Below are positions 1 through 64,000 of a DNA stretch of 64,000 nucleotides, in pieces (position 1 is the first letter of the stretch; each line of letters opens with the position of its first letter). The translations under genes were made by a program, and so were the position numbers. The notes under the pieces are model-generated. The model had not been told where the DNA came from. It was given only the letters and a program-made list of their open reading frames with translations, and did not search any database. This DNA comes from Anaerolinea sp. (lineage in GTDB: Bacteria > Chloroflexota > Anaerolineae > Promineifilales > Promineifilaceae), in NCBI GenBank assembly GCA_014879875.1, contig JACSRF010000180.1:1-64000 (forward strand). The letters run 5' to 3'.

Positions 1-8
1 TCATTTTA

Positions 9-1085
9 TCACATTATGTCGAGCTGAGCCACTTTTGGGGCCGCTTGACCTTTTTTCGGTAGAGTCAATGTTGTGTCGATATTTCCACTTGGAAAGCCAT
101 CAAGTCCATAATGAACCAGTATGTTGCGAAAATCCGATTGTCCCCCAAGCAATTTTAAATCTCCGTCTCGTAACAACTCTTTAAGGTATTTTTTTGAGCG
201 TTCAGTAAGCACATTTTTAGGATAAAAATAATTCTGTAATTTCTTCAAACTAGACGCTAAATGATACAGCGTTATGAATTTGATTTTGAAAAGTGTTGGC
301 GGCGACCCCGAAATAGTGTGTTTTAAGATATGCTGAAAGTAATTCACAGTAACAAGAAAATACACTAACGTAAAGTTCAGGTCTTCAGTACCTGTACCGT
401 TAAAAACTGATCGAAAAAACTTAAATGATTTTTCATCTCGATACCCAAGCAATTCATCATCTATTCTATAATCAAAGAATTTTATACTAGCATTCTCCAT
501 TTCCACCCCAAACAAATCGCTCAATTTTCCAATATAACTACCCATTTCCTTGCTGAGAAAAAACATTGATTTACCTAAAGTTTCTGAAATTTCCTTGCTA
601 TTTGTGGGTAAATCTCCTTCTTCATACCCAACATTGAGCAAACCTACATGGGTTGAACCAAATAAATGACCGTTATAACCGAATAGACCTAAATCTTTTT
701 GTAACATCCTTTTTAGTGGGGACAAAAATCCTTTGTGTTTATGAATGTGCCATTCAGTATTGAATTCACTAATCCAAGCTAAAAGTTCGAACATCCCATC
801 GATTCGTTTCTTTGAATCATCAAAAAACTTCACCCGCATACGCGAACTCTTTATCACATTTCCATATTTTGGTGACAGTGAGCCTGCAACACTTGGGAAT
901 GTTCTTTGAACATAATTGAATGTTTCTTCAACATACAAGGAAACGTAGGGAAACAACCCGAAAATCAAAACATTTGATGAACTGTAAGAACTTAATTGAA
1001 GGATAAGTTCACGATAGAATTCTGTATCCTCCTTAATTGATAACAATTCAATTTTTTGGGATTTAGTTAATGAAGGAGTATCCAT
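9..1085 (-). CDS. hypothetical protein, likely integron-cassette type ORF (358 aa)
   Basis: Complete ORF on minus strand; start lies ~27 nt downstream (minus direction) of an attC-like site; no family recognised. Confidence 0.6.
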   Translation of the reverse strand: MDTPSLTKSQKIELLSIKEDTEFYRELILQLSSYSSSNVLIFGLFPYVSLYVEETFNYVQRTFPSVAGSLSPKYGNVIKSSRMRVKFFDDSKKRIDGMFELLAWISEFNTEWHIHKHKGFLSPLKRMLQKDLGLFGYNGHLFGSTHVGLLNVGYEEGDLPTNSKEISETLGKSMFFLSKEMGSYIGKLSDLFGVEMENASIKFFDYRIDDELLGYRDEKSFKFFRSVFNGTGTEDLNFTLVYFLVTVNYFQHILKHTISGSPPTLFKIKFITLYHLASSLKKLQNYFYPKNVLTERSKKYLKELLRDGDLKLLGGQSDFRNILVHYGLDGFPSGNIDTTLTLPKKGQAAPKVAQLDIM

Positions 1086-1111
1086 AGATTACTCTAAAAT
1101 AGTTTTAAGCC

Positions 1112-1214
1112 GCCCAACGCCCGGCATCACCCGCCGTGCATTCAACCAAACAACCACGGCGTCTTGCGGATGAAGGCTGCGCTATTCGCGGTCGAGTGCA
1201 TGCCGTTGTTAAGT
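1112..1214 (-). other. integron attC-like recombination site
   Basis: Minus strand: core ACTTAAC (RYYYAAC) ... GTTGGGC (GTTRRRY); arms GGCATGCAC / GTGATGCC pair with one extrahelical base; inner stem CGCCGTG/CACGGCG. Confidence 0.75.
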
Positions 1215-1243
1215 TGCGGCCAAGCCTAAAAGGAATTGCTGCG

Positions 1244-2056
1244 TTACCGCGATTCGTTCGAGGTGACACCAAGCATCCGATTAATGAGCCACTGTCCACC
1301 AGATGTCTGATCCAATGTAGAAAAAACCTTTTCGATAGAGTGATAAGTAATGCCCGCAGGACATTCCGCCGCAGACCTCGCGGGGCCAAAGAAATGAAGA
1401 ACTCGATTGTTCCGAGCAAATGACAGTAGCCTCGCAGCCTTTGTTCCAACGAGTCTCTCGGATACTGTCGTTTGGGCCAATAGCTCATGACCATCTGTGG
1501 TTAATCCTACGTGATCAATATCTTCAAAAGCCCTCCCACCGCTCCAAACGCATACGCATAAGCGGGTGGCAATCAGGTAATTTGTTACCAGCCACTCTAC
1601 ATCGAGATGATGAAGCGACCAAACATCGCGGGGCAAGGCGCTACCCTGCACCAACGCTGCAAGCCTACCCTTTGCCCGATTGCTACAACGTTGGACGGTA
1701 CACTGACGCGGAGCAAGATTGCCAAGAAAGCTTTCTGAAGAATCCACGATTTGAGCCTTGGCTAGCGGCAGGCACAGCAAACCTTTGACGCGCGTGAATT
1801 CCGCCCCAGCCTTAACATAACCAATAAGCCGATCAGATGGATTAAGTGTTGCTCCCTTGTAAGCGGCGATCACCGCAGCGCCATGCTGCCGCATCGTGTG
1901 AAACAAGGTTACGTCAGTGTAGCCGCGCCCGGTATATTCATTCGGATTTGGCCCTTTGCGCCCCCAGTCCAGCGCAATTAGCCGTCGGCGGAATAATTCA
2001 GCGACTTCTGCGGTATCGGCTAGGTTATGAGTAATCGTGACTTCGAGTAATTCCAT
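1244..2056 (-). CDS. hypothetical protein (270 aa), candidate gene cassette between two attC-like sites
   Basis: Longest ORF between attC-like sites, start 17 nt from the upstream site; overlapping + ORFs judged spurious. Confidence 0.55.
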   Translation of the reverse strand: MELLEVTITHNLADTAEVAELFRRRLIALDWGRKGPNPNEYTGRGYTDVTLFHTMRQHGAAVIAAYKGATLNPSDRLIGYVKAGAEFTRVKGLLCLPLAKAQIVDSSESFLGNLAPRQCTVQRCSNRAKGRLAALVQGSALPRDVWSLHHLDVEWLVTNYLIATRLCVCVWSGGRAFEDIDHVGLTTDGHELLAQTTVSERLVGTKAARLLSFARNNRVLHFFGPARSAAECPAGITYHSIEKVFSTLDQTSGGQWLINRMLGVTSNESR

Positions 2057-2072
2057 TTGCTTACGATATAGT

Positions 2073-2155
2073 GAGCAACGGCGCGGCGGATAAGCCGCGA
2101 GCCGCCCAGACCTGCGGTCTGGAAGCGGCTTGTCGGCTTCATCCGCTTGTTAGAC
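2073..2155 (-). other. integron attC-like recombination site
   Basis: Minus strand GTCTAACAAGCGGATGAAGCCGACAAGCCGC...GCGGCTTATCCGC...GTTGC; arms GCGGATgAAGCCG/CGGCTTATCCGC with one extrahelical base; nested stem GCCGC-CCAGACC/GGTCTGG-aa-GCGGC; very like the classical aadA-type attC. Confidence 0.8.
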
Positions 2156-2516
2156 CGCCTCGATCACAGCGAGCAAGGCCTGACAAGTGGACGCAGTCCG
2201 CCGCTGCGGGGCTGGCAAGACACCAAACCCATGACTTCTCTGGCAAAGCCAGAAACCCTTATGCTACAAAGCAGCGGTCGGCGTGCAAGCTATTGTTGAG
2301 CGGGTCTTTCCTTGTCCTTTGATGTTATCAGAATGTACCTCAGCAGCGGCAGCCGTTTGACTAAGCAATCTTCCAACACCCCGTGACTTGGAAAAAACTA
2401 TAATGTTAGTGTGCTGCACGTGTCCCTACAAATCATCCTAGTAGTCCAACAATGTTGTTTTGACGGATGAATACGAGAGGAGATATGCGCCAAAACTTGT
2501 TTGATAGACTACTAGC

Positions 2517-3608
2517 CTATGATCTAGTTTTGGGATCCACAATACGCCCACTGCCATGAGGAGGGGTGTCAATTTGTATAAAGGTCGATGGTAAATCGTA
2601 CAATGCAAGACCGGCCTGTAAAAATGCAATACTAGATTCAGATCCTTGGTTGTTATTCATACTATTACAGCCAAGCCCGTCATGACACCCGCCTGTCTCC
2701 GTGTCGTATAATGCAAGTTGCTCGCTGTTCTGTCCATGAAACCATTCCCATGCTAGATTTGCATAATTAAAGTATTCTTTTTTCTGAAAGATACGCCATG
2801 CTGTAGCACATACTTCAACTATTGTTGCCGCATCAATGGGTTGTTGATCATAACGTGCTTTTTGTGAGTTGCGATGAAACCACCCATTGCTTCCGATAGG
2901 AACAAGAACATTACCCTCAAAAACATGTGAAAGGAGAAAAGAAAGCGAACGTTCAGATGCTTCTAGTAACTGGCTATTACCAAGAAGTTGCCCAGCCAAC
3001 ATAAGTGACTGAGGCAAACGCCCATTATCATATGTAAGTTTATCCTCGAACCAATACCAATCAGTTTGTAATTCGCACTGAAGCTTTTCATATAAATTCT
3101 CAACAAGATATTTAAGAAGTCCGCGATTTCCTAGCGGATGATCTTGTTCTATAAGATTCACTAACCCTAATATTGTGTAAGCAAATCCACGCTGGTATTT
3201 CAAAGTCTCCGCTTGCGGAATTGCAAGACGTAGCATTTCTGTTGCTGCTCCAGCGGTAGCACGATGAATAGGATGAGTTGCAGCGTAGCCGAGTGCCCAA
3301 ACAGCACGTCCAAATGCGTCTTCACTTCCGCGTTCATCAAGCCAACGTCGATCGTAACTAAGTTCATTATGAAACCATCCGTCTGGTAGTTGTGACCACT
3401 GCAAAAAACTAAGGTATCTGTATGCAAGAATAGTAGCGTCCTCACGATCGACATTGTGATGGTAGTACTTAGATGCGACCAAGAGTGCCCGCGCATTATC
3501 ATCAAGGGTATAACCAAAGCACGGGTTGGGAACGCTATGGATTGCAAACTGTGAAATACCTGTATCATCAGTTAATCGGCGCAAATGCTTAAGAGAGGGT
3601 AATATCAA
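2517..3608 (-). CDS. glycoside-hydrolase-like (alpha/alpha toroid) protein of the type often found beside glycosyltransferases
   Basis: N-terminal LTDDTGISQFAIHSVPNPCFGYTLDDNARALLVA motif recalled from glycosyltransferase-associated proteins; 363 aa. Confidence 0.5.
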   Translation of the reverse strand: MILPSLKHLRRLTDDTGISQFAIHSVPNPCFGYTLDDNARALLVASKYYHHNVDREDATILAYRYLSFLQWSQLPDGWFHNELSYDRRWLDERGSEDAFGRAVWALGYAATHPIHRATAGAATEMLRLAIPQAETLKYQRGFAYTILGLVNLIEQDHPLGNRGLLKYLVENLYEKLQCELQTDWYWFEDKLTYDNGRLPQSLMLAGQLLGNSQLLEASERSLSFLLSHVFEGNVLVPIGSNGWFHRNSQKARYDQQPIDAATIVEVCATAWRIFQKKEYFNYANLAWEWFHGQNSEQLALYDTETGGCHDGLGCNSMNNNQGSESSIAFLQAGLALYDLPSTFIQIDTPPHGSGRIVDPKTRS

Positions 3609-3708
3609 TTCAGAGTCCCCTTCAGGCTATAAGTACCCAAGCAATTGTTTTTTGGTGTTCCTACACGAGGACAATACCTGATTACTTTTGCTCAGGTACT
3701 TATATGTG

Positions 3709-5004
3709 CTATTTTCTAAAATTCGCGCTTATTCGGGGGAAATATTTATCGAATAAGCTAGTAAAAATATTAATCTGGTCAATCAGCACTTCTTTATCAC
3801 GAATTGCATCTTGTTCATCATAATCTGTGGATTGATTTCTAAGGTTATTGATATGAAAGTCGTTTATTACATACAATTTCTGGTAAATGGTATTTAACCG
3901 GTCCATTAAAGGATGTGGTATATCAACTTCATTTTGATTTTTTCGAAAGATGTCCCAAGCATCAGTCCGCAGATAATTTAAGGTGGTGTATATATCTTCT
4001 AACCAGATTTTGTTAGTCTCCGCCTCGAAACGAAGCGCATATAGCAAATAATTGCTTTCATTTTCTTCTTCATCGTAATCTAATGAATCAAGAATAACTT
4101 GAAGCTTTGTGTCAAAAATATCTATAAGTTCTTGGAGCATCTCAGCAAGCTCATACTTATGAGTCTGAGCTACATCAGACTTATATTCGGGATCATGATT
4201 GCGACATTTTAACACATGACTATTAAGTTGATGTAGCCGATTGTACGACCTGATTACCTTATCAAAAATAACAAAAGGGAGATAGGCAATATTGCCACTT
4301 TTAACAAACTCAACATATCGAATGTCGCTTAGAAACCCCATTTTTGCAATAGGTTCATCGAGGATGTGCAGATTAGTTGCAATTTCAATTCGTAATGATT
4401 TAGCATAAGCAAACAGCTTTTCTTGATTAACGATTGGTTGGGCTGATTTTTTAGACTTTAGCGTAGGGGTCAAGTACTCCAGCATATTTGACCATTGGAT
4501 AGCATTGCAAGCAAGTTTGTACGCAAATTCAATTGACTTCCCTGCACCCAAAGCGTCATAGAAAGCAACGGAAAACTCAATGGCTGCGGTATCTCCTATG
4601 GCTTTCTTCATTCCTATCACGTAGGGTATATGTTCTGCCACTGCTTCAGCCTGAACTTCCGAATAGCAGGCGTTTAGAATCACACATTCTAGTTTATCGG
4701 CAAACAACTCGAAGAACTCCGCCAGCGTATCAGCATTTACAAGTTTTGCCTGCCCTGTTTCATCTTCAAATGCTATGCCCTCTTCACCAGAACCATGCCC
4801 ACAAAAGTGAACAATATTCGGCTTGAAATCCAACATGGCTCTGCGGACATCTACAGGGCGGGCTGCCCACTTCTGTTTCAGTATGAAATCATCACGTCTT
4901 TGCGCTCTCTCTAAACCGTTATCAATTTCTCGAACTTCTTGATCGAGACGAAGTAAGGGCGTATTTTTGGGATTTGCAGCTAAAACCAAAATTGTTTTAG
5001 TCAT
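3709..5004 (-). CDS. CHAT-domain (caspase-like) protein with uncharacterised C-terminal helical region
   Basis: IVHFCGHGSGEEGIAFED and ECVILNACYSEVQAEAVAEHIPYVIGM: catalytic His (HFCGHG) and Cys (LNACYS) motifs of CHAT proteases. Confidence 0.85.
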   Translation of the reverse strand: MTKTILVLAANPKNTPLLRLDQEVREIDNGLERAQRRDDFILKQKWAARPVDVRRAMLDFKPNIVHFCGHGSGEEGIAFEDETGQAKLVNADTLAEFFELFADKLECVILNACYSEVQAEAVAEHIPYVIGMKKAIGDTAAIEFSVAFYDALGAGKSIEFAYKLACNAIQWSNMLEYLTPTLKSKKSAQPIVNQEKLFAYAKSLRIEIATNLHILDEPIAKMGFLSDIRYVEFVKSGNIAYLPFVIFDKVIRSYNRLHQLNSHVLKCRNHDPEYKSDVAQTHKYELAEMLQELIDIFDTKLQVILDSLDYDEEENESNYLLYALRFEAETNKIWLEDIYTTLNYLRTDAWDIFRKNQNEVDIPHPLMDRLNTIYQKLYVINDFHINNLRNQSTDYDEQDAIRDKEVLIDQINIFTSLFDKYFPRISANFRK

Positions 5005-5188
5005 GCAATTTCTCTCCGTTTGTTGATCTAAACTATGAGGTGTTGGAAGCCGCCCAAAGGAAGGACGAGCTGCGAAGAAATATGGGTTTCACGCCCCACT
5101 TTAGCCATTTTTTCGACAGCTTCATCCGTAGCTGGGCCGCAAAATGGTCGGTTTTTAGGGTTTGCGCCCCACTTCGGCAACGTTTGCG

Positions 5189-5208
5189 GCCTAACTATTT
5201 AGTTAGGC
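5189..5208. repeat. hairpin GCCTAACT-ATTT-AGTTAGGC, possible degenerate attC core or terminator
   Basis: 8-bp perfect inverted repeat with 4-nt loop; half-sites match RYYYAAC/GTTRRRY. Confidence 0.5.
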
Positions 5209-5381
5209 TACCACCAACGGCCTAAACACCCATTTTAGGAATGATAGCTTGTACACTACTATAGCACCCCCCAACGGCCGTGTCACCTGTCAAATGTCAT
5301 ACGCAAGCGCCATCGCCTACACCACCCGGCCGAGCCGCTCCCCCGCCATAATCTGACTGTCAATGCCAGAGAACGGCCGTC

Positions 5382-5417
5382 TAGGAACCGCGTTCCTTCC
5401 GAGGAACGCGGTTCCTA
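5382..5417 (-). terminator. strong hairpin, likely terminator of the 5430-6695 gene
   Basis: TAGGAACCGCGTTCCT-TCCG-AGGAACGCGGTTCCTA, 16-bp perfect stem just past the minus-strand stop codon. Confidence 0.65.
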
Positions 5418-5429
5418 CTCTATCTCCAC

Positions 5430-6695
5430 TCAATGATGCAGCGCCCGCGCGGCCACAAAGGAAAGCCCCTTTTCTGTGAGCGCCCAGGCCGTGGCATTGG
5501 TCGCGTCTACTTTGTCCTGGAAGTTCTGCGCCAGGTGGTCCCAGTCACCGGCGGCAATCACCTCGCTCTTGTCGCGGAAATAGTCGAGGATGTCCGAGGG
5601 ATGCGGCCGTTGTTCATCAAGTTCTGGGTCGCCCCCTTCATGCTTGGCGGAGATATTCGCCACGTGATCGGCCAGCTGCACCAACTCGTCGCGCCGGTTA
5701 TACGGCTGGCGCACAATACTCTTAAACGTCTCCGTGATGTGATGCTCAAAGCGCACGACATCCTCAAAGCCCAACGCCTGGCGGAACTGCGCCGTGATCT
5801 CCATGCTCTCGTTGTTCACCGAATTGCTCCAGTTAAAGCCAATCAGCGGCGACGTGCCATCATCACGCGAAAACAGCTTGGCCCCCAGCAGCGTCCACAG
5901 CGCCGCATACGGGTTATCGTTGCCCATAAACACGGAGATCTTAAACTCAACGTCCACCCCCAGGCGGTGCAGCAAATACCCCAACAAGACCGTGCCTGGG
6001 TTGACATTGAGGACTTGCTGCACGCCGTAATGGGTGTAGTAATACAAAAATTCATCCAGCCATTTCAGCGCGTGCGTGTTCGGCTGGCCGACGCCGCCAA
6101 AATAGCCGGTAATCGTCGCCGGGCCGCCCAGGTGGATGTTAGAACCGTCCGTCCCTTTGGTGTCCAACGTCTCCACGTAGCTGGCGCCGATGATTTGCAT
6201 CGCCGCGGCCACGGCCACCAGGTCGCCATCCGCTTCCTGCTCTTTCATTTTGCGCACACGGATAAAACGGCCGGGCAGCAAAGTGCGGTTCTCAATGGCG
6301 CGGCGCACGGCCGTTATCAGCCAGGGGAAATATTGCAGCGAACTCACTTCCAGGGTCACGGCAAAATCATCGGCAAAGGTCATGGCGTCGGCGCGGTCGC
6401 CCAACACACGCCGCCGATAATCCGCCTCGCTGATGAACAGGCGGTCGTCCCTGGCTTGCATGAGCCATTGTAAATCGGGCAGATATTGGGGGCAGACGGT
6501 TTCAACTTGTTGTAACAATGTATCAAGCTGGCGCGCCGCCTGCGCCTTTTCGTTAATCTCTTCCGGCGTGCCATATTTAGCGACGACGGCCAAAAAATCA
6601 TCCACCACGCGCATGTCGGGGTGCAGCAGCAGCGCGTTGATGGCGTCTAAACGGTCGTTGGGGATCTTCAAGCGTTCACGCAGGTCAGTGGTCAT
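5430..6695 (-). CDS. conserved hypothetical protein (421 aa)
   Basis: Long intact ORF directly upstream-oriented with panB; family not recognised. Confidence 0.7.
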   Translation of the reverse strand: MTTDLRERLKIPNDRLDAINALLLHPDMRVVDDFLAVVAKYGTPEEINEKAQAARQLDTLLQQVETVCPQYLPDLQWLMQARDDRLFISEADYRRRVLGDRADAMTFADDFAVTLEVSSLQYFPWLITAVRRAIENRTLLPGRFIRVRKMKEQEADGDLVAVAAAMQIIGASYVETLDTKGTDGSNIHLGGPATITGYFGGVGQPNTHALKWLDEFLYYYTHYGVQQVLNVNPGTVLLGYLLHRLGVDVEFKISVFMGNDNPYAALWTLLGAKLFSRDDGTSPLIGFNWSNSVNNESMEITAQFRQALGFEDVVRFEHHITETFKSIVRQPYNRRDELVQLADHVANISAKHEGGDPELDEQRPHPSDILDYFRDKSEVIAAGDWDHLAQNFQDKVDATNATAWALTEKGLSFVAARALHH

Positions 6696-6753
6696 GGGAA
6701 ATGCTCCTTCGAAGATGTGGGCGAACTGGAAAGTTCGCCCTACAGATGTGGGT

Positions 6754-7608
6754 TTACCCTAACAACTTCAACAATTCAGCGTATTCTTCTTCTTTCATGC
6801 CAAAGTAGTTTTTCGGTTCGGGGAATTGCTTGCCCTGCACTTCGGCCACGTACTGCTGCAAACCGTTGAGAATGACTTCACCGGCGTTGCCATAGACCTT
6901 GGCCATGCGCGGGGTGAATTTGGGGTAGAGGCCAAACAGGTCATGGTAAATGAGCAGCTGCCCATGCGCATCCGGGCCGGAGCCGAGGCTCATGATGATG
7001 CAGTTTTCGGCGCGGTCGGTGATGATCTGGCACACGCGGTCGGGCACGAGTTCGAGCAGCACGCCAACGGCCCCCGCCTCCTCCAGGATTTTGGCGTCTT
7101 CGATGATCTTTTGCGCTTGCAAGGCAGACTTGCCTTGCAGCCGAAAGCCGCCGAGGGCGCTGGCGCTTTGCGGGGTCAATCCCAGGTGCCCAAAAGCAGG
7201 AATGCCGGCCGCGGAGATAGCGGCGATGCGTTCAGCCATTTCGCGCCCCCCTTCCAACTTGATGGCGTCACACCCCGCTTCGGCCATAAAGCGACCGGCA
7301 TTGAGCACGGCCGTTTCATTGCTCGGTTGGTAGCTCATGTACGGCATATCGCCAATCAAGAACACGTGCGGCGCGCCCCGACGCACGGCCTGGGTGTGGC
7401 GAATCATGTCATTCATCGTCACCGGCAGCGTGCTGTCATAGCCAAGCATCGTCATGCCCAGGCTGTCGCCTACCAGGATCATATCAATACCCGCCTGCTC
7501 CTGGAAGTAGGCGGTGGGATAGTCATAGCAGGTCAGCCAGGTGATGGGATCCCCTTTGGCTACTTTGTCAAAGAGAACGGGTAAGGTAACTTTCTTGCGC
7601 TCAGACAT
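6754..7608 (-). CDS. panB: 3-methyl-2-oxobutanoate hydroxymethyltransferase
   Basis: KVTLPVLFDKVAKGDPITWLTCYDYPTA...DMILVGDSLGMTMLGYDSTLPVTMNDM...MPYMSY...AIKLEGG; start moved to MSERKK at 7608. Confidence 0.95.
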   Translation of the reverse strand: MSERKKVTLPVLFDKVAKGDPITWLTCYDYPTAYFQEQAGIDMILVGDSLGMTMLGYDSTLPVTMNDMIRHTQAVRRGAPHVFLIGDMPYMSYQPSNETAVLNAGRFMAEAGCDAIKLEGGREMAERIAAISAAGIPAFGHLGLTPQSASALGGFRLQGKSALQAQKIIEDAKILEEAGAVGVLLELVPDRVCQIITDRAENCIIMSLGSGPDAHGQLLIYHDLFGLYPKFTPRMAKVYGNAGEVILNGLQQYVAEVQGKQFPEPKNYFGMKEEEYAELLKLLG

Positions 7609-7822
7609 TGGTTCAGCTCCTTGAGTGTAGGATAAAAAAGTGGGAAAAAGCTTTGTCAAAGAAACGATCTTTAACGCTATTAATAGCTTACGCCATCACC
7701 GGATAGAATACAAGATCGGAGTCTGGCGAAAATGAGTAACCGCAGGCCGTTTGCCCTTGTCTGCTGCTGGACGGCTGCTGTTCCCTTGCCTTTTCATGCC
7801 GGGTATTATATAACTCGCGCCC

Positions 7823-9310
7823 ATGATTGTCCTTTTTAATCCTCAATCTTCCGCTAATCGCAAGCCCGTGTTGCCCATGTCGCTGCTGGCCGTTGGCGCC
7901 GTGTTAGAAGGCCATTACGCCTACAGCATTGTGGATGGCAACCTGGAAGAAGATGCGTTGGCAACCCTAGACGGCCGTTTTCAAACCGCTTCCACCCCCC
8001 CCATCCTGGCCGTCACCGTCATGCCCGGCCCCCAATTAGAACAGGCCGCGCCGCTCTGCCGCGAACTCAAGCGACGGCATCCCCGCCTGACCGTTATTTG
8101 GGGCGGTTATTTTCCCACGCAGCATTGGGACGCCTGCCTGCGGGCGGATTATGTGGATTATGTGGCGCGGGGACACAGCGAATACGCCTTTTTACAGTTG
8201 TTGGATTGGCTAAACGGCCGTTCCCTCCCCCTCAATGGTCTGGGCGATATTCCGGGCCTGGCCTACCGGGACGCGACCGGCGCGCCGGTGACGAATCCCC
8301 TGGCCCCCATTCCCAATCCGCAAAAGCTGCCTCCCTGGAACTTCGACCCGGTGCCAGTGGAAAGGTACGTTCGCCCGACCTTTTTAGGATCGCGCACGTT
8401 GGGGTATCACTCCTCCTATGGCTGCCCCTTTTTTTGCAATTTTTGCGCGGTGGTGAACATGGTTAACGGCCGTTGGCGGCCACAATCGGCAGCGGCAGTG
8501 GCTCACATCACCCATGAATATCGCCGCCGCTGGGGGGTCAACGCCATTGAGTTCTACGACAACAACTTCTTTACCCAGGAGGCGCGAGTGGCTGAGTTTT
8601 GTGAGCGCATCATGGAGCTGGAAATGGCCTGGTGGGGTGAGGGGCGCATTGACACCCTGATGCAGTACAGCGACCGCACCTGGGCTTTGCTGCGCGACGC
8701 AGGCCTGAAGATGGTCTTTTTGGGCGCGGAATCCGGTTCGATGGCGACGTTGCAGCGCATGGACAAAGGGGGCAAAATGAGTCCCGACAAGACGTTGGCT
8801 ATCGTCGCTAAAATGAAAAGCTATGGCATTGTCCCGGAACTCTCCTTTGTGATGGGCAACCCGCCAGAGCCAGAAAAAGACGCTCAGGAAACGATGGCCT
8901 TTATCCGCCAGGTGAAGCGGATCAATCCGGTAGCGGAGATCATCATGTATTTGTACACGCCGGTGCCGCTGGCCGGCGACCTGTACGACGAGGCGCAGGC
9001 TGAGGGTTTTGCTTTTCCGCAAACACTGGAGGAGTGGGTCAATCCAGAATGGCTCAATTTTTCGCAGCGCCGCAGCGTGACAATGCCCTGGGTAAAACGG
9101 CCGTTGCGCCAACAACTCTACGACTTCGAGCGGGTCTTAAACGCTTATTATCCCACCGCCACCGATACACGGCTGACCGGAACACGACGCAAGCTGCTGC
9201 GACTGGCGTCCTCCTGGCGCTACCACAGCCAACTCTACCGCGCCCCCCTCGAACTCCGCCTCTTAAACCGCCTCATTGCTTATCAACGCCCCGAAACCTC
9301 CGGCTTTTAA
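7823..9310 (+). CDS. B12-binding-type radical SAM protein
   Basis: N-terminal B12-binding-like region; YGCPFFCNFCAV (CxxxCxxC) and FLGAESGS motifs. Confidence 0.9.
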   Translation: MIVLFNPQSSANRKPVLPMSLLAVGAVLEGHYAYSIVDGNLEEDALATLDGRFQTASTPPILAVTVMPGPQLEQAAPLCRELKRRHPRLTVIWGGYFPTQHWDACLRADYVDYVARGHSEYAFLQLLDWLNGRSLPLNGLGDIPGLAYRDATGAPVTNPLAPIPNPQKLPPWNFDPVPVERYVRPTFLGSRTLGYHSSYGCPFFCNFCAVVNMVNGRWRPQSAAAVAHITHEYRRRWGVNAIEFYDNNFFTQEARVAEFCERIMELEMAWWGEGRIDTLMQYSDRTWALLRDAGLKMVFLGAESGSMATLQRMDKGGKMSPDKTLAIVAKMKSYGIVPELSFVMGNPPEPEKDAQETMAFIRQVKRINPVAEIIMYLYTPVPLAGDLYDEAQAEGFAFPQTLEEWVNPEWLNFSQRRSVTMPWVKRPLRQQLYDFERVLNAYYPTATDTRLTGTRRKLLRLASSWRYHSQLYRAPLELRLLNRLIAYQRPETSGF

Positions 9311-9362
9311 GAAGCTAAAACAACCTGCGCCCATCGGCGAAATCTGTGGATAAAACGATCCC

Positions 9363-10643
9363 ATGCCGCCAACGTCTCGTTTGCCCAGACAACTGACGCG
9401 CAATACGGCAATTAAATTAGCCTCCGAGTTCATAGGACGGGCGGCCTCTTTTGTCCTGGTTATTTTGGCGGCGCGGCAGTTAGGGGAAGCCGGGTTCGGC
9501 GTTTACAACTACGGGTTGGCGCTCGGCTTTGTGCTGGCGCAGTTGGCCGACATGGGCTTGCAGATCGTTGTCTCCCGCGAGGTTGCCGTTCATGGGCAGG
9601 GGGCGCAGCCATTGGCGCGAATGGCCTTCCATTTGAAAGTGGTTCTCAGCCTCGCGGTTCTCGGTTTGTTGGGCGTCATCGCCCTGACCCAGCCAACGCC
9701 GGCCCGCCCGGCGATACTCTTGTTGGGGTTGATGCAGTTGAGCCAAACCTACCTGGAGTTTATGGCCTATATCTATCGTGGACAGCAGCGGTTATGGTCG
9801 GAGGCGTGGTTATTAGGCGGGGCGCGGGTGACGACGGCCGTTATCGGCGCCATCATCCTCTGGCAAGGGGGCGATGTGTGGCAGTTGGCCGCGGGCAGCC
9901 TGTTAACGGTGGCCGCGGCGGCCGCAGTAGGGGCCGGTCGCTTGCGGCAGGAGGGCTGGCTGCGCGAGTTGGGCGCTGGTGCAGAGGGCGGCGTGGCGGC
10001 TTATTGGTTCTTACTGCGTCAGGCTGCGCCGTTAGGGGTGGCGATTTTTCTATCCATCGCTTATACGCGGTCGGCCGTTTTGCTGCTACAGTTCCGGTTG
10101 GGGGAAACGGCCGTTGCCCATTTCAGCGCCGCCGCCCGCCTGGTAGAACCGACCCAAATCTTACCGGCGTCGTTGCTGGCCGCCGTCTTCCCGGCCATCT
10201 CCCTGGCTGTTGCTCAAAATCCGCGTCAAGCTAAATTATTAGGTGCGCAGGTTTCACTCTTGCTAGGCGGCTGTGGTCTGGTTCTGGCCGGCTTCTTTTG
10301 GCTGACGGCCGGTTGGCTGGCGCCCTGGCTGTATGGCGCGGCATATGCGCCCGCCGTCCCTGTGTTACAACTGCTCGGCCTGACGATCATTCCCACCTTT
10401 ATCAATTACAGCCTGACCCATTATTTGATCGCCCGCCGGCAGCAGTTGTATTTGGGGTTGTTTACGGCCGTTATGTTAGGCTTGCATCTGCTAATCAGTT
10501 GGGTTTTAATTGCCCGCCTGGGCGTCATTGGCCCGGCTATCTCCATGCTAATCAGTGAATGCTTCTTATTGTGCGCCTGTCTATCATTGCTAGGACACAA
10601 AATGTTAGGACACAAAATGAACGCGAATACAACCAACAAATGA
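9363..10643 (+). CDS. polysaccharide flippase (Wzx/MATE-like)
   Basis: Multi-TM protein, N-term RNTAIKLASEFIGRAASFVLVILAARQLGEAGFGVYNYGLALG. Confidence 0.85.
   Translation: MPPTSRLPRQLTRNTAIKLASEFIGRAASFVLVILAARQLGEAGFGVYNYGLALGFVLAQLADMGLQIVVSREVAVHGQGAQPLARMAFHLKVVLSLAVLGLLGVIALTQPTPARPAILLLGLMQLSQTYLEFMAYIYRGQQRLWSEAWLLGGARVTTAVIGAIILWQGGDVWQLAAGSLLTVAAAAAVGAGRLRQEGWLRELGAGAEGGVAAYWFLLRQAAPLGVAIFLSIAYTRSAVLLLQFRLGETAVAHFSAAARLVEPTQILPASLLAAVFPAISLAVAQNPRQAKLLGAQVSLLLGGCGLVLAGFFWLTAGWLAPWLYGAAYAPAVPVLQLLGLTIIPTFINYSLTHYLIARRQQLYLGLFTAVMLGLHLLISWVLIARLGVIGPAISMLISECFLLCACLSLLGHKMLGHKMNANTTNK
10591..10620 (+). repeat. 15-bp tandem duplication TAGGACACAAAATG(T/A)
   Basis: Encodes LGHKM-LGHKM at the flippase C-terminus. 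Confidence 0.85.
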
Positions 10644-12418
10644 AATTGGACACAGGTTTTCGCAAATTCCAGCAAATTTTTAGCGGCCATTATCCGTATT
10701 CATCCATGCTCATCCGCGTCCCCTTCATACTCCTCATGGCGTTGGCAGTTAGCTTGCCTTTTGAGCTGATCGCGCCTTTGTGGACAATAGGGCCATTGTC
10801 TATTACCAACGTGGAACTGGCGTTGTTTCTGACGCTGGCATTCGCGGCGGCTTCCCTCCTGCAATCTCGCGGCAAATGGGCATGGCCCGACCGTTACTGG
10901 CTGTGGCTGCTGCCGTTTGGGGGTGGACTGCTGCTCTCTGCGCTGCTGGCTCCCCAGTTGCAAGCAAACGCCCTCAAAGCCTCCTTGCGCCTGATCTTTG
11001 GCATCCTGCTGGCCCTGGCTGCCTTGCAAATTATGCGCCGACCGGGCGACGGCCGTGCCGTCAGCGTCGCTTTATTAGCCGGCGGGCTGGCTGCCGCCTT
11101 GATCGGTTGGTGGGAAATCAGCCAATCAGAACTGGCCTGGATGAGCCTGTTTCGTACCCACATCACCCGCGTCGGCTCCATTTTGCGACTGACCGGCGCC
11201 TTTGATTACGCCAACCAGGCCGCGATATTTATGGAAGCGACATTGCCTTTTTTGGTAACCATCACCTGGTCCGTTAGCGCGCAAAGCATTCCTCCCCGTT
11301 TTAAGATTCCGCTGCTGGCCTTGTTGTTCTCGTTAACCTTGTTCTATTTGCAAGCCATCATCCTGACTTTAAGCCGGGCAGGCGCGGCCACAGTTATTGT
11401 CGTTTGCCTGGTGTTGACCATTTTGTTGGCGGTTCGGCAGACGGCTGCTAACCGGAAGATGGCTGCATGGTGGTTAGGGGTGGCGATGGTAACGGCCGTT
11501 CTCATCGTTGCCAATGCCTTACTAAGCGCCCAGATTCGTCTCCGGCTGCAAGGCGGCAACGTAGACGACTGGTATCGCGCCCAAATCATCGCGCCGCCAA
11601 CGCTGGAAATGGTGGCCGGGGCGACCGTTGACGCCGCGGTGGTTGTCACCAACGAAGGCGCGCTTGCCTGGCGTAGCCAGGGGGAAAATCCGATCTCATT
11701 GGGCGCGCGTTTGCTCAATGAAGAAGGAACACAGGCATACAGCGAACTGCGGTGGCCGTTTCCCGGCAGCGTCAACCCCCAAGAAACAGTACACATGATC
11801 GCGCCGCTCACCGCTCCCCTCACCCCTGGCATCTACGAACTACGGTGGGATGTGGTGCATGAAAACGTCACCTGGTTCGGCTCTAAAAGCGGTCTGTATG
11901 CGACCAGCCTGGTCACTGTACTTCCCGGCGCCGGGCCGATAGATCGTCCCCAACCAGAAACCTTCGGCATGAGCGAACAGGCCGCCTGGGATTACGTTGG
12001 CCCCGTACCTGGCCGGGCGACTTTATGGTCGTTAGCGTTACAAATGATCGGAGAACGGCCGTTACTCGGCATCGGCATGGATAACTTCCGTCTCACTTAT
12101 GGCGAACGGCTGGGAAACCCCAATTACGATAATACGGTGCATACCAATAATTTTTACTTAGAAATCATTGTTGCTATGGGCATCATTGGGGCATTTCCAT
12201 TTATAGTATGGGCGGGCGCTTTACTGCTCGATGTGCTGCGAACCTTGCGCCGACCTGATCAAACCATGTGGTCAGCGGCATTCGCTGCCGGACTGCTGAC
12301 CTTTTTCATTCACGGTTTTTTCGATTTTTTTCTTTTATTCAACGCCACCGGCTTATTATTTTGGCTGCTAACAGCCCTGTGGGTAAACGAGAAAAAAAAC
12401 CATGCGCATCGGATTTGA
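10640..12418 (+). CDS. O-antigen ligase/polymerase-like membrane protein with embedded beta-sandwich domain
   Basis: Multi-TM; LGIGMDNFRLTYGERLGNPNYDNTVHTNNFYLEIIVAMGIIGAFPF; ATGA overlap with upstream flippase stop supports start at 10640. Confidence 0.85.
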   Translation: MKLDTGFRKFQQIFSGHYPYSSMLIRVPFILLMALAVSLPFELIAPLWTIGPLSITNVELALFLTLAFAAASLLQSRGKWAWPDRYWLWLLPFGGGLLLSALLAPQLQANALKASLRLIFGILLALAALQIMRRPGDGRAVSVALLAGGLAAALIGWWEISQSELAWMSLFRTHITRVGSILRLTGAFDYANQAAIFMEATLPFLVTITWSVSAQSIPPRFKIPLLALLFSLTLFYLQAIILTLSRAGAATVIVVCLVLTILLAVRQTAANRKMAAWWLGVAMVTAVLIVANALLSAQIRLRLQGGNVDDWYRAQIIAPPTLEMVAGATVDAAVVVTNEGALAWRSQGENPISLGARLLNEEGTQAYSELRWPFPGSVNPQETVHMIAPLTAPLTPGIYELRWDVVHENVTWFGSKSGLYATSLVTVLPGAGPIDRPQPETFGMSEQAAWDYVGPVPGRATLWSLALQMIGERPLLGIGMDNFRLTYGERLGNPNYDNTVHTNNFYLEIIVAMGIIGAFPFIVWAGALLLDVLRTLRRPDQTMWSAAFAAGLLTFFIHGFFDFFLLFNATGLLFWLLTALWVNEKKNHAHRI

Positions 12419-13517
12419 CGGCACGCCGCTGCAATACACCCGCTCTGGCGTGGGGATTTACGTCGAGCAACTGCTGCGCTGCCTGCCGCTGGCGCGGCCG
12501 GAGTGGGAATACCTGCTGTACACCAATAAACCGTTTACCTCTAACGGCATCCCTGGTATACGGCCGTTTGCCGGTTATTTTCCGCGCAGTCGTTGGGTTT
12601 GGATGCAGTTCAAATTACCGCAAATTATCCCCCAGAGCGACGTTGATTTATGCCACTTCATGAACAACTCGGCGCCAACGCGCTGCGCCGCCCCCTACGC
12701 CATCACCATTCACGACGCATCTTTATTTCTCTTTAGCCAATATCATCCCTGGTCACGGCTGGCAGCCTTGCGCCTGCTGCTGCCCCAGGCAGCGCGACGG
12801 GCGCAAGCGGTCATTACTGTTTCCCAGGCTTCGCGTCAGGAGCTGATCAAAATACTCCGTTTGTCGCCGGAAAAGGTGCATGTCATTCACAGCGCCGCGT
12901 CGCAGGATTTCCAGCCGCTGCGCGATCAAGAGCAACGGGATCGCTTACAACAAAAGTATCATTTGCCGCCAAAATTTGTTTTGTATGTAGGCGCCATTGA
13001 ACCGCGCAAAAATTTACTCCGCCTGATAGCTGCTTTTGGCCGGACGCAGGCCGATCACCCTGATTGTCATCTGGTTCTGGTAGGGCCAGATGGCTGGATG
13101 ATGAATGGCGCGCTGACAAAGGAAACGATAGCGGCTAATTTAGCGGGTAAGGTTCATTACCTGGGTTTTGTGCCGCAAGCGGATTTGCCCGGCATTTATT
13201 CGTTGGCGACCTTGTTTGCCTTCCCTTCTTTGCACGAAGGATTTGGCCTGCCCTTGTTAGAAGCGATGGCCTGCGGCACGCCGGTTTTGACAAGCAACTG
13301 CTCGGCCATGCCAGAGGTAAGCGGCGCGGCGGCTCATCTGGTAGACCCGAACTCGGTGGAATCTATGGCCGATGGGTTAAACGGCTTGCTTAATTCGGCG
13401 GCGCAGCGTGAATGGTATATTGAGCAAGGGTTTGCCCGCGCGCGGCAATTTTCGTGGGAACAGACGGCGCGGGAAACGGCCGCCGTGTACGAGCAAGTTT
13501 TGGCGGCTAAACCATGA
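12402..13517 (+). CDS. glycosyltransferase family 4-like
   Basis: MRIGFDGTPLQYTRSGVGIYVEQLL; FVLYVGAIEPRKNLLRLI; FPSLHEGFGLPLLEAMACGTPVLTSN. Confidence 0.92.
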   Translation: MRIGFDGTPLQYTRSGVGIYVEQLLRCLPLARPEWEYLLYTNKPFTSNGIPGIRPFAGYFPRSRWVWMQFKLPQIIPQSDVDLCHFMNNSAPTRCAAPYAITIHDASLFLFSQYHPWSRLAALRLLLPQAARRAQAVITVSQASRQELIKILRLSPEKVHVIHSAASQDFQPLRDQEQRDRLQQKYHLPPKFVLYVGAIEPRKNLLRLIAAFGRTQADHPDCHLVLVGPDGWMMNGALTKETIAANLAGKVHYLGFVPQADLPGIYSLATLFAFPSLHEGFGLPLLEAMACGTPVLTSNCSAMPEVSGAAAHLVDPNSVESMADGLNGLLNSAAQREWYIEQGFARARQFSWEQTARETAAVYEQVLAAKP

Positions 13518-14440
13518 CCTCTCCCAATGGTTCTTCCCCCACGCCGCCAGATTCCCTTTCGCCGCTGGAAACGGCCGTCTGGCGCACCATTGTCTACTCA
13601 GACGTTTTCGACTACCCGCTGACGCTGGCCGAAATTCATTTTTACCTGGAAGGCATGGCCGCCGCGCCCACCGCGGTGGAAAACGTGTTGCACAACGGCC
13701 GTTTACTATCGCAACACCTGGTATATCGCCCCCCTTACTACATGCTGCCCGGTCGGGAAGATATCAGGCAAATTCGCCAACGTCGGGAAACCATTTCCCA
13801 AACGTTGTGGCCGGCGGCCGTGCAGTACGGCCGTCTCATCGCCTCTCTTCCTTTTGTACGCATGGTCGCCGTCACCGGCTCACTGGCCGTTAATAATGTG
13901 GACGAGGGCTTTAGATCTGATATTGATTATCTTATCGTGACCCGCAACGGCCGTGTCTGGTTGAGCCGCGCCTTTATTATCGCCATCGTCCGTCTGGCCG
14001 CCCGTCGCGGTTACGCCCTTTGCCCCAACTACATCTTGTCAGAAACCGCCCTAACCTTTCCCGACCAAAACCTGTACACCGCCCACGAACTGCTGCAAAT
14101 GGCCCCACTGTACGGCCTGGATGTCTACCGTGAAATCCGGCGGCTGAATGCCTGGTCCGCACAATTTATGCCCAACGCCGCCAATGCGCTGTTGACCAGA
14201 CCCGATCTACCCGCGCCTTATCCAGCCGTGCAAAAGCTCATAGAGCTGCCCCTGGCCACAACGGCCGGAGGATGGCTGGACGACTGGGAAATGGCGCGCA
14301 AAATTCGCAAATTCAGCCGTCATCCCAACCACAACCATGAAGCCGATTTCCACAAAGATTGGTGCAAAGGCCACTTCGACGCCCACAAACGGCGCGTACT
14401 GGCCGCCTACCATGATCGTTCACACTCCCTAAAAGGTTGA
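13514..14440 (+). CDS. nucleotidyltransferase-domain protein
   Basis: VAVTGSLAVNNVDEGFRSDIDYLIVT (GSxA...SDID minimal nucleotidyltransferase motif). Confidence 0.7.
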   Translation: MTSPNGSSPTPPDSLSPLETAVWRTIVYSDVFDYPLTLAEIHFYLEGMAAAPTAVENVLHNGRLLSQHLVYRPPYYMLPGREDIRQIRQRRETISQTLWPAAVQYGRLIASLPFVRMVAVTGSLAVNNVDEGFRSDIDYLIVTRNGRVWLSRAFIIAIVRLAARRGYALCPNYILSETALTFPDQNLYTAHELLQMAPLYGLDVYREIRRLNAWSAQFMPNAANALLTRPDLPAPYPAVQKLIELPLATTAGGWLDDWEMARKIRKFSRHPNHNHEADFHKDWCKGHFDAHKRRVLAAYHDRSHSLKG

Positions 14441-14442
14441 TT

Positions 14443-15987
14443 ATGACCGACATTCTCTTTGGTCAATCCTATTATTTACGCTTTGACGCCAAGCTGTGGG
14501 CGGCCATGCAGCCCTACCCGCCCATTGGCGCGATGTACGCCGCCGCCGTGATGCGCCAGCGGGGTTACAACGTCGCCCTGTTCGACGCCATGCTCGCCGA
14601 ATCGGAAGCGGAATGGGCGGCCATCTTAGCCCGAACCCGGCCGCGCTACGCCGTCATCTATGAGGACAATTTCAACTACCTCTCCAAAATGTGCCTGCTG
14701 AATATGCGCCAGGCCGCCTTCACCATGACACAGATGGCCAAAGATCAGGGCTGCATCGTCATTCTCTGCAGTTCCGACGCCACCGATCACGCCGAAGCCT
14801 ACCTGGCGGCCGGGGGCGACTACGCGCTGTTGGGCGAGGGCGAGGAGACGTTAAGCGCATTGATTGCCGCTTTGGAGGAAGGAAACGGCCGTTTATCCCC
14901 CACCCAATCCACCCAAATCATGGGGCTGGCTTACCATACCCCGGACGGGGCGCAGCGCAACCCGCGCCGCGCCCCCATAAAAGATGTTGACGCCCTGCCC
15001 TTTCCCGCCTGGGATCTGATTGACGTGGCGCGCTACCGGCAAATCTGGCTCGACCGCCATGGCTACTACTCCATGAACATGGTGACGACGCGCGGCTGCC
15101 CCTACCATTGCAACTGGTGCGCCAAACCGATTTGGGGACAGCGGTACAGTTCGCGCAGCCCGGAAAACGTCGTCCAGGAGCTTAAATGGCTCAAAGAAAC
15201 CTACCGCCCCGATCACATCTGGTTTGCCGACGACATCATGGGGCTAAAGCCAGGCTGGTGGCAGCGTTTCGCCGACCTGGTAGAAAAGCATGATGCCCGT
15301 ATCCCCTTCAAATGCCTCAGCCGGGCCGATCTCATTGTGCGCGACGCACAAGCGCTGCCCGCCCTGGCCCGCAGTGGCGGCGACATTGTCTGGTTAGGGG
15401 CCGAATCCGGCTCGCAAACCATTCTCAACGCCATGGAGAAAGGGACGACTGTGGCCCAAATTTACCAGGCGGCTCAATCACTACGCGAAGCAGGTGTGCG
15501 CGTCGGCTTCTTTTTGCAGTTCGGCTACCCCGGCGAAACCCGCGCCGACATTGAAAAGACGCTGCAAATGGTACGCGACTGTTTGCCTGACGACGTGGGT
15601 ATGTCGGTCTCGTACCCCTTGCCCGGCACCCGCTTCCACGAGGGCGTGAAAGCGCAGCTTGGCGACAAGCAGAATTGGACTGATTCGGCCGATCTGGCGA
15701 TGATGTACCAGGGGCCGTTTGTCACCGAGTTTTACCGGCAGTTGCACACAGTCTTGCACAAAGAGTTCCGCGCCCGTCGCAGTTGGCAGAAGTTAAAGGG
15801 CGTTATCTGGCAGCCGCGCTCCTGGCGGCCGCGCCATTTGCGCGAAGCGTTAGCGATTGGCTATCGCCTGGCGACGCTGCCGCTGGCCCGGCGCAAATTG
15901 GAGCAACTGGCGCTAATTCCCCACCAGGGATTAGCCGCTATGCCGCACATGTCGCTGACCGAAGCGTCACGGCCGTCGCCTCAATAA
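14443..15987 (+). CDS. B12-binding-type radical SAM protein
   Basis: TRGCPYHCNWCAKPIWG (CxxxCxxC); WLGAESGSQTILNAMEKGT; ATG at 14443 preferred over TTG at 14437. Confidence 0.9.
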   Translation: MTDILFGQSYYLRFDAKLWAAMQPYPPIGAMYAAAVMRQRGYNVALFDAMLAESEAEWAAILARTRPRYAVIYEDNFNYLSKMCLLNMRQAAFTMTQMAKDQGCIVILCSSDATDHAEAYLAAGGDYALLGEGEETLSALIAALEEGNGRLSPTQSTQIMGLAYHTPDGAQRNPRRAPIKDVDALPFPAWDLIDVARYRQIWLDRHGYYSMNMVTTRGCPYHCNWCAKPIWGQRYSSRSPENVVQELKWLKETYRPDHIWFADDIMGLKPGWWQRFADLVEKHDARIPFKCLSRADLIVRDAQALPALARSGGDIVWLGAESGSQTILNAMEKGTTVAQIYQAAQSLREAGVRVGFFLQFGYPGETRADIEKTLQMVRDCLPDDVGMSVSYPLPGTRFHEGVKAQLGDKQNWTDSADLAMMYQGPFVTEFYRQLHTVLHKEFRARRSWQKLKGVIWQPRSWRPRHLREALAIGYRLATLPLARRKLEQLALIPHQGLAAMPHMSLTEASRPSPQ

Positions 15988-15998
15988 AACAAGATACC

Positions 15999-16020
15999 GA
16001 TGACGTTGATCAGCGTCATC
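15999..16020. repeat. 22-bp near-perfect palindrome GATGACGTTGATCAGCGTCATC
   Basis: Intergenic between the 14443 radical SAM gene and the ATG at 16045; one G-T wobble pair. Confidence 0.65.
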
Positions 16021-16044
16021 TACGTCTCATTTCCAGGAAAAATT

Positions 16045-17793
16045 ATGCGTTCAGATTGGGCAACGCCTCTCAACCCATTCACCCTGCTATACCTTATTTT
16101 CACGCTAACCGCCTTTATCGTTAGCCCGCTGCCAGAACGCAGTTTGCCCTACCTGATCCAGGCCGGGAGCGGCGTGTTGGGATTTTTGGTCGTTTACGTC
16201 TGGTTAGACAGACCGTCCCGGCTGCGGTGGCTGCTCCAGGCAATGGTTCTGGGGGCTGGCGCGTTGTCGCTGGCCGGTTTCTTCCTGGTGGAATGGCCAT
16301 CCCAATATCTGTTCGATTTACGGCTGGCGCTCATCCATCTACCCCATTTACCGCTCCCTTTTTCTATCCATCCCAACGCCATAGCCGGGGCGCTGCTGCC
16401 GCCGATCTGCCTGGCCTGGGGCGTCTGGCGCTTCAGGCTGTCCCGTTGGCAGCGGGCGTGGCTGATCGTTGCTGTGGCGCTCATGAGCCTCATGCTGCTG
16501 CTCACCCAATCTCGCAACGCCTGGCTGGCCCTGTTGGCGGCCTGGGGCGCCTACCAGGTATGGGGGCGTTTTCGCTTCGTCTACTTTGCCATTGGACTGG
16601 GCGTGTTGATCGCCCTCCCTTTTGCCGTCAATCTGCTGCCCGCAGCGGGTTTGTCCCACCTGGAGCGGGGCGTGGCCTTTGTAGATAACGCCAGCAAATC
16701 CGGCGAGAGTGATGAGCCAAGTTGGTTGTCCCGGCTGGAAATATGGCGCGTGGCCGGGCAGACACTGGCCGATTATCCGGTGGTGGGGGCCGGTCTTTAT
16801 GCGTTTGAGCCGGTGAGCCGGGCCAACTATGTCTACGCCGTCGTCTCGCCCCAGCTTAATTTTACCCACGCCCATAATTTATTTTGGCAAACGGCCGTTA
16901 ACCTGGGCGTCATGGGGTTATTGACGGCGGTTGGCCTGTGGGGCGCGACGCTGTGGGGGCTGTGGCAAAGGCAGCCGCAGTTGGCGCTGGACGGGGTTGA
17001 CTGGACGGCCGTCGAATGGACGGCCGTTGACTGGACGGCCGTTGTCGGGGCAGCGTTCATAAGCTCTCTCTGGTTCAATCTGTTTGATTTGATCGCCTGG
17101 GAGATGAAAGCTGGCGTTATCATCTGGCTGTTACTGGCCGTCGCCATGCGCCTCAGTCCGGCGCAAAAGGCACATAAGGCATCTGGTTTAGCCGGCGTTG
17201 TCTTAGCTGCCTGGCTGATTTTGCTGCTCTCGCCCCCTGGTCAGGGGAACTGGCGGCGTCTCCAGTTAGACCAGGCCCGCTTTACCCAGACCGCCGCGCC
17301 GCCCGTGTCGCCAACGACGTTTGCTAACGACGCCCGGCGTCTGGGGCTGGCCTATTTTTTACGGCAAGAGGTGGATGCGGCCGTATCCGCCTGGCAAGCT
17401 GATGCGCAGAGCGTCACGTTTTTGCGGCAGCAAGGGGTAATGGCTTTTTATGAGGGGGAGTGGGAAACGGCCGTTACCTGGCACCATTTAGCCTTGCAGT
17501 TGGATAAGACAGACGGGCTGACCCATTACTGGTTGGGCATGGCCTACGAAGCCCAGGGAAATCCAACGCTGGCCCGCCACCATTACGATCTGGCTTTAGC
17601 CGACCTGCTAGGAAATGGGCCAACGGACGTTATAGCCGAGACATGGGAAGGGCGCGGGCGGGTCATGGCCCAGTCAGGTCAATGGGAAGCGGCCGCCGAC
17701 TCCTTTGCCCAAGCTGTCGCCCTTTTCCCCGACAACCCAGACTACGCCCAACAACTACGTGAGGTCAATCTCCTCCTGCAAGGAGAGGAATAG
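16045..17793 (+). CDS. O-antigen ligase-like membrane protein with C-terminal TPR region
   Basis: Multi-TM, NFTHAHNLFWQTAVNLGVMGLL; C-term TPR-like repeats; AGGAAA SD before ATG 16045 (ORF track start 16000). Confidence 0.8.
   Translation: MRSDWATPLNPFTLLYLIFTLTAFIVSPLPERSLPYLIQAGSGVLGFLVVYVWLDRPSRLRWLLQAMVLGAGALSLAGFFLVEWPSQYLFDLRLALIHLPHLPLPFSIHPNAIAGALLPPICLAWGVWRFRLSRWQRAWLIVAVALMSLMLLLTQSRNAWLALLAAWGAYQVWGRFRFVYFAIGLGVLIALPFAVNLLPAAGLSHLERGVAFVDNASKSGESDEPSWLSRLEIWRVAGQTLADYPVVGAGLYAFEPVSRANYVYAVVSPQLNFTHAHNLFWQTAVNLGVMGLLTAVGLWGATLWGLWQRQPQLALDGVDWTAVEWTAVDWTAVVGAAFISSLWFNLFDLIAWEMKAGVIIWLLLAVAMRLSPAQKAHKASGLAGVVLAAWLILLLSPPGQGNWRRLQLDQARFTQTAAPPVSPTTFANDARRLGLAYFLRQEVDAAVSAWQADAQSVTFLRQQGVMAFYEGEWETAVTWHHLALQLDKTDGLTHYWLGMAYEAQGNPTLARHHYDLALADLLGNGPTDVIAETWEGRGRVMAQSGQWEAAADSFAQAVALFPDNPDYAQQLREVNLLLQGEE
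16996..17040 (+). repeat. three 15-bp tandem units GTTGACTGGACGGCC
   Basis: Encodes V(D/E)WTA x3; each junction creates an ACGGCCGT octamer. Confidence 0.9.
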
Positions 17794-17848
17794 GGCACGG
17801 GTTTTTACAACTTAACCGCTGTGTTTATCCGCGCCAATCCCTGCCCCA

Positions 17849-18958
17849 TCAATCCGCAAGCGTTTGTTCATAGAGCTGCACGAAGCGAGCGGTCATATAA
17901 GGGAGGCTGAAGTTGTCTTCGGCCTGCTGGCGCGCCCACTGCCGCTGTTCAGCGTAAACTTCCGGCTGGAGCAGAGCGGCGATTTGTGCGGCCAGGGCAG
18001 CGGCGCTTTGCCGGGGCGGGGCAGCCGCGACCTGGGGCAAGACGCCCACCGGCGTGCCCAGGGCCGGCAGGCCACAAGCTAGCGCTTCGATGACGGCCAT
18101 ACCCTGCGATTCATGACGGGAGGTTTGCAGATAGAGATGACCTTGTGGGTAGAAGGCGGGCATCTGCGGATACGGCCGTTTCCCCACCCATTCCACCCGA
18201 TCCACCAGGCCATACCGGGCCGCCAGATCGTGCAACAACTGCGCCAGCGGCCCGTCCCCCGCCAACAGCAGGCACGCGCTGGGCAGTTCAGGCCGAATTT
18301 GCCGCAAAACATCCAACAGTAACGGCTGATTTTTGACGCCGGCTAAAGAAGCAGCCTGGACGATAGTCGGCCGTTGCCAAGCGGCGCTGGTCTGGGGACG
18401 GAACAATGTCGTGTCTACGCCGAGGGGGGCCAGGCGAGATTTGGCTGCCGGGACGCCTTGCTCATGGCAAAGAGCAAGTTGATAAGCGGATCCGGCCGTG
18501 ACCCAGGCGGCCTGGCGCAGGGCAAAGCGAATCATCTGGCGACGCGCGACCGATCCCTGCATACCATACTGAATATCGGGCAAATAAATCAGTTCGCCGC
18601 CGCCGACGCTGGCGATAACCGGCCGTTTGATCTGACGGGCGGCGAGGACGGCCGTAAAAGCGGGTTCATCCACCCAAAAAGCGTGCAGAATGTCAAACGG
18701 CCGTTGCCCGTGCGCCGTCACGATAGCCCGTACTGCCTCTCGCCACAGCGGGAACGACGCCAACCCGCTCCGCGTTCCCCCGCCCAGGGCGATATGGGTG
18801 AGGCCGCCAAAGCGATAGACGCCCGCCGCCGGGTAGCGTAGGCTAAAGACCGTCACTTCATGCGTTTGCGCCAATTGACAGGCCAGGTTTTGCAGCGCCG
18901 GAATGGCCCAATGGTCAGCATCCCGGCTAAAACCAGGGACAATCAGCGCGATTCTCAC
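17849..18958 (-). CDS. glycosyltransferase family 4-like
   Basis: [63 protein letters not shown]. Confidence 0.9.
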
Positions 18959-20442
18959 GGCGCAACCTGGTACAAGACAAAGTCGTCGTACTGGGCGATG
19001 GGCGTCAGGCGGGTATGCGTTTGCAGCCAGGCCAGGTTTTGCGCCGGGCTTTTACCGGCCCACTGCGTTTGTACGTTGTCGGGGTTGATGAGGAGGTAAA
19101 CGGCCGTTTCACGGGTCATTATCTCCTGTAAATCCTGTTCGGTAAGCGAGAAAAGCTCGCGCGTATCAATGGCGGTGTAATGCTGCATGGTAGCCGTCAG
19201 GCCAAAGGCTAAAAGTGTTGCCGTCGCGGGAATTTGCCGACCGACGTCCAATGTCATTTGCTTTGACTGGTTGGCCCAGGCGGTAAAGGCGCCGACATCG
19301 CGCGCGGCCCAGAAAACGCTGCCCAGTAACGCCACCAGGCAATAAGCGAGCAACAACGGCCGCCAGCGGATTGCCAACCACGCCCAAACCCAATCAACCC
19401 CCAAACCGACCAACACCAGCAGCGGTGGGAAAAAGGTGAGGGGGAAGCGCCAGTTTTGCCAGGGAACGCCCGCCAAAAAGAGATAAACGGTCAGCGGCCA
19501 ACCAATCAAGAGGACGGCAAGGGCCGGTTTCTGTCGCCGCATGGTCCACAACCCTATCAACCAAAAGGGGGCAAATAAGGGAAAGATGTAGGCGGGGTGA
19601 AAAGTAGGCCGGGCATAAAAGTGGCCGGTAGCGTACTCGTAGTGGAAACGGCCGTCGGCGTTAAGCATCTCTTTTTGCAGCGCATTGGCCGGATTCCAGC
19701 TATATACGGTAAGGTCGCCCACATAGGATAGTTCGCTGCGGGAAAGATCGGCGACAAAGTGCAGGCCGAAAATGCTTCCAACAATGGCGACCGCGATAGC
19801 AGAGGCGACCACCATCTGGCGCAGGGGGATGCGGGTGGCGCGCCAGGCCAGGAGGGCGCTGCAGCCCCAGGGAAGGATCAGCAGCGCATAGATCCAGCGG
19901 GTGAGGATAGCGAAAGCCAGCAGGACGGCTGTCAAGGCCAGCCATTGCCAAGAGAGACGGCGCAGATAGCGGATCATGCTCAAGGCTGACAATGTGGCCC
20001 ATAAAAGCGCCGGCGCATCGGCCATGACCGACAAGCTGGAAAGTAATAGTTGCGCGGCAACGGCGGCCAACAGTCCGGCAGTCAACGCGCCGCGCGGGGC
20101 GGAGAGCCGTTCGCGGCCGTATTCAAGGACAAGTAAGTAGACGAGCGGGGCAATGGCCGCGCCGGTTAGCAGGCTGGCTAACTGCCCGGCAACTGGATGC
20201 GGACCAATGAAAACGGCCGTAAACAGGATGAGCATGGGGTAGCCGATGGGCCAGAAGAAGGGAGGCGGAGGTTGACCTGCCACCAGCGCCGCCCGCAAGG
20301 AAAGGGCATAGTTGAAATAAGCAAACGGGTCTTGTCCGTATAATCCGTCGAATTGGCTGAAAGCGACAAAAACGAGACGCACCAGCAGGGCAAATAAAAA
20401 AAGAAAAAGCGGGAGCCAGGGGTAGAGTCGCTGCATGGGCAT
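18955..20442 (-). CDS. membrane glycosyltransferase (GT39/ArnT-like)
   Basis: Multi-[25 protein letters not shown]...[15 protein letters not shown]; 4-nt overlap with next gene. Confidence 0.75.
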
Positions 20443-20463
20443 ATCGTACTATACTGTTGGGGT

Positions 20464-21159
20464 TTGTGGTACATTTGGTTTATGCTGAAACAGACGATAC
20501 GTTTTTGGGGACGGCTCTGGTACCGGACGCGCTTTTTGCTATTCCAGCGCCATCGTTTTGACCGGTTGACGCTGGAGTGGGTGGTGGGACGGCCGTTTCT
20601 CATTTTGCCCCAGGTGTTTAACCCTGCCCTCTTTTGGACGAGCGAATGGATGGCCCACGCCCTCAACGAGCGGCTGATTCCGCCCGGCGCGCGGGTCCTG
20701 GACATGGGAACGGGGTCGGGCGTGGGGGCGGTGTGTGCGGCGCAGTGGACAAACCGGGTAACGGCCGTAGATATTAACCCGGCGGCCGTGCGCTGCGCCC
20801 GCATCAACGTTTTGCTGAATGAAGTGGAAGATTGCGTCACTGTCAGAGAGGGGGATTTATTTACGGCCGTATCCGGCGAAACGTTCGACGTCATCCTCTT
20901 CAACCCGCCCTACTTTTCCGGTCAGCCGCAAAACGCCCTGGATCGCGCCTTTCGCGCCGAAGATGTAATTGAGCGTTTCGTTGATCAACTACATGGGCAT
21001 CTCAACCCAAACGGCTGCGCCCTGATCCTGCTCTCGTCAGAGGGCGACGAGAGCCGCTTTCTCGCCCTGTTCCGGCAGCATGGCTGTGAGGTTGAGGTCG
21101 CCGCGCAACGGCCGTTGCCCACCGAAACCCTCACCCTCTACGCCCTGCGCTGGAAATGA
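20464..21159 (+). CDS. class I SAM-dependent methyltransferase, HemK/PrmA-like
   Basis: ARVLDMGTGSGVGAVCAAQ...VILFNPPYFSG. Confidence 0.85.
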   Translation: MWYIWFMLKQTIRFWGRLWYRTRFLLFQRHRFDRLTLEWVVGRPFLILPQVFNPALFWTSEWMAHALNERLIPPGARVLDMGTGSGVGAVCAAQWTNRVTAVDINPAAVRCARINVLLNEVEDCVTVREGDLFTAVSGETFDVILFNPPYFSGQPQNALDRAFRAEDVIERFVDQLHGHLNPNGCALILLSSEGDESRFLALFRQHGCEVEVAAQRPLPTETLTLYALRWK

Positions 21160-21189
21160 ATAGGGCGTAGAGGTAGAGGGGACATCATT

Positions 21190-22782
21190 GTGTTGTTGAT
21201 TGTTGGTTTGGATGGAGCGACATTTGATTTACTCTTGCCGTGGTTGGCAGAAGGCCATTTGCCGACGATGGCCCGCTGGCGACAAGAGGGCGTCTCCGCA
21301 CCGTTAACTTCCACCATGCCACCGGTGACGCCGGCGGCATGGGCCACCTTCATGAGTGGCAAAAATCCGGGCAAGCATGGCATTTTTGACTTTTTTCACC
21401 CCCGTTCCCCCGACCTGGATAAGCCGCAGCTCGTCAACATGACCGATATGAAGGCACGGCCGTTCTGGGATTATCTTGCAGACGCAGGGCGGCGGGTGGG
21501 CGTGTTAAACGTGCCCTTAACCTACCCACCACGGCCGGTCAACGGCTTCCTCGTCCCCGGCTTGCTCAGCCCGGACGAGGGGGCGACCACATTTCCGCCC
21601 GACTTGCTGACCCCTTACCGGGCCGAACTGGGGCCGTACCGTCTCGTCCCCCACCAGCATTATCATCCGCGCCGGATAGACGACTATGTGGCTGACCTGC
21701 GCCGCGTCACCGAGACGCAAATTCAGTACGCCCTGCGCATTGTCCAGGATCATCCAGTGGATTTTTTGATCATTCACTTTCTGGCGCCCGATCTGGCCCA
21801 GCATAAACTGTGGCATACGCAAGATAAAACCCATCCCTGGTACCGGCCGGAACTGTGGGCGCGTTATGGGACAGTAATTCGAGAAATTTTCGCCCAAATT
21901 GATCGAGGATTGGCGGCGCTGCTGGCTTTGTTACCGGCGGATACGGCCGTTATCCTCATGAGCGATCACGGCTTTGGCTCCCAACATGAGGTGGTCAACC
22001 TGAACAACTATTTGCTGCAAACCGGCCTGATGTCCCTGAAACCGGAGGCTGACGTTCGCCTGCGCGCCTGGAGCGCCCGGCAAAAAGGGTTGTCCGGCGC
22101 GGCTGCTCGTTTGGCCCGCTGGCGCGGTCGGGAGCGGCTGTTGGGTTTTGCCGATGTGGATTGGGGCCGCACCCGCGCTTACGCCCGCGGCCACATGGGG
22201 CAGGTTTATCTGAATCTACAGGGGCGCGAACCGCAGGGCATCGTCCCGGCGGACGATTACCACACTGTCCGCGACGAAATCAGCGGCTTGCTCCGATCAT
22301 TGCGCCACCCCGACGGGGAACGGCCATTAGTCCAGACCATCATCCCCAGAGAAGCCGCCGCGCACGGACCTTACCTGGCCAATGGTCCAGACCTGCACCT
22401 GATCATGGACGACTACCACACCCTGGCCTATCCTCTTTTTGCCGCTGACGGCCGTCTGGTGACCCAGCAGCGATTGGTAGATTCCGGCAACCACCGGCTG
22501 GAGGGGATTTTTGTGGCCGCCGGCCCAGACATTCAGCGCGGCGGCGCGATACAAGGGGCGCGCTTGCTGGACATCGCCCCCACCGCGCTCCATTGGTTGG
22601 GTGTACCTCTCCCGGATGATCTGGACGGGCGCGTCTTGACCGAGATATTTACGGTTGAGTTTAACGGCCGTCATCCCCTTACTTACCAACCGGCGCAGGC
22701 GGCCGGGTCTGCGCCCGCGTCGCTGCCCGACGCGGCGCAGGCAGAGTTGATCGAACGACTGCGTAACCTGGGCTATTTGTGA
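21190..22782 (+). CDS. alkaline phosphatase superfamily / type I phosphodiesterase-like protein
   Basis: GTG start; LLIVGLDGATFDLLLPWLAEGHLPTM...TPAAWATFMSGKNPGKHGIFDFF...VILMSDHGFG. Confidence 0.88.
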   Translation: MLLIVGLDGATFDLLLPWLAEGHLPTMARWRQEGVSAPLTSTMPPVTPAAWATFMSGKNPGKHGIFDFFHPRSPDLDKPQLVNMTDMKARPFWDYLADAGRRVGVLNVPLTYPPRPVNGFLVPGLLSPDEGATTFPPDLLTPYRAELGPYRLVPHQHYHPRRIDDYVADLRRVTETQIQYALRIVQDHPVDFLIIHFLAPDLAQHKLWHTQDKTHPWYRPELWARYGTVIREIFAQIDRGLAALLALLPADTAVILMSDHGFGSQHEVVNLNNYLLQTGLMSLKPEADVRLRAWSARQKGLSGAAARLARWRGRERLLGFADVDWGRTRAYARGHMGQVYLNLQGREPQGIVPADDYHTVRDEISGLLRSLRHPDGERPLVQTIIPREAAAHGPYLANGPDLHLIMDDYHTLAYPLFAADGRLVTQQRLVDSGNHRLEGIFVAAGPDIQRGGAIQGARLLDIAPTALHWLGVPLPDDLDGRVLTEIFTVEFNGRHPLTYQPAQAAGSAPASLPDAAQAELIERLRNLGYL

Positions 22783-23945
22783 TGCGCCGGAGTAAATTAC
22801 AGCGCCGCGCCGGGCTGGTGGTCGCCAACTCCTTGCACAACGTACTGCCGATGCTGCTGACGCCATTCGTCTCTTTGCTGGTCATCCGGCAAACGTCGGC
22901 GGCTTTGTGGGGTACGTTTGTGTCCGTGTTGATCACGGTACAGTTAGGGGCGCATCTGGCTGCCTGGGGCAACGACGCCTATTTGCTGCGGGAGTTCAGC
23001 CGCAATCCGGCGGGCATTGCCCACGCCTGGCAAAGTTGTTTGCGCACCAGGCTGGCGCTGTTTGCCGGTTTGGCGCTGCTGGCCGCGCTGCTTTACCCGC
23101 AGACGGCCGGTTGGATTATCTTATGGGGGGTGGCGCTGGCCTTGCACCAATCTTGCGCCGTCATGGTGACATACAAACGGGATTTTCTCCTGGCGGCCGG
23201 CGTGGAGTTGGTTGGGCTGGCAGGGATGGTGACGGCCGTTTTCTGTGCGGGCGAGGCGATTACGCCGAATTGGTTGCTGCGGTTGTTTGCGCTAACGACG
23301 CTGGCGAAGGCGATAGGGCTGCTGCTGCGTTATCGGGCGATTGTGTGGGGGGGAGACGGCCGTTTCCAACCCCGCTATTTTCTCCTGGCCCTACCTTTCT
23401 TTCTACTCGGCTTTGGCGGGATGCTCAACTCGCGCATTGACCTCTATATCGTCGCTCTCTATTTCCCGGCCGAAGCGGTCGGAACTTACCAGGTTTTCTC
23501 CAGCTTCTTGCTCTATGTCCAGGCATTAGCCGGGTTTGTTGTGCTGCCGTTTGTCAAAACCATCTATCGCTTACCCTACACCGCCATTCGCCCAATGGCC
23601 CGCTCCCTGTTTGGCCTGGGCTGCCTCATTGTTCCGGCGGCCATGATCGCCCTTTCTTTCTTGCTGAGCCGATTATATGGTATTCTTTTACCGTCCACCT
23701 TTTTCTGGCTTGGTGGGTTGGCCGTTTTGCCCATTTTTTACTACCTGCCCATCATCTACGCCTTGTACAAGGCCGAAAAGCAGACGACCGTTTTACTGGT
23801 TAATTTGTTGGGCATTGTCAGCGCCCTGCTTCTAAACCTTACCTTGCTCCCCCGCCTGGGGCTGATTGGGGCGATTGGGGCGATGGCTCTGATTAAATGG
23901 TTGGCGCTGCTCATTTACGACTGGCAAGGTAGACGACTATATTGA
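22779..23945 (+). CDS. oligosaccharide flippase-like membrane protein
   Basis: Multi-TM; 4-nt overlap with upstream gene; GFGGMLNSRIDLYIVALYFPAEAVGTYQVFSSFLLYVQALAGFVVLPF. Confidence 0.78.
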   Translation: MMRRSKLQRRAGLVVANSLHNVLPMLLTPFVSLLVIRQTSAALWGTFVSVLITVQLGAHLAAWGNDAYLLREFSRNPAGIAHAWQSCLRTRLALFAGLALLAALLYPQTAGWIILWGVALALHQSCAVMVTYKRDFLLAAGVELVGLAGMVTAVFCAGEAITPNWLLRLFALTTLAKAIGLLLRYRAIVWGGDGRFQPRYFLLALPFFLLGFGGMLNSRIDLYIVALYFPAEAVGTYQVFSSFLLYVQALAGFVVLPFVKTIYRLPYTAIRPMARSLFGLGCLIVPAAMIALSFLLSRLYGILLPSTFFWLGGLAVLPIFYYLPIIYALYKAEKQTTVLLVNLLGIVSALLLNLTLLPRLGLIGAIGAMALIKWLALLIYDWQGRRLY

Positions 23946-23950
23946 CGCCT

Positions 23951-25408
23951 ATGGACATTCTCCTCGCGCACGGTTATTTTATTGCTGAAGACGAACATGA
24001 GCGGGCGATCATGAAGCCTTACCCTACCCTGGGTTTGCTTTATATCTCGTCCCACCTGAAAGCCAAGGGCTTTACGGTGGATTTATTCGACGGCACGTTC
24101 CAGACAATGGCTGATTTTGTGGCGCATGTGCGCCGGAAACGGCCGTCCCTCGTCGGCCTCTACTGCAATCTAATGACCAAACAAAATATTCTGCGCATGA
24201 TCCCGGTGTGCAAGGAAGTGGGGGCGACGGTTATTCTGGGCGGGCCAGAACCGGCCAACTACGCCGCCGAATACCTGACCTTTCACGCGGATATTGTGGT
24301 CGTTGGTGAAGGGGAATTGACGCTGGAGGAGCTAATTCCTCATCTGGCGCGGCACGGCCGCAGCCAACTCAACGCCATCCAGGGTCTCATTTTCCAGGAC
24401 GACGATGGGCGCCTGGTACAGACGGCGGCGCGGCCCTATATCAAAGACCTCTCCGCCCAGCCCTGGCCTGACCGGGAAGCCATAGACATGCCTCGCTACC
24501 TCGATACCTGGAAAACCCATCACGGCCGTAGTTCCGTTTCCCTCATCACAGCGCGGGGTTGCCCTTACACCTGTACCTGGTGCAGCCATTCTGTTTTCGG
24601 CCACACCCACCGCCGCCGCGCGGTCGAAGACGTGGCCGACGAAGTGGCCTGGATTCAAGAAACCTACCAGCCCGACCAGCTATGGTACGCCGACGACGTG
24701 CTGACCATTGCCCCCCGCTGGTTTCTCAGCTACGCCGCCGAACTGAAACGGCGCGGTCTGGGCGTCCCCTTTGAATGTATCAGCCGCCCCGACCGGCTGG
24801 ACGAAAAGATTGTCGCCGCCCTGGCCGACATGGGCTGCGAACGGCTTTGGCTCGGTTCGGAGAGCGGTTCGCAGCCTGTCCTGGAGAGGATGAAGCGCAA
24901 AACCGAGGTGGCCGATTTGCTGGCGAAAAACCGGCTGCTGCAAGCGGCGGGCATTGAAGTGGGCATGTTTATCATGCTCGGCTACGACGGCGAGGAAATG
25001 GCCGACATTGAAGCGACGGCAGCTTATTTGAAGGAGGCGAACCCAGACCTGTTTCTAACAACGGTGGCTTATCCCATCAAAGGCACGGCCTATTACAACG
25101 CTGTTGCCGACCGGGTCACGACGCCGCTGGCCTGGGACGCACGAACAGACCGGGATTTACAGGTAAACGGCCGTTACTCGCGCCAATTTTACGATCATGC
25201 CACCCGCTGGCTGGTCAACACCGTCAACCTGAGCAAGGCGTGGCGCGCCGGGCAGCGCCATCCTCTGCGCCTGGGGAAACTGTGGCTTAACACCCAACGC
25301 GGCCGTTTGGGGATGCGCCTGACCCAACATCAGCGCGAAAGCGGCCAAACGGCAGACAGCGGTGGCCGGGGCTGGTCGGCCAAAGAGCGAGCCGCCGATG
25401 GCTGGTAA
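23951..25408 (+). CDS. B12-binding-type radical SAM protein
   Basis: TARGCPYTCTWCSHSVFG (CxxxCxxC); WLGSESGSQPVLERMKRKT. Confidence 0.9.
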   Translation: MDILLAHGYFIAEDEHERAIMKPYPTLGLLYISSHLKAKGFTVDLFDGTFQTMADFVAHVRRKRPSLVGLYCNLMTKQNILRMIPVCKEVGATVILGGPEPANYAAEYLTFHADIVVVGEGELTLEELIPHLARHGRSQLNAIQGLIFQDDDGRLVQTAARPYIKDLSAQPWPDREAIDMPRYLDTWKTHHGRSSVSLITARGCPYTCTWCSHSVFGHTHRRRAVEDVADEVAWIQETYQPDQLWYADDVLTIAPRWFLSYAAELKRRGLGVPFECISRPDRLDEKIVAALADMGCERLWLGSESGSQPVLERMKRKTEVADLLAKNRLLQAAGIEVGMFIMLGYDGEEMADIEATAAYLKEANPDLFLTTVAYPIKGTAYYNAVADRVTTPLAWDARTDRDLQVNGRYSRQFYDHATRWLVNTVNLSKAWRAGQRHPLRLGKLWLNTQRGRLGMRLTQHQRESGQTADSGGRGWSAKERAADGW

Positions 25409-26222
25409 TACGGATCCTTCGCCGCCGCTCCGGATTAACCCTGCGGCCTTCGACGCCTTTACCGCCGATTATGACGTTGCCTTTACCCATTCCAACCTCG
25501 GCCAAATGCTGCGCCAACGGGTCTGGCGCGTTCTGGCTGCCTGTTTTCAGGCCGGGCAAACGGTGTTAGAACTGGCCTGCGGCACCGGCGAAGACGCCGT
25601 CTGGTTGGCGCAGCGGGGCATTGCGGTCGTGGCTACGGATGGATCGGCAGAGATGGTGCAGGCAACGGCCGTCAAAGCGCAACAAGCCGACGTCGCATCC
25701 CTTATTACGCCCTTACAGCTCTCGCTGCAAGACGTGGGGCAATTTGGCAAATTGCGCCACAGTTATGATGGCGCATTCAGCAATTTTGGCGGTCTCAACA
25801 CTTTGGACGATTGGCGGCCGTTAGCCGCCGCGTTGGCGCAACAGATACGCCCTGGCGGGTATCTGATTCTTGTCCCGATGGGGCCGGTTTGCCCCTGGGA
25901 AATTGGCTGGCATTTCGTGCATGGTGAATGGGGAACGGCCGTGCGCCGCTTGCGCCAACCGGCAGCAGCCCGCATCGGCGCCGATCTGATTCCCGTCTGG
26001 TATCCCTCAGCGCGGCGGCTAAGGCGTGATTTTGCGCCCTGGTTTGACTGCCTGCGCGTGGAAAGTTTGGGCTTGTGGCTGCCGCCCAGCTACCTGGCCC
26101 ATTGGGTAGACCGCCGGCCGCGCTTGTTTGCCACCCTGAACCGGCTGGAAAGTAAAACAGCCCGTTGGAGCGGCGGCTGGGGCGATCATGTTGTCATGGT
26201 ATTCAAACATGCCACCCGCTGA
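25398..26222 (+). CDS. class I SAM-dependent methyltransferase
   Basis: TVLELACGTGEDAVWLAQRGIAVVATDGSAEMV; start at MAGNTD. Confidence 0.88.
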   Translation: MAGNTDPSPPLRINPAAFDAFTADYDVAFTHSNLGQMLRQRVWRVLAACFQAGQTVLELACGTGEDAVWLAQRGIAVVATDGSAEMVQATAVKAQQADVASLITPLQLSLQDVGQFGKLRHSYDGAFSNFGGLNTLDDWRPLAAALAQQIRPGGYLILVPMGPVCPWEIGWHFVHGEWGTAVRRLRQPAAARIGADLIPVWYPSARRLRRDFAPWFDCLRVESLGLWLPPSYLAHWVDRRPRLFATLNRLESKTARWSGGWGDHVVMVFKHATR

Positions 26223-27123
26223 CGCTTTTATCCTGGCCTGCCCTCGCTGCCACACGCCCTTTCCGGCGACGGCCGGCCGCTTCCTTACCTGCGCCCATGA
26301 CGGCCTCGCCTTTAGCCAGGTAGACGGTATCTGGCGCTTTTTGCTGCCAGGGCGGGCAGCCCATCTGAGCCAGTTTATGCGCGAGTATGAGCAGGTGCGC
26401 CAGGCAGAAGGGTGGGGCAAGCCGGACGCTGCTTATTACCGCGCTTTGCCGTTTGCAGATCGCAGCGGCCGTTACCCGGCCATCTGGCATATCCGGGCGC
26501 AAAGTTACCGGGTTTTGCGAAAACGGTTGTTACCGCCAGAGACGCGGCCGCAGCGCATCCTCGATTTAGGGGCGGGTAATGGATGGTTGGCTAACCGGCT
26601 GTCTCAGGACGGTCACGCTGTCGCGGCAGTTGATTTAATGGTTAATGAGGCGGACGGCCTGGGCGCGTACCGCTATTATGACGCCTCTTTTCTCGCTCTC
26701 CAGGCCGAGTTTGATTATTTACCTCTGGCTGCGACCCAGGCCGACGTCGCCATTTTTAATGGGTCGTTTCATTACGCCACTGAGTATGAGCGGACGTTAC
26801 GAGAGGTGCTGCGGGCGCTGCGGCCACAAGGTCGTATCGTCATTATGGATTCACCCCTGTACCGAGATGGGCGCAGCGGACGGCAAATGGCGCTGGAGCG
26901 GCAGGAAATGTTTGCCACTCGCTATGGGTTTCGCGGCAATGCTTTGCCCCACGAGAATTATTTGACCTATGAACGATTGGCGCAGGTCGCGGACGCGCTG
27001 TCTTTACAATGGCAGGTCATCAAACCCTTTTATGGCTGGCGCTGGGCCATCCGCCCCTGGCTGGCTCGTCTGCGCGGTCACCGGGAACCGGCCAGCTTTT
27101 ATCTTATTGTGGGCCAGCGGTAA
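26209..27123 (+). CDS. SAM methyltransferase with N-terminal zinc-ribbon-like segment
   Basis: CPRCHTPFPATAGRFLTCAHDGLAF then RILDLGAGNGWLANRLSQDGHAVAAVDLMVNEADGLGAYRYY. Confidence 0.85.
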   Translation: MPPADAFILACPRCHTPFPATAGRFLTCAHDGLAFSQVDGIWRFLLPGRAAHLSQFMREYEQVRQAEGWGKPDAAYYRALPFADRSGRYPAIWHIRAQSYRVLRKRLLPPETRPQRILDLGAGNGWLANRLSQDGHAVAAVDLMVNEADGLGAYRYYDASFLALQAEFDYLPLAATQADVAIFNGSFHYATEYERTLREVLRALRPQGRIVIMDSPLYRDGRSGRQMALERQEMFATRYGFRGNALPHENYLTYERLAQVADALSLQWQVIKPFYGWRWAIRPWLARLRGHREPASFYLIVGQR

Positions 27124-27968
27124 AGCCCGTAAAAGTAGCGGGGCGCGGCCTTGTTGAACCGGGATTTGAGGTTGGCCGGCCACAGTTGAGGATACGGCCG
27201 TAACTGCACCCCCGCTCTTTCTAACTGCCGCTTATCGTCAAAATCCAGATACCCCTTCATCGGCTTAAAGGGGGGGACGTCGTTTTGCTGCAAATATTGG
27301 TTGAATTCGGCAACCGCTTTGGCTTTGGCGGTAAAATCCTGGAAAAAGCTTAAACCGGTGAGGATGGTCAGGCCGCCAACGGCCGTTTTCTCGCCAGCGG
27401 CCAGGGCATAGGCGACCGGGTCGGCAAAGAACTGGAGGCAGCGGTTGAGGATAACGATGTCGAAGCGGTCATCCAATACCGATAAATCGGCCAGATCCAT
27501 CTGAATGGCCTGCCACCGGGCGCGATAATGCTTTTGGGCGCCCAGACCATCATATTCGTCAATGAAGTAGTCAACGGCCGTTACCTGATGACCTTGCCGC
27601 GTTAACCAGTTGCTCAACCAGCCATTCCAGGCCCCGATTTCTAATATCCGCTGGCTTTTACGCCTGGCGAGAAGCTGCTGCATGACGGCTATATCGTAGG
27701 TTCGTAGGCGCCATTCATGGTTGGTTTGCAATTCGGGAGTGAAAGGGAGCGTTTCATAAACGGCCGGCGCCAGTAATCGCTTCCCTTCCTTTTGTCTGAA
27801 CGGTTCAAACCCGGCCAAAAATGCTGCCAGCTTCCGCTGCAAGGCGGGGTCTAGTAAAACCAGCACATCCGCTTCATGACCAAACTCGTGGTGGTTGGCG
27901 CAGGTAAAGCCAGCGCCGACGGGGTACAGGGTGTGGGCGCAGGTAGGACAGCGTAAAGATAAATGCAT
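27099..27968 (-). CDS. SAM methyltransferase with N-terminal zinc-ribbon-like segment, paralogue of 26209-27123
   Basis: CPTCAHTLYPVGAGFTCANHHEF then RILEIGAWNGWLSNWLTRQGHQVTAVDYFIDEYDGLGAQKHY; start set to MHLSLRC at 27968. Confidence 0.85.
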   Translation of the reverse strand: MHLSLRCPTCAHTLYPVGAGFTCANHHEFGHEADVLVLLDPALQRKLAAFLAGFEPFRQKEGKRLLAPAVYETLPFTPELQTNHEWRLRTYDIAVMQQLLARRKSQRILEIGAWNGWLSNWLTRQGHQVTAVDYFIDEYDGLGAQKHYRARWQAIQMDLADLSVLDDRFDIVILNRCLQFFADPVAYALAAGEKTAVGGLTILTGLSFFQDFTAKAKAVAEFNQYLQQNDVPPFKPMKGYLDFDDKRQLERAGVQLRPYPQLWPANLKSRFNKAAPRYFYGLYRWPTIR

Positions 27969-27992
27969 GGCAAATTTCACATTGCACCCAAT

Positions 27993-28011
27993 AATAGAAT
28001 GGCGTTCTATT
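27993..28011. promoter_or_regulatory. candidate operator AATAGAA-TGGCG-TTCTATT
   Basis: 7-bp perfect inverted repeat 25 nt upstream of the minus-strand methyltransferase start. Confidence 0.4.
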
Positions 28012-28040
28012 TTGTCAACCAGGGTAAACGTCAATCCCAT

Positions 28041-28055
28041 CCTACAACCAGGATA
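28041..28055. repeat. 15-bp direct repeat copy 1 CCTACAACCAGGATA
   Basis: Exact copy at 31677-31691; upstream of histidine kinase gene. Confidence 0.7.
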
Positions 28056-28182
28056 GAGACGATCTTCCCACAGAAATAGGCCACCGTCCGATTTACAGCG
28101 CCGCGACTTCCATCTATACTAAGACAAATATGCAAGGTTTGCCGCGGGTACAAGCCATGTGCGCAAGCCAGGAAGGAATACC

Positions 28183-31002
28183 GTGAAAAAAAGGTTTGTT
28201 GGACTAGGTGAACTAATCAACCAACCCGCTTATGTGCGCAAGCATAGTTACAGCCAACGGTATGCGGCACGTTTCTATCGCCCTGTCATCGTCGTTATTA
28301 CATCGCTCATTATTTTGCTCACCGCTGCCCAATACCGGCAGCAAAACCCCATTATTCCCGCCACGCTCCTGCTCTTCCTCCTCCTCTACCTCGTCGTCTT
28401 TGGTTTGCGGATGCGCTTCCTCAAACCAGGGTACAATCTGGAGAAAAATTTTTATCGTCCTCGTCTACAATTTTTGCGCGGCCAGATTTCCTTGCTCGCC
28501 GTCGCGGCCCTGATGCTGCTCCCTGCCATCTATAACCTCACCGATCACAGCCTTTGGATTTTATTCGTGCTGGCAACACTGATCATCAGTGAACACAATT
28601 CGACCCGCGCCGTTCTCCTCACGCTCATCGAAGTCGCCCTGGTTATGCTGGGCATCGCCTATTTTGGCTGGGTGATCAATGGCGGCCGCGGCGCGCCTTT
28701 CCATACATTTCTGGCGGCGCGCTACGTCGTTCTTTACCCCATTCTCGGCATTTGGTTGGTTAATTTTGTCTTTCACTACCTGGTACGCAACATTCAAGGA
28801 CGGGACATTGCCTATGCCCAGCGTCAGGAGTGGCTAAACCTGATCAGCGAACAGTGGACCAATAAAGGCAACCCGCAGGAAAAACGGGCTGCGGTGCTGA
28901 AATGCGCCAATGAGTTAACCAACGCGCGCGCCCAGTTGTGGATTCCTCGCCTCAGCGATCAGGCATTGGTAGACGTGACGGGCAGTCCGGCGACGGCCGT
29001 TATCGAACAAATTGCCGCCGCCGCCAAGCCACACATCATCTGGCATCATGCCACAGATAACTTGCATATCCGGCCGCGCACTGAAGCCGTTTTACAGCAG
29101 GCAGCGCCCACAGAACCGGCGCAAATCGTGCTGCCGATCTATGGGCTGGACGATCCGGGGCGGCTGGTAGGCATTTTAGGACTGGTGTATCAAGTGGCGC
29201 AGCCGACGGATTATGAACTGTTCGGTGATTTTGAGCGGCTGCGCGACCTGGCAAATCATGCGCGACTGGTGCTCATTGTCAGTATGCAGCACGAGCAAGC
29301 GGAGCGGGAAAAACGACTGGCGGCGCGTTTGAACACAACGTTGAACCTGGAAGAAGTGGAACGGCGTATTGTTGATGACGTGATAGATGAATATGGGTTT
29401 GACTTTGCCACCGTGTCGCTGGTTGATCTAAATGAGAACCTGATACGCGTGGTAGCCGACCGGCAGGCTGGCTGGATGGATGATTCGGTGCATACGTTAA
29501 AATGCAACGACATCCAAAGCCTGACTGTCCGCCAGTGTAAAACGCAGCAGAATGACGGCCGTTTGACCGAAAACCTGGACCGGCGCATCTGGCGTAAATA
29601 CAAGCATCGCTTCGTCACCCGCATTTGGGTTCCCATTCCGAACCCGGCCGATCCGCTGCATACAGGGCAGGCAATCGGTACCATCGAAGCCGGTTTTCGT
29701 CACAGCCACCGGCAAGACGTGCCACTGCATTTACAACAGCAGTTAGAAAGTTACGCCATTTTAGCGGGTATTGCCCTGACCAATGCCCGCAACCAACGGG
29801 CGCAGGAAAAGTTGACCAAATCTTTGATTGCCCTGCACCAAATCAGCCGGGAAATTCGCATGTCCACGGCTTTTTACGAACCTTACCAGATGATTCAACT
29901 GGTGGGCGACCACGCACAAAAACTGCTGCGCGCCGACCTGGTGATGATCTACACCAGTGACGACCACGCGCAGCGGTTGAATCTGGCGTACACCGCTAAT
30001 CGGGAAGAGGCGATTCACGGTAACGCGGACCGGTTGAAGGTTTCGTTAGGTGAAGACAATTTCTTGACCCGGCTCTGCCACCACCAACAACCGTATTATG
30101 CGCCAACTGTGCGTGATGATCTGAATTTGATTTACATCAGCGAAAACGGCCGTTCCCCTAAAACGCGCACCTTTACCCAACGGCAAAACATCAAGTCCTT
30201 TGCCGGCGTCCCCCTGATCGGCAAAGGCAAGCGGTGTATCGGCCTGCTCTGTATCAACTATCGCCGCCGCAACCGCTTCGAGAAAGGGGAACGGCAAATC
30301 ATCGAACTGTTTGCCGAGCAGGCCACACTGGCTATCGAGGAAACGTACCAACACCGGCACGCGCGCACCATTGCCATTGCCCAGGAACGCAACAACCTGG
30401 GCACAGAACTGCATCATAATTTGTCACAACACTTACACGGTCTTTTTCTCAGCGTCAAAACAGCCAGAGTCTACGCCGAACGGCAAAACCTGGACAAAGC
30501 GCAAATGGCTCTGCAAAAAAGCGAACACATTGCTGAGTCCAGCCTCAACGCGATGGAGAACATGCTCACCCATTTACATGAACGCATTCAACCGGGGCTG
30601 GACTTTGAAGCGGAACTGCGCGGGCAAATTACGCAGGTTGAGAGCGTTTACACCACGAATATTCTCTTTTATGCGGACGTGCAGCAGCGCGTACCGGAAC
30701 AGATTCAATTTTATCTACTGCGTATTGCCTGGGAAGCATTGAACAACGCTGTGCGCCACGCGCGCTGTGAAAACATCCACATTCGTTACTACGCCGACCA
30801 TTCCCTGGCCGAATTGGTGATTCAAGATGATGGACTGGGCTTCGACGTGCAGAAAGCGCGGGAAACAGGGCGTTATGGCCTCAGCGCCATGAATTATTTT
30901 GCCCACCAACTCAACAGCCAATTAATCATCCAATCACAAATTGGGCGCGGAACCCACATCATGTTACAGGTGGAACTCCCGCCACAGGAGCAATACGAAT
31001 GA
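28183..31002 (+). CDS. membrane sensor histidine kinase, GAF domains, NarL-type (HisKA_3-like)
   Basis: N-term TM segments, GAF-like regions, ERNNLGTELHHNLSQHLHGL dimerisation box, EALNNAVRHA and DDGLGFD ATPase motifs; GTG with GGAAGGAA SD (ORF track start 28159). Confidence 0.9.
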   Translation: MKKRFVGLGELINQPAYVRKHSYSQRYAARFYRPVIVVITSLIILLTAAQYRQQNPIIPATLLLFLLLYLVVFGLRMRFLKPGYNLEKNFYRPRLQFLRGQISLLAVAALMLLPAIYNLTDHSLWILFVLATLIISEHNSTRAVLLTLIEVALVMLGIAYFGWVINGGRGAPFHTFLAARYVVLYPILGIWLVNFVFHYLVRNIQGRDIAYAQRQEWLNLISEQWTNKGNPQEKRAAVLKCANELTNARAQLWIPRLSDQALVDVTGSPATAVIEQIAAAAKPHIIWHHATDNLHIRPRTEAVLQQAAPTEPAQIVLPIYGLDDPGRLVGILGLVYQVAQPTDYELFGDFERLRDLANHARLVLIVSMQHEQAEREKRLAARLNTTLNLEEVERRIVDDVIDEYGFDFATVSLVDLNENLIRVVADRQAGWMDDSVHTLKCNDIQSLTVRQCKTQQNDGRLTENLDRRIWRKYKHRFVTRIWVPIPNPADPLHTGQAIGTIEAGFRHSHRQDVPLHLQQQLESYAILAGIALTNARNQRAQEKLTKSLIALHQISREIRMSTAFYEPYQMIQLVGDHAQKLLRADLVMIYTSDDHAQRLNLAYTANREEAIHGNADRLKVSLGEDNFLTRLCHHQQPYYAPTVRDDLNLIYISENGRSPKTRTFTQRQNIKSFAGVPLIGKGKRCIGLLCINYRRRNRFEKGERQIIELFAEQATLAIEETYQHRHARTIAIAQERNNLGTELHHNLSQHLHGLFLSVKTARVYAERQNLDKAQMALQKSEHIAESSLNAMENMLTHLHERIQPGLDFEAELRGQITQVESVYTTNILFYADVQQRVPEQIQFYLLRIAWEALNNAVRHARCENIHIRYYADHSLAELVIQDDGLGFDVQKARETGRYGLSAMNYFAHQLNSQLIIQSQIGRGTHIMLQVELPPQEQYE

Positions 31003-31667
31003 CCTCACCCATCACCGTTCTTATTGTTGATGACCACCCGATTGCCGCCGATGGCTTGATCAGTTATCTAGAAACGGCCGATGACATCCTTGTGCGCTGC
31101 ACCTGCACTCGTGGCGAAGAGGTGAACGCCGCCATCATGGAGCACCATCCTGACGTGGTGCTGTTGGACCTGGAATTGGACGGCTCGCAGATCAGCGGGT
31201 TGGAAGTTGCCGCAATGATCCAACAATTATCCCCGCAAACCAAAATCCTGGTCATATCCGCTTTTGCCGATCAGCGGCATGTCCTGGATGCGCTTAACAT
31301 TGGCGTGGATGGCTACGTGCTGAAAACGTCGGCGCGCCTGGATTTGATTGAAGCGGTGCGGCGAGTGGCGGCCGGGCACAACATTTTCGATCCGCGCGTC
31401 ACTAAAATTTTGCAAATGTTCCTCAATAAGCCGGAAAGTTCCACGGCCGCCGATGATAATGGCGACGTGGAACTAACCGGCCGCGAATGGGACGTTCTCA
31501 CCTTGATCGCCGATAATTTGCCCAATGAGGAAATCGCCAACGAGTTGACCATTGCGGTGGGCACGGTCAAAACGCACGTCAGCAACATTTTGCGCAAATT
31601 GGGCCTGAAGAACCGCCAGGAAGCACAGGTCTGGTTTCACCTGAATCATCCCACACCCCCGATGTAA
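30999..31667 (+). CDS. NarL/LuxR-family response regulator
   Basis: VLIVDDHPIAADGL...VVLLDLELDGSQ...LKTSA; C-term LTGREWDVLTLIADNLPNEEIANELTIAVGTVKTHVSNILRKL; ATGA overlap with kinase. Confidence 0.95.
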   Translation: MTSPITVLIVDDHPIAADGLISYLETADDILVRCTCTRGEEVNAAIMEHHPDVVLLDLELDGSQISGLEVAAMIQQLSPQTKILVISAFADQRHVLDALNIGVDGYVLKTSARLDLIEAVRRVAAGHNIFDPRVTKILQMFLNKPESSTAADDNGDVELTGREWDVLTLIADNLPNEEIANELTIAVGTVKTHVSNILRKLGLKNRQEAQVWFHLNHPTPPM

Positions 31668-31676
31668 CTACCCCCG

Positions 31677-31691
31677 CCTACAACCAGGATA
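31677..31691. repeat. 15-bp direct repeat copy 2 CCTACAACCAGGATA
   Basis: Exact copy of 28041-28055; here followed by the inverted arm GGTTGTAGG. Confidence 0.7.
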
Positions 31692-31817
31692 TAGTCAAGG
31701 TTGTAGGCAAAATATATCCCCACAATCCATCCTCGACATCTGGCAACCATCCCCCTGATCCAGCATACTGTTGGCATACGTTAAGGTACGTGAACAATCT
31801 AAAAAGGAGGTTCAACA

Positions 31818-31934
31818 ATGGTCACGCTTCCGCTAACGACGCTCTTAACTGTTTTACTGGTCGCATTTGTTTTAGGGGTCGTCGCCTTGCCACTGCTGCT
31901 GGTTTACCTGGTCTGGAATGCAGACATCAAATAA
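31818..31934 (+). CDS. 38-aa single-TM peptide MVTLPLTTLLTVLLVAFVLGVVALPLLLVYLVWNADIK
   Basis: AAAGGAGG SD 8 nt upstream of ATG, strongly hydrophobic, intact stop; too short for the ORF track. Confidence 0.7.
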   Translation: MVTLPLTTLLTVLLVAFVLGVVALPLLLVYLVWNADIK

Positions 31935-31970
31935 CGATTAGCAGTACGGGGGAGACGAGACACGTTATCA

Positions 31971-31999
31971 GAACGGCGTTCCTGTTGGGGACGCCGTTC
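31971..31999. repeat. intergenic hairpin GAACGGCGTTCC-TGTTG-GGGACGCCGTTC
   Basis: 12-bp stem with one G-T wobble; resembles the 5382-5417 hairpin. Confidence 0.55.
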
Positions 32000-32049
32000 C
32001 ATAAGGAAGAAGGTTGGTTTTTGGTTTCATGAGCTGGAAGGAGGTTGCC

Positions 32050-32742
32050 ATGCTTATTCAACAAAATAACGGACCACTCGTCATGCTGGCGCTGCTCATC
32101 CTGGCGCTGGCCGTTGCCCTGGGAATGCTTTGGGCAGGGACAGAAGCAGTAAACCCGACGGAAACAGCACAGCTTGCTAACATCAGAGGTACACAGGCGG
32201 CGATGGAGAATGACCAAAGGGTCGCCATGTGGGCGGCAACACAAACGCCCCTGGTGGCGATAGCCCAGGCAACGGCCGTTCCCATGCAGCTAACCGTCGC
32301 CCACGCCACCCACGAGGCCGTTATCGCACAAGCGACGCAAATGGCTGTCGCCAACGCAGCGCAGGCGACACGGCAGCGGCTAGAGAGTGAAGCAACCCGC
32401 ACCCAAATGATCCTGGACGCGCAAAGGCAGGAACAAGACAAAGGTACGCAACAGGCACAAACGGAAAACAGGCTGGCGCTGATCCTGGCGGCGGTCATTG
32501 GGGGAACGGTTCTGATCTGTGTCGGAGTCGGCGCATACGTCCTGACGCAGTGGCAAAAAGCGCAAACCGCTGCCCACGCTGCCCGCGCTTACGCCGAACA
32601 GCGCCGTCTCCTCATTGTGCAGGCCGCGTTGAAGGAACAGGAAGGGAGATGGAACGCAGCGGTCAAAGCGACAAACGGCCGTTCCCAACCCGCTCTCCAC
32701 CAACCTGATGAGGTCACACATCCCCAACGGCCGTCGGCATAA
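32050..32742 (+). CDS. membrane protein with central Ala/Gln/Thr-rich coiled coil and two TM segments
   Basis: AAGGAGG SD before ATG 32050; MLIQQNNGPLVMLALLILALAVALGMLWAG... and LALILAAVIGGTVLICVGVGAYVLTQW. Confidence 0.7.
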   Translation: MLIQQNNGPLVMLALLILALAVALGMLWAGTEAVNPTETAQLANIRGTQAAMENDQRVAMWAATQTPLVAIAQATAVPMQLTVAHATHEAVIAQATQMAVANAAQATRQRLESEATRTQMILDAQRQEQDKGTQQAQTENRLALILAAVIGGTVLICVGVGAYVLTQWQKAQTAAHAARAYAEQRRLLIVQAALKEQEGRWNAAVKATNGRSQPALHQPDEVTHPQRPSA

Positions 32743-32773
32743 CCGGACCGTGCTGTATATTGGTACGATTCGA

Positions 32774-32920
32774 CTAAAGCGGCCTGTCGCCGTACCTGAA
32801 AAACTCCACGTCACGAATGCGGCTGAGTAAGCCATGCAGGGCCGCCTGGTCTGCCACTGGCCCGGCCAGCCGGGTCGGGCCAGATGGCTTGTCGTTTCGT
32901 ACTATTGCGTGCTTCGGCAT
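32774..32920 (-). pseudogene. 48-aa ORF matching the C-terminus of a small conserved GPVADQAALHGLL-type protein, probable truncated remnant
   Basis: MPKHAIVRNDKPSGPTRLAGPVADQAALHGLLSRIRDVEFFRYGDRPL; family recalled from memory, N-terminal half missing. Confidence 0.5.
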
Positions 32921-33002
32921 CGTAAGGCGATTGAATCAGAAGTCGCTTTGATGGAATCCGCTCAAAGTAAGATTTCTATTTGAGGCAAGACGATGGGTAA
33001 TT

Positions 33003-34376
33003 CTAATAATTGTCGTTGGCCGCTAGGTTTTCATTCATCGTGGTGCGCTGCAGGCGCGTGTTGTCTCCTTCCAGTATAGCATCTGGCAACTCAGTCTCAA
33101 TGAGCCGCACATTTGGATTCCAATATGTGACGCCAACTAAAACGAGCGTCAGAACACCGATATTAATAAACAGCAAACCAATCCCCCTACCTGTTCCAGT
33201 GCCTAAAATGTTTCCGATCAACGTCACCCCCAACACCCCATCAGAGCGCATCAATGGCTCATAGACGTTGTCCGCGAGTGGGCCGGCCACCAGGTTCGCT
33301 ATCGGACGAGCGGCAGTTGCAATCATCCCACTTAAGGCGAAAAAGCGCCCCTGCACATCAGCAGCCACTTTCGTTTGAAAAAGCGCCTGTGTTGACCCAT
33401 CCATAATGGGCAGACAGAAGAAGAAGATAAATCCGGCCACAGTATATAGAAGGATGGAAGGTGGCAACCCGATAGCAATGATACAAAGACCAATGACAAA
33501 CATCCCGCCAAAGATACCGACAACGCGCTTCTGGGGACCTCCCCAAATGCCCATGGTCAATGCACCTGCCAACATACCAAACCCGCCAACCGTCATAATC
33601 GTCCCTAACACAGTTGGCGAAGCGGTGGATAATATGAGAGGGGTTACCAAAATGGTGATCAATCCTGAAACAAAATTGGTACAGGCAAAAAATAGCATCA
33701 GCCTCAATAAGCCGGGACGTGTGGTGATATATGCCCAACCATATGCTGCCTCGCGCCAGATAGAACCTTTGTTGTGCTCGTTTCCATCGCTTTTTTCTGG
33801 TTTAGGAAACCGAACCAGGGCCAGTGCAATCAAAGAAGCCAAATAGGTCACAAAGTCAATCAGCATGACCCCGCGTAATTCAATCGTGATCAAAAGAAAG
33901 CCGGCTACAACCGGAGCAATGATTTGCGCCAGTGCATTTGCGCCAGTGATTACGCCGTTGGCGCGACCTAAATGTTCTTTGGGCACCAAGAGGGGAATCG
34001 AAGCTGTAAAAGCTGGTTGTTGGAAGGCAGTTGAGAGAGAGGTGATAACGGCGGCCAGGTAAATGTGCCAGGTCAACAGTTGTTCGTTCGTCAACAGCCA
34101 AAATAAAGTAAAGGTTGTAATTGCAGCGGCCGTGTCACTCACAATGATTACAACACGCCGATCCCATCGATCCACGAGGCTGCCCGCAATCGGTGCAAGC
34201 AAAATACCCGGCAGTGTCAAGCAGACAGCATTGATTGCCAGAGGGGTTACAGACCCTGTCTTTTGATAAAGCCAGACCGTGAGCGCAAACCCTGTCAGGC
34301 TTGAGCCAATGAGCGAGATAAGCTGCCCAACCGCATAAACCGTAAAAGCCTGTATACCATAAAAAGTACGTTTCAT
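33003..34376 (-). CDS. MFS transporter, probable exporter of the PKS/NRPS product
   Basis: 12-TM-like; VYAVGQLISLIGSSLTGFALTVWLYQKTGSVTPLA...PIAGSLVDRWDRR. Confidence 0.88.
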   Translation of the reverse strand: MKRTFYGIQAFTVYAVGQLISLIGSSLTGFALTVWLYQKTGSVTPLAINAVCLTLPGILLAPIAGSLVDRWDRRVVIIVSDTAAAITTFTLFWLLTNEQLLTWHIYLAAVITSLSTAFQQPAFTASIPLLVPKEHLGRANGVITGANALAQIIAPVVAGFLLITIELRGVMLIDFVTYLASLIALALVRFPKPEKSDGNEHNKGSIWREAAYGWAYITTRPGLLRLMLFFACTNFVSGLITILVTPLILSTASPTVLGTIMTVGGFGMLAGALTMGIWGGPQKRVVGIFGGMFVIGLCIIAIGLPPSILLYTVAGFIFFFCLPIMDGSTQALFQTKVAADVQGRFFALSGMIATAARPIANLVAGPLADNVYEPLMRSDGVLGVTLIGNILGTGTGRGIGLLFINIGVLTLVLVGVTYWNPNVRLIETELPDAILEGDNTRLQRTTMNENLAANDNY

Positions 34377-34576
34377 AGGATTACCTCGTCAACAGAGTTG
34401 TTTCTTAAATAATTGAGAATGAAATTCCAAAAACCTATGACCATACCAATCACGTCATCACCAATGAGTACATTCAGTAAAGGTTTGTGCCAGTAGAAGA
34501 AACATTTTATCCAACATTGTATGAGCGGTTCTCTTGTCACTTCAGTTTTAAGAAAGAACAACCCTGCTTTACAAAA

Positions 34577-35485
34577 TTAATCTTTTAACAATGCCTGATC
34601 AAAGAATTCAAGCACCCGTTCTTCGTATTCTTGTTGGCGCGTTGTGGGGCCGCTGCAATGTGTCGCCTCAGGTATATTCCATACTGTTTTAGGTTCCTGG
34701 GCAAAAGAGAAAATATAATCACCTTGTCGCTGCTCAAATCCTGTTCCAGCCGAAATAATGAGAAGTGGACGTGGGGCAATCTGCGTAACAGCTTCTGTCA
34801 GGGGCATGGGTGCAGAACTACCCGTAAACCATTCCATGAATTTAAAAAAGGAAGGAAACATCAAGATGTTCATCACATCTTCAAGATTTGCTGGTGGCGA
34901 AACATCTCGAAAAGTTGTATGAAATGGAGCATCAGCAATGACAGCCTGGATGCTGTCGTTTTGTGCGGCAGAGGCAATGGCAATTTCAGCTCCCATTGAG
35001 CAACCCATAACCCCGATTTTCTGTGGGTTTACATCTGGGCGATTTTGTACATATCGAACTGCGTGATTCACATCCGCAATATCAAGCCAGCCATAGGTGA
35101 GTTGTTTCCCTTCACTTTCACCAGTGGCGCGTTGATCGTACATGAGTACTCCGTAGCCCTGTGCGGCTAACATACGGGCATAGGCAGATGATCCAAAACG
35201 GTCGCCACCATACCCATGCAGTAGAATAACGGCCGTGTCATTTTGCGAAGGAATATACCAGCCATACAGCCTGACACCGTCATCTGCCGTTAAAACAACA
35301 TCTTCATACAAAAACCCCCAATCAGAAGGTGTCTGACAGCAGACGGCATGATGCGAGGAACGGGTCAATCCGTAAGCAGAAACAAGAGGAAGCCCTACTA
35401 AAATGCCCAGTACAAACACAAGGATGCTAAAAATCAGTAATTTCATCCAATATCTCCAAAACGATTTCTTTTTTTCTGTTTTCAT
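34577..35485 (-). CDS. alpha/beta hydrolase with N-terminal membrane anchor
   Basis: VILLHGYGGDRFGSSAYARMLAAQGYGVLMYDQRATGESEG...IGVMGCSMGAEIAIA. Confidence 0.85.
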   Translation of the reverse strand: MKTEKKKSFWRYWMKLLIFSILVFVLGILVGLPLVSAYGLTRSSHHAVCCQTPSDWGFLYEDVVLTADDGVRLYGWYIPSQNDTAVILLHGYGGDRFGSSAYARMLAAQGYGVLMYDQRATGESEGKQLTYGWLDIADVNHAVRYVQNRPDVNPQKIGVMGCSMGAEIAIASAAQNDSIQAVIADAPFHTTFRDVSPPANLEDVMNILMFPSFFKFMEWFTGSSAPMPLTEAVTQIAPRPLLIISAGTGFEQRQGDYIFSFAQEPKTVWNIPEATHCSGPTTRQQEYEERVLEFFDQALLKD

Positions 35486-35498
35486 GCTTCGTAACAAC

Positions 35499-38400
35499 TC
35501 ACACTTTCATCAAATCTAAATATCTCTGTAACTGATGGGCCAACACACGGGCATTATCTGCATCTGTTATCATGCTGACATGATCACCTGGCACAGGCAT
35601 AATTTCAAACTTGCCAGAGAGTAAAGGTGACCATCCTAAGTCATATACTTGATCAGAGGGATGCTCAACTGCACGAAACAGGACTGTCTGCCCAGGATAT
35701 GGTGTTTGTAAGTAGGGTTCTAATGTATAGCGAAGCTCGGCGTTTTCCACAGCCTGACGGACCCGTAAAATGTTGTGCATATAATCGATTTCAATGTCTA
35801 CGGGCACAGTCTGACGCGATTTTGCCAGTGCCAGTCCCTGTTTCATGATATGATCGATCAATGCCGGAAATGGGAGCTGCAAACACTGCTCTACAGTCAA
35901 CTGTACTAGTTGATGTGCTTTTGCCTGTTGCAATAGTTTTTCAAGCAACACATCCCGCGAGAAATTGCTGCTTGTGAACAGGTGGGTGTATTGAATTGAG
36001 GCGAAGTGAAAGGGAACCCCCGCCAGTTCTGCTGCAACGTGGAGAGCGAGATAAATCGTTAATAAATCCCCTGTGGGGTCCAGGGCAGTCAGATCGATGC
36101 GGACGAATGGGTTTTCCAACTGCGCTGTTGTGTCTAATAGAGCCAGAAGTTCAACGGTTTCCCCTTGTTGATGTAGCTGCTGTGCCATTTCATAAGCGAC
36201 CAGCCCACCAAAACAGTACCCGACCAACCAATAAGGCCCCTCCGGTTGTTGTTGGCGAATGTGCGTTATATAGTGAGATGCCATTTCTTCGACTGTTGTG
36301 AATGGTTTTTGACGGCCGTTTAACCCCACCGCCTCAATCCCGTAAAAAGGGCGCCTCAAAACCAGGTGACGGGACAAATTATGATAAAAAAGGGCGTTAC
36401 CCTCCACCGCATGAATGCCATAGATAGGCGGATTTATTTCACCTGGTTTAATGAGCAGTAGAGGTGATGAAGATGTTGGTGGTTCTGCATCTTGCCGTAG
36501 AACTGCCGCTAGCGCTTCAATGGTTGGCTCTTGCATCAATGCCGAAAGAGGCACATACTGGTTAGATGCCTGTTGTATCCGTGACATCAGGCGCAGGGCT
36601 AACAGCGAATGCCCACCCAAGTCAAAGAAACTGTCCTTGACGCCAACAGGATTGACCGACAGCAAGTCTTCCCAAATTTGCACCAAGTGCAGTTCAACTG
36701 CATCTCGTGGTGCGACATAATTCGTGGAGCCAGCCTGTGTGTGGTCTGGTATGGGGAGGGCTGCTTTGTCTATCTTGCCATTCGGCGTCAACGGGAAAGC
36801 GTCAAGTTGCATAAACATGGTCGGTATCATGTATTTTGGTAGTTTATCTGCTAAAAACAGGGTTAGCGTTTCCTTTAAGTTTATCTGCTCTTTTGTAATT
36901 GTTGGGCTTGCAACGATGTATGCAGCCAGGCAAGGCGCTTCCTGGTCTGTTTGTGTGGTTACAAATGATTTATCCACCAGAGGGTGAGTGTCTAAAACAG
37001 CTTTTATTTCACCAGGTTCGATCCGAAAACCGCGAATCTTTACCTGATCATCACTCCGACCCAAAAACACGACTTTCCCATCAGGCAAGTACCGTGTGCG
37101 GTCTCCCGTTTGATAAAGACGCGCGCCAGGCGTGCCGCTAAATGGATTGGGAAGGAAGCGTTCGGCTGTGAGCGCGGGACGGTTTAAGTATCCTCTGCCG
37201 ACACCGCTTCCACCGATGTATAACTCACCAACGACTCCGACAGGAACAGGTTGCAGATTGCTATCCAGGATATACAGTTTTGTGTTGGCAAGCGGATACC
37301 CAATCGGGATATGATGCCAGGGTTGATCGTCCTGGCAAGAGGATTGGAATAATGCCGCGGTGACTGTTGTTTCTGTCGGACCATAAGTGTTAAACCATTT
37401 GATTCGCCCTTCGCCCAGGTGGACTGCTTCTGCAAACAGTTTTGGTGAAGGCGACTCGGCGTTCAACCACACCATACGCAAGGAAGCAGGCATCGAAAGG
37501 GATGTATGCTTGGCGGCGATGATCCACTCCTGCCAAAAAGCGACAGGCAGGCTTAACACTGTGATGCGGAACTGTTCGATCAGGTCATGAAACGGCCGTC
37601 CCGGAACAATCATCTCTTCTGGTTTCAAAACGACAGTGGCTCCACACAAAAGGGCAGGATAAATCTCCTCGACAGTCGCATCAAAACTAAGCGGGGCAAA
37701 TTGTAACACGCGATCCAATGGAGCGAGTTCAAAAGCGGCCATAATTGCCGCCAGATAATGCAGCATCGTTTTGTGGGTCGCCATCACCCCTTTGGGGTGG
37801 CCAGTCGAGCCAGACGTGTAGGTAAGATAAGCCAGATTATCAGGATGGAGCGGTACTTGGGGCGGCTCTGCGGCGTGAGGGATAGCTGCAATATCAGGCC
37901 AGGCTTCGTCTAGATAAACGTGTGTGGCCTGATGCAGTGGCAGTTTGTCCGTCAACGAGCGGTGGGTCAACAAAAGCAACAGTTGGGTGTCTGCCAACAT
38001 CCAGGCGATGCGTTCTTGTGGATAAGCCGGATCGAGCGGCACATAGGCCCCGCCTGCTTTAAGCACGGCAAGCATACTAATGACGGCATCTAGTGAGCGA
38101 GGTAGATAAAGCCCGACAAAAACATCAGGACCAACACCACGTTGTCTCAGATAGTGGGCTAGTTGGTTAGCACGCTGTTCTAATTCACCATAGGTTATGC
38201 TTTGAGCGCCATAGATAACGGCCGTTTTATCTGGCGTCTTCATCGTCTGTGCCGTAAACCAGGTGTGTACAAACGAGTGGGATGGCAAGACAAGCTGTGT
38301 GCGCTCATTCCACGTTGTTAGCTGCTGCTGTTCGGCCTTTGTGACCAAAGGCAAATCGGAGACAAAGGTCGCCGGTTTAGTCAACGCCGCTTCGAGCAGT

Positions 38401-41400
38401 GTCAGATAGTTTACGACCAGCCGGTGAATTGTATCAGCCGCAAACAGGTCGGTGTTGTACTCCATTTTGCCCTGCCAGCTTTCACCCTCTGGCTCGATCC
38501 ACAGCGTTAAATCGTAATTGGCATGATGCTGTGCCAGTGGAATCGGTTCAAACTGCAATCCTTCTATGTCAAAAACAGGGGTGGGTGTGTTTTGTAGGAC
38601 GAGGGCCGTTTGGAAGAACGGCGTATGACTGAGTGCACGCTCCGGTTGCAGTTCTTCAAGCAGTTTTTCAAAAGGAATGTCCTGGTGAGCGTACGCATCC
38701 AGTGTTGTGCTGCGCACGCGCTGTAGTAACTGCTGAAAGGTGGGATTGCCAGCGAGAGCAGTGCGCAAAACCAACGTGTTGACAAAGTAGCCGATCATAT
38801 GGCGCATCTCTTCCCGGTTGCGATTGGCAATGTATGTGCCTACGCTAATGTCTGTTTGCCCGCTGTACCGACTCAGTAACAGTTGAAACGCAGCCAGCAA
38901 TAGCATGAAGGGAGATGCTTTTTCTCGCTTACCAAACGATTGAATCTGTGCTAACAATGTGTCTGAAAAAGAAAAGCGGTAGACATCGCCATTGAATGTT
39001 TGCACAGCAGGACGGGGATAATCGGTTGGTAGTGGTAAAAGCCTGGGTGCGCCCTCAAGCTGCTTTTGCCAATATGAAAGCTGCTGCTGGAGAACCTTCC
39101 CTAGCAGCCATTGCCGCTGCCAATGAGCAAAATCAGCATACTGTAATGCCAGTTCGGGCAGTGGTGAGCGTTTTCCCTGCACAAACGCGGCATACAACGT
39201 TTCCATTTCGCCGATAAAAACGGCCGTTGACCACCCATCCGAAACAATGTGATGAACCGTCACCGAGATAATCGTCTCGTCGTCTTCCAGGCGAATGAGT
39301 GAAAACCGCCACAGTGGGCCACCTCCCAGATCGAATGGCTGTACGCGACTGTTCTGAATGGCTTCTTGTACGGCCGTTTCCTGTGCAGCGGTTGGCAAAG
39401 TGCGTAAATCAATAACCGTGACAATATCCGGAGGTGTGGCAGCGATAATTTGAACCGGTTGGTTGTCTATTGTGGCAAATGTCGTGCGAAACGCTTCGTG
39501 CCGACGAGCGACTTCGGTAATACAACGTTGGAATACAGTAATGTCTAATTTCCCCTGACAGCGAACGGCAAATGACAAATGATATGCCGGATTTTCTGGC
39601 TCCAGGTGATGCAGGAACCAAAGGCGCTCCTGTGCAAACGAAAGTGGGATAGATTCACCCCGTGAAGTTAGCTGGATACCTGCTTCGCTGCTTCGCGCCC
39701 TCTCCTGCATAGTGATCATTTGCATTGGTTGTGCAGGTTGTTCAATCGTTTCTTCTGATGGTGGTTGATCGATCACCTGTGCCAGAGCAGCAATGGTTGG
39801 CGCTTCAAATAGTTGACGCACGGAAATCTCACAGTTGAATGCCTGACGAATTTTGGCTGTAAGCTGGGTTGCCAGCAAGGAGTGCCCACCTAATTCAAAA
39901 TAATCATCATGGATACCAATCTGTTTGACCCCTAGATTTGTCTGCCAGATGTCGACCAGTCTTGCTTCGGTGCCGTTGCGAGGGGCGACATAGCTGGTTG
40001 GTAACTGGGGCCGTTCATGTATCGTTGTGGGAGTCGTGGCATTGTGTTCAGAAACGGTCGTTACCGCCCCCATCACCCACGCTTCATATCGATCCTGCCA
40101 ATCTCCAGGCGAGACAATCACCTGTGGTAGACGACGCAGACATAACGCATTGACGAAAGCCTCTACCCCTTCGTCAGGGGTCATCGCAACAGAATCAACA
40201 GTTTGTCCTAACTGCTGTTGCTTTGTTTTACCTGGTGCATTTCCGGTAAATTGCCAGCCATCCCAATTGATGCTTAACCAGGGCGTTCTGGATGTAATCT
40301 GTTGTGCCTGGGCCATGCCATCCATAAACCGGTTGGCAGCAGCATAAACAGTGAATCCCAGCCCACCAAGCTGCGCTGCTGTTGAGGAGAAAAGAACACA
40401 GAAATCCATCTGGCGTTGGGTTAATAAATTTGCCAGCAGTTGCGTTCCCTCAACTTTGGGACGTAGCAATCGCTGTACCTGTGCCATATCTATCTCTGGT
40501 ATGGGGATGACGATCTCATCATTTGTCACAGCCGCCAGATGAAGCACACCATGCAGCGCCCCAAAAGATTGCTCAACTTCTCTGAACAAAGCCTCCATCT
40601 GGATTGGATCAGCCGCATCAACGGCAAATAGATGCAATTTTGCTCCCCGGTCTTCCATCTCCTGCACAAAGCGGATGCGCTCGCTTGTTTCATTTGCTGC
40701 GGTCAGCCACTGCGTCCATTCGGGGCGAGGAGGCAAACCAGTGCGGCTGGTGAGAATGAGCTTTGCTTGATATTGCTCAACCAAATAACGAGCTAATGTA
40801 CGCCCGATACGTCCCAAGCCGCCGGTGATCAAGTAAACGCCTTCTGTACGCAGCGGCAGCCCCCTCTTGTTTGGTGGGGCAACGGGAGCAAATGCTTGTA
40901 TCCAACGACGTTGACCACGAAAAGCAACAAACGGGTACTCAGGTGTGGTTAGCAGTTCGGTCACAAACAATTTGTCATTTTCGATGGTAACTGAAAAAGG
41001 GGCAGCAGCGATGTCAATGCAGCGCAGTGTGATATGTGGGTATTCCTGAGCAAAAACGGGTGCTGCTCCCAACAGCAGGCATTGTTCTGCATCAGGTAAT
41101 TCATGATAACTGACCTGCTGCGCCTGATGAGTCAGGATATCGACATGGGTGATAGATGTGGTTTTGCTCAAAGCTTGGGCCAGCTTCAGCCATTCTGTAA
41201 AGTCAAATTGGCCCGTTGCACAATAAATGATACGTTGCGGCTTTTCGTTTTCTAAGACAGCAAGGTAGCCTTCGACATCATGGCTGTCACGCATGAACGT
41301 CCATGTATGCCCAATTTCGCCTAGCCAACTGGCTAAAGCTTGTTCGATTTGGGTATGATCGATCAATATGAGCCAATTTGTTGGCGGTAGATCAGGCGTT

Positions 41401-44117
41401 GGCAAACTGATTGGCTGCCAGGTCGGCAGATAGAGCCATTCATGAATGTTGGCGCGCTTCCCACTCTGTTTTTGTGGTGTGGTTGATGCGTGTGGCGATA
41501 TCCAGTGGCGTTTACGATCAAAAGCATAGCCAGGCAGAGAAACACGGCGACGTCTGCCTGCATCATGCATTCTTTCCCAGTCCAATGTTTGTCCCGCCAG
41601 CCAAAGGCGGGCAACGGCCGTTTGCAGAAATGTGGTATCTGCTGTTTTTTCCTGGGGATGGGGCAGCGATGCAATAGATAGATGTTGTTGTGTGAATGAC
41701 TGCAACGTGTGTCCTGGTCCTACTTCTAGAAAGAGAGGATTTGTGTCTGCTGCGGCGGTTTGTACACTGGCTGCAAATTGAACCGGCTGGCGTAGATGGT
41801 TGGACCAATAGGCGGGATTGATGGCTTCGGTTGTGGTGAGCCATCTACCTGTGACGTTGGATATAATGGGGATTTGCGGCGCATGGCGTTCAAACTGGGC
41901 AACGCAAGTAGCAAATTCCTCTTGTATCGGTTCCATCATCTGTGAATGAAAGGCATGAGAGGTATGCAAGCGGCGGTATTGTATATTTTGCTGCGCCAAT
42001 TGTGCTTGCAAGGTGGTAATGGCCGTTTCTGTCCCCGACACTACAGATAAATCAAGGCGATTGACAGCCGCCAGCGATAGTTCTTCATGCAAGAAGGGAT
42101 GAACGGCCGTTGCTGGCAAAAAAACTGCCAGCATTGCCCCTGCCGGTAATTGCTGCATCAACTGCCCGCGTTTGGCTACAATTGCCAGCGCATCTTCCAA
42201 CGTAAAGACACCGGCCAAACACGCAGCCACATACTCTCCCAAACTGTGCCCAATCATTGCCTGTGGCGTTACACCCCATGTCCGCCACACTGTCGCCAGC
42301 GCATATTCAACGGCAAATAAGGCTGGCTGCGCCAGAGCGGTTTGTTTCAATTGTTCGGCTGCTGCCGCTTCCATTTCAACCGGTGGATACAGGACATCCA
42401 GCAAATTGATGCCCAGGGTGGGTTTTAACAAATCTGCACATTGGTCAAGTACATCCTGAAACAAGGCGATATGCTCATACAGGCCGCGCCCCATGTTGAC
42501 GTACTGCGCCCCTTGTCCGGGGAACATAAAAACGAGTCCCGGTGGCGCATCTGGAGCCGTTGCCGACAAAAGTCGCCCTGTGTCTGGCGCTTCTAACGCT
42601 GAGATCGCATCGGAGACAGTACGGCAGAGCAAAGCACGTCGCTGCTCAAAATGCTGCCGCCCAACTTGGAGCGTATAGGCGGCATCGGCCAGGTTCAAAC
42701 CGGGATGTTGGCGCAAATGATCAGCCAGCGCTGCTGTTAGCGTATCAAGGCTTTGTGTTGTTTTTGCAGATAGGAGTACAAGCTGCTCATGGGGTGTTGG
42801 CGAACTCTGTGCCTGTGCTGGCGCTTCTTCTAAAATGATGTGAGCATTTGTGCCGCCAATACCAAAGGAACTGACACCGGCGCGGCGCGGATGATCTTTG
42901 GCCGGCCAGGCTTGTAATTCAGATGAGAGCAAAAAGGGGCTGTTGGCAAAATCCATATACGGATTGAGCCGATGAGCATAACGATGAGGTGGTATTTGTC
43001 GGTGGTGTAGGGACAGCACCGTTTTAATCAAACCCGCAATACCAGCCGCCGCATCCAGATGACCGATGTTGCTTTTCACCGATCCGAGGTAGCAAAACTG
43101 TTGGGCATCTGTTTGCAAACGAAAGGCGCGATTCAGGGCTGCAACTTCTATCGGATCGCCCAATAATGTACCTGTGCCGTGTGCTTCGATGTAGCCAATC
43201 GAGTCAGCAGGGACATTTGCGATGGCCAATGCCTCAGCGATGACTTCGACCTGTCCATCTTCGCCAGGAGCAGTATAGCCGATCTTGCGTGAACCATCGT
43301 TGTTGATCGCCGATCCCTTGATGACCGCCAGGATAGAATCGCCATCAGCCAAAGCGTCAGAGAGCCGTTTCAAGACAACGATTCCCACGCCATTGCCGCC
43401 AACCGTCCCTTGGGCGTCGGCCGAAAAGGCCCGACAATGCCCATCCGGCGAAGTCACGCCCCCTTCTTCGTACAGGTAGCCTGAGGCAAGTGGCACTGTC
43501 ACCGCAGATCCACCGGCCAATGCCATATCACATTCCCAATTGAGTAAGCTCTGGCAAGCTAAATGCACGGCAACCAGCGAAGTGGAACAGGCGGTCTGTA
43601 CGGTTACGGCCGGCCCCCTGAGATTCAAGCGATATGCGACCTGGGTCGTGATAAAATCCTTATCGTTGCTAATAACTGCCTGGTAGCTGTTGCTGTAATC
43701 GGGGTGTGCCAGGATATTGCGTAGCAAATAGGTGTTTAGATTGCTCCCGGCGTAGATTCCAACACGGCCGTTAAAGCGATCTGGGGTGTGACCTGCATCT
43801 TCCAGAGCGTGCCAGGCGCATTCCAGAAAAAGACGCTGTTGGGGATCCATCAAAGCCGCTTCGTGTGGGTTGATCTTAAAAAATCGGGCATCAAAACAAT
43901 CTGCATCAGCTAAAACACCCTTTGCTTTGACATAGTGGGAGTCTTGCAGCAACTGTGGTGGCACACCAGCAGCCAGCAATGTTTCATTATCTAACGTAGC
44001 GATGCTTTCGGTGCCCTGGCTCAGGTTTTGCCAGAATTCGTTGACATTAGCTGCCCCCGGAAAGCGGCCAGCCATCCCAATAATGGCGATGTTGTAGAGG
44101 GAGTCTGTATTTTCCAT
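35499..44117 (-). CDS. hybrid PKS-NRPS, KS-AT-KR-ACP-C-A-PCP-TE (2872 aa)
   Basis: KS VQTACSTSL; AT GHSLGEY/HAFH; KR YLITGGLGRIGRTLA; ACP FELGGHSLLATQ; C HHIVSDGWS; A YTSGSTGHPKG; PCP FDLGGHSLLALR; TE VGYCFGGLVAYEMA, GDHVSMI. Confidence 0.95.
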   Translation of the reverse strand: MENTDSLYNIAIIGMAGRFPGAANVNEFWQNLSQGTESIATLDNETLLAAGVPPQLLQDSHYVKAKGVLADADCFDARFFKINPHEAALMDPQQRLFLECAWHALEDAGHTPDRFNGRVGIYAGSNLNTYLLRNILAHPDYSNSYQAVISNDKDFITTQVAYRLNLRGPAVTVQTACSTSLVAVHLACQSLLNWECDMALAGGSAVTVPLASGYLYEEGGVTSPDGHCRAFSADAQGTVGGNGVGIVVLKRLSDALADGDSILAVIKGSAINNDGSRKIGYTAPGEDGQVEVIAEALAIANVPADSIGYIEAHGTGTLLGDPIEVAALNRAFRLQTDAQQFCYLGSVKSNIGHLDAAAGIAGLIKTVLSLHHRQIPPHRYAHRLNPYMDFANSPFLLSSELQAWPAKDHPRRAGVSSFGIGGTNAHIILEEAPAQAQSSPTPHEQLVLLSAKTTQSLDTLTAALADHLRQHPGLNLADAAYTLQVGRQHFEQRRALLCRTVSDAISALEAPDTGRLLSATAPDAPPGLVFMFPGQGAQYVNMGRGLYEHIALFQDVLDQCADLLKPTLGINLLDVLYPPVEMEAAAAEQLKQTALAQPALFAVEYALATVWRTWGVTPQAMIGHSLGEYVAACLAGVFTLEDALAIVAKRGQLMQQLPAGAMLAVFLPATAVHPFLHEELSLAAVNRLDLSVVSGTETAITTLQAQLAQQNIQYRRLHTSHAFHSQMMEPIQEEFATCVAQFERHAPQIPIISNVTGRWLTTTEAINPAYWSNHLRQPVQFAASVQTAAADTNPLFLEVGPGHTLQSFTQQHLSIASLPHPQEKTADTTFLQTAVARLWLAGQTLDWERMHDAGRRRRVSLPGYAFDRKRHWISPHASTTPQKQSGKRANIHEWLYLPTWQPISLPTPDLPPTNWLILIDHTQIEQALASWLGEIGHTWTFMRDSHDVEGYLAVLENEKPQRIIYCATGQFDFTEWLKLAQALSKTTSITHVDILTHQAQQVSYHELPDAEQCLLLGAAPVFAQEYPHITLRCIDIAAAPFSVTIENDKLFVTELLTTPEYPFVAFRGQRRWIQAFAPVAPPNKRGLPLRTEGVYLITGGLGRIGRTLARYLVEQYQAKLILTSRTGLPPRPEWTQWLTAANETSERIRFVQEMEDRGAKLHLFAVDAADPIQMEALFREVEQSFGALHGVLHLAAVTNDEIVIPIPEIDMAQVQRLLRPKVEGTQLLANLLTQRQMDFCVLFSSTAAQLGGLGFTVYAAANRFMDGMAQAQQITSRTPWLSINWDGWQFTGNAPGKTKQQQLGQTVDSVAMTPDEGVEAFVNALCLRRLPQVIVSPGDWQDRYEAWVMGAVTTVSEHNATTPTTIHERPQLPTSYVAPRNGTEARLVDIWQTNLGVKQIGIHDDYFELGGHSLLATQLTAKIRQAFNCEISVRQLFEAPTIAALAQVIDQPPSEETIEQPAQPMQMITMQERARSSEAGIQLTSRGESIPLSFAQERLWFLHHLEPENPAYHLSFAVRCQGKLDITVFQRCITEVARRHEAFRTTFATIDNQPVQIIAATPPDIVTVIDLRTLPTAAQETAVQEAIQNSRVQPFDLGGGPLWRFSLIRLEDDETIISVTVHHIVSDGWSTAVFIGEMETLYAAFVQGKRSPLPELALQYADFAHWQRQWLLGKVLQQQLSYWQKQLEGAPRLLPLPTDYPRPAVQTFNGDVYRFSFSDTLLAQIQSFGKREKASPFMLLLAAFQLLLSRYSGQTDISVGTYIANRNREEMRHMIGYFVNTLVLRTALAGNPTFQQLLQRVRSTTLDAYAHQDIPFEKLLEELQPERALSHTPFFQTALVLQNTPTPVFDIEGLQFEPIPLAQHHANYDLTLWIEPEGESWQGKMEYNTDLFAADTIHRLVVNYLTLLEAALTKPATFVSDLPLVTKAEQQQLTTWNERTQLVLPSHSFVHTWFTAQTMKTPDKTAVIYGAQSITYGELEQRANQLAHYLRQRGVGPDVFVGLYLPRSLDAVISMLAVLKAGGAYVPLDPAYPQERIAWMLADTQLLLLLTHRSLTDKLPLHQATHVYLDEAWPDIAAIPHAAEPPQVPLHPDNLAYLTYTSGSTGHPKGVMATHKTMLHYLAAIMAAFELAPLDRVLQFAPLSFDATVEEIYPALLCGATVVLKPEEMIVPGRPFHDLIEQFRITVLSLPVAFWQEWIIAAKHTSLSMPASLRMVWLNAESPSPKLFAEAVHLGEGRIKWFNTYGPTETTVTAALFQSSCQDDQPWHHIPIGYPLANTKLYILDSNLQPVPVGVVGELYIGGSGVGRGYLNRPALTAERFLPNPFSGTPGARLYQTGDRTRYLPDGKVVFLGRSDDQVKIRGFRIEPGEIKAVLDTHPLVDKSFVTTQTDQEAPCLAAYIVASPTITKEQINLKETLTLFLADKLPKYMIPTMFMQLDAFPLTPNGKIDKAALPIPDHTQAGSTNYVAPRDAVELHLVQIWEDLLSVNPVGVKDSFFDLGGHSLLALRLMSRIQQASNQYVPLSALMQEPTIEALAAVLRQDAEPPTSSSPLLLIKPGEINPPIYGIHAVEGNALFYHNLSRHLVLRRPFYGIEAVGLNGRQKPFTTVEEMASHYITHIRQQQPEGPYWLVGYCFGGLVAYEMAQQLHQQGETVELLALLDTTAQLENPFVRIDLTALDPTGDLLTIYLALHVAAELAGVPFHFASIQYTHLFTSSNFSRDVLLEKLLQQAKAHQLVQLTVEQCLQLPFPALIDHIMKQGLALAKSRQTVPVDIEIDYMHNILRVRQAVENAELRYTLEPYLQTPYPGQTVLFRAVEHPSDQVYDLGWSPLLSGKFEIMPVPGDHVSMITDADNARVLAHQLQRYLDLMKV

Positions 44118-44123
44118 TCTGTA

Positions 44124-47100
44124 TCAACCCTTTCTTACGCGTGCTCTGTGTCGTTCTATATGATGTTGCTGAACAGCAGTGCGTCGGGCTGTAGCCCGTG
44201 CCATAACTTCATGCTGAATGGGTTGCTTTTGACCTTGCTCCTCTTGTTGCTGCCCTAAATAACTTGCCAGGGCAACAACAGTCGTGTATTTGAACAAGAG
44301 TTGCAGCGAAACAGGTTGATCAAGCTGTTGTGCAAGCCGCTCTTGCACCTGAACCAGCAAAAGCGAGTGACCACCCAGATCGAAGAAGTTGTCGTGCCGA
44401 CCAACACGCTCGATTTTTAGGGATTCTTGCCATATGGCGGCAATTTTTTTCTCCAACTGGTTATTGGGCGGTGTATAAGTAGTGTGGCGCGAGGTCGTCA
44501 ATTTGTCTTTTATTGAAGCTATCAACACCTGCCGGTCTACTTTTCCGTTAGGCGTTAGCGGCAATTCGTCTTGCAGGATAAGTGTGGTTGGTATCATGTA
44601 AGCGGGTAACTGCGTGGTCAGGTATGTGTGGATCTTCTGAATAAAGGCTGATTCGTCTGATTCAACTGTTTTTCGATAAGCGCCATTGGGCACAACACAG
44701 GCAACCAGGTTTGTGTCCATGTGCTGTTCATTGGGCATGGTCAAGATGATGCTGTCATGAACATCGGGGTGGGCTATAAGGGTGGCTTCGATTTCACCGG
44801 GTTCGATACGAAAACCCCTGATCTGTACCTGATGATCCAGACGACCGGCGAACTCTAAACGGCCGTCTGGCAAATACCTTACTTTGTCACCGGTGCGATA
44901 CAGACGACTACCAGGTTCATGACTGAAAGGATTAGGCAGGAAACGTTCAGCCGTAAGCGCAGGACGCCGCAAGTATCCCCGCGCTATCCCTGCTCCTGAT
45001 ATATACAACTCGCCATAAACGCCGACTGCAACGGGCATCATCTGTTGATCCAATATGTATAATTCTGTATTAGCAATCGGACGACCAATGGTGGGCGCTG
45101 CATATTCGGGTGATGGTTCATCAACAGCAGGCACAATCGTCGAGGTTGTGACAACAGTGTATTCAGTTGGCCCGTAATTGTTAATTACCTGAAAAGGGAG
45201 TGTTGTTGGGGGATAGATTCGCAGTCGATCCCCACCAGTTAACAGCATCTCCAAAGATGCGTCTTCGGGCCAGGGCAAGGTCATCAGATTCGCCGCCAGG
45301 GGAGTTGGCACAAACGATTTAGTAATTTGCTGAGTTACCATCCAATCACGCAACTGCGAAGGGGATAGGCGCAAATGTTCAGGAGGTAGGTAAAGGGATG
45401 CCCCACTGACCAACGCTGCCCATATTTCCCAAACAGCTGCATCAAAACCTAATCCAGACAAATGTGTCATCCGATCCGTGGGCGAAACCAAAAAGTTGTG
45501 TTGATGCCAGGTAACTAAATTCAACAGCCCCGCATGTGTGAGCTGTGTCCCTTTTGGCTTTCCTGTCGAGCCAGACGTGTAAATGATGTAAGCGATCTGC
45601 TCAGGCAAAAGGCGGCTGTCTGGATCATTTGCTTTTTCTGTGCCGAGGGTCTCCCATTGCTGGTCCAGCAAAAGGGTATTGTATATGTTTTGAGGTAGAT
45701 GGCTTTCGATGAGAGCGGTTTCTGTGATCAGGATTAAATCAGGATATGATTGACAGAGATCATCGAGAACGTAAGCTAACCGTTCTGTGGGATGTTGTGG
45801 GTCTAGTGGCACATAAGCCCCACCTGCTTTAAGGATACCGAGCAACGTGATGATCATCTCTGGTGACCGGTTCAGGCAAACGGCAACGGGCTTTTCTGGC
45901 CCAATACCCTGCCGTTGCAAATAGTGGGCGATTTGGTTGGCGCGCCGGTTGAGTTCTTCATAGGTCAGTGGTGATCTGTTCTCGGCTGGCACAACGGCCG
46001 TTGCATCGGGCCTCGCGACAGCCTGCTTAGCCACCAGTTCAGGCACAGATCGAGAGGAAGCAGGTACTCTTGTCTGGTTCCATCTCTCAAACAGGGCTTG
46101 TTCCGTTGTGGTTAAGAAGGTGAAGTTGCTAACAGGCGTATGAGGCGCAGCGACGATTTTAGTCAGCAAATTTTGGAAATGAGCAGCCGTCCTGTTGATG
46201 GTTTCCGCTGTAAACAAATCTGTGCTGTAAATGAACGCGCCTTGCAAACGGCCGTTCTCTGTCCACATATGACACTCCAGATCAAAACGGACTGTGCCCG
46301 TGTCCAGTAAAAAGGGAGATACCGTTAACTCTGGCACGAAGACATCCGGAACAGGGGCGTTTTGCAGTGCAAAAACAACCTGGCTTAATGGGTTTTTGCC
46401 CAAATCACGTTCCGGCTGTAATTTTTCGACCAACAATTCAAAAGGCAAATCTTGATTTGCATAAGCCTCTAAAGCTGTTTGCTTAACGCGATGCAGCAGT
46501 TCGCTAAACGTTGGCTGCTGCCTCAAATCGGTGCGAATGACCAACGTATTAACAAAAGCGCCAATCAAATGCTCGATTTCCATATGGTTACGATTGGCAA
46601 CAGGCGTACTAACAGCAATATCTGTTTGTTGGGTGTAGCGATACAGCAGTGTCTGAAACGCAGCCAGCAAGACCATAAACAGAGATGCCTGCTCTTGCTG
46701 GCTCAATTCGTTTAGTTGTTGTGTCAATGTTGAGGACAAATGGAAAATATGTTGGCTTCCTTTACCGGAAGGAACGGCCGGTCTTGGATAATCTCTAGGT
46801 AAATCTAGTTCGGGTAATCCCACCAGCTTATCATGCCAATAAGCAAGCTGTGTTTCCAGCCGCTCAGCTTGAAGATAACGGCGCTGCCAGACTGCGAAAT
46901 CAGCATATTGAACAACCAGAGGTGGCAAGGAGGCAGGATATCTGTCAATCGTTAAACTTTGATAAATTGTAAACAACTCGTCCAATAAAATACCAACCGA
47001 CCAACCATCGGCGATAATATGATGTAATGTGAGCAGCAAAATATGTTCTTCCGGTGCAAGGCGCAGGAGACACCCCCGCAGCAGCGGCCCGACTGACAAA

Positions 47101-50100
47101 TCAAAGAGCCGTCGTGCTTCTGTCGCTAACTGCTTTTGTGCTGCTGCCTCCCGTTCATGGTCAGGCAGTGCAGATAAATCGGCAACGTCTAAACTGATTG
47201 GCAGCACAGGGGCAACTTTTTGCACAGCCTGATTATCCGATGACAAGATAAATGTGGTTCGCAATATCTCGTGGCGATTGATGATTTCATTAAGACTTTG
47301 CTCTAATAACGGTATGTTTAACTGGCCGCACAGGCGCAGAGTGGTCGGCAGATTATAAACCGGATGATGACCTACAAGCCGATCCAGAAACCACAATCGC
47401 TGCTGAGCAAAGGATAACGGGTATTCATTTGCACGCGGAACGGGTTGAATAGAATCGGTAATTCCCTGTCTTTGTTCAACACGGTTTGACTTGAAAGCCT
47501 GCTTCTGGTCAATAATCTGTGCCAGCGCGGCGATAGTTGGCGCTTCAAAGAATATTTTGAGCGGCAGGTCAATCTGGCATATGCGGCGAATGCGCGAAGC
47601 TAACTGTGTGGCTAACAGAGAATGACCCCCTAGTTCAAAGAAATTATCATGGATAGATATCTGTTCTAAGGTGAGCAGGTCGCGCCAGATGTCGGCGATT
47701 ATTTGTTCAGTTGGGGTTTCTGGTAAAGTGACGCCGTCTGTTGTGAGCAGATTTGCAGTTGGTGCGGGCAGCGCATTGCGGTCTACTTTCCCATTTGGCA
47801 GCAGGGGTATCTTATCTAAGGAGGTGAAACTGGTGGGGATCATGTAAGCAGGAAGTTGGTTTTGCAGAAAAGCGCGCAGGGTTTGGGCTTCCACATGTTT
47901 GCCCGGCACAAAAACCAGATAAGCGGCCAATCGTTGTGCATTCTGTTCATACGCATAAGCGGCGACCACCGCACGCTGCACTTCAGGGAGTTGTTCTAGT
48001 CTGATTTCAATTTCATCTAGTTCAATGCGAAAACCACGTATTTTCACTTGATGATCTACACGACCCAAAAACTGAATCTGCCCATCTGGTAAATATCGGG
48101 CCAGATCACCCGTTTTATACAAGCGACTGCCCGCTGCTAATTGAGCGTCAGGGTCATTGGGGCGTGCAAATGAATTGGGGATAAATTTCTCGGCAGTCAT
48201 GCGTGGCCGATGTTGGTAGCCGCGTGTGATTCCAACGCCTCCAATATATAACTCACCGGGCGCTCCCGTTGGCGCCGGTTGTAGGCGATCATCCAGAATA
48301 TATAGTTGGGCATGGGGGGCAGCACGACCAATCAGAACTGTATGTAAATGTTCGACTTCATTCAGTGAGCAGGCGTATACACTGCTCCAGACTGCTGCTT
48401 CTGTTGGGCCATACTCATTATAGAGAGGTGTTGAGTTGAAGTTTTCGTAATGATGACGCACAATGGCCGGTGAGCAGGCTTCACCAGCGACAACGGCCGT
48501 TTGCAACGAAGCAAGCTGCTCTGGTGTACTTTCAGTTAGAATCAAATCATACAACGTGGGCAGACACAGCAAGTGCGTTATCTGGTGTTGGGCAATTAAG
48601 CGCCCTAAATGCCGGGGATCACGCTGCTGATCTTCTGTTGCCAGGAAAAGCGTCCCCCCATAGCATAAACTCCAAAAGATGCCAGCCACAGAACTGTCAA
48701 AAGCAAAGGAAGAGAGCGACAAAAACCTTTGCACCGGATGCTCGTAAACAGACACCCGAGCCTGAGTAGAATAGAATAAATTTTCATGGGTAACTTGCAC
48801 CCCCTTCGGCTGTCCTGTAGAACCAGATGTGTAAATAACGTAAGCAAGATTGCCTGGTGTGATATTTTCATCTGGTGCGGTATCAGGATATGGGGCGATC
48901 TGTTCCCAGGCTGTATCCAGGCAAACGATTTGCGCACTGTTTTTTGGCAGCAGGGTTTGCAATGATTGGTGTGTTAGAATAACGGGCATTTGGCTGTCTG
49001 CGATCATGTAAGCCAGACGTTCTTGGGGATAAGTCGGATCCAGTGGTACATAGGCCCCGCCTGCTTTTAGAATCCCGAAAATGCTGAGCAGCATATCAGG
49101 TGAGCGTGAGAGGCAAAGCCCGACCCGTGTTTCCGCACCGACGCCCAATGTTCGCAGATAGTGTGCTAATTGATTGGCACGGCCGTTTAACTCGGCATAA
49201 GTCAAACATTGAGTGGGTACATTGCCGCTTCCATTTTCAAGCCCCACAACGGCCGTTTCCCCCCCCACGCGAGCAGCTTCACGTTCAAGAAGGTGGTGAA
49301 CAAATGTAGGTGTAAACGGCCGTTCGCGAGAAGGCTTGTTCCAATCATAAACAATTTGTTGATACTGTTTGTCAGACAACAAAGGCAAGAACGCGATTTG
49401 CTGCTCAGGGTGAGAGACAATGCTTTCCAGCAATGTCTGCCATTGCGCCACCAGTGAAGCGATTGTATCTGCCTGAAATAGCCCTATGTTATATTCAACG
49501 TAACCACTGATATCTGAACCGTTATCAAACAGGGATAAGGTGAGATCGAATTTCGTGGTTTGTGTAGTGACAGGAATCGGTTTGATCGTTAAATCGGGCA
49601 GTGACAATTGACTAAACTGGGCATCTTGCAAAGAAAAAGTCACTTGAAAAAGTGGGTGTTGATTGGGCAAGCGTTCTAATTGCAATGTTTCCAGTAAGCG
49701 AGCGAGGGGCAGCTCTTCATGCTCATAAACTTGTAAGCAGTTCGCCCGGACCTGTTTTAACAAAGCGAGAAAGGGCAGTTGGCCGTCTAAACTGGCTCGG
49801 AAAACTAAGGTGTTGGCAAAAAAGCCCACCAGATCAGCCACTTCTGTCCGATTGCGATTCGCCACCGGTGAACCAACCAGAAATGCTTGCTGACCCGTGT
49901 AACGGTACAGTAAAACTTGATAAGCAGCCAGCAAAGTCATGAACAGCGTGGTTCCCTGTTCTTGGCTAAGCTGTTTCAAAGAGGCGCTCAGGTCCGGCGA
50001 CAAAGCAAATGCCTGTTGCGCACCCTGATTTATCGGTTCAGATGAACGTGGGTAATCAGTTGGCAGTTCCAAAAGATGTGGTATGTCTGTCAGATTTTCC

Positions 50101-50816
50101 TGCCAAAAGGTCAACAACTGCTCCAGGCGTTTTCCAGTCAACCATTGACGCTGCCAGATAGCATAATCAGCGTACTGCACAGGCAGCGCAGGCAGATCAG
50201 GCGCATTGCCACTGCGGCAAGCGTGATAAAAAGCATGAATATCGCGGGCGGCAATACGACCAGACCATGTATCGGAGGCGATGTGATGGATATTGACCAG
50301 CAAAATATGGCAATGCTCGTGCAGTCGCAAGATTCTGGCTCGGAGGGGCATCTCTTTGTCAAGTGCAAAGCGATATTCGGTTTCTGTATGGATTTCCTGC
50401 GTGACCTGTTCCATTTGTGCTGTTTCTGGATGATGGCTTAAATCAATGAGCGGGATTTCTAATTGTGTAGCAGGTAAAATTTTCTGCTGTGGTTGGTCTT
50501 CCTCGACAATGAAGCAAGTACGCAGCACTTCATGGCGTTGTACCAATGCGTTGAGGCTGTGAGAGAGTGCATTAATGTCTAGCGGCCCTTCCAACCGGTA
50601 AGCGGCAGGGACATTATAGGTAGAGCTTTGTTGTTCGTCGAACTGGTGAATGAACCATAGACGTTCCTGGGCAAAAGAAAGAGGAAACGGCCGTTCCTCG
50701 CGTGGTTGGGGCATCATCACAGCCGATGTGTCCACTTTTTTCTGCTGCAATAACTGCTGCAACAAGGCCAATTTTTCAGAGGATAAAGATGATAGGCGAT
50801 GGCTTATATCAGTCAT
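44124..50816 (-). CDS. NRPS, C-A-PCP-C-A-PCP (2230 aa)
   Basis: C HHIASDTWS and HHIIADGWS; A YTSGSTGQPKG and YTSGSTGKPKG; PCP FELGGHSLLATQ and FDLGGHSLLLVQ. Confidence 0.95.
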   Translation of the reverse strand: MTDISHRLSSLSSEKLALLQQLLQQKKVDTSAVMMPQPREERPFPLSFAQERLWFIHQFDEQQSSTYNVPAAYRLEGPLDINALSHSLNALVQRHEVLRTCFIVEEDQPQQKILPATQLEIPLIDLSHHPETAQMEQVTQEIHTETEYRFALDKEMPLRARILRLHEHCHILLVNIHHIASDTWSGRIAARDIHAFYHACRSGNAPDLPALPVQYADYAIWQRQWLTGKRLEQLLTFWQENLTDIPHLLELPTDYPRSSEPINQGAQQAFALSPDLSASLKQLSQEQGTTLFMTLLAAYQVLLYRYTGQQAFLVGSPVANRNRTEVADLVGFFANTLVFRASLDGQLPFLALLKQVRANCLQVYEHEELPLARLLETLQLERLPNQHPLFQVTFSLQDAQFSQLSLPDLTIKPIPVTTQTTKFDLTLSLFDNGSDISGYVEYNIGLFQADTIASLVAQWQTLLESIVSHPEQQIAFLPLLSDKQYQQIVYDWNKPSRERPFTPTFVHHLLEREAARVGGETAVVGLENGSGNVPTQCLTYAELNGRANQLAHYLRTLGVGAETRVGLCLSRSPDMLLSIFGILKAGGAYVPLDPTYPQERLAYMIADSQMPVILTHQSLQTLLPKNSAQIVCLDTAWEQIAPYPDTAPDENITPGNLAYVIYTSGSTGQPKGVQVTHENLFYSTQARVSVYEHPVQRFLSLSSFAFDSSVAGIFWSLCYGGTLFLATEDQQRDPRHLGRLIAQHQITHLLCLPTLYDLILTESTPEQLASLQTAVVAGEACSPAIVRHHYENFNSTPLYNEYGPTEAAVWSSVYACSLNEVEHLHTVLIGRAAPHAQLYILDDRLQPAPTGAPGELYIGGVGITRGYQHRPRMTAEKFIPNSFARPNDPDAQLAAGSRLYKTGDLARYLPDGQIQFLGRVDHQVKIRGFRIELDEIEIRLEQLPEVQRAVVAAYAYEQNAQRLAAYLVFVPGKHVEAQTLRAFLQNQLPAYMIPTSFTSLDKIPLLPNGKVDRNALPAPTANLLTTDGVTLPETPTEQIIADIWRDLLTLEQISIHDNFFELGGHSLLATQLASRIRRICQIDLPLKIFFEAPTIAALAQIIDQKQAFKSNRVEQRQGITDSIQPVPRANEYPLSFAQQRLWFLDRLVGHHPVYNLPTTLRLCGQLNIPLLEQSLNEIINRHEILRTTFILSSDNQAVQKVAPVLPISLDVADLSALPDHEREAAAQKQLATEARRLFDLSVGPLLRGCLLRLAPEEHILLLTLHHIIADGWSVGILLDELFTIYQSLTIDRYPASLPPLVVQYADFAVWQRRYLQAERLETQLAYWHDKLVGLPELDLPRDYPRPAVPSGKGSQHIFHLSSTLTQQLNELSQQEQASLFMVLLAAFQTLLYRYTQQTDIAVSTPVANRNHMEIEHLIGAFVNTLVIRTDLRQQPTFSELLHRVKQTALEAYANQDLPFELLVEKLQPERDLGKNPLSQVVFALQNAPVPDVFVPELTVSPFLLDTGTVRFDLECHMWTENGRLQGAFIYSTDLFTAETINRTAAHFQNLLTKIVAAPHTPVSNFTFLTTTEQALFERWNQTRVPASSRSVPELVAKQAVARPDATAVVPAENRSPLTYEELNRRANQIAHYLQRQGIGPEKPVAVCLNRSPEMIITLLGILKAGGAYVPLDPQHPTERLAYVLDDLCQSYPDLILITETALIESHLPQNIYNTLLLDQQWETLGTEKANDPDSRLLPEQIAYIIYTSGSTGKPKGTQLTHAGLLNLVTWHQHNFLVSPTDRMTHLSGLGFDAAVWEIWAALVSGASLYLPPEHLRLSPSQLRDWMVTQQITKSFVPTPLAANLMTLPWPEDASLEMLLTGGDRLRIYPPTTLPFQVINNYGPTEYTVVTTSTIVPAVDEPSPEYAAPTIGRPIANTELYILDQQMMPVAVGVYGELYISGAGIARGYLRRPALTAERFLPNPFSHEPGSRLYRTGDKVRYLPDGRLEFAGRLDHQVQIRGFRIEPGEIEATLIAHPDVHDSIILTMPNEQHMDTNLVACVVPNGAYRKTVESDESAFIQKIHTYLTTQLPAYMIPTTLILQDELPLTPNGKVDRQVLIASIKDKLTTSRHTTYTPPNNQLEKKIAAIWQESLKIERVGRHDNFFDLGGHSLLLVQVQERLAQQLDQPVSLQLLFKYTTVVALASYLGQQQEEQGQKQPIQHEVMARATARRTAVQQHHIERHRARVRKG

Positions 50817-50833
50817 AAAATGCCTCCTCTGGC

Positions 50834-53800
50834 TTAGTTGACAGAACTGCTGCCAAGCAAAGCCTGCACTTCTGCATCTGATAACTGTTCTACTTGAGCC
50901 AGTAAAGCGGTGAGTTGACTAGCATTATCTGCCTGTCCATGCCCATGACTTTTATGTTCACGATTATCAGATCCGTTTTCACTTTGTATTGTGGGAAAGT
51001 AGGAGGCAATCAATTGATGCGTCACATCGGTAATACTTGACCCTTTTAGCAAATCAGCAAGAGGCAAAGAAACACCTAAACTGGTATGAAGGCGATTCTT
51101 AAACTCAACGGCCATCAGGGAATCCATACCGAGGTTGATCAACGGCTTGTAAACATCAATATGTGTACTTGTTAAGCCCAAAACCTGGGCGAATTGTTCG
51201 CTTAACAGTCCAGATAACGCGCCCTGGCGTGATGCTGCATCCATGTGTGCCAGATCATCGAAAGAGATAGTATTATGGCCCGCATCCGTTTGATCCTTGC
51301 CACCGTCAACAAATTGTGCGAACAAGGGAAGTTGCCCGGCATCCGCGTAAAATTGCTGCCAGCGTGCCCAATCCATTGGCATCACCCCGACCTGAGCCGT
51401 TGATTGAGACAGCAGTTGGGCAAAGGCCGTTATCCCCTGTTCTGGAGTCATGCTTTTCATCCCACGAAAAGCGAGCCGTTCGCCCCGATCTGGTCGGGCG
51501 GCCAGCCCAGTCTCGGACCAGGGTCCCCAGTTGATACTTAATGCGGGCAGCCCCTGCGACTGGCGATAATGCGCAAACGCATCCAAAAAAGCGTTGGCGG
51601 CTGAGTAGTTACCCTGTCCAGGTGAACCAATCAGCGCAGCCGCTGAGGAAAAGAGGATGAAAAAGTCAAGCGGATCGCCCAATGTCAGTTGGTGCAAGTT
51701 CCAGGTTCCATGAATCTTAGGGGCCATGACTCGCTCGAACCGATCCCAGTTCAACTGCGGGAGAATGCCATCGTCTAACACACCGGCTGCATGAATGACA
51801 CCTCGCAGAGGGGGCATTGTAGCACGAGCTTGTGACACAATATCAGCCAGTTGCTCGGCACAGGCAACATTTGCCTGCCCACGCAGGATGCGAATTCCCT
51901 GATTTTCCATTTGTTGCAGAATGGGTTCAACGGCCGTTTCTGCACCACTGCGCCCCACCAATATCAGATTTCTTGCCCCCTGATTTGCCAGCCATTGCGC
52001 GACTGCCAGGCCCAACCCGCCAAAACCACCGGTGATCAAATAGCTGCCATCTGCTTGAATCACGGCGCGTTTTGACGGGGGAATAACGACCTTTACTTCT
52101 AGTTCGGCTCTTGGCAAAAGAACAATTTTGCCGATGTGCCGGGACTGTGCCATATAGCGGAAAGCATCTTGTGCTTGCGAGAGGGGAAATGTGGATGCGG
52201 GCAGCGGCGACCACTCGCCAGCATTCAGGCGCGTCATCATTGTTTGAAATACAGGCGAAATCAAAGGGCGCAGTTCAGCAAACAGACGGTCTGGATCTAA
52301 ATCAACGGCAAAGAAGGCCACATTTTTCTTGAACAGAGCCATCCCCAGGCGGCGATCTTCATAGATGTCTCGTTTGCCCAGCTCCAGAAAACGGCCGCCA
52401 GAGCGCATGAGCGCCAGCCCTTTCTCGATGGCCGCACCCGACAGCGAATTCAGCACGACATCAACGCCTTCGCCATTTGTTTGTTGCCTGATTTCGCGAG
52501 CAAACGCGAGAGAACGGGAATCCATGACGTGCTGGATGCCAATTGAGCGCAAATAGGATCGTTTTTCGGGTGTGCCGGCTGTAGCGAAAACTTCAGCGCC
52601 TGCTTGTTGGGCAATTTGCACGGCTGCTAATCCAACCCCGCCAGAAGCAGCGTGAATCAGCACCCGTTCACCAGCCCGCAGCCGTCCCAACTCATGTAAG
52701 GCATAGTAAGCGGTCAGGTAAGAGACGGGCAAGGTCGCCGCTTCCACAAAATCCATCTGTTGTGGTTTGGCAGCGACGTAATCTGCCGGGGCGACAGCAA
52801 AGGCGCCAAAGGTTTGGCTGGCAATGGCGACCACTTCATCACCAACTGATACATTTTGTACATGCTCACCAACGGCCGTTACCACACCGGCGCACTCAAT
52901 GCCTAATCTAGTTGTCTCAGGTGTAATGCCGGGATAAATGCCCAACGCTTTCATGACATCAGCAAAGTTGAGTCCCGTCGCCTGAACTTCAATCTCAACT
53001 TCATTCGGGCCAGGCTGGAGCCGTTCTACCAGGTGGGGAGACAGGTTTTCTAAAATGCCTGGCGTTCTGGTGCGAAGAGAAACGGCCGTTTCCCGAATAT
53101 CAACTATCTTACTGGTCTCAGAACCTCGTCCTGCATCGGCAACATGTTGTTGTAACCGCCCCACATACCGTTTCTCCCCGCGCAGGGCCAGATGAGTTTC
53201 CGCTGGCGAGGTCAGCAGTTCACGAGAAAGCGCTTCGATCTCCGCCTCACACACCTGTAGGCTCAGATCAATATTTGTGCAATGAAGGGCAGGTTGTTCA
53301 TGCATGATGACACGACCCAGCCCCCAAAGTGATGCGCTGGCAGGGGAAACGACTTCATCGGATGTGACAGATTGTGTACCTGCCGTGATCAGCCATAGCC
53401 GGGGGTGAAAGGCCACTATCCCCTGTTTTGCCGTATACTGTGCTAACACCTGGACAAGATACAGTACAGTGCCACAGGTTATTTCTTGTGCCTGTTGCAA
53501 CTGGGTCAATGTCGTTTGTTTTGGCTCGGCCACGGCGCCCCACAAATGAACTACGCCATGCAAAGCGTGTGTGTTCGTAATCTCCGACAGCAGTTGGTCA
53601 TAATCCGGTGCGTGCCCTGGGTTAATCTGGTAATGATCGGCACTGAGCTTGTTATATTCTTTGCCAACCGAAATCAATATGACCTGCTCTCCTTTTTCGC
53701 TAAGCAGCCGTTGTAGATGTCCACCAACCCCATCCATGTTCCCAAACAACACCCAGCAGCTTGGTGCAGTGTGCGTAGCGTCTTCTATATCCAATTTCTG

Positions 53801-56800
53801 CTCTTGCCAGCCAAGATGATAAAGCCAGTCGGCAAACATTTCCTGCTCAGGTTTAGCCTGAATATTCCGGATGGACAAACCCGAAAGCTGTGCCAGCACC
53901 GCACCGGCTTCATCCCGCAGGTGTAAATCGCCAATCAGCAACTTATGATCATCACCTTGTGGACGGAGTGCGATATGGCTCCAAACGGTCTGTGGCAGCG
54001 GGGCATACAATTGGAACTGCTCAATGCCCACTGGCAGGAACAGCGAACCTTCAGGTACGACCGACAGTGTGACTTGTAAACAGGCATCCAGCAGAGCAGG
54101 GTGAATATGATAGGCATGAGATTGCCCGGCAGCCATCGGCAGCGTGATATGGGCCAACGCCTCTCCTTCTCGCTTCCAGATGCGTTGAATGCCTTGGAAA
54201 GCAGGGCCATATTGAATCCCCACAGCATCCATGGCATCATAATGAGACTGGGCTGAGATAATTTGGGGGCACCTGTCCTGTATCGTCGGCAGCGGTTCAC
54301 CAACGGGTATAGAATCACCTGTCGGCCGGCTGACATAGCCCTTGACGTGCTGCTGCCATGTACTATCTCCACCCTGGCTAAATATCGCAAACGTTGCCTG
54401 TGTGCTGCTTTCTCTCTCTACCATAACCTGAACAACATTTCCGCCGTCGTCGGGCAGGTGCAACACTTCTTGCAGTGTCATATCGTTTACAACAAGAGGT
54501 TCGTCTGTGTCCAGACACTCGCCAGCAGCAGCCAGCGCCATTTCGATGAAGGCTGTTGTAGGCATGGTCACTTTTTGGCGCACACGATGATCTTGTAAAT
54601 AAGGCTGCTTTTTGGCCCCTATTTCCATTTCCCAGTGATGTGTATTGGATTGGGCAGCAGATTGCAGATGACCCGACAGCAGTGGATGCTGGGCCGTATC
54701 CTGGTAGTAAGATCGGGGAGCCACGGTCATTTCCCACGTCGTCCAGAAAGATTCACGCTGCCAGGGATAGGCTGGCAGCTTTACATAGTGGCAATCAGTT
54801 GGCGGATAAAGCTGTTCCCAGTTAATGTTGTGACCTTTTACATAGAGATGCCCCAATGATTCCAACATCGCTCCTTTCTCGTCCATTTCACGGTGCAAGG
54901 AGGGTAGCAACACAGTTTCCTTACCTGCCTGTTGGGCGCACTGTTGAAGGGCACTCAGCACAACGGGATGCGGGCTGATCTCGATAAATGTATCATATCC
55001 ATCAGCTAGAAGAGATCGCACCGTCTCGGCAAACAGAACGGGTTTTCTCAAATTATCACACCAATAACGGGCATCCATTTCATTGCCTGTCACCAACACT
55101 CCTGTCACAGTCGAAATCATGGGAACGGCCGTTTGTTGGGGAGCAACATCGGCCAATATCTGCGCCAGTTTTGGTAGCAGAGGGTCCACGTGAGAACTGT
55201 GTGAGGCGTAATCAACATTGATGCGGCGGCAGAAAATGTTCTGCCCTTCAATTTGCGCCAAGACAGCATCCAGCGCCGTTATATCACCAGAGAGCACCGT
55301 TGATCGTGGGCTGCTGCTGACGGCGACAGCTACCTGCTGTTCATAGCCAGACAAAAAGACTTCTGCCTCAATACGCGACAATCCGACAACAGCCATCGCG
55401 CCCTGGCCACTGTGGCTTGTTTTCACAAGCTGGCTGCGGTGGCAGATGATTTTTGTCGCATCTGCTAATGTTAACGCGCCGCTGACACAAGCTGCCGCGA
55501 CTTCACCCATACTTTGCCCGATCACGACATCCGGTTCGATGTTCCAGGAGCGCCACAACGCCGCCAGCGCAACCTGGATGGCAAAAATAGCGGGTTGGAT
55601 GACATCAACAGCGGTCAGCGCCTTTTCGTTTTGCAGCAGATCGAGCAAACACCAGTCAACGTGCGCTTGCAAAGCTTTGTCACAGGCGGTCAAAGCCTGG
55701 GCAAAGACGGGTTCTGCTGCCAGGAGCGTTCGCCCCATACCAATCCACTGCGACCCTTGTCCAGGAAACACAAATGCGATTTTACCGGGACGGGCTGGCT
55801 TGACAGCAACTCCTGTCGCTGACTGTTTGGCTAACTGTGTGAGTAGTTCCTCTTTTGTACGCGCAACCAATGCCAACCGATAGTCATAATGATCTGCCCT
55901 GACAGCCGAGCTAAAGCAGAGATCAGGCCAGGAAGCGGCCGTTTCCTCTGCCGACAAAAAACGTTGGTAGCGATGGATACTCTCTTGCAACGCGGCTGGC
56001 GTATGGGCTGAGGTGACAAACAGATGTGGCTGCTCAGCATATCTGCTTTGTTTTGGGCTGGCGATTGGTTTATCTGGCGCTGTCAGCACAACATGGGCAT
56101 TTGTCCCTGAAATGCCAAACGCACTGACTCCGGCCAAAAACGGCCGTTCCTCATCCACTGTCCAGGGCAACGCTTCTGTTGGTATTTGCAACGGTATACT
56201 ACCCCACGGCACTTTCGGATTCGGTGTCTCCAAATGGAGAGTTGAGGGAATCAATCCATGCTGTAAGCTCAGTGCCACCTTGATAAGCCCGGCCAGTCCT
56301 GCGGCTGCTTCGGTATGCCCAATATTTGTCTTGACAGACCCAACCAGGCAGACGTCGCCTTCTGCTCGCCCCTCCTGCAGGACATTACCCAAAGCTTGCA
56401 ATTCAATCGGATCGCCCACACTGGTACCTGTGCCATGCGCTTCAACATATTGTACATTGCCAGGGGACACACCCGCGTCTTGATATGCCTGTCGCAGAAG
56501 TTGTTCCTGCCCTTGCTGGCTGGGTACGGTGAGAAGGCCACTGCTGCGTCCATCATTGTTAACGGCCGTTCCCTTGATGACAGCATATACAAAGTCCCCA
56601 TCTGCCTGTGCCTGAGTGAATGGCTTGAGAATAACAACGCCAACCCCATCGCTGCGCACAAACCCGTTGGCGCGGGCATCGCCAAACTTACAACGACCGT
56701 CTGGCGAGAGTGCCTTAGCTTGCGAAAACCCTATCGTCGTTTCGGGGATCAGAACAAGATTGACTGCTCCCACAATCGCCTGACTACATTCCCCGGATTG

Positions 56801-57400
56801 CAAGCTCTGGCAGGCCAGATGAACAGCGACCAGCGAAGAAGAACAGGCAGTGTCTAATGCAAAACTGGGGCCTGTCACATTAAGCATATAAGAGAGGCGT
56901 CCAGCCAGCGTGTGCCGGCCACCACCGGTTAAGGCATAAATGTCAATATTGTCCGGACTGTCAAAAAACAGCTGGATGTTTTCATAATCAACTGTAGAGA
57001 CGCCGACAAAAACACCTGTTGACGATCCTGCCAATGCCTGTGGTGATTGCCCGGCATCTTTCAAGGCATCCCACGCGACTTCTAACATGAGTCGCTGCTG
57101 CGGGTCCATACGTGCAGCTTCTCTGGGTGAAATACCAAAAAAGGCGGCATCAAACTGATCGATATCGTTGATAAAGCCACCCCACCGGCTGCACGTTTTA
57201 CCCGGTGTACCCGGTTTGGGATCATAAATGGGGTCCACAGCAAAACGATTGGCTGGGACATCTTGAATAGCATCTACTTGATTAATCAATAAGTTCCAAA
57301 AAGCGTCAGGCGAGTTGGCTCCGCCAGGAAAACGACAGCCGATGCCAACGATGGCAATTGGTTCTCTTTGGCTGCCAGACGTCTTGTCTGTTTTGGGCAT
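50834..57400 (-). CDS. fully reducing type I PKS, KS-AT-DH-ER-KR-ACP (2188 aa)
   Basis: KS DTACSSSL; AT GQSMGE/YASH; DH DHRVRQKVTMP and HPALLDACLQ; ER LIHAASGGVGLAAVQIA; KR YLITGGFGGLGLAVA; ACP NLGMDSLMAVEF. Confidence 0.95.
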   Translation of the reverse strand: MPKTDKTSGSQREPIAIVGIGCRFPGGANSPDAFWNLLINQVDAIQDVPANRFAVDPIYDPKPGTPGKTCSRWGGFINDIDQFDAAFFGISPREAARMDPQQRLMLEVAWDALKDAGQSPQALAGSSTGVFVGVSTVDYENIQLFFDSPDNIDIYALTGGGRHTLAGRLSYMLNVTGPSFALDTACSSSLVAVHLACQSLQSGECSQAIVGAVNLVLIPETTIGFSQAKALSPDGRCKFGDARANGFVRSDGVGVVILKPFTQAQADGDFVYAVIKGTAVNNDGRSSGLLTVPSQQGQEQLLRQAYQDAGVSPGNVQYVEAHGTGTSVGDPIELQALGNVLQEGRAEGDVCLVGSVKTNIGHTEAAAGLAGLIKVALSLQHGLIPSTLHLETPNPKVPWGSIPLQIPTEALPWTVDEERPFLAGVSAFGISGTNAHVVLTAPDKPIASPKQSRYAEQPHLFVTSAHTPAALQESIHRYQRFLSAEETAASWPDLCFSSAVRADHYDYRLALVARTKEELLTQLAKQSATGVAVKPARPGKIAFVFPGQGSQWIGMGRTLLAAEPVFAQALTACDKALQAHVDWCLLDLLQNEKALTAVDVIQPAIFAIQVALAALWRSWNIEPDVVIGQSMGEVAAACVSGALTLADATKIICHRSQLVKTSHSGQGAMAVVGLSRIEAEVFLSGYEQQVAVAVSSSPRSTVLSGDITALDAVLAQIEGQNIFCRRINVDYASHSSHVDPLLPKLAQILADVAPQQTAVPMISTVTGVLVTGNEMDARYWCDNLRKPVLFAETVRSLLADGYDTFIEISPHPVVLSALQQCAQQAGKETVLLPSLHREMDEKGAMLESLGHLYVKGHNINWEQLYPPTDCHYVKLPAYPWQRESFWTTWEMTVAPRSYYQDTAQHPLLSGHLQSAAQSNTHHWEMEIGAKKQPYLQDHRVRQKVTMPTTAFIEMALAAAGECLDTDEPLVVNDMTLQEVLHLPDDGGNVVQVMVERESSTQATFAIFSQGGDSTWQQHVKGYVSRPTGDSIPVGEPLPTIQDRCPQIISAQSHYDAMDAVGIQYGPAFQGIQRIWKREGEALAHITLPMAAGQSHAYHIHPALLDACLQVTLSVVPEGSLFLPVGIEQFQLYAPLPQTVWSHIALRPQGDDHKLLIGDLHLRDEAGAVLAQLSGLSIRNIQAKPEQEMFADWLYHLGWQEQKLDIEDATHTAPSCWVLFGNMDGVGGHLQRLLSEKGEQVILISVGKEYNKLSADHYQINPGHAPDYDQLLSEITNTHALHGVVHLWGAVAEPKQTTLTQLQQAQEITCGTVLYLVQVLAQYTAKQGIVAFHPRLWLITAGTQSVTSDEVVSPASASLWGLGRVIMHEQPALHCTNIDLSLQVCEAEIEALSRELLTSPAETHLALRGEKRYVGRLQQHVADAGRGSETSKIVDIRETAVSLRTRTPGILENLSPHLVERLQPGPNEVEIEVQATGLNFADVMKALGIYPGITPETTRLGIECAGVVTAVGEHVQNVSVGDEVVAIASQTFGAFAVAPADYVAAKPQQMDFVEAATLPVSYLTAYYALHELGRLRAGERVLIHAASGGVGLAAVQIAQQAGAEVFATAGTPEKRSYLRSIGIQHVMDSRSLAFAREIRQQTNGEGVDVVLNSLSGAAIEKGLALMRSGGRFLELGKRDIYEDRRLGMALFKKNVAFFAVDLDPDRLFAELRPLISPVFQTMMTRLNAGEWSPLPASTFPLSQAQDAFRYMAQSRHIGKIVLLPRAELEVKVVIPPSKRAVIQADGSYLITGGFGGLGLAVAQWLANQGARNLILVGRSGAETAVEPILQQMENQGIRILRGQANVACAEQLADIVSQARATMPPLRGVIHAAGVLDDGILPQLNWDRFERVMAPKIHGTWNLHQLTLGDPLDFFILFSSAAALIGSPGQGNYSAANAFLDAFAHYRQSQGLPALSINWGPWSETGLAARPDRGERLAFRGMKSMTPEQGITAFAQLLSQSTAQVGVMPMDWARWQQFYADAGQLPLFAQFVDGGKDQTDAGHNTISFDDLAHMDAASRQGALSGLLSEQFAQVLGLTSTHIDVYKPLINLGMDSLMAVEFKNRLHTSLGVSLPLADLLKGSSITDVTHQLIASYFPTIQSENGSDNREHKSHGHGQADNASQLTALLAQVEQLSDAEVQALLGSSSVN

Positions 57401-57433
57401 AATTATTCAACCCCACAATGTTATAAATCAGCG

Positions 57434-57471
57434 TGGTCTGGAGATAGTCTATGCAGATTATCTCCAGACCA
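57434..57471 (-). promoter_or_regulatory. perfect inverted repeat upstream of the PKS/NRPS operon
   Basis: TGGTCTGGAGATA-12 nt-TATCTCCAGACCA, 34-71 nt upstream of the 57400 start, no following T-run. Confidence 0.6.
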
Positions 57472-57559
57472 TATGAATCCTATCATCTAATCAAGCCCAA
57501 CTGGGCGATTTTGGTTGACTGCACTGTCGGCTAAAGCGCGGCTGTAAACAGCAGTCAGG

Positions 57560-60500
57560 TTATACCATCAGCGCTATCGTAAACCGTGTAGGAGAAGGTA
57601 TCGGCGACCCAAAGTTTGGGGCCGGGATGTGCGCATACATGCCATTCTGGCTGATGACCGCACCCCCCAGGGCTGGTGTTGTGACGCTTGTCGGCGCCAC
57701 AACACCGCCGAATGGGGCGCTGCTTTGGGATGGAACGTTGACGGCAACGGCCGTATCATCCTCCATTACAACAGCGCCCTGCCCGGCAGCCAGATTGTTC
57801 CCACTGTCCTGGCAGACCGTGTACCCCAAGAACTGTATGGAGATACGGTCATTGTTGGGTAACTGATAAGCCATCAGCCGCACGTTAGCAAACGCGGACA
57901 CCTGATAACGCAAGTCTGCTCCGGACCCGCTGGTCGCATCCCAGATAGGAACCGTGATCGTGCCCAATGATTGCAACGCATTGAGCGCATCGCGCAGCTG
58001 CTTGTCATTAGAAACCCCTGGTTTCCCCCCAACCCAATCTGTCACCGAAACCACATGATCATCGGGCAGGAAGGGGTTTACGTAAGTATGGCTGTCTCCG
58101 GGGGGCGTCAGGCTGGTTGCCAGAGCAGACACACTGGTGCTGCCCGTCCAACTCAACCAGCCAAACTCGCCAGGCGCAGTGCCGTTCTCGATGTGCTTCA
58201 CGAAACCATTCACCGGGACGCCATCCAGGATGCTGCTGTGCAAGGCAATGGGATACAGTTCACACGCGGCGGCAACGGGGGTTACAGAAACGGTGACCGT
58301 CGCATTGGCTGAACCCCCGTGCCCATCGGCAATGACATAGATGAAGCTGTCCGTGCCGACAAAGCCGACGTTCGATTCATAGGTAATGGTGTTGTCGGGA
58401 TTGATGACGGCCGTGCCATGCCCTGGGGTACTCACCGCCGCCACTACCAGCGCATCGCCATCAGCATCCGTGTCATTTGCCAATACGTCAATGACCATAG
58501 GAGCGCCTTGTTCGGCAGCCACAGCATCATTGCCGGCGGCCGGATTGGCATTGCTGCTGGCGCAGGTGGTGTAGCCCAAGAACTGTACCGTAATGCGATC
58601 CTGCTGCGGCAGTTGGTAATCGAGCAGACGCACAACGGCAAAATCAGATACCTGATAGGCCATCATGCCGCCCGCCCCACTCGCCGCGTCCCACACCGGT
58701 ACAATAATGTCCAGCGTCAGCAGCAGGTCCAGCGCGTCGCGCACTTCGCGGGCATTGGAGACGCCGGGCTTGCCTCGCACCCAGTCGCCAGGGGAAACCT
58801 CATGATCATCCAGATTGTATGGATTGATATAGGTATGGCTGTTGCCGGGCGGCGTCAGGCTGGCGACCAACGTCGGCACGTCCTTTTGCCCTGTCCAGGA
58901 GAGCCAGCCGAAGTTCCCCGGCCCGCTGCCATTAAAGATGTCGGGCAGCACATCGCCAACGACGACGCCCACCAACGTGCCGGTGTGCAGGGCAATGGGA
59001 TACAAGTTACACGCGCCGGCAACCGGCGTCACAGTGATGCTGACGGTGGCGCTGTCGCTGCCGCCGTGCCCATCGCTCATGGTGTAGCTGAAGTTGTCGC
59101 TGCCGCTGTAACCGGCTGCCGGTGTATAGGTCACGTCGCTGCCAGTGTGGGTGACAACGCCATGCGTCGGCTGTGTCACGCTGACAATGGTCAGCGTATC
59201 GCCGTCCACGTCGCTGTCATTGACCAACACGGGGATGATCACGGCCGTTTCCTGCGGTGTTGTCGCGCTGTCATCCTGAGCCACCGGCGCATCATTCACC
59301 GGCGTCACGGTGACGCTGACGGTGGCGCTGTCGCTGCCGCCGCGCCCATCGCTGATGGTGTAGTTAAAGCTGTCCGCGCCATAGTAGTTGGCATGGGGTG
59401 TGTACATGACGGTGCTGTCTGGGTTCACCACCACAGCGCCATGCGTGGGCTGAGTCACGCTGACGACGGTCAAGACATCGCCATCGCCATCGCTGTCATT
59501 GTCCAGCACGGGGATGGTGACGGCCGTATCTTCCGCTGTCGTCGCGTTGTCATCATTAGCCACGGGATTCTCGTTTCCAGCCGTGATGGTGACGGTGACG
59601 GTGGCTGTGTCGCTGCCGCCATTACTATCGTCAACCGTATAGCTGAAACTGTCCAGGCCGCTAAAGCCGGCTGCCGGTGTATAGGTCACGCTGTTATCCG
59701 CATTGATCACAACCGCGCCATTTACCGGTTGCGTCACACCGCTGACGGTGAGGGCATCGCCATCTACATCGGTGTCATTCGCCAACACATCTATCGTGAC
59801 GCCCACGTTTTCAGCGGTGGTCACGCTGTCATCGTTGGCGACAGGTGCGTCGTTCACCGGCGTCACCGTGATGGTCACCGTCGCCGTATCCACGCCACCG
59901 GCGCCATCGCTGACGGTGTAATTGAAACTGTCCGTGCCGTTGTAGTCCGCATTGGGTGTGTAGGTGATGCTGTTGTCCGCGTTGATCGTCGCCGTGCCCT
60001 GCGCCGGCGGCGTCACGGCCGTCACGCTGAGCGTATCACCATCTACGTCACTGTCATTGGCCAGCACATAGACCGTCACGGCCGTATCTTCGACCGTCGT
60101 GGCCGCATCGTCCGCCGCTGTCGGCGCGTCATTGACCGGATTCACGGCAACCGTCACCGTCGCCGCCGCCACGCCGCCCTGTCCATCGCTGATGGTATAA
60201 GCGAAGCTGTCCATCCCGTTGAAGTTGGCGTCAGGCGTGTAAGTGATGGTGTTGTCAGGATTAATGACCACGCTGCCATAAAGCGGTGCGGTCACCGCCG
60301 TCACCGTCAGCACATCACCATCCACGTCCCAATCATTGTCCAGCGCCGGGATGATGACAGATGTATCCTCATCCGTGACGGCGCTGTCAGCCAGGGCCAC
60401 CGGGTCATCATTCACCGGCGTCACCGTAATGGTCACGGTCGCCAGCGCCAGGCCGCCATTACCATCGCTGACCGTGTAGGTGAAGACGTCGGCGCCGGTG

Positions 60501-63500
60501 AAGCTGTCACTGCTGTTAAAGTCCGGGTCGGGCGTATAGGTGACGCTGCTGTCTGGGTTGATCACGGCCGTGCCATTTCCCGGCTGCGTGACATGGATGA
60601 CGGTCAGCGTGTCGCCATCCACGTCGCTGTCATTAGCCAACACGTTCAGGGTAACGGCCGTATCCTCCGGCGTGGTGGCGCTGTCGGCCACGGCTGCGGG
60701 GGCGTCATTCACCGGGGTAATGGTGATGGTGACGACGGCCGTCGCGCTGCTGCCGGCGCCATCGCTGATGGTGTAGCTAAAGCTGTCGCTGCCATAGTAG
60801 TTGGCGTTGGGCGTGTACGTGACGCTGCCATCGGGGTTGATGACGACGCTGCCGTGGCCGGGCGACGTCACCGCCGTTACGGTGAGCGTATCGCCGTCTA
60901 CGTCGCTATCATTGGCCAGCACATCTATGGTGACGGCCGTATCTTCGGCCGTCGTCGCGTCATCGGCTGCGGCTACAGGCGCGTCGTTCACCGGCATCAC
61001 GATTACGTCTACCCGCGCCATATCAAACCCGCCATTGCCGTCGCTGACCATGTAGGTAAACATGTCGCTGCCATAGAAGTTGGCGGCCGGGGTGTAGGTG
61101 ATGGTGTTGTCCGGGTTGATGACGGCGCTGCCGTGGCTGGGTGGCGTCACGCTGATGACCGTCAGGCTGTCGCCGTCAATGTCGCTGTCATTGACCAGCA
61201 CGTCTATGATGACGGCCGTATCTTCCGCCGTCGTGGCGCTGTCATCATTGGCAACGGGCGCGTCATTAACCGGCGTGATGGTGACGGTGACGATGGCTGT
61301 GTCGCTGCCGCCTTGCCCATCACTGATGGTATAGGTGAAGCTGTCGCCGCCATAGTAGTTCGCCTGTGGCGTATAGGTCACGGTATTGTCTGGGTTGATG
61401 ACGACCGACCCATGCGTCGGCTGCGTCACGCCAACCACCGTTAACGAATCGCCGTCAATATCGGTGTCGTTTGCCAGCACATCTATCATTACCGGCGTGT
61501 CTTCGGCAGTGAGCGCCGCATCGTCGTTAGCCACCGGGTTGTCATTTTCCGCGCTAACGGTGATGAAGACAGTCGCCGTCGCCGTACCACCGTTTCCATC
61601 GCTGATGGTGTAGCTGAAGTTGTCCAACCCGTTGAAACTGGTCGCCGGGGTATAGGTGACGCTGCTGTCGGGGTTGATCACCACGCTGCCAAAGGTGGGG
61701 GTGGTGACGCTGATCACGGTCAGGGCATCGCCATCCACGTCGCTGTCGTTGGCTAACACGTTGATGGTCACGGCCGTATTTTCCGGCGTCAGCACGGCAT
61801 CATCAGCCGCTGCAGGATCATCATTAACGGGCGTGATGGTGATGCTTACGACGGCCGTGTCGCTGCCGCCCTGTCCATCACTGACGGTATAGCTGAAGCT
61901 GTCCAGGCCATGGTAATCGGCGGCCGGGGTGTAGGTGATCGTGTTATCTGGGTTAATGACCGCGCTGCCGTTGGCCGGTTGGGTGATGCTGTCAATGACC
62001 AGCGGGTCGCCGTCCACGTCGCTGTCGTTGGCCAACACGGCTATCGTCACGGCCGTATCTTCCGGCGTCGTCACCACATCGTCAACCGCTGCCGGAGCGT
62101 CATTGACCGGACTGACCGTGATCGTCACGGCAGCCACCGCGTTGGCCGCGCCATCGCTGATGGTATAGCTGAAACTATCCACGCCGTTGAAGTCAGCCGC
62201 TGGCGTGTACGTAAGGGTGTTATCGAGGTTAATGACTACGCTGCCATTTACCGGCTGCGTGACGCTGACAACGGTCAGCACGTCGCCATCCACGTCACTG
62301 TCATTGCTTAACACGTCTATGGTGACGGCCGTATCCTCTGCCGTCGTCACGCTGTCATCCAGGGCAAGCGGGGCATCATTCACCGGGGTAATGGTGATGG
62401 TGACGAGGGCGACGGCAGAGCCACCCTGACCATCGCTGACAGTATAGCTAAAGCTGTCCAGGCCGTTGTAGTTGAGCAGCGGCGTATACGTCACCGTACT
62501 GTCAGGGTTGATGACGACAGCGCCATAGGTGGGCGTGGTCACGTTGGTCACGGTGAGCGTATCGCCATCCACATCGCTGTCATTGGCTAAGACGTTGAGG
62601 GTCACGGCCGTGTCCTCGGCGGTCGTCACGTTGTCGGCCACGGCGACCGGGGCATCATTTTGGGCGGTGACATTGATCGTCACGGTGGCCGTGTCGGCGC
62701 CGCCATTTCCATCGCTGATGGTATAGGCAAAGCTGTCGGAGCCGTTGAAGTTTGTCGTCGGCGTATAGGTGATGCTGTTGTCCACGTTGATGGCGGCCAC
62801 GCCGTTACCCGGCGCGGTGACGCTGACGACGGTCAGGGGGTCGTTCTCGACGTCGCTGTCATTGGCGAGGACGTTCACCGTCACGGCCGTATCTTCTGGC
62901 GTACTGGCAACATCATCATTGGCCACCGGGGCGTCATTGACCGGGATCACCGTCACCGTGACCAACGCCGCCGCCAGGCCGCCTTGCCCATCACTGACCG
63001 TGTAGGTGAAGGTGTCGGTCCCGCTGAAGCTGTCGGTGCTGTTAAAGTCGGGGTCTGGCGTATAGGTGACGGTGTTGTCAGGATTGATAACCACCGTCCC
63101 GTTGCCTGGTTGGGTGACGCTGTTAACGGCCAGTGTATCGCCGTCTACGTCACTGTCGTTGGCCAACACGGCGATGATCACCGGTGTGTCTTCCAGTGTG
63201 CTGGCCTCATCAGCCACGGCCACCGGCGGGTCGTTCACCGGCGTCACGGTGATGGTGACGGTGGCCGCAGCGCTGCCGCCGTTGCCGTCGCTAACCGTGT
63301 AGGTGAAGCTGTCTGCCCCATAGTAATTGGCGTTTGGCGTATAGGTCACGCTGCTGCCATTGTTGACGACGAGGCCATGCGTCGCCTGCGTGACGCTCGC
63401 TACGATGAGCGCGTCGCCATCCAGGTCCGTGTCGTTGGTCAGGACGGGAATGGTCACGGCCGTATCTTCCGGCGTCGTCGCGGCATCATCATTGGCGACC

Positions 63501-64000
63501 GGGGCGTCGTTGACCGGGTTGACGGTGATGACGACGGTCGCCGTATCACTGCCACCCTGTCCATCACTGACAGTATAGGTGAAGCTGTCTGCGCTGTAGT
63601 AGTTCGCGTCTGGCGTGTAGGTCACGCTGCCACCATTGTTAACGACGACGCCATGCGCGGGCTGCGTGACGCTGGCAACCGTGAGCGTGTCGCCGTCTAC
63701 GTCACTGTCATTGGCCAACACGTCTATGGTAACGGCCGTATCTTCATCCGTTGTAGCTGCGTCATCCACCGCGACCGGAGCATCGTTCACCGGATTGACG
63801 GTAACGGTGACGGTCGCCATGTCGCTGCCACCGTTGCCGTCGCTAACCGTGTAGCTGAAGCTGTCCACACCGTAATAGTTGGCGTTGGGCGTGTAGGTTA
63901 CGGTCACGCCGTTGGTGGTGACAACCCCATGCGCAGCCAACGTCACGCTGGCTACGGTCAGCGTATCGCCATCGCCATCTGTATCGTTATCCAGGACAGG
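57560..64000 (-). CDS. giant tandem-repeat (cadherin/VCBS/Ig-like) surface protein, 5' end outside the window
   Basis: Repeats NDAPVAxDDxxTTxEDTAVTIxVLANDSDVDGDxLTVxSVTxPxxGxVVINPDxTVTYTPxxNYxGxDSFxYTVSDGxGGxDTATVTITVTPV; frame remains open through 64000; C-terminus appears frameshifted. Confidence 0.9.
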   Translation of the reverse strand, partial: PVLDNDTDGDGDTLTVASVTLAAHGVVTTNGVTVTYTPNANYYGVDSFSYTVSDGNGGSDMATVTVTVNPVNDAPVAVDDAATTDEDTAVTIDVLANDSDVDGDTLTVASVTQPAHGVVVNNGGSVTYTPDANYYSADSFTYTVSDGQGGSDTATVVITVNPVNDAPVANDDAATTPEDTAVTIPVLTNDTDLDGDALIVASVTQATHGLVVNNGSSVTYTPNANYYGADSFTYTVSDGNGGSAAATVTITVTPVNDPPVAVADEASTLEDTPVIIAVLANDSDVDGDTLAVNSVTQPGNGTVVINPDNTVTYTPDPDFNSTDSFSGTDTFTYTVSDGQGGLAAALVTVTVIPVNDAPVANDDVASTPEDTAVTVNVLANDSDVENDPLTVVSVTAPGNGVAAINVDNSITYTPTTNFNGSDSFAYTISDGNGGADTATVTINVTAQNDAPVAVADNVTTAEDTAVTLNVLANDSDVDGDTLTVTNVTTPTYGAVVINPDSTVTYTPLLNYNGLDSFSYTVSDGQGGSAVALVTITITPVNDAPLALDDSVTTAEDTAVTIDVLSNDSDVDGDVLTVVSVTQPVNGSVVINLDNTLTYTPAADFNGVDSFSYTISDGAANAVAAVTITVSPVNDAPAAVDDVVTTPEDTAVTIAVLANDSDVDGDPLVIDSITQPANGSAVINPDNTITYTPAADYHGLDSFSYTVSDGQGGSDTAVVSITITPVNDDPAAADDAVLTPENTAVTINVLANDSDVDGDALTVISVTTPTFGSVVINPDSSVTYTPATSFNGLDNFSYTISDGNGGTATATVFITVSAENDNPVANDDAALTAEDTPVMIDVLANDTDIDGDSLTVVGVTQPTHGSVVINPDNTVTYTPQANYYGGDSFTYTISDGQGGSDTAIVTVTITPVNDAPVANDDSATTAEDTAVIIDVLVNDSDIDGDSLTVISVTPPSHGSAVINPDNTITYTPAANFYGSDMFTYMVSDGNGGFDMARVDVIVMPVNDAPVAAADDATTAEDTAVTIDVLANDSDVDGDTLTVTAVTSPGHGSVVINPDGSVTYTPNANYYGSDSFSYTISDGAGSSATAVVTITITPVNDAPAAVADSATTPEDTAVTLNVLANDSDVDGDTLTVIHVTQPGNGTAVINPDSSVTYTPDPDFNSSDSFTGADVFTYTVSDGNGGLALATVTITVTPVNDDPVALADSAVTDEDTSVIIPALDNDWDVDGDVLTVTAVTAPLYGSVVINPDNTITYTPDANFNGMDSFAYTISDGQGGVAAATVTVAVNPVNDAPTAADDAATTVEDTAVTVYVLANDSDVDGDTLSVTAVTPPAQGTATINADNSITYTPNADYNGTDSFNYTVSDGAGGVDTATVTITVTPVNDAPVANDDSVTTAENVGVTIDVLANDTDVDGDALTVSGVTQPVNGAVVINADNSVTYTPAAGFSGLDSFSYTVDDSNGGSDTATVTVTITAGNENPVANDDNATTAEDTAVTIPVLDNDSDGDGDVLTVVSVTQPTHGAVVVNPDSTVMYTPHANYYGADSFNYTISDGRGGSDSATVSVTVTPVNDAPVAQDDSATTPQETAVIIPVLVNDSDVDGDTLTIVSVTQPTHGVVTHTGSDVTYTPAAGYSGSDNFSYTMSDGHGGSDSATVSITVTPVAGACNLYPIALHTGTLVGVVVGDVLPDIFNGSGPGNFGWLSWTGQKDVPTLVASLTPPGNSHTYINPYNLDDHEVSPGDWVRGKPGVSNAREVRDALDLLLTLDIIVPVWDAASGAGGMMAYQVSDFAVVRLLDYQLPQQDRITVQFLGYTTCASSNANPAAGNDAVAAEQGAPMVIDVLANDTDADGDALVVAAVSTPGHGTAVINPDNTITYESNVGFVGTDSFIYVIADGHGGSANATVTVSVTPVAAACELYPIALHSSILDGVPVNGFVKHIENGTAPGEFGWLSWTGSTSVSALATSLTPPGDSHTYVNPFLPDDHVVSVTDWVGGKPGVSNDKQLRDALNALQSLGTITVPIWDATSGSGADLRYQVSAFANVRLMAYQLPNNDRISIQFLGYTVCQDSGNNLAAGQGAVVMEDDTAVAVNVPSQSSAPFGGVVAPTSVTTPALGGAVISQNGMYAHIPAPNFGSPIPSPTRFTIALMV
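57797..58268 (-). repeat. C-terminal duplicated domain, copy 2
   Basis: ACELYPIALHSSILDG...FGWLSWTGSTSV...SLTPPGDSHTYVNPFLPDDHVVS...GKPGVSN...DRISIQFLGYTVC. Confidence 0.8.
58553..59016 (-). repeat. C-terminal duplicated domain, copy 1
   Basis: ACNLYPIALHTGTLVG...FGWLSWTGQKDV...SLTPPGNSHTYINPYNLDDHEVS...GKPGVSN...DRITVQFLGYTTC. Confidence 0.8.
59020..64000 (-). repeat. tandem array of ~91-99-aa (~275-297 bp) repeat units, ~17 full units plus a partial one
   Basis: Units delimited by eye at each NDxP...VTPV; further divergent unit(s) lie downstream. Confidence 0.9.

Follow-up and report, generated by a model that had tools for sequence, protein, structure and literature searches.

A probable integrase-less cassette array bounded by two attC sites in a Chloroflexota draft genome

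Whether two attC-like sites close to a contig edge mark an integron cassette array, and what kind of array this would be with no integrase beside it, is the question raised by this locus. The window (the whole stretch of DNA analyzed, 64,000 nucleotides from Anaerolinea sp., GCA_014879875.1, contig JACSRF010000180.1) forms the first part of a 74,957-bp contig in a draft assembly of 6.9 Mb (680 contigs, about 94% complete). Our data indicate, with a probability of roughly 0.8, that the locus is a CALIN, i.e., a short integrase-less cassette array, on a chromosome or large replicon of a Chloroflexota bacterium. Such elements are already well known, and Chloroflexota is already among the phyla with integrons (PMC8618304).

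The attC covariance model used here (R1; 19 pairs) was built from 33 well-aligned attC sites, all from outside the window, taken from class 1 integron cassettes on annotated plasmids and from Chloroflexota arrays adjoining full-length integron integrases. Searched against both strands of the whole 64-kb window with filters off, it recovered site 2 with 39.1 bits (E = 7.1e-8) and site 1 with 36.9 bits (E = 2.6e-7), both on the minus strand, these E-values being rough because of a shortened calibration. The third-ranked match in the 64 kb attained only 14.5 bits, a large gap below the two sites; it lies at 5189-5208, consists of a bare R-box palindrome (two R boxes only) and was left uncounted. 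The first-pass annotation, made from the sequence alone, had claimed two attC-like sites bracketing a gene at 1112-2155 and had named a covariance model as a suitable check; both sites are confirmed as genuine attC, in the places where it had put them (Table 1).

Table 1. Positions of the features at the cassette locus and of further attC-like sites in the same genome
Feature	Position	Strand	Remarks
Insertion-sequence end at contig edge	1-68		identical 67-69 nt at six other contig ends
Next cassette ORF, 358 aa	9-1085	-	start 26 nt past site 1; 3' end cut
attC site 1	1112-1214	-	103 nt; R'' ACTTAAC, R' GTTGGGC; extra G in L''
Predicted mobile cassette	1118-2078	-	about 961 bp; from the TT in R' of site 2 up to the G in R' of site 1
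Cassette ORF, 270 aa	1244-2056	-	start 16 nt past site 2; end 29 nt before site 1
attC site 2	2073-2155	-	83 nt; R'' GTCTAAC, R' GTTGCTC; extra base in L''
Conserved tail 5' of site 2	2156-2202	-	no recognizable ORF; aligned in G301:C63 and G318:C153
MITE-like repeat	2438-2515		about 78 bp; ends CTAGTAGT...ACTACTAG; right border of cassette region
attC-like site (L088)	C643:7173-7232		58 bits (R1); 6 nt past stop of UDP-glycosyltransferase-like gene, same strand
attC-like site (L089)	C458:10394-10452		46.3 bits (R1); 19 nt past stop of PLP-dependent enzyme ORF, same strand
attC-like site (L090)	C381:14275-14396		28.5 bits (R1); 23 nt past stop of FGE-sulfatase-like gene, same strand
attC-like site (L091)	C424:10317-10433		26.3 bits (R1); within about 8 nt of ORF stop, same strand
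attC-like site (L091)	C424:11089-11157		18.8 bits (R1)

The minus-strand reading of site 2 is GTCTAAC...AAGCGGATGAAGCCGAC...GCGGCTTATCCGCC...GTTGCTC and that of site 1 is ACTTAAC...CGGCATGCACTCGAC...GGGTGATGCCGGGC...GTTGGGC, and in both the L'' arm is one base longer than the L' arm (GCGGATGAAGCCG vs GCGGATAAGCCG; GGCATGCAC vs GGCATCAC). The paired L boxes with one extrahelical base on the same side, described previously, were thus seen in the minus-strand L'' of both sites, and this position of the extra base means that the orientation of the sites matches that of the minus-strand ORFs. In agreement with the earlier statement on orientation, both sites read toward minus-strand ORFs (1244-2056 and 9-1085); the ORF starts, put at 17 and ~27 nt after the sites, were measured at 16 nt (2056) and 26 nt (1085), within one base. 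The RYYYAAC/GTTRRRY cores attributed to both sites hold for the two R'' boxes and for R' of site 1, but R' of site 2 departs from RRRY, with its GTT kept. The layout of the R and L boxes is the same as in class 1 cassettes (aadA1, aadA2), and GTCTAACAA...AAGCCGAC is common to the aadA attC and the left arm of site 2; unlike class 1 cassettes, the window sites have a longer central part, no plasmid nucleotide match and no known resistance gene. The proposed closeness of site 2 to the aadA-type attC stands mainly for its left arm. A blastn search of the plasmid collection returned zero matches for either site.

As single-stranded DNA, site 2 was far more stable than its shuffles on both strands (z, -5.1 plus vs -4.1 minus). 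The plus strand of the window corresponds to the cassette bottom strand, the predicted recombining strand, and site 2 folds best there, with bulged T2133 and C2140 on the 3' arm. Bottom-strand attC recombination is a mechanism established for the integron family (for instance, PMC2727003). The fold of site 1 equaled that of its shuffles (z about 0; -0.2), which we ascribe to its long loop, and its R'' pairs only in part with TTGCTC, the first bases of the cassette to which it belongs. The absence of a significant whole-site fold at site 1 and this partial complementarity were both counted against the CALIN reading, as was the presence of just two attC sites.

A comparison with relatives supported the reading of site 2 as a cassette boundary. 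The congener is G301, an integron-carrying genome whose integrase is that of the uncultured Anaerolineae MAG CALEAD010000032.1 (100% identity, 318 residues), which places the host of the window in Chloroflexota. Its contig C63 contains a site 2 homologue whose arms are identical (79% across 126 nt as a whole), with an acyl-CoA-binding-protein gene (ACBP) on the preceding side, followed by a DNA-methyltransferase-like gene in place of the 270-aa ORF. The two genomes are alike through the right arm as far as CGCCGTT and diverge from the next base on, directly past the GTT of site 2, in line with a cassette boundary; this break in homology is as expected from cassette insertion at G/TT. Recurrence of the sites beside other cassettes in relatives, on which the first-pass annotation had staked its claim, was thus observed for site 2, the only site for which the exchange of neighbors at G/TT was compared. 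Among the Chloroflexota integrons with a full IntI (such as the G150 arrays L048 and L056), the intI-adjacent array L056 has an attC at 10887-10945 with almost the same arms as site 1, and at least one R1 match at E 0.001 was found in 36 of 59 related genomes. An origin of the sites as chance palindromes, as terminators or as members of some other repeat family is very improbable: such a reading would fit the unremarkable fold of site 1, but it is opposed by the R1 E-values (7e-8 and 3e-7), the shared orientation, the extra base on the same side, the cassette-like spacing and the site 2 homologue that precedes another gene with the junction at GTT. Furthermore, the attC sites are not present as dispersed copies, and no Rfam family attained its gathering threshold in a scan of the window.

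The limits of the predicted mobile cassette would be set by the canonical G/TT crossover points of both sites. The only relative found for its 270-aa ORF was a hypothetical protein of a Vibrio harveyi plasmid (23.5% over 60%), with none in 98 related genomes, genome contigs or viral contigs, and an AlphaFold model built without relatives was unusable (mean pLDDT, 36). A weak relative of the 358-aa ORF was found on a Streptomyces plasmid (27% across residues 123-326), and neither cassette ORF had a convincing match in PDB, PADLOC, NCBIfam or Pfam. The DFRNILVHY stretch near the C-terminus of the cut 358-aa ORF may resemble HEPN RNase motifs. The G+C content was 35% in the region of the 358-aa ORF, 52% in the 270-aa ORF and about 55% in the remaining window.

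The surroundings of the array are marked by repeats. The insertion-sequence end at the contig edge recurs at six other contig ends, each continuing into different DNA, and similar insertion-sequence copies occur in the congener, one of them adjoining a transposase-like ORF. The last 20 or so codons of the 358-aa ORF come from this insertion-sequence end, which indicates a broken cassette gene. On the right, the MITE-like repeat has many copies genome-wide, including a complete related copy in contig C156. The conserved tail was compared among the window (2156-2202), L192 (about 10012-10058) and L196 (1-62); it is preceded by differing upstream sequences in the two related contigs, and in G318 it stands between two attC sites. 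This ORF-less stretch of 46 nt, with palindromic pieces, thus lies just upstream of an attC in three genomes of the family. Further along the window, genes at 5436-7630 are common to the window and contig C1 of the congener, and left of 5436 nothing was found in the congener except site 2 with its tail (C63) and the insertion-sequence end. This part of the window also contains a 68-bp repeat with AAGTACC/GGTACTT ends (3635-3702), which recurs at other contig ends, and a minus-strand gene for a CHAT-domain (caspase-like) protein (3709-5004; PADLOC 'chat', E = 4e-23). Insertion at a tRNA gene was considered and rejected, the window having no tRNA.

CALIN are recognized by two or more attC sites spaced by less than 4 kb (PMC9024848, PMC9668308), and the two sites of the window, 858 nt apart in the same orientation, agree with this in spacing and number. 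Compared with the IntegronFinder definition of a CALIN, the locus shares the two attC sites and their ORF-matched orientation, and no integrase lies nearby in the assembled sequence; it differs in its borders, being cut at one end by an insertion sequence and at the other by a MITE-like repeat, in a draft assembly with the left side unseen. The first-pass annotation had found no integrase in the window and had offered two readings, a CALIN or an array that continues beyond the left edge. With the integron integrase profile, no full-length integron integrase was detected in the window or in any contig of the assembly, and the 60 kb rightward of the array contain none; the left flank of the cluster lies outside the assembled contig. 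Both readings are supported by the sites and by this lack of a full-length intI, and both remain, as the first base of the window is also the end of the contig and falls within an insertion sequence, beyond which more cassettes or an intI could lie.

The assembly nevertheless holds a trace of an integrase, set against the missing full-length gene. On contig C415 (103-295; L070), a frameshifted integron integrase relic was found, in which the codons at 103-231 match IntI residues 28-70 (43 codons, 58-70% identity) up to a stop, past which an FRHSFATHL box follows out of frame; it reads as an integrase gene with most of its sequence deleted. Across the family, an integrase above the curated cut-off (full-length IntI) was present in 19 of 52 genomes, and that of the congener is intact, with the stop at its own end; the window genome differs from G301 and G150 in having no intact intI. 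The main rival to the CALIN reading is a complete sedentary integron that lacks intI and attI solely because the assembly breaks at repeats, which we consider unlikely. A window starting at a contig end, in an assembly as fragmented and incomplete as this one, would suit such a split, as would the position of family integrases, often no more than a few hundred bases from a contig end, and draft genomes are known to inflate CALIN counts (PMC9024848). Against this, the assembly yields a decayed relic instead of a full-length integrase, and the 60 kb on the right side are free of one; a complete integron (intI, an adjacent attI and an array) is absent from the assembly, in which the C415 relic alone was found. 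The CALIN reading is favored by the R1 score gap, the other attC sites behind ORFs in this genome and the exchange at GTT in the congener, together with the family distribution of IntI, intact in the congener and left as a relic alone here. On this evidence, the array is best read as degraded or stranded cassettes of a known kind and not as a new system.

How the CALIN arose is a separate matter. Most likely it stems from an integron whose integrase has decayed or survives as a relic at another place. Outside the window, at least four other attC-like sites occur in the genome, each just 3' of an ORF (Table 1). When filters were off, the long C381 site was unreported and the first C424 site scored 19.1 vs 26.3 bits, so these two are held less firmly. 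Contig C458 contains more weak sites upstream of the one listed. Such scattered single or paired attC loci, seen here and in relatives, could instead point to cassettes inserted at secondary sites by an integrase acting in trans, with the array never joined to an intI at this place, an origin of the same CALIN that leaves the identity of the attC sites untouched and that we regard as possible, if doubtful. It is named as one CALIN origin (PMC8618304), and in the congener the attC comes after ordinary genes (ACBP, selD-like), the stretch examined containing no intI; these data fit the decay of a former integron equally well, and the integrase relic favors decay. A broader version, in which cassettes in this Anaerolineae-type family have repeatedly entered scattered chromosomal sites one at a time, making most attC loci solitary by origin and not the remains of one integron, with the conserved ORF-less tail involved in their spread, seems improbable.

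Under the preferred reading of a CALIN left by integrase decay, each attC would be the 3' recombination site of its cassette, and its bottom strand (window plus) would form a hairpin, with the IntI tyrosine recombinase reading its R and L boxes and its extrahelical bases. Cutting by IntI at G/TT, established for the family and presumed here, would have allowed cassettes to be inserted or excised. The 270-aa ORF and site 1 would form one cassette, the 358-aa ORF would represent the next, broken by the insertion sequence, and site 2 would belong to a preceding cassette of which only the tail survives. Such an array would have arisen by IntI recombination in an ancestor with a working integrase, and it would now be static unless an integrase were provided in trans; CALIN cassettes can still be excised or captured by IntI from elsewhere (PMC9668308). 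The two cassette genes, neither in a known family, are candidates for study. With cassettes, an integrase relic and intact integrases all in one Chloroflexota family, the loss of the integrase and the stranding of cassettes become traceable between close relatives.
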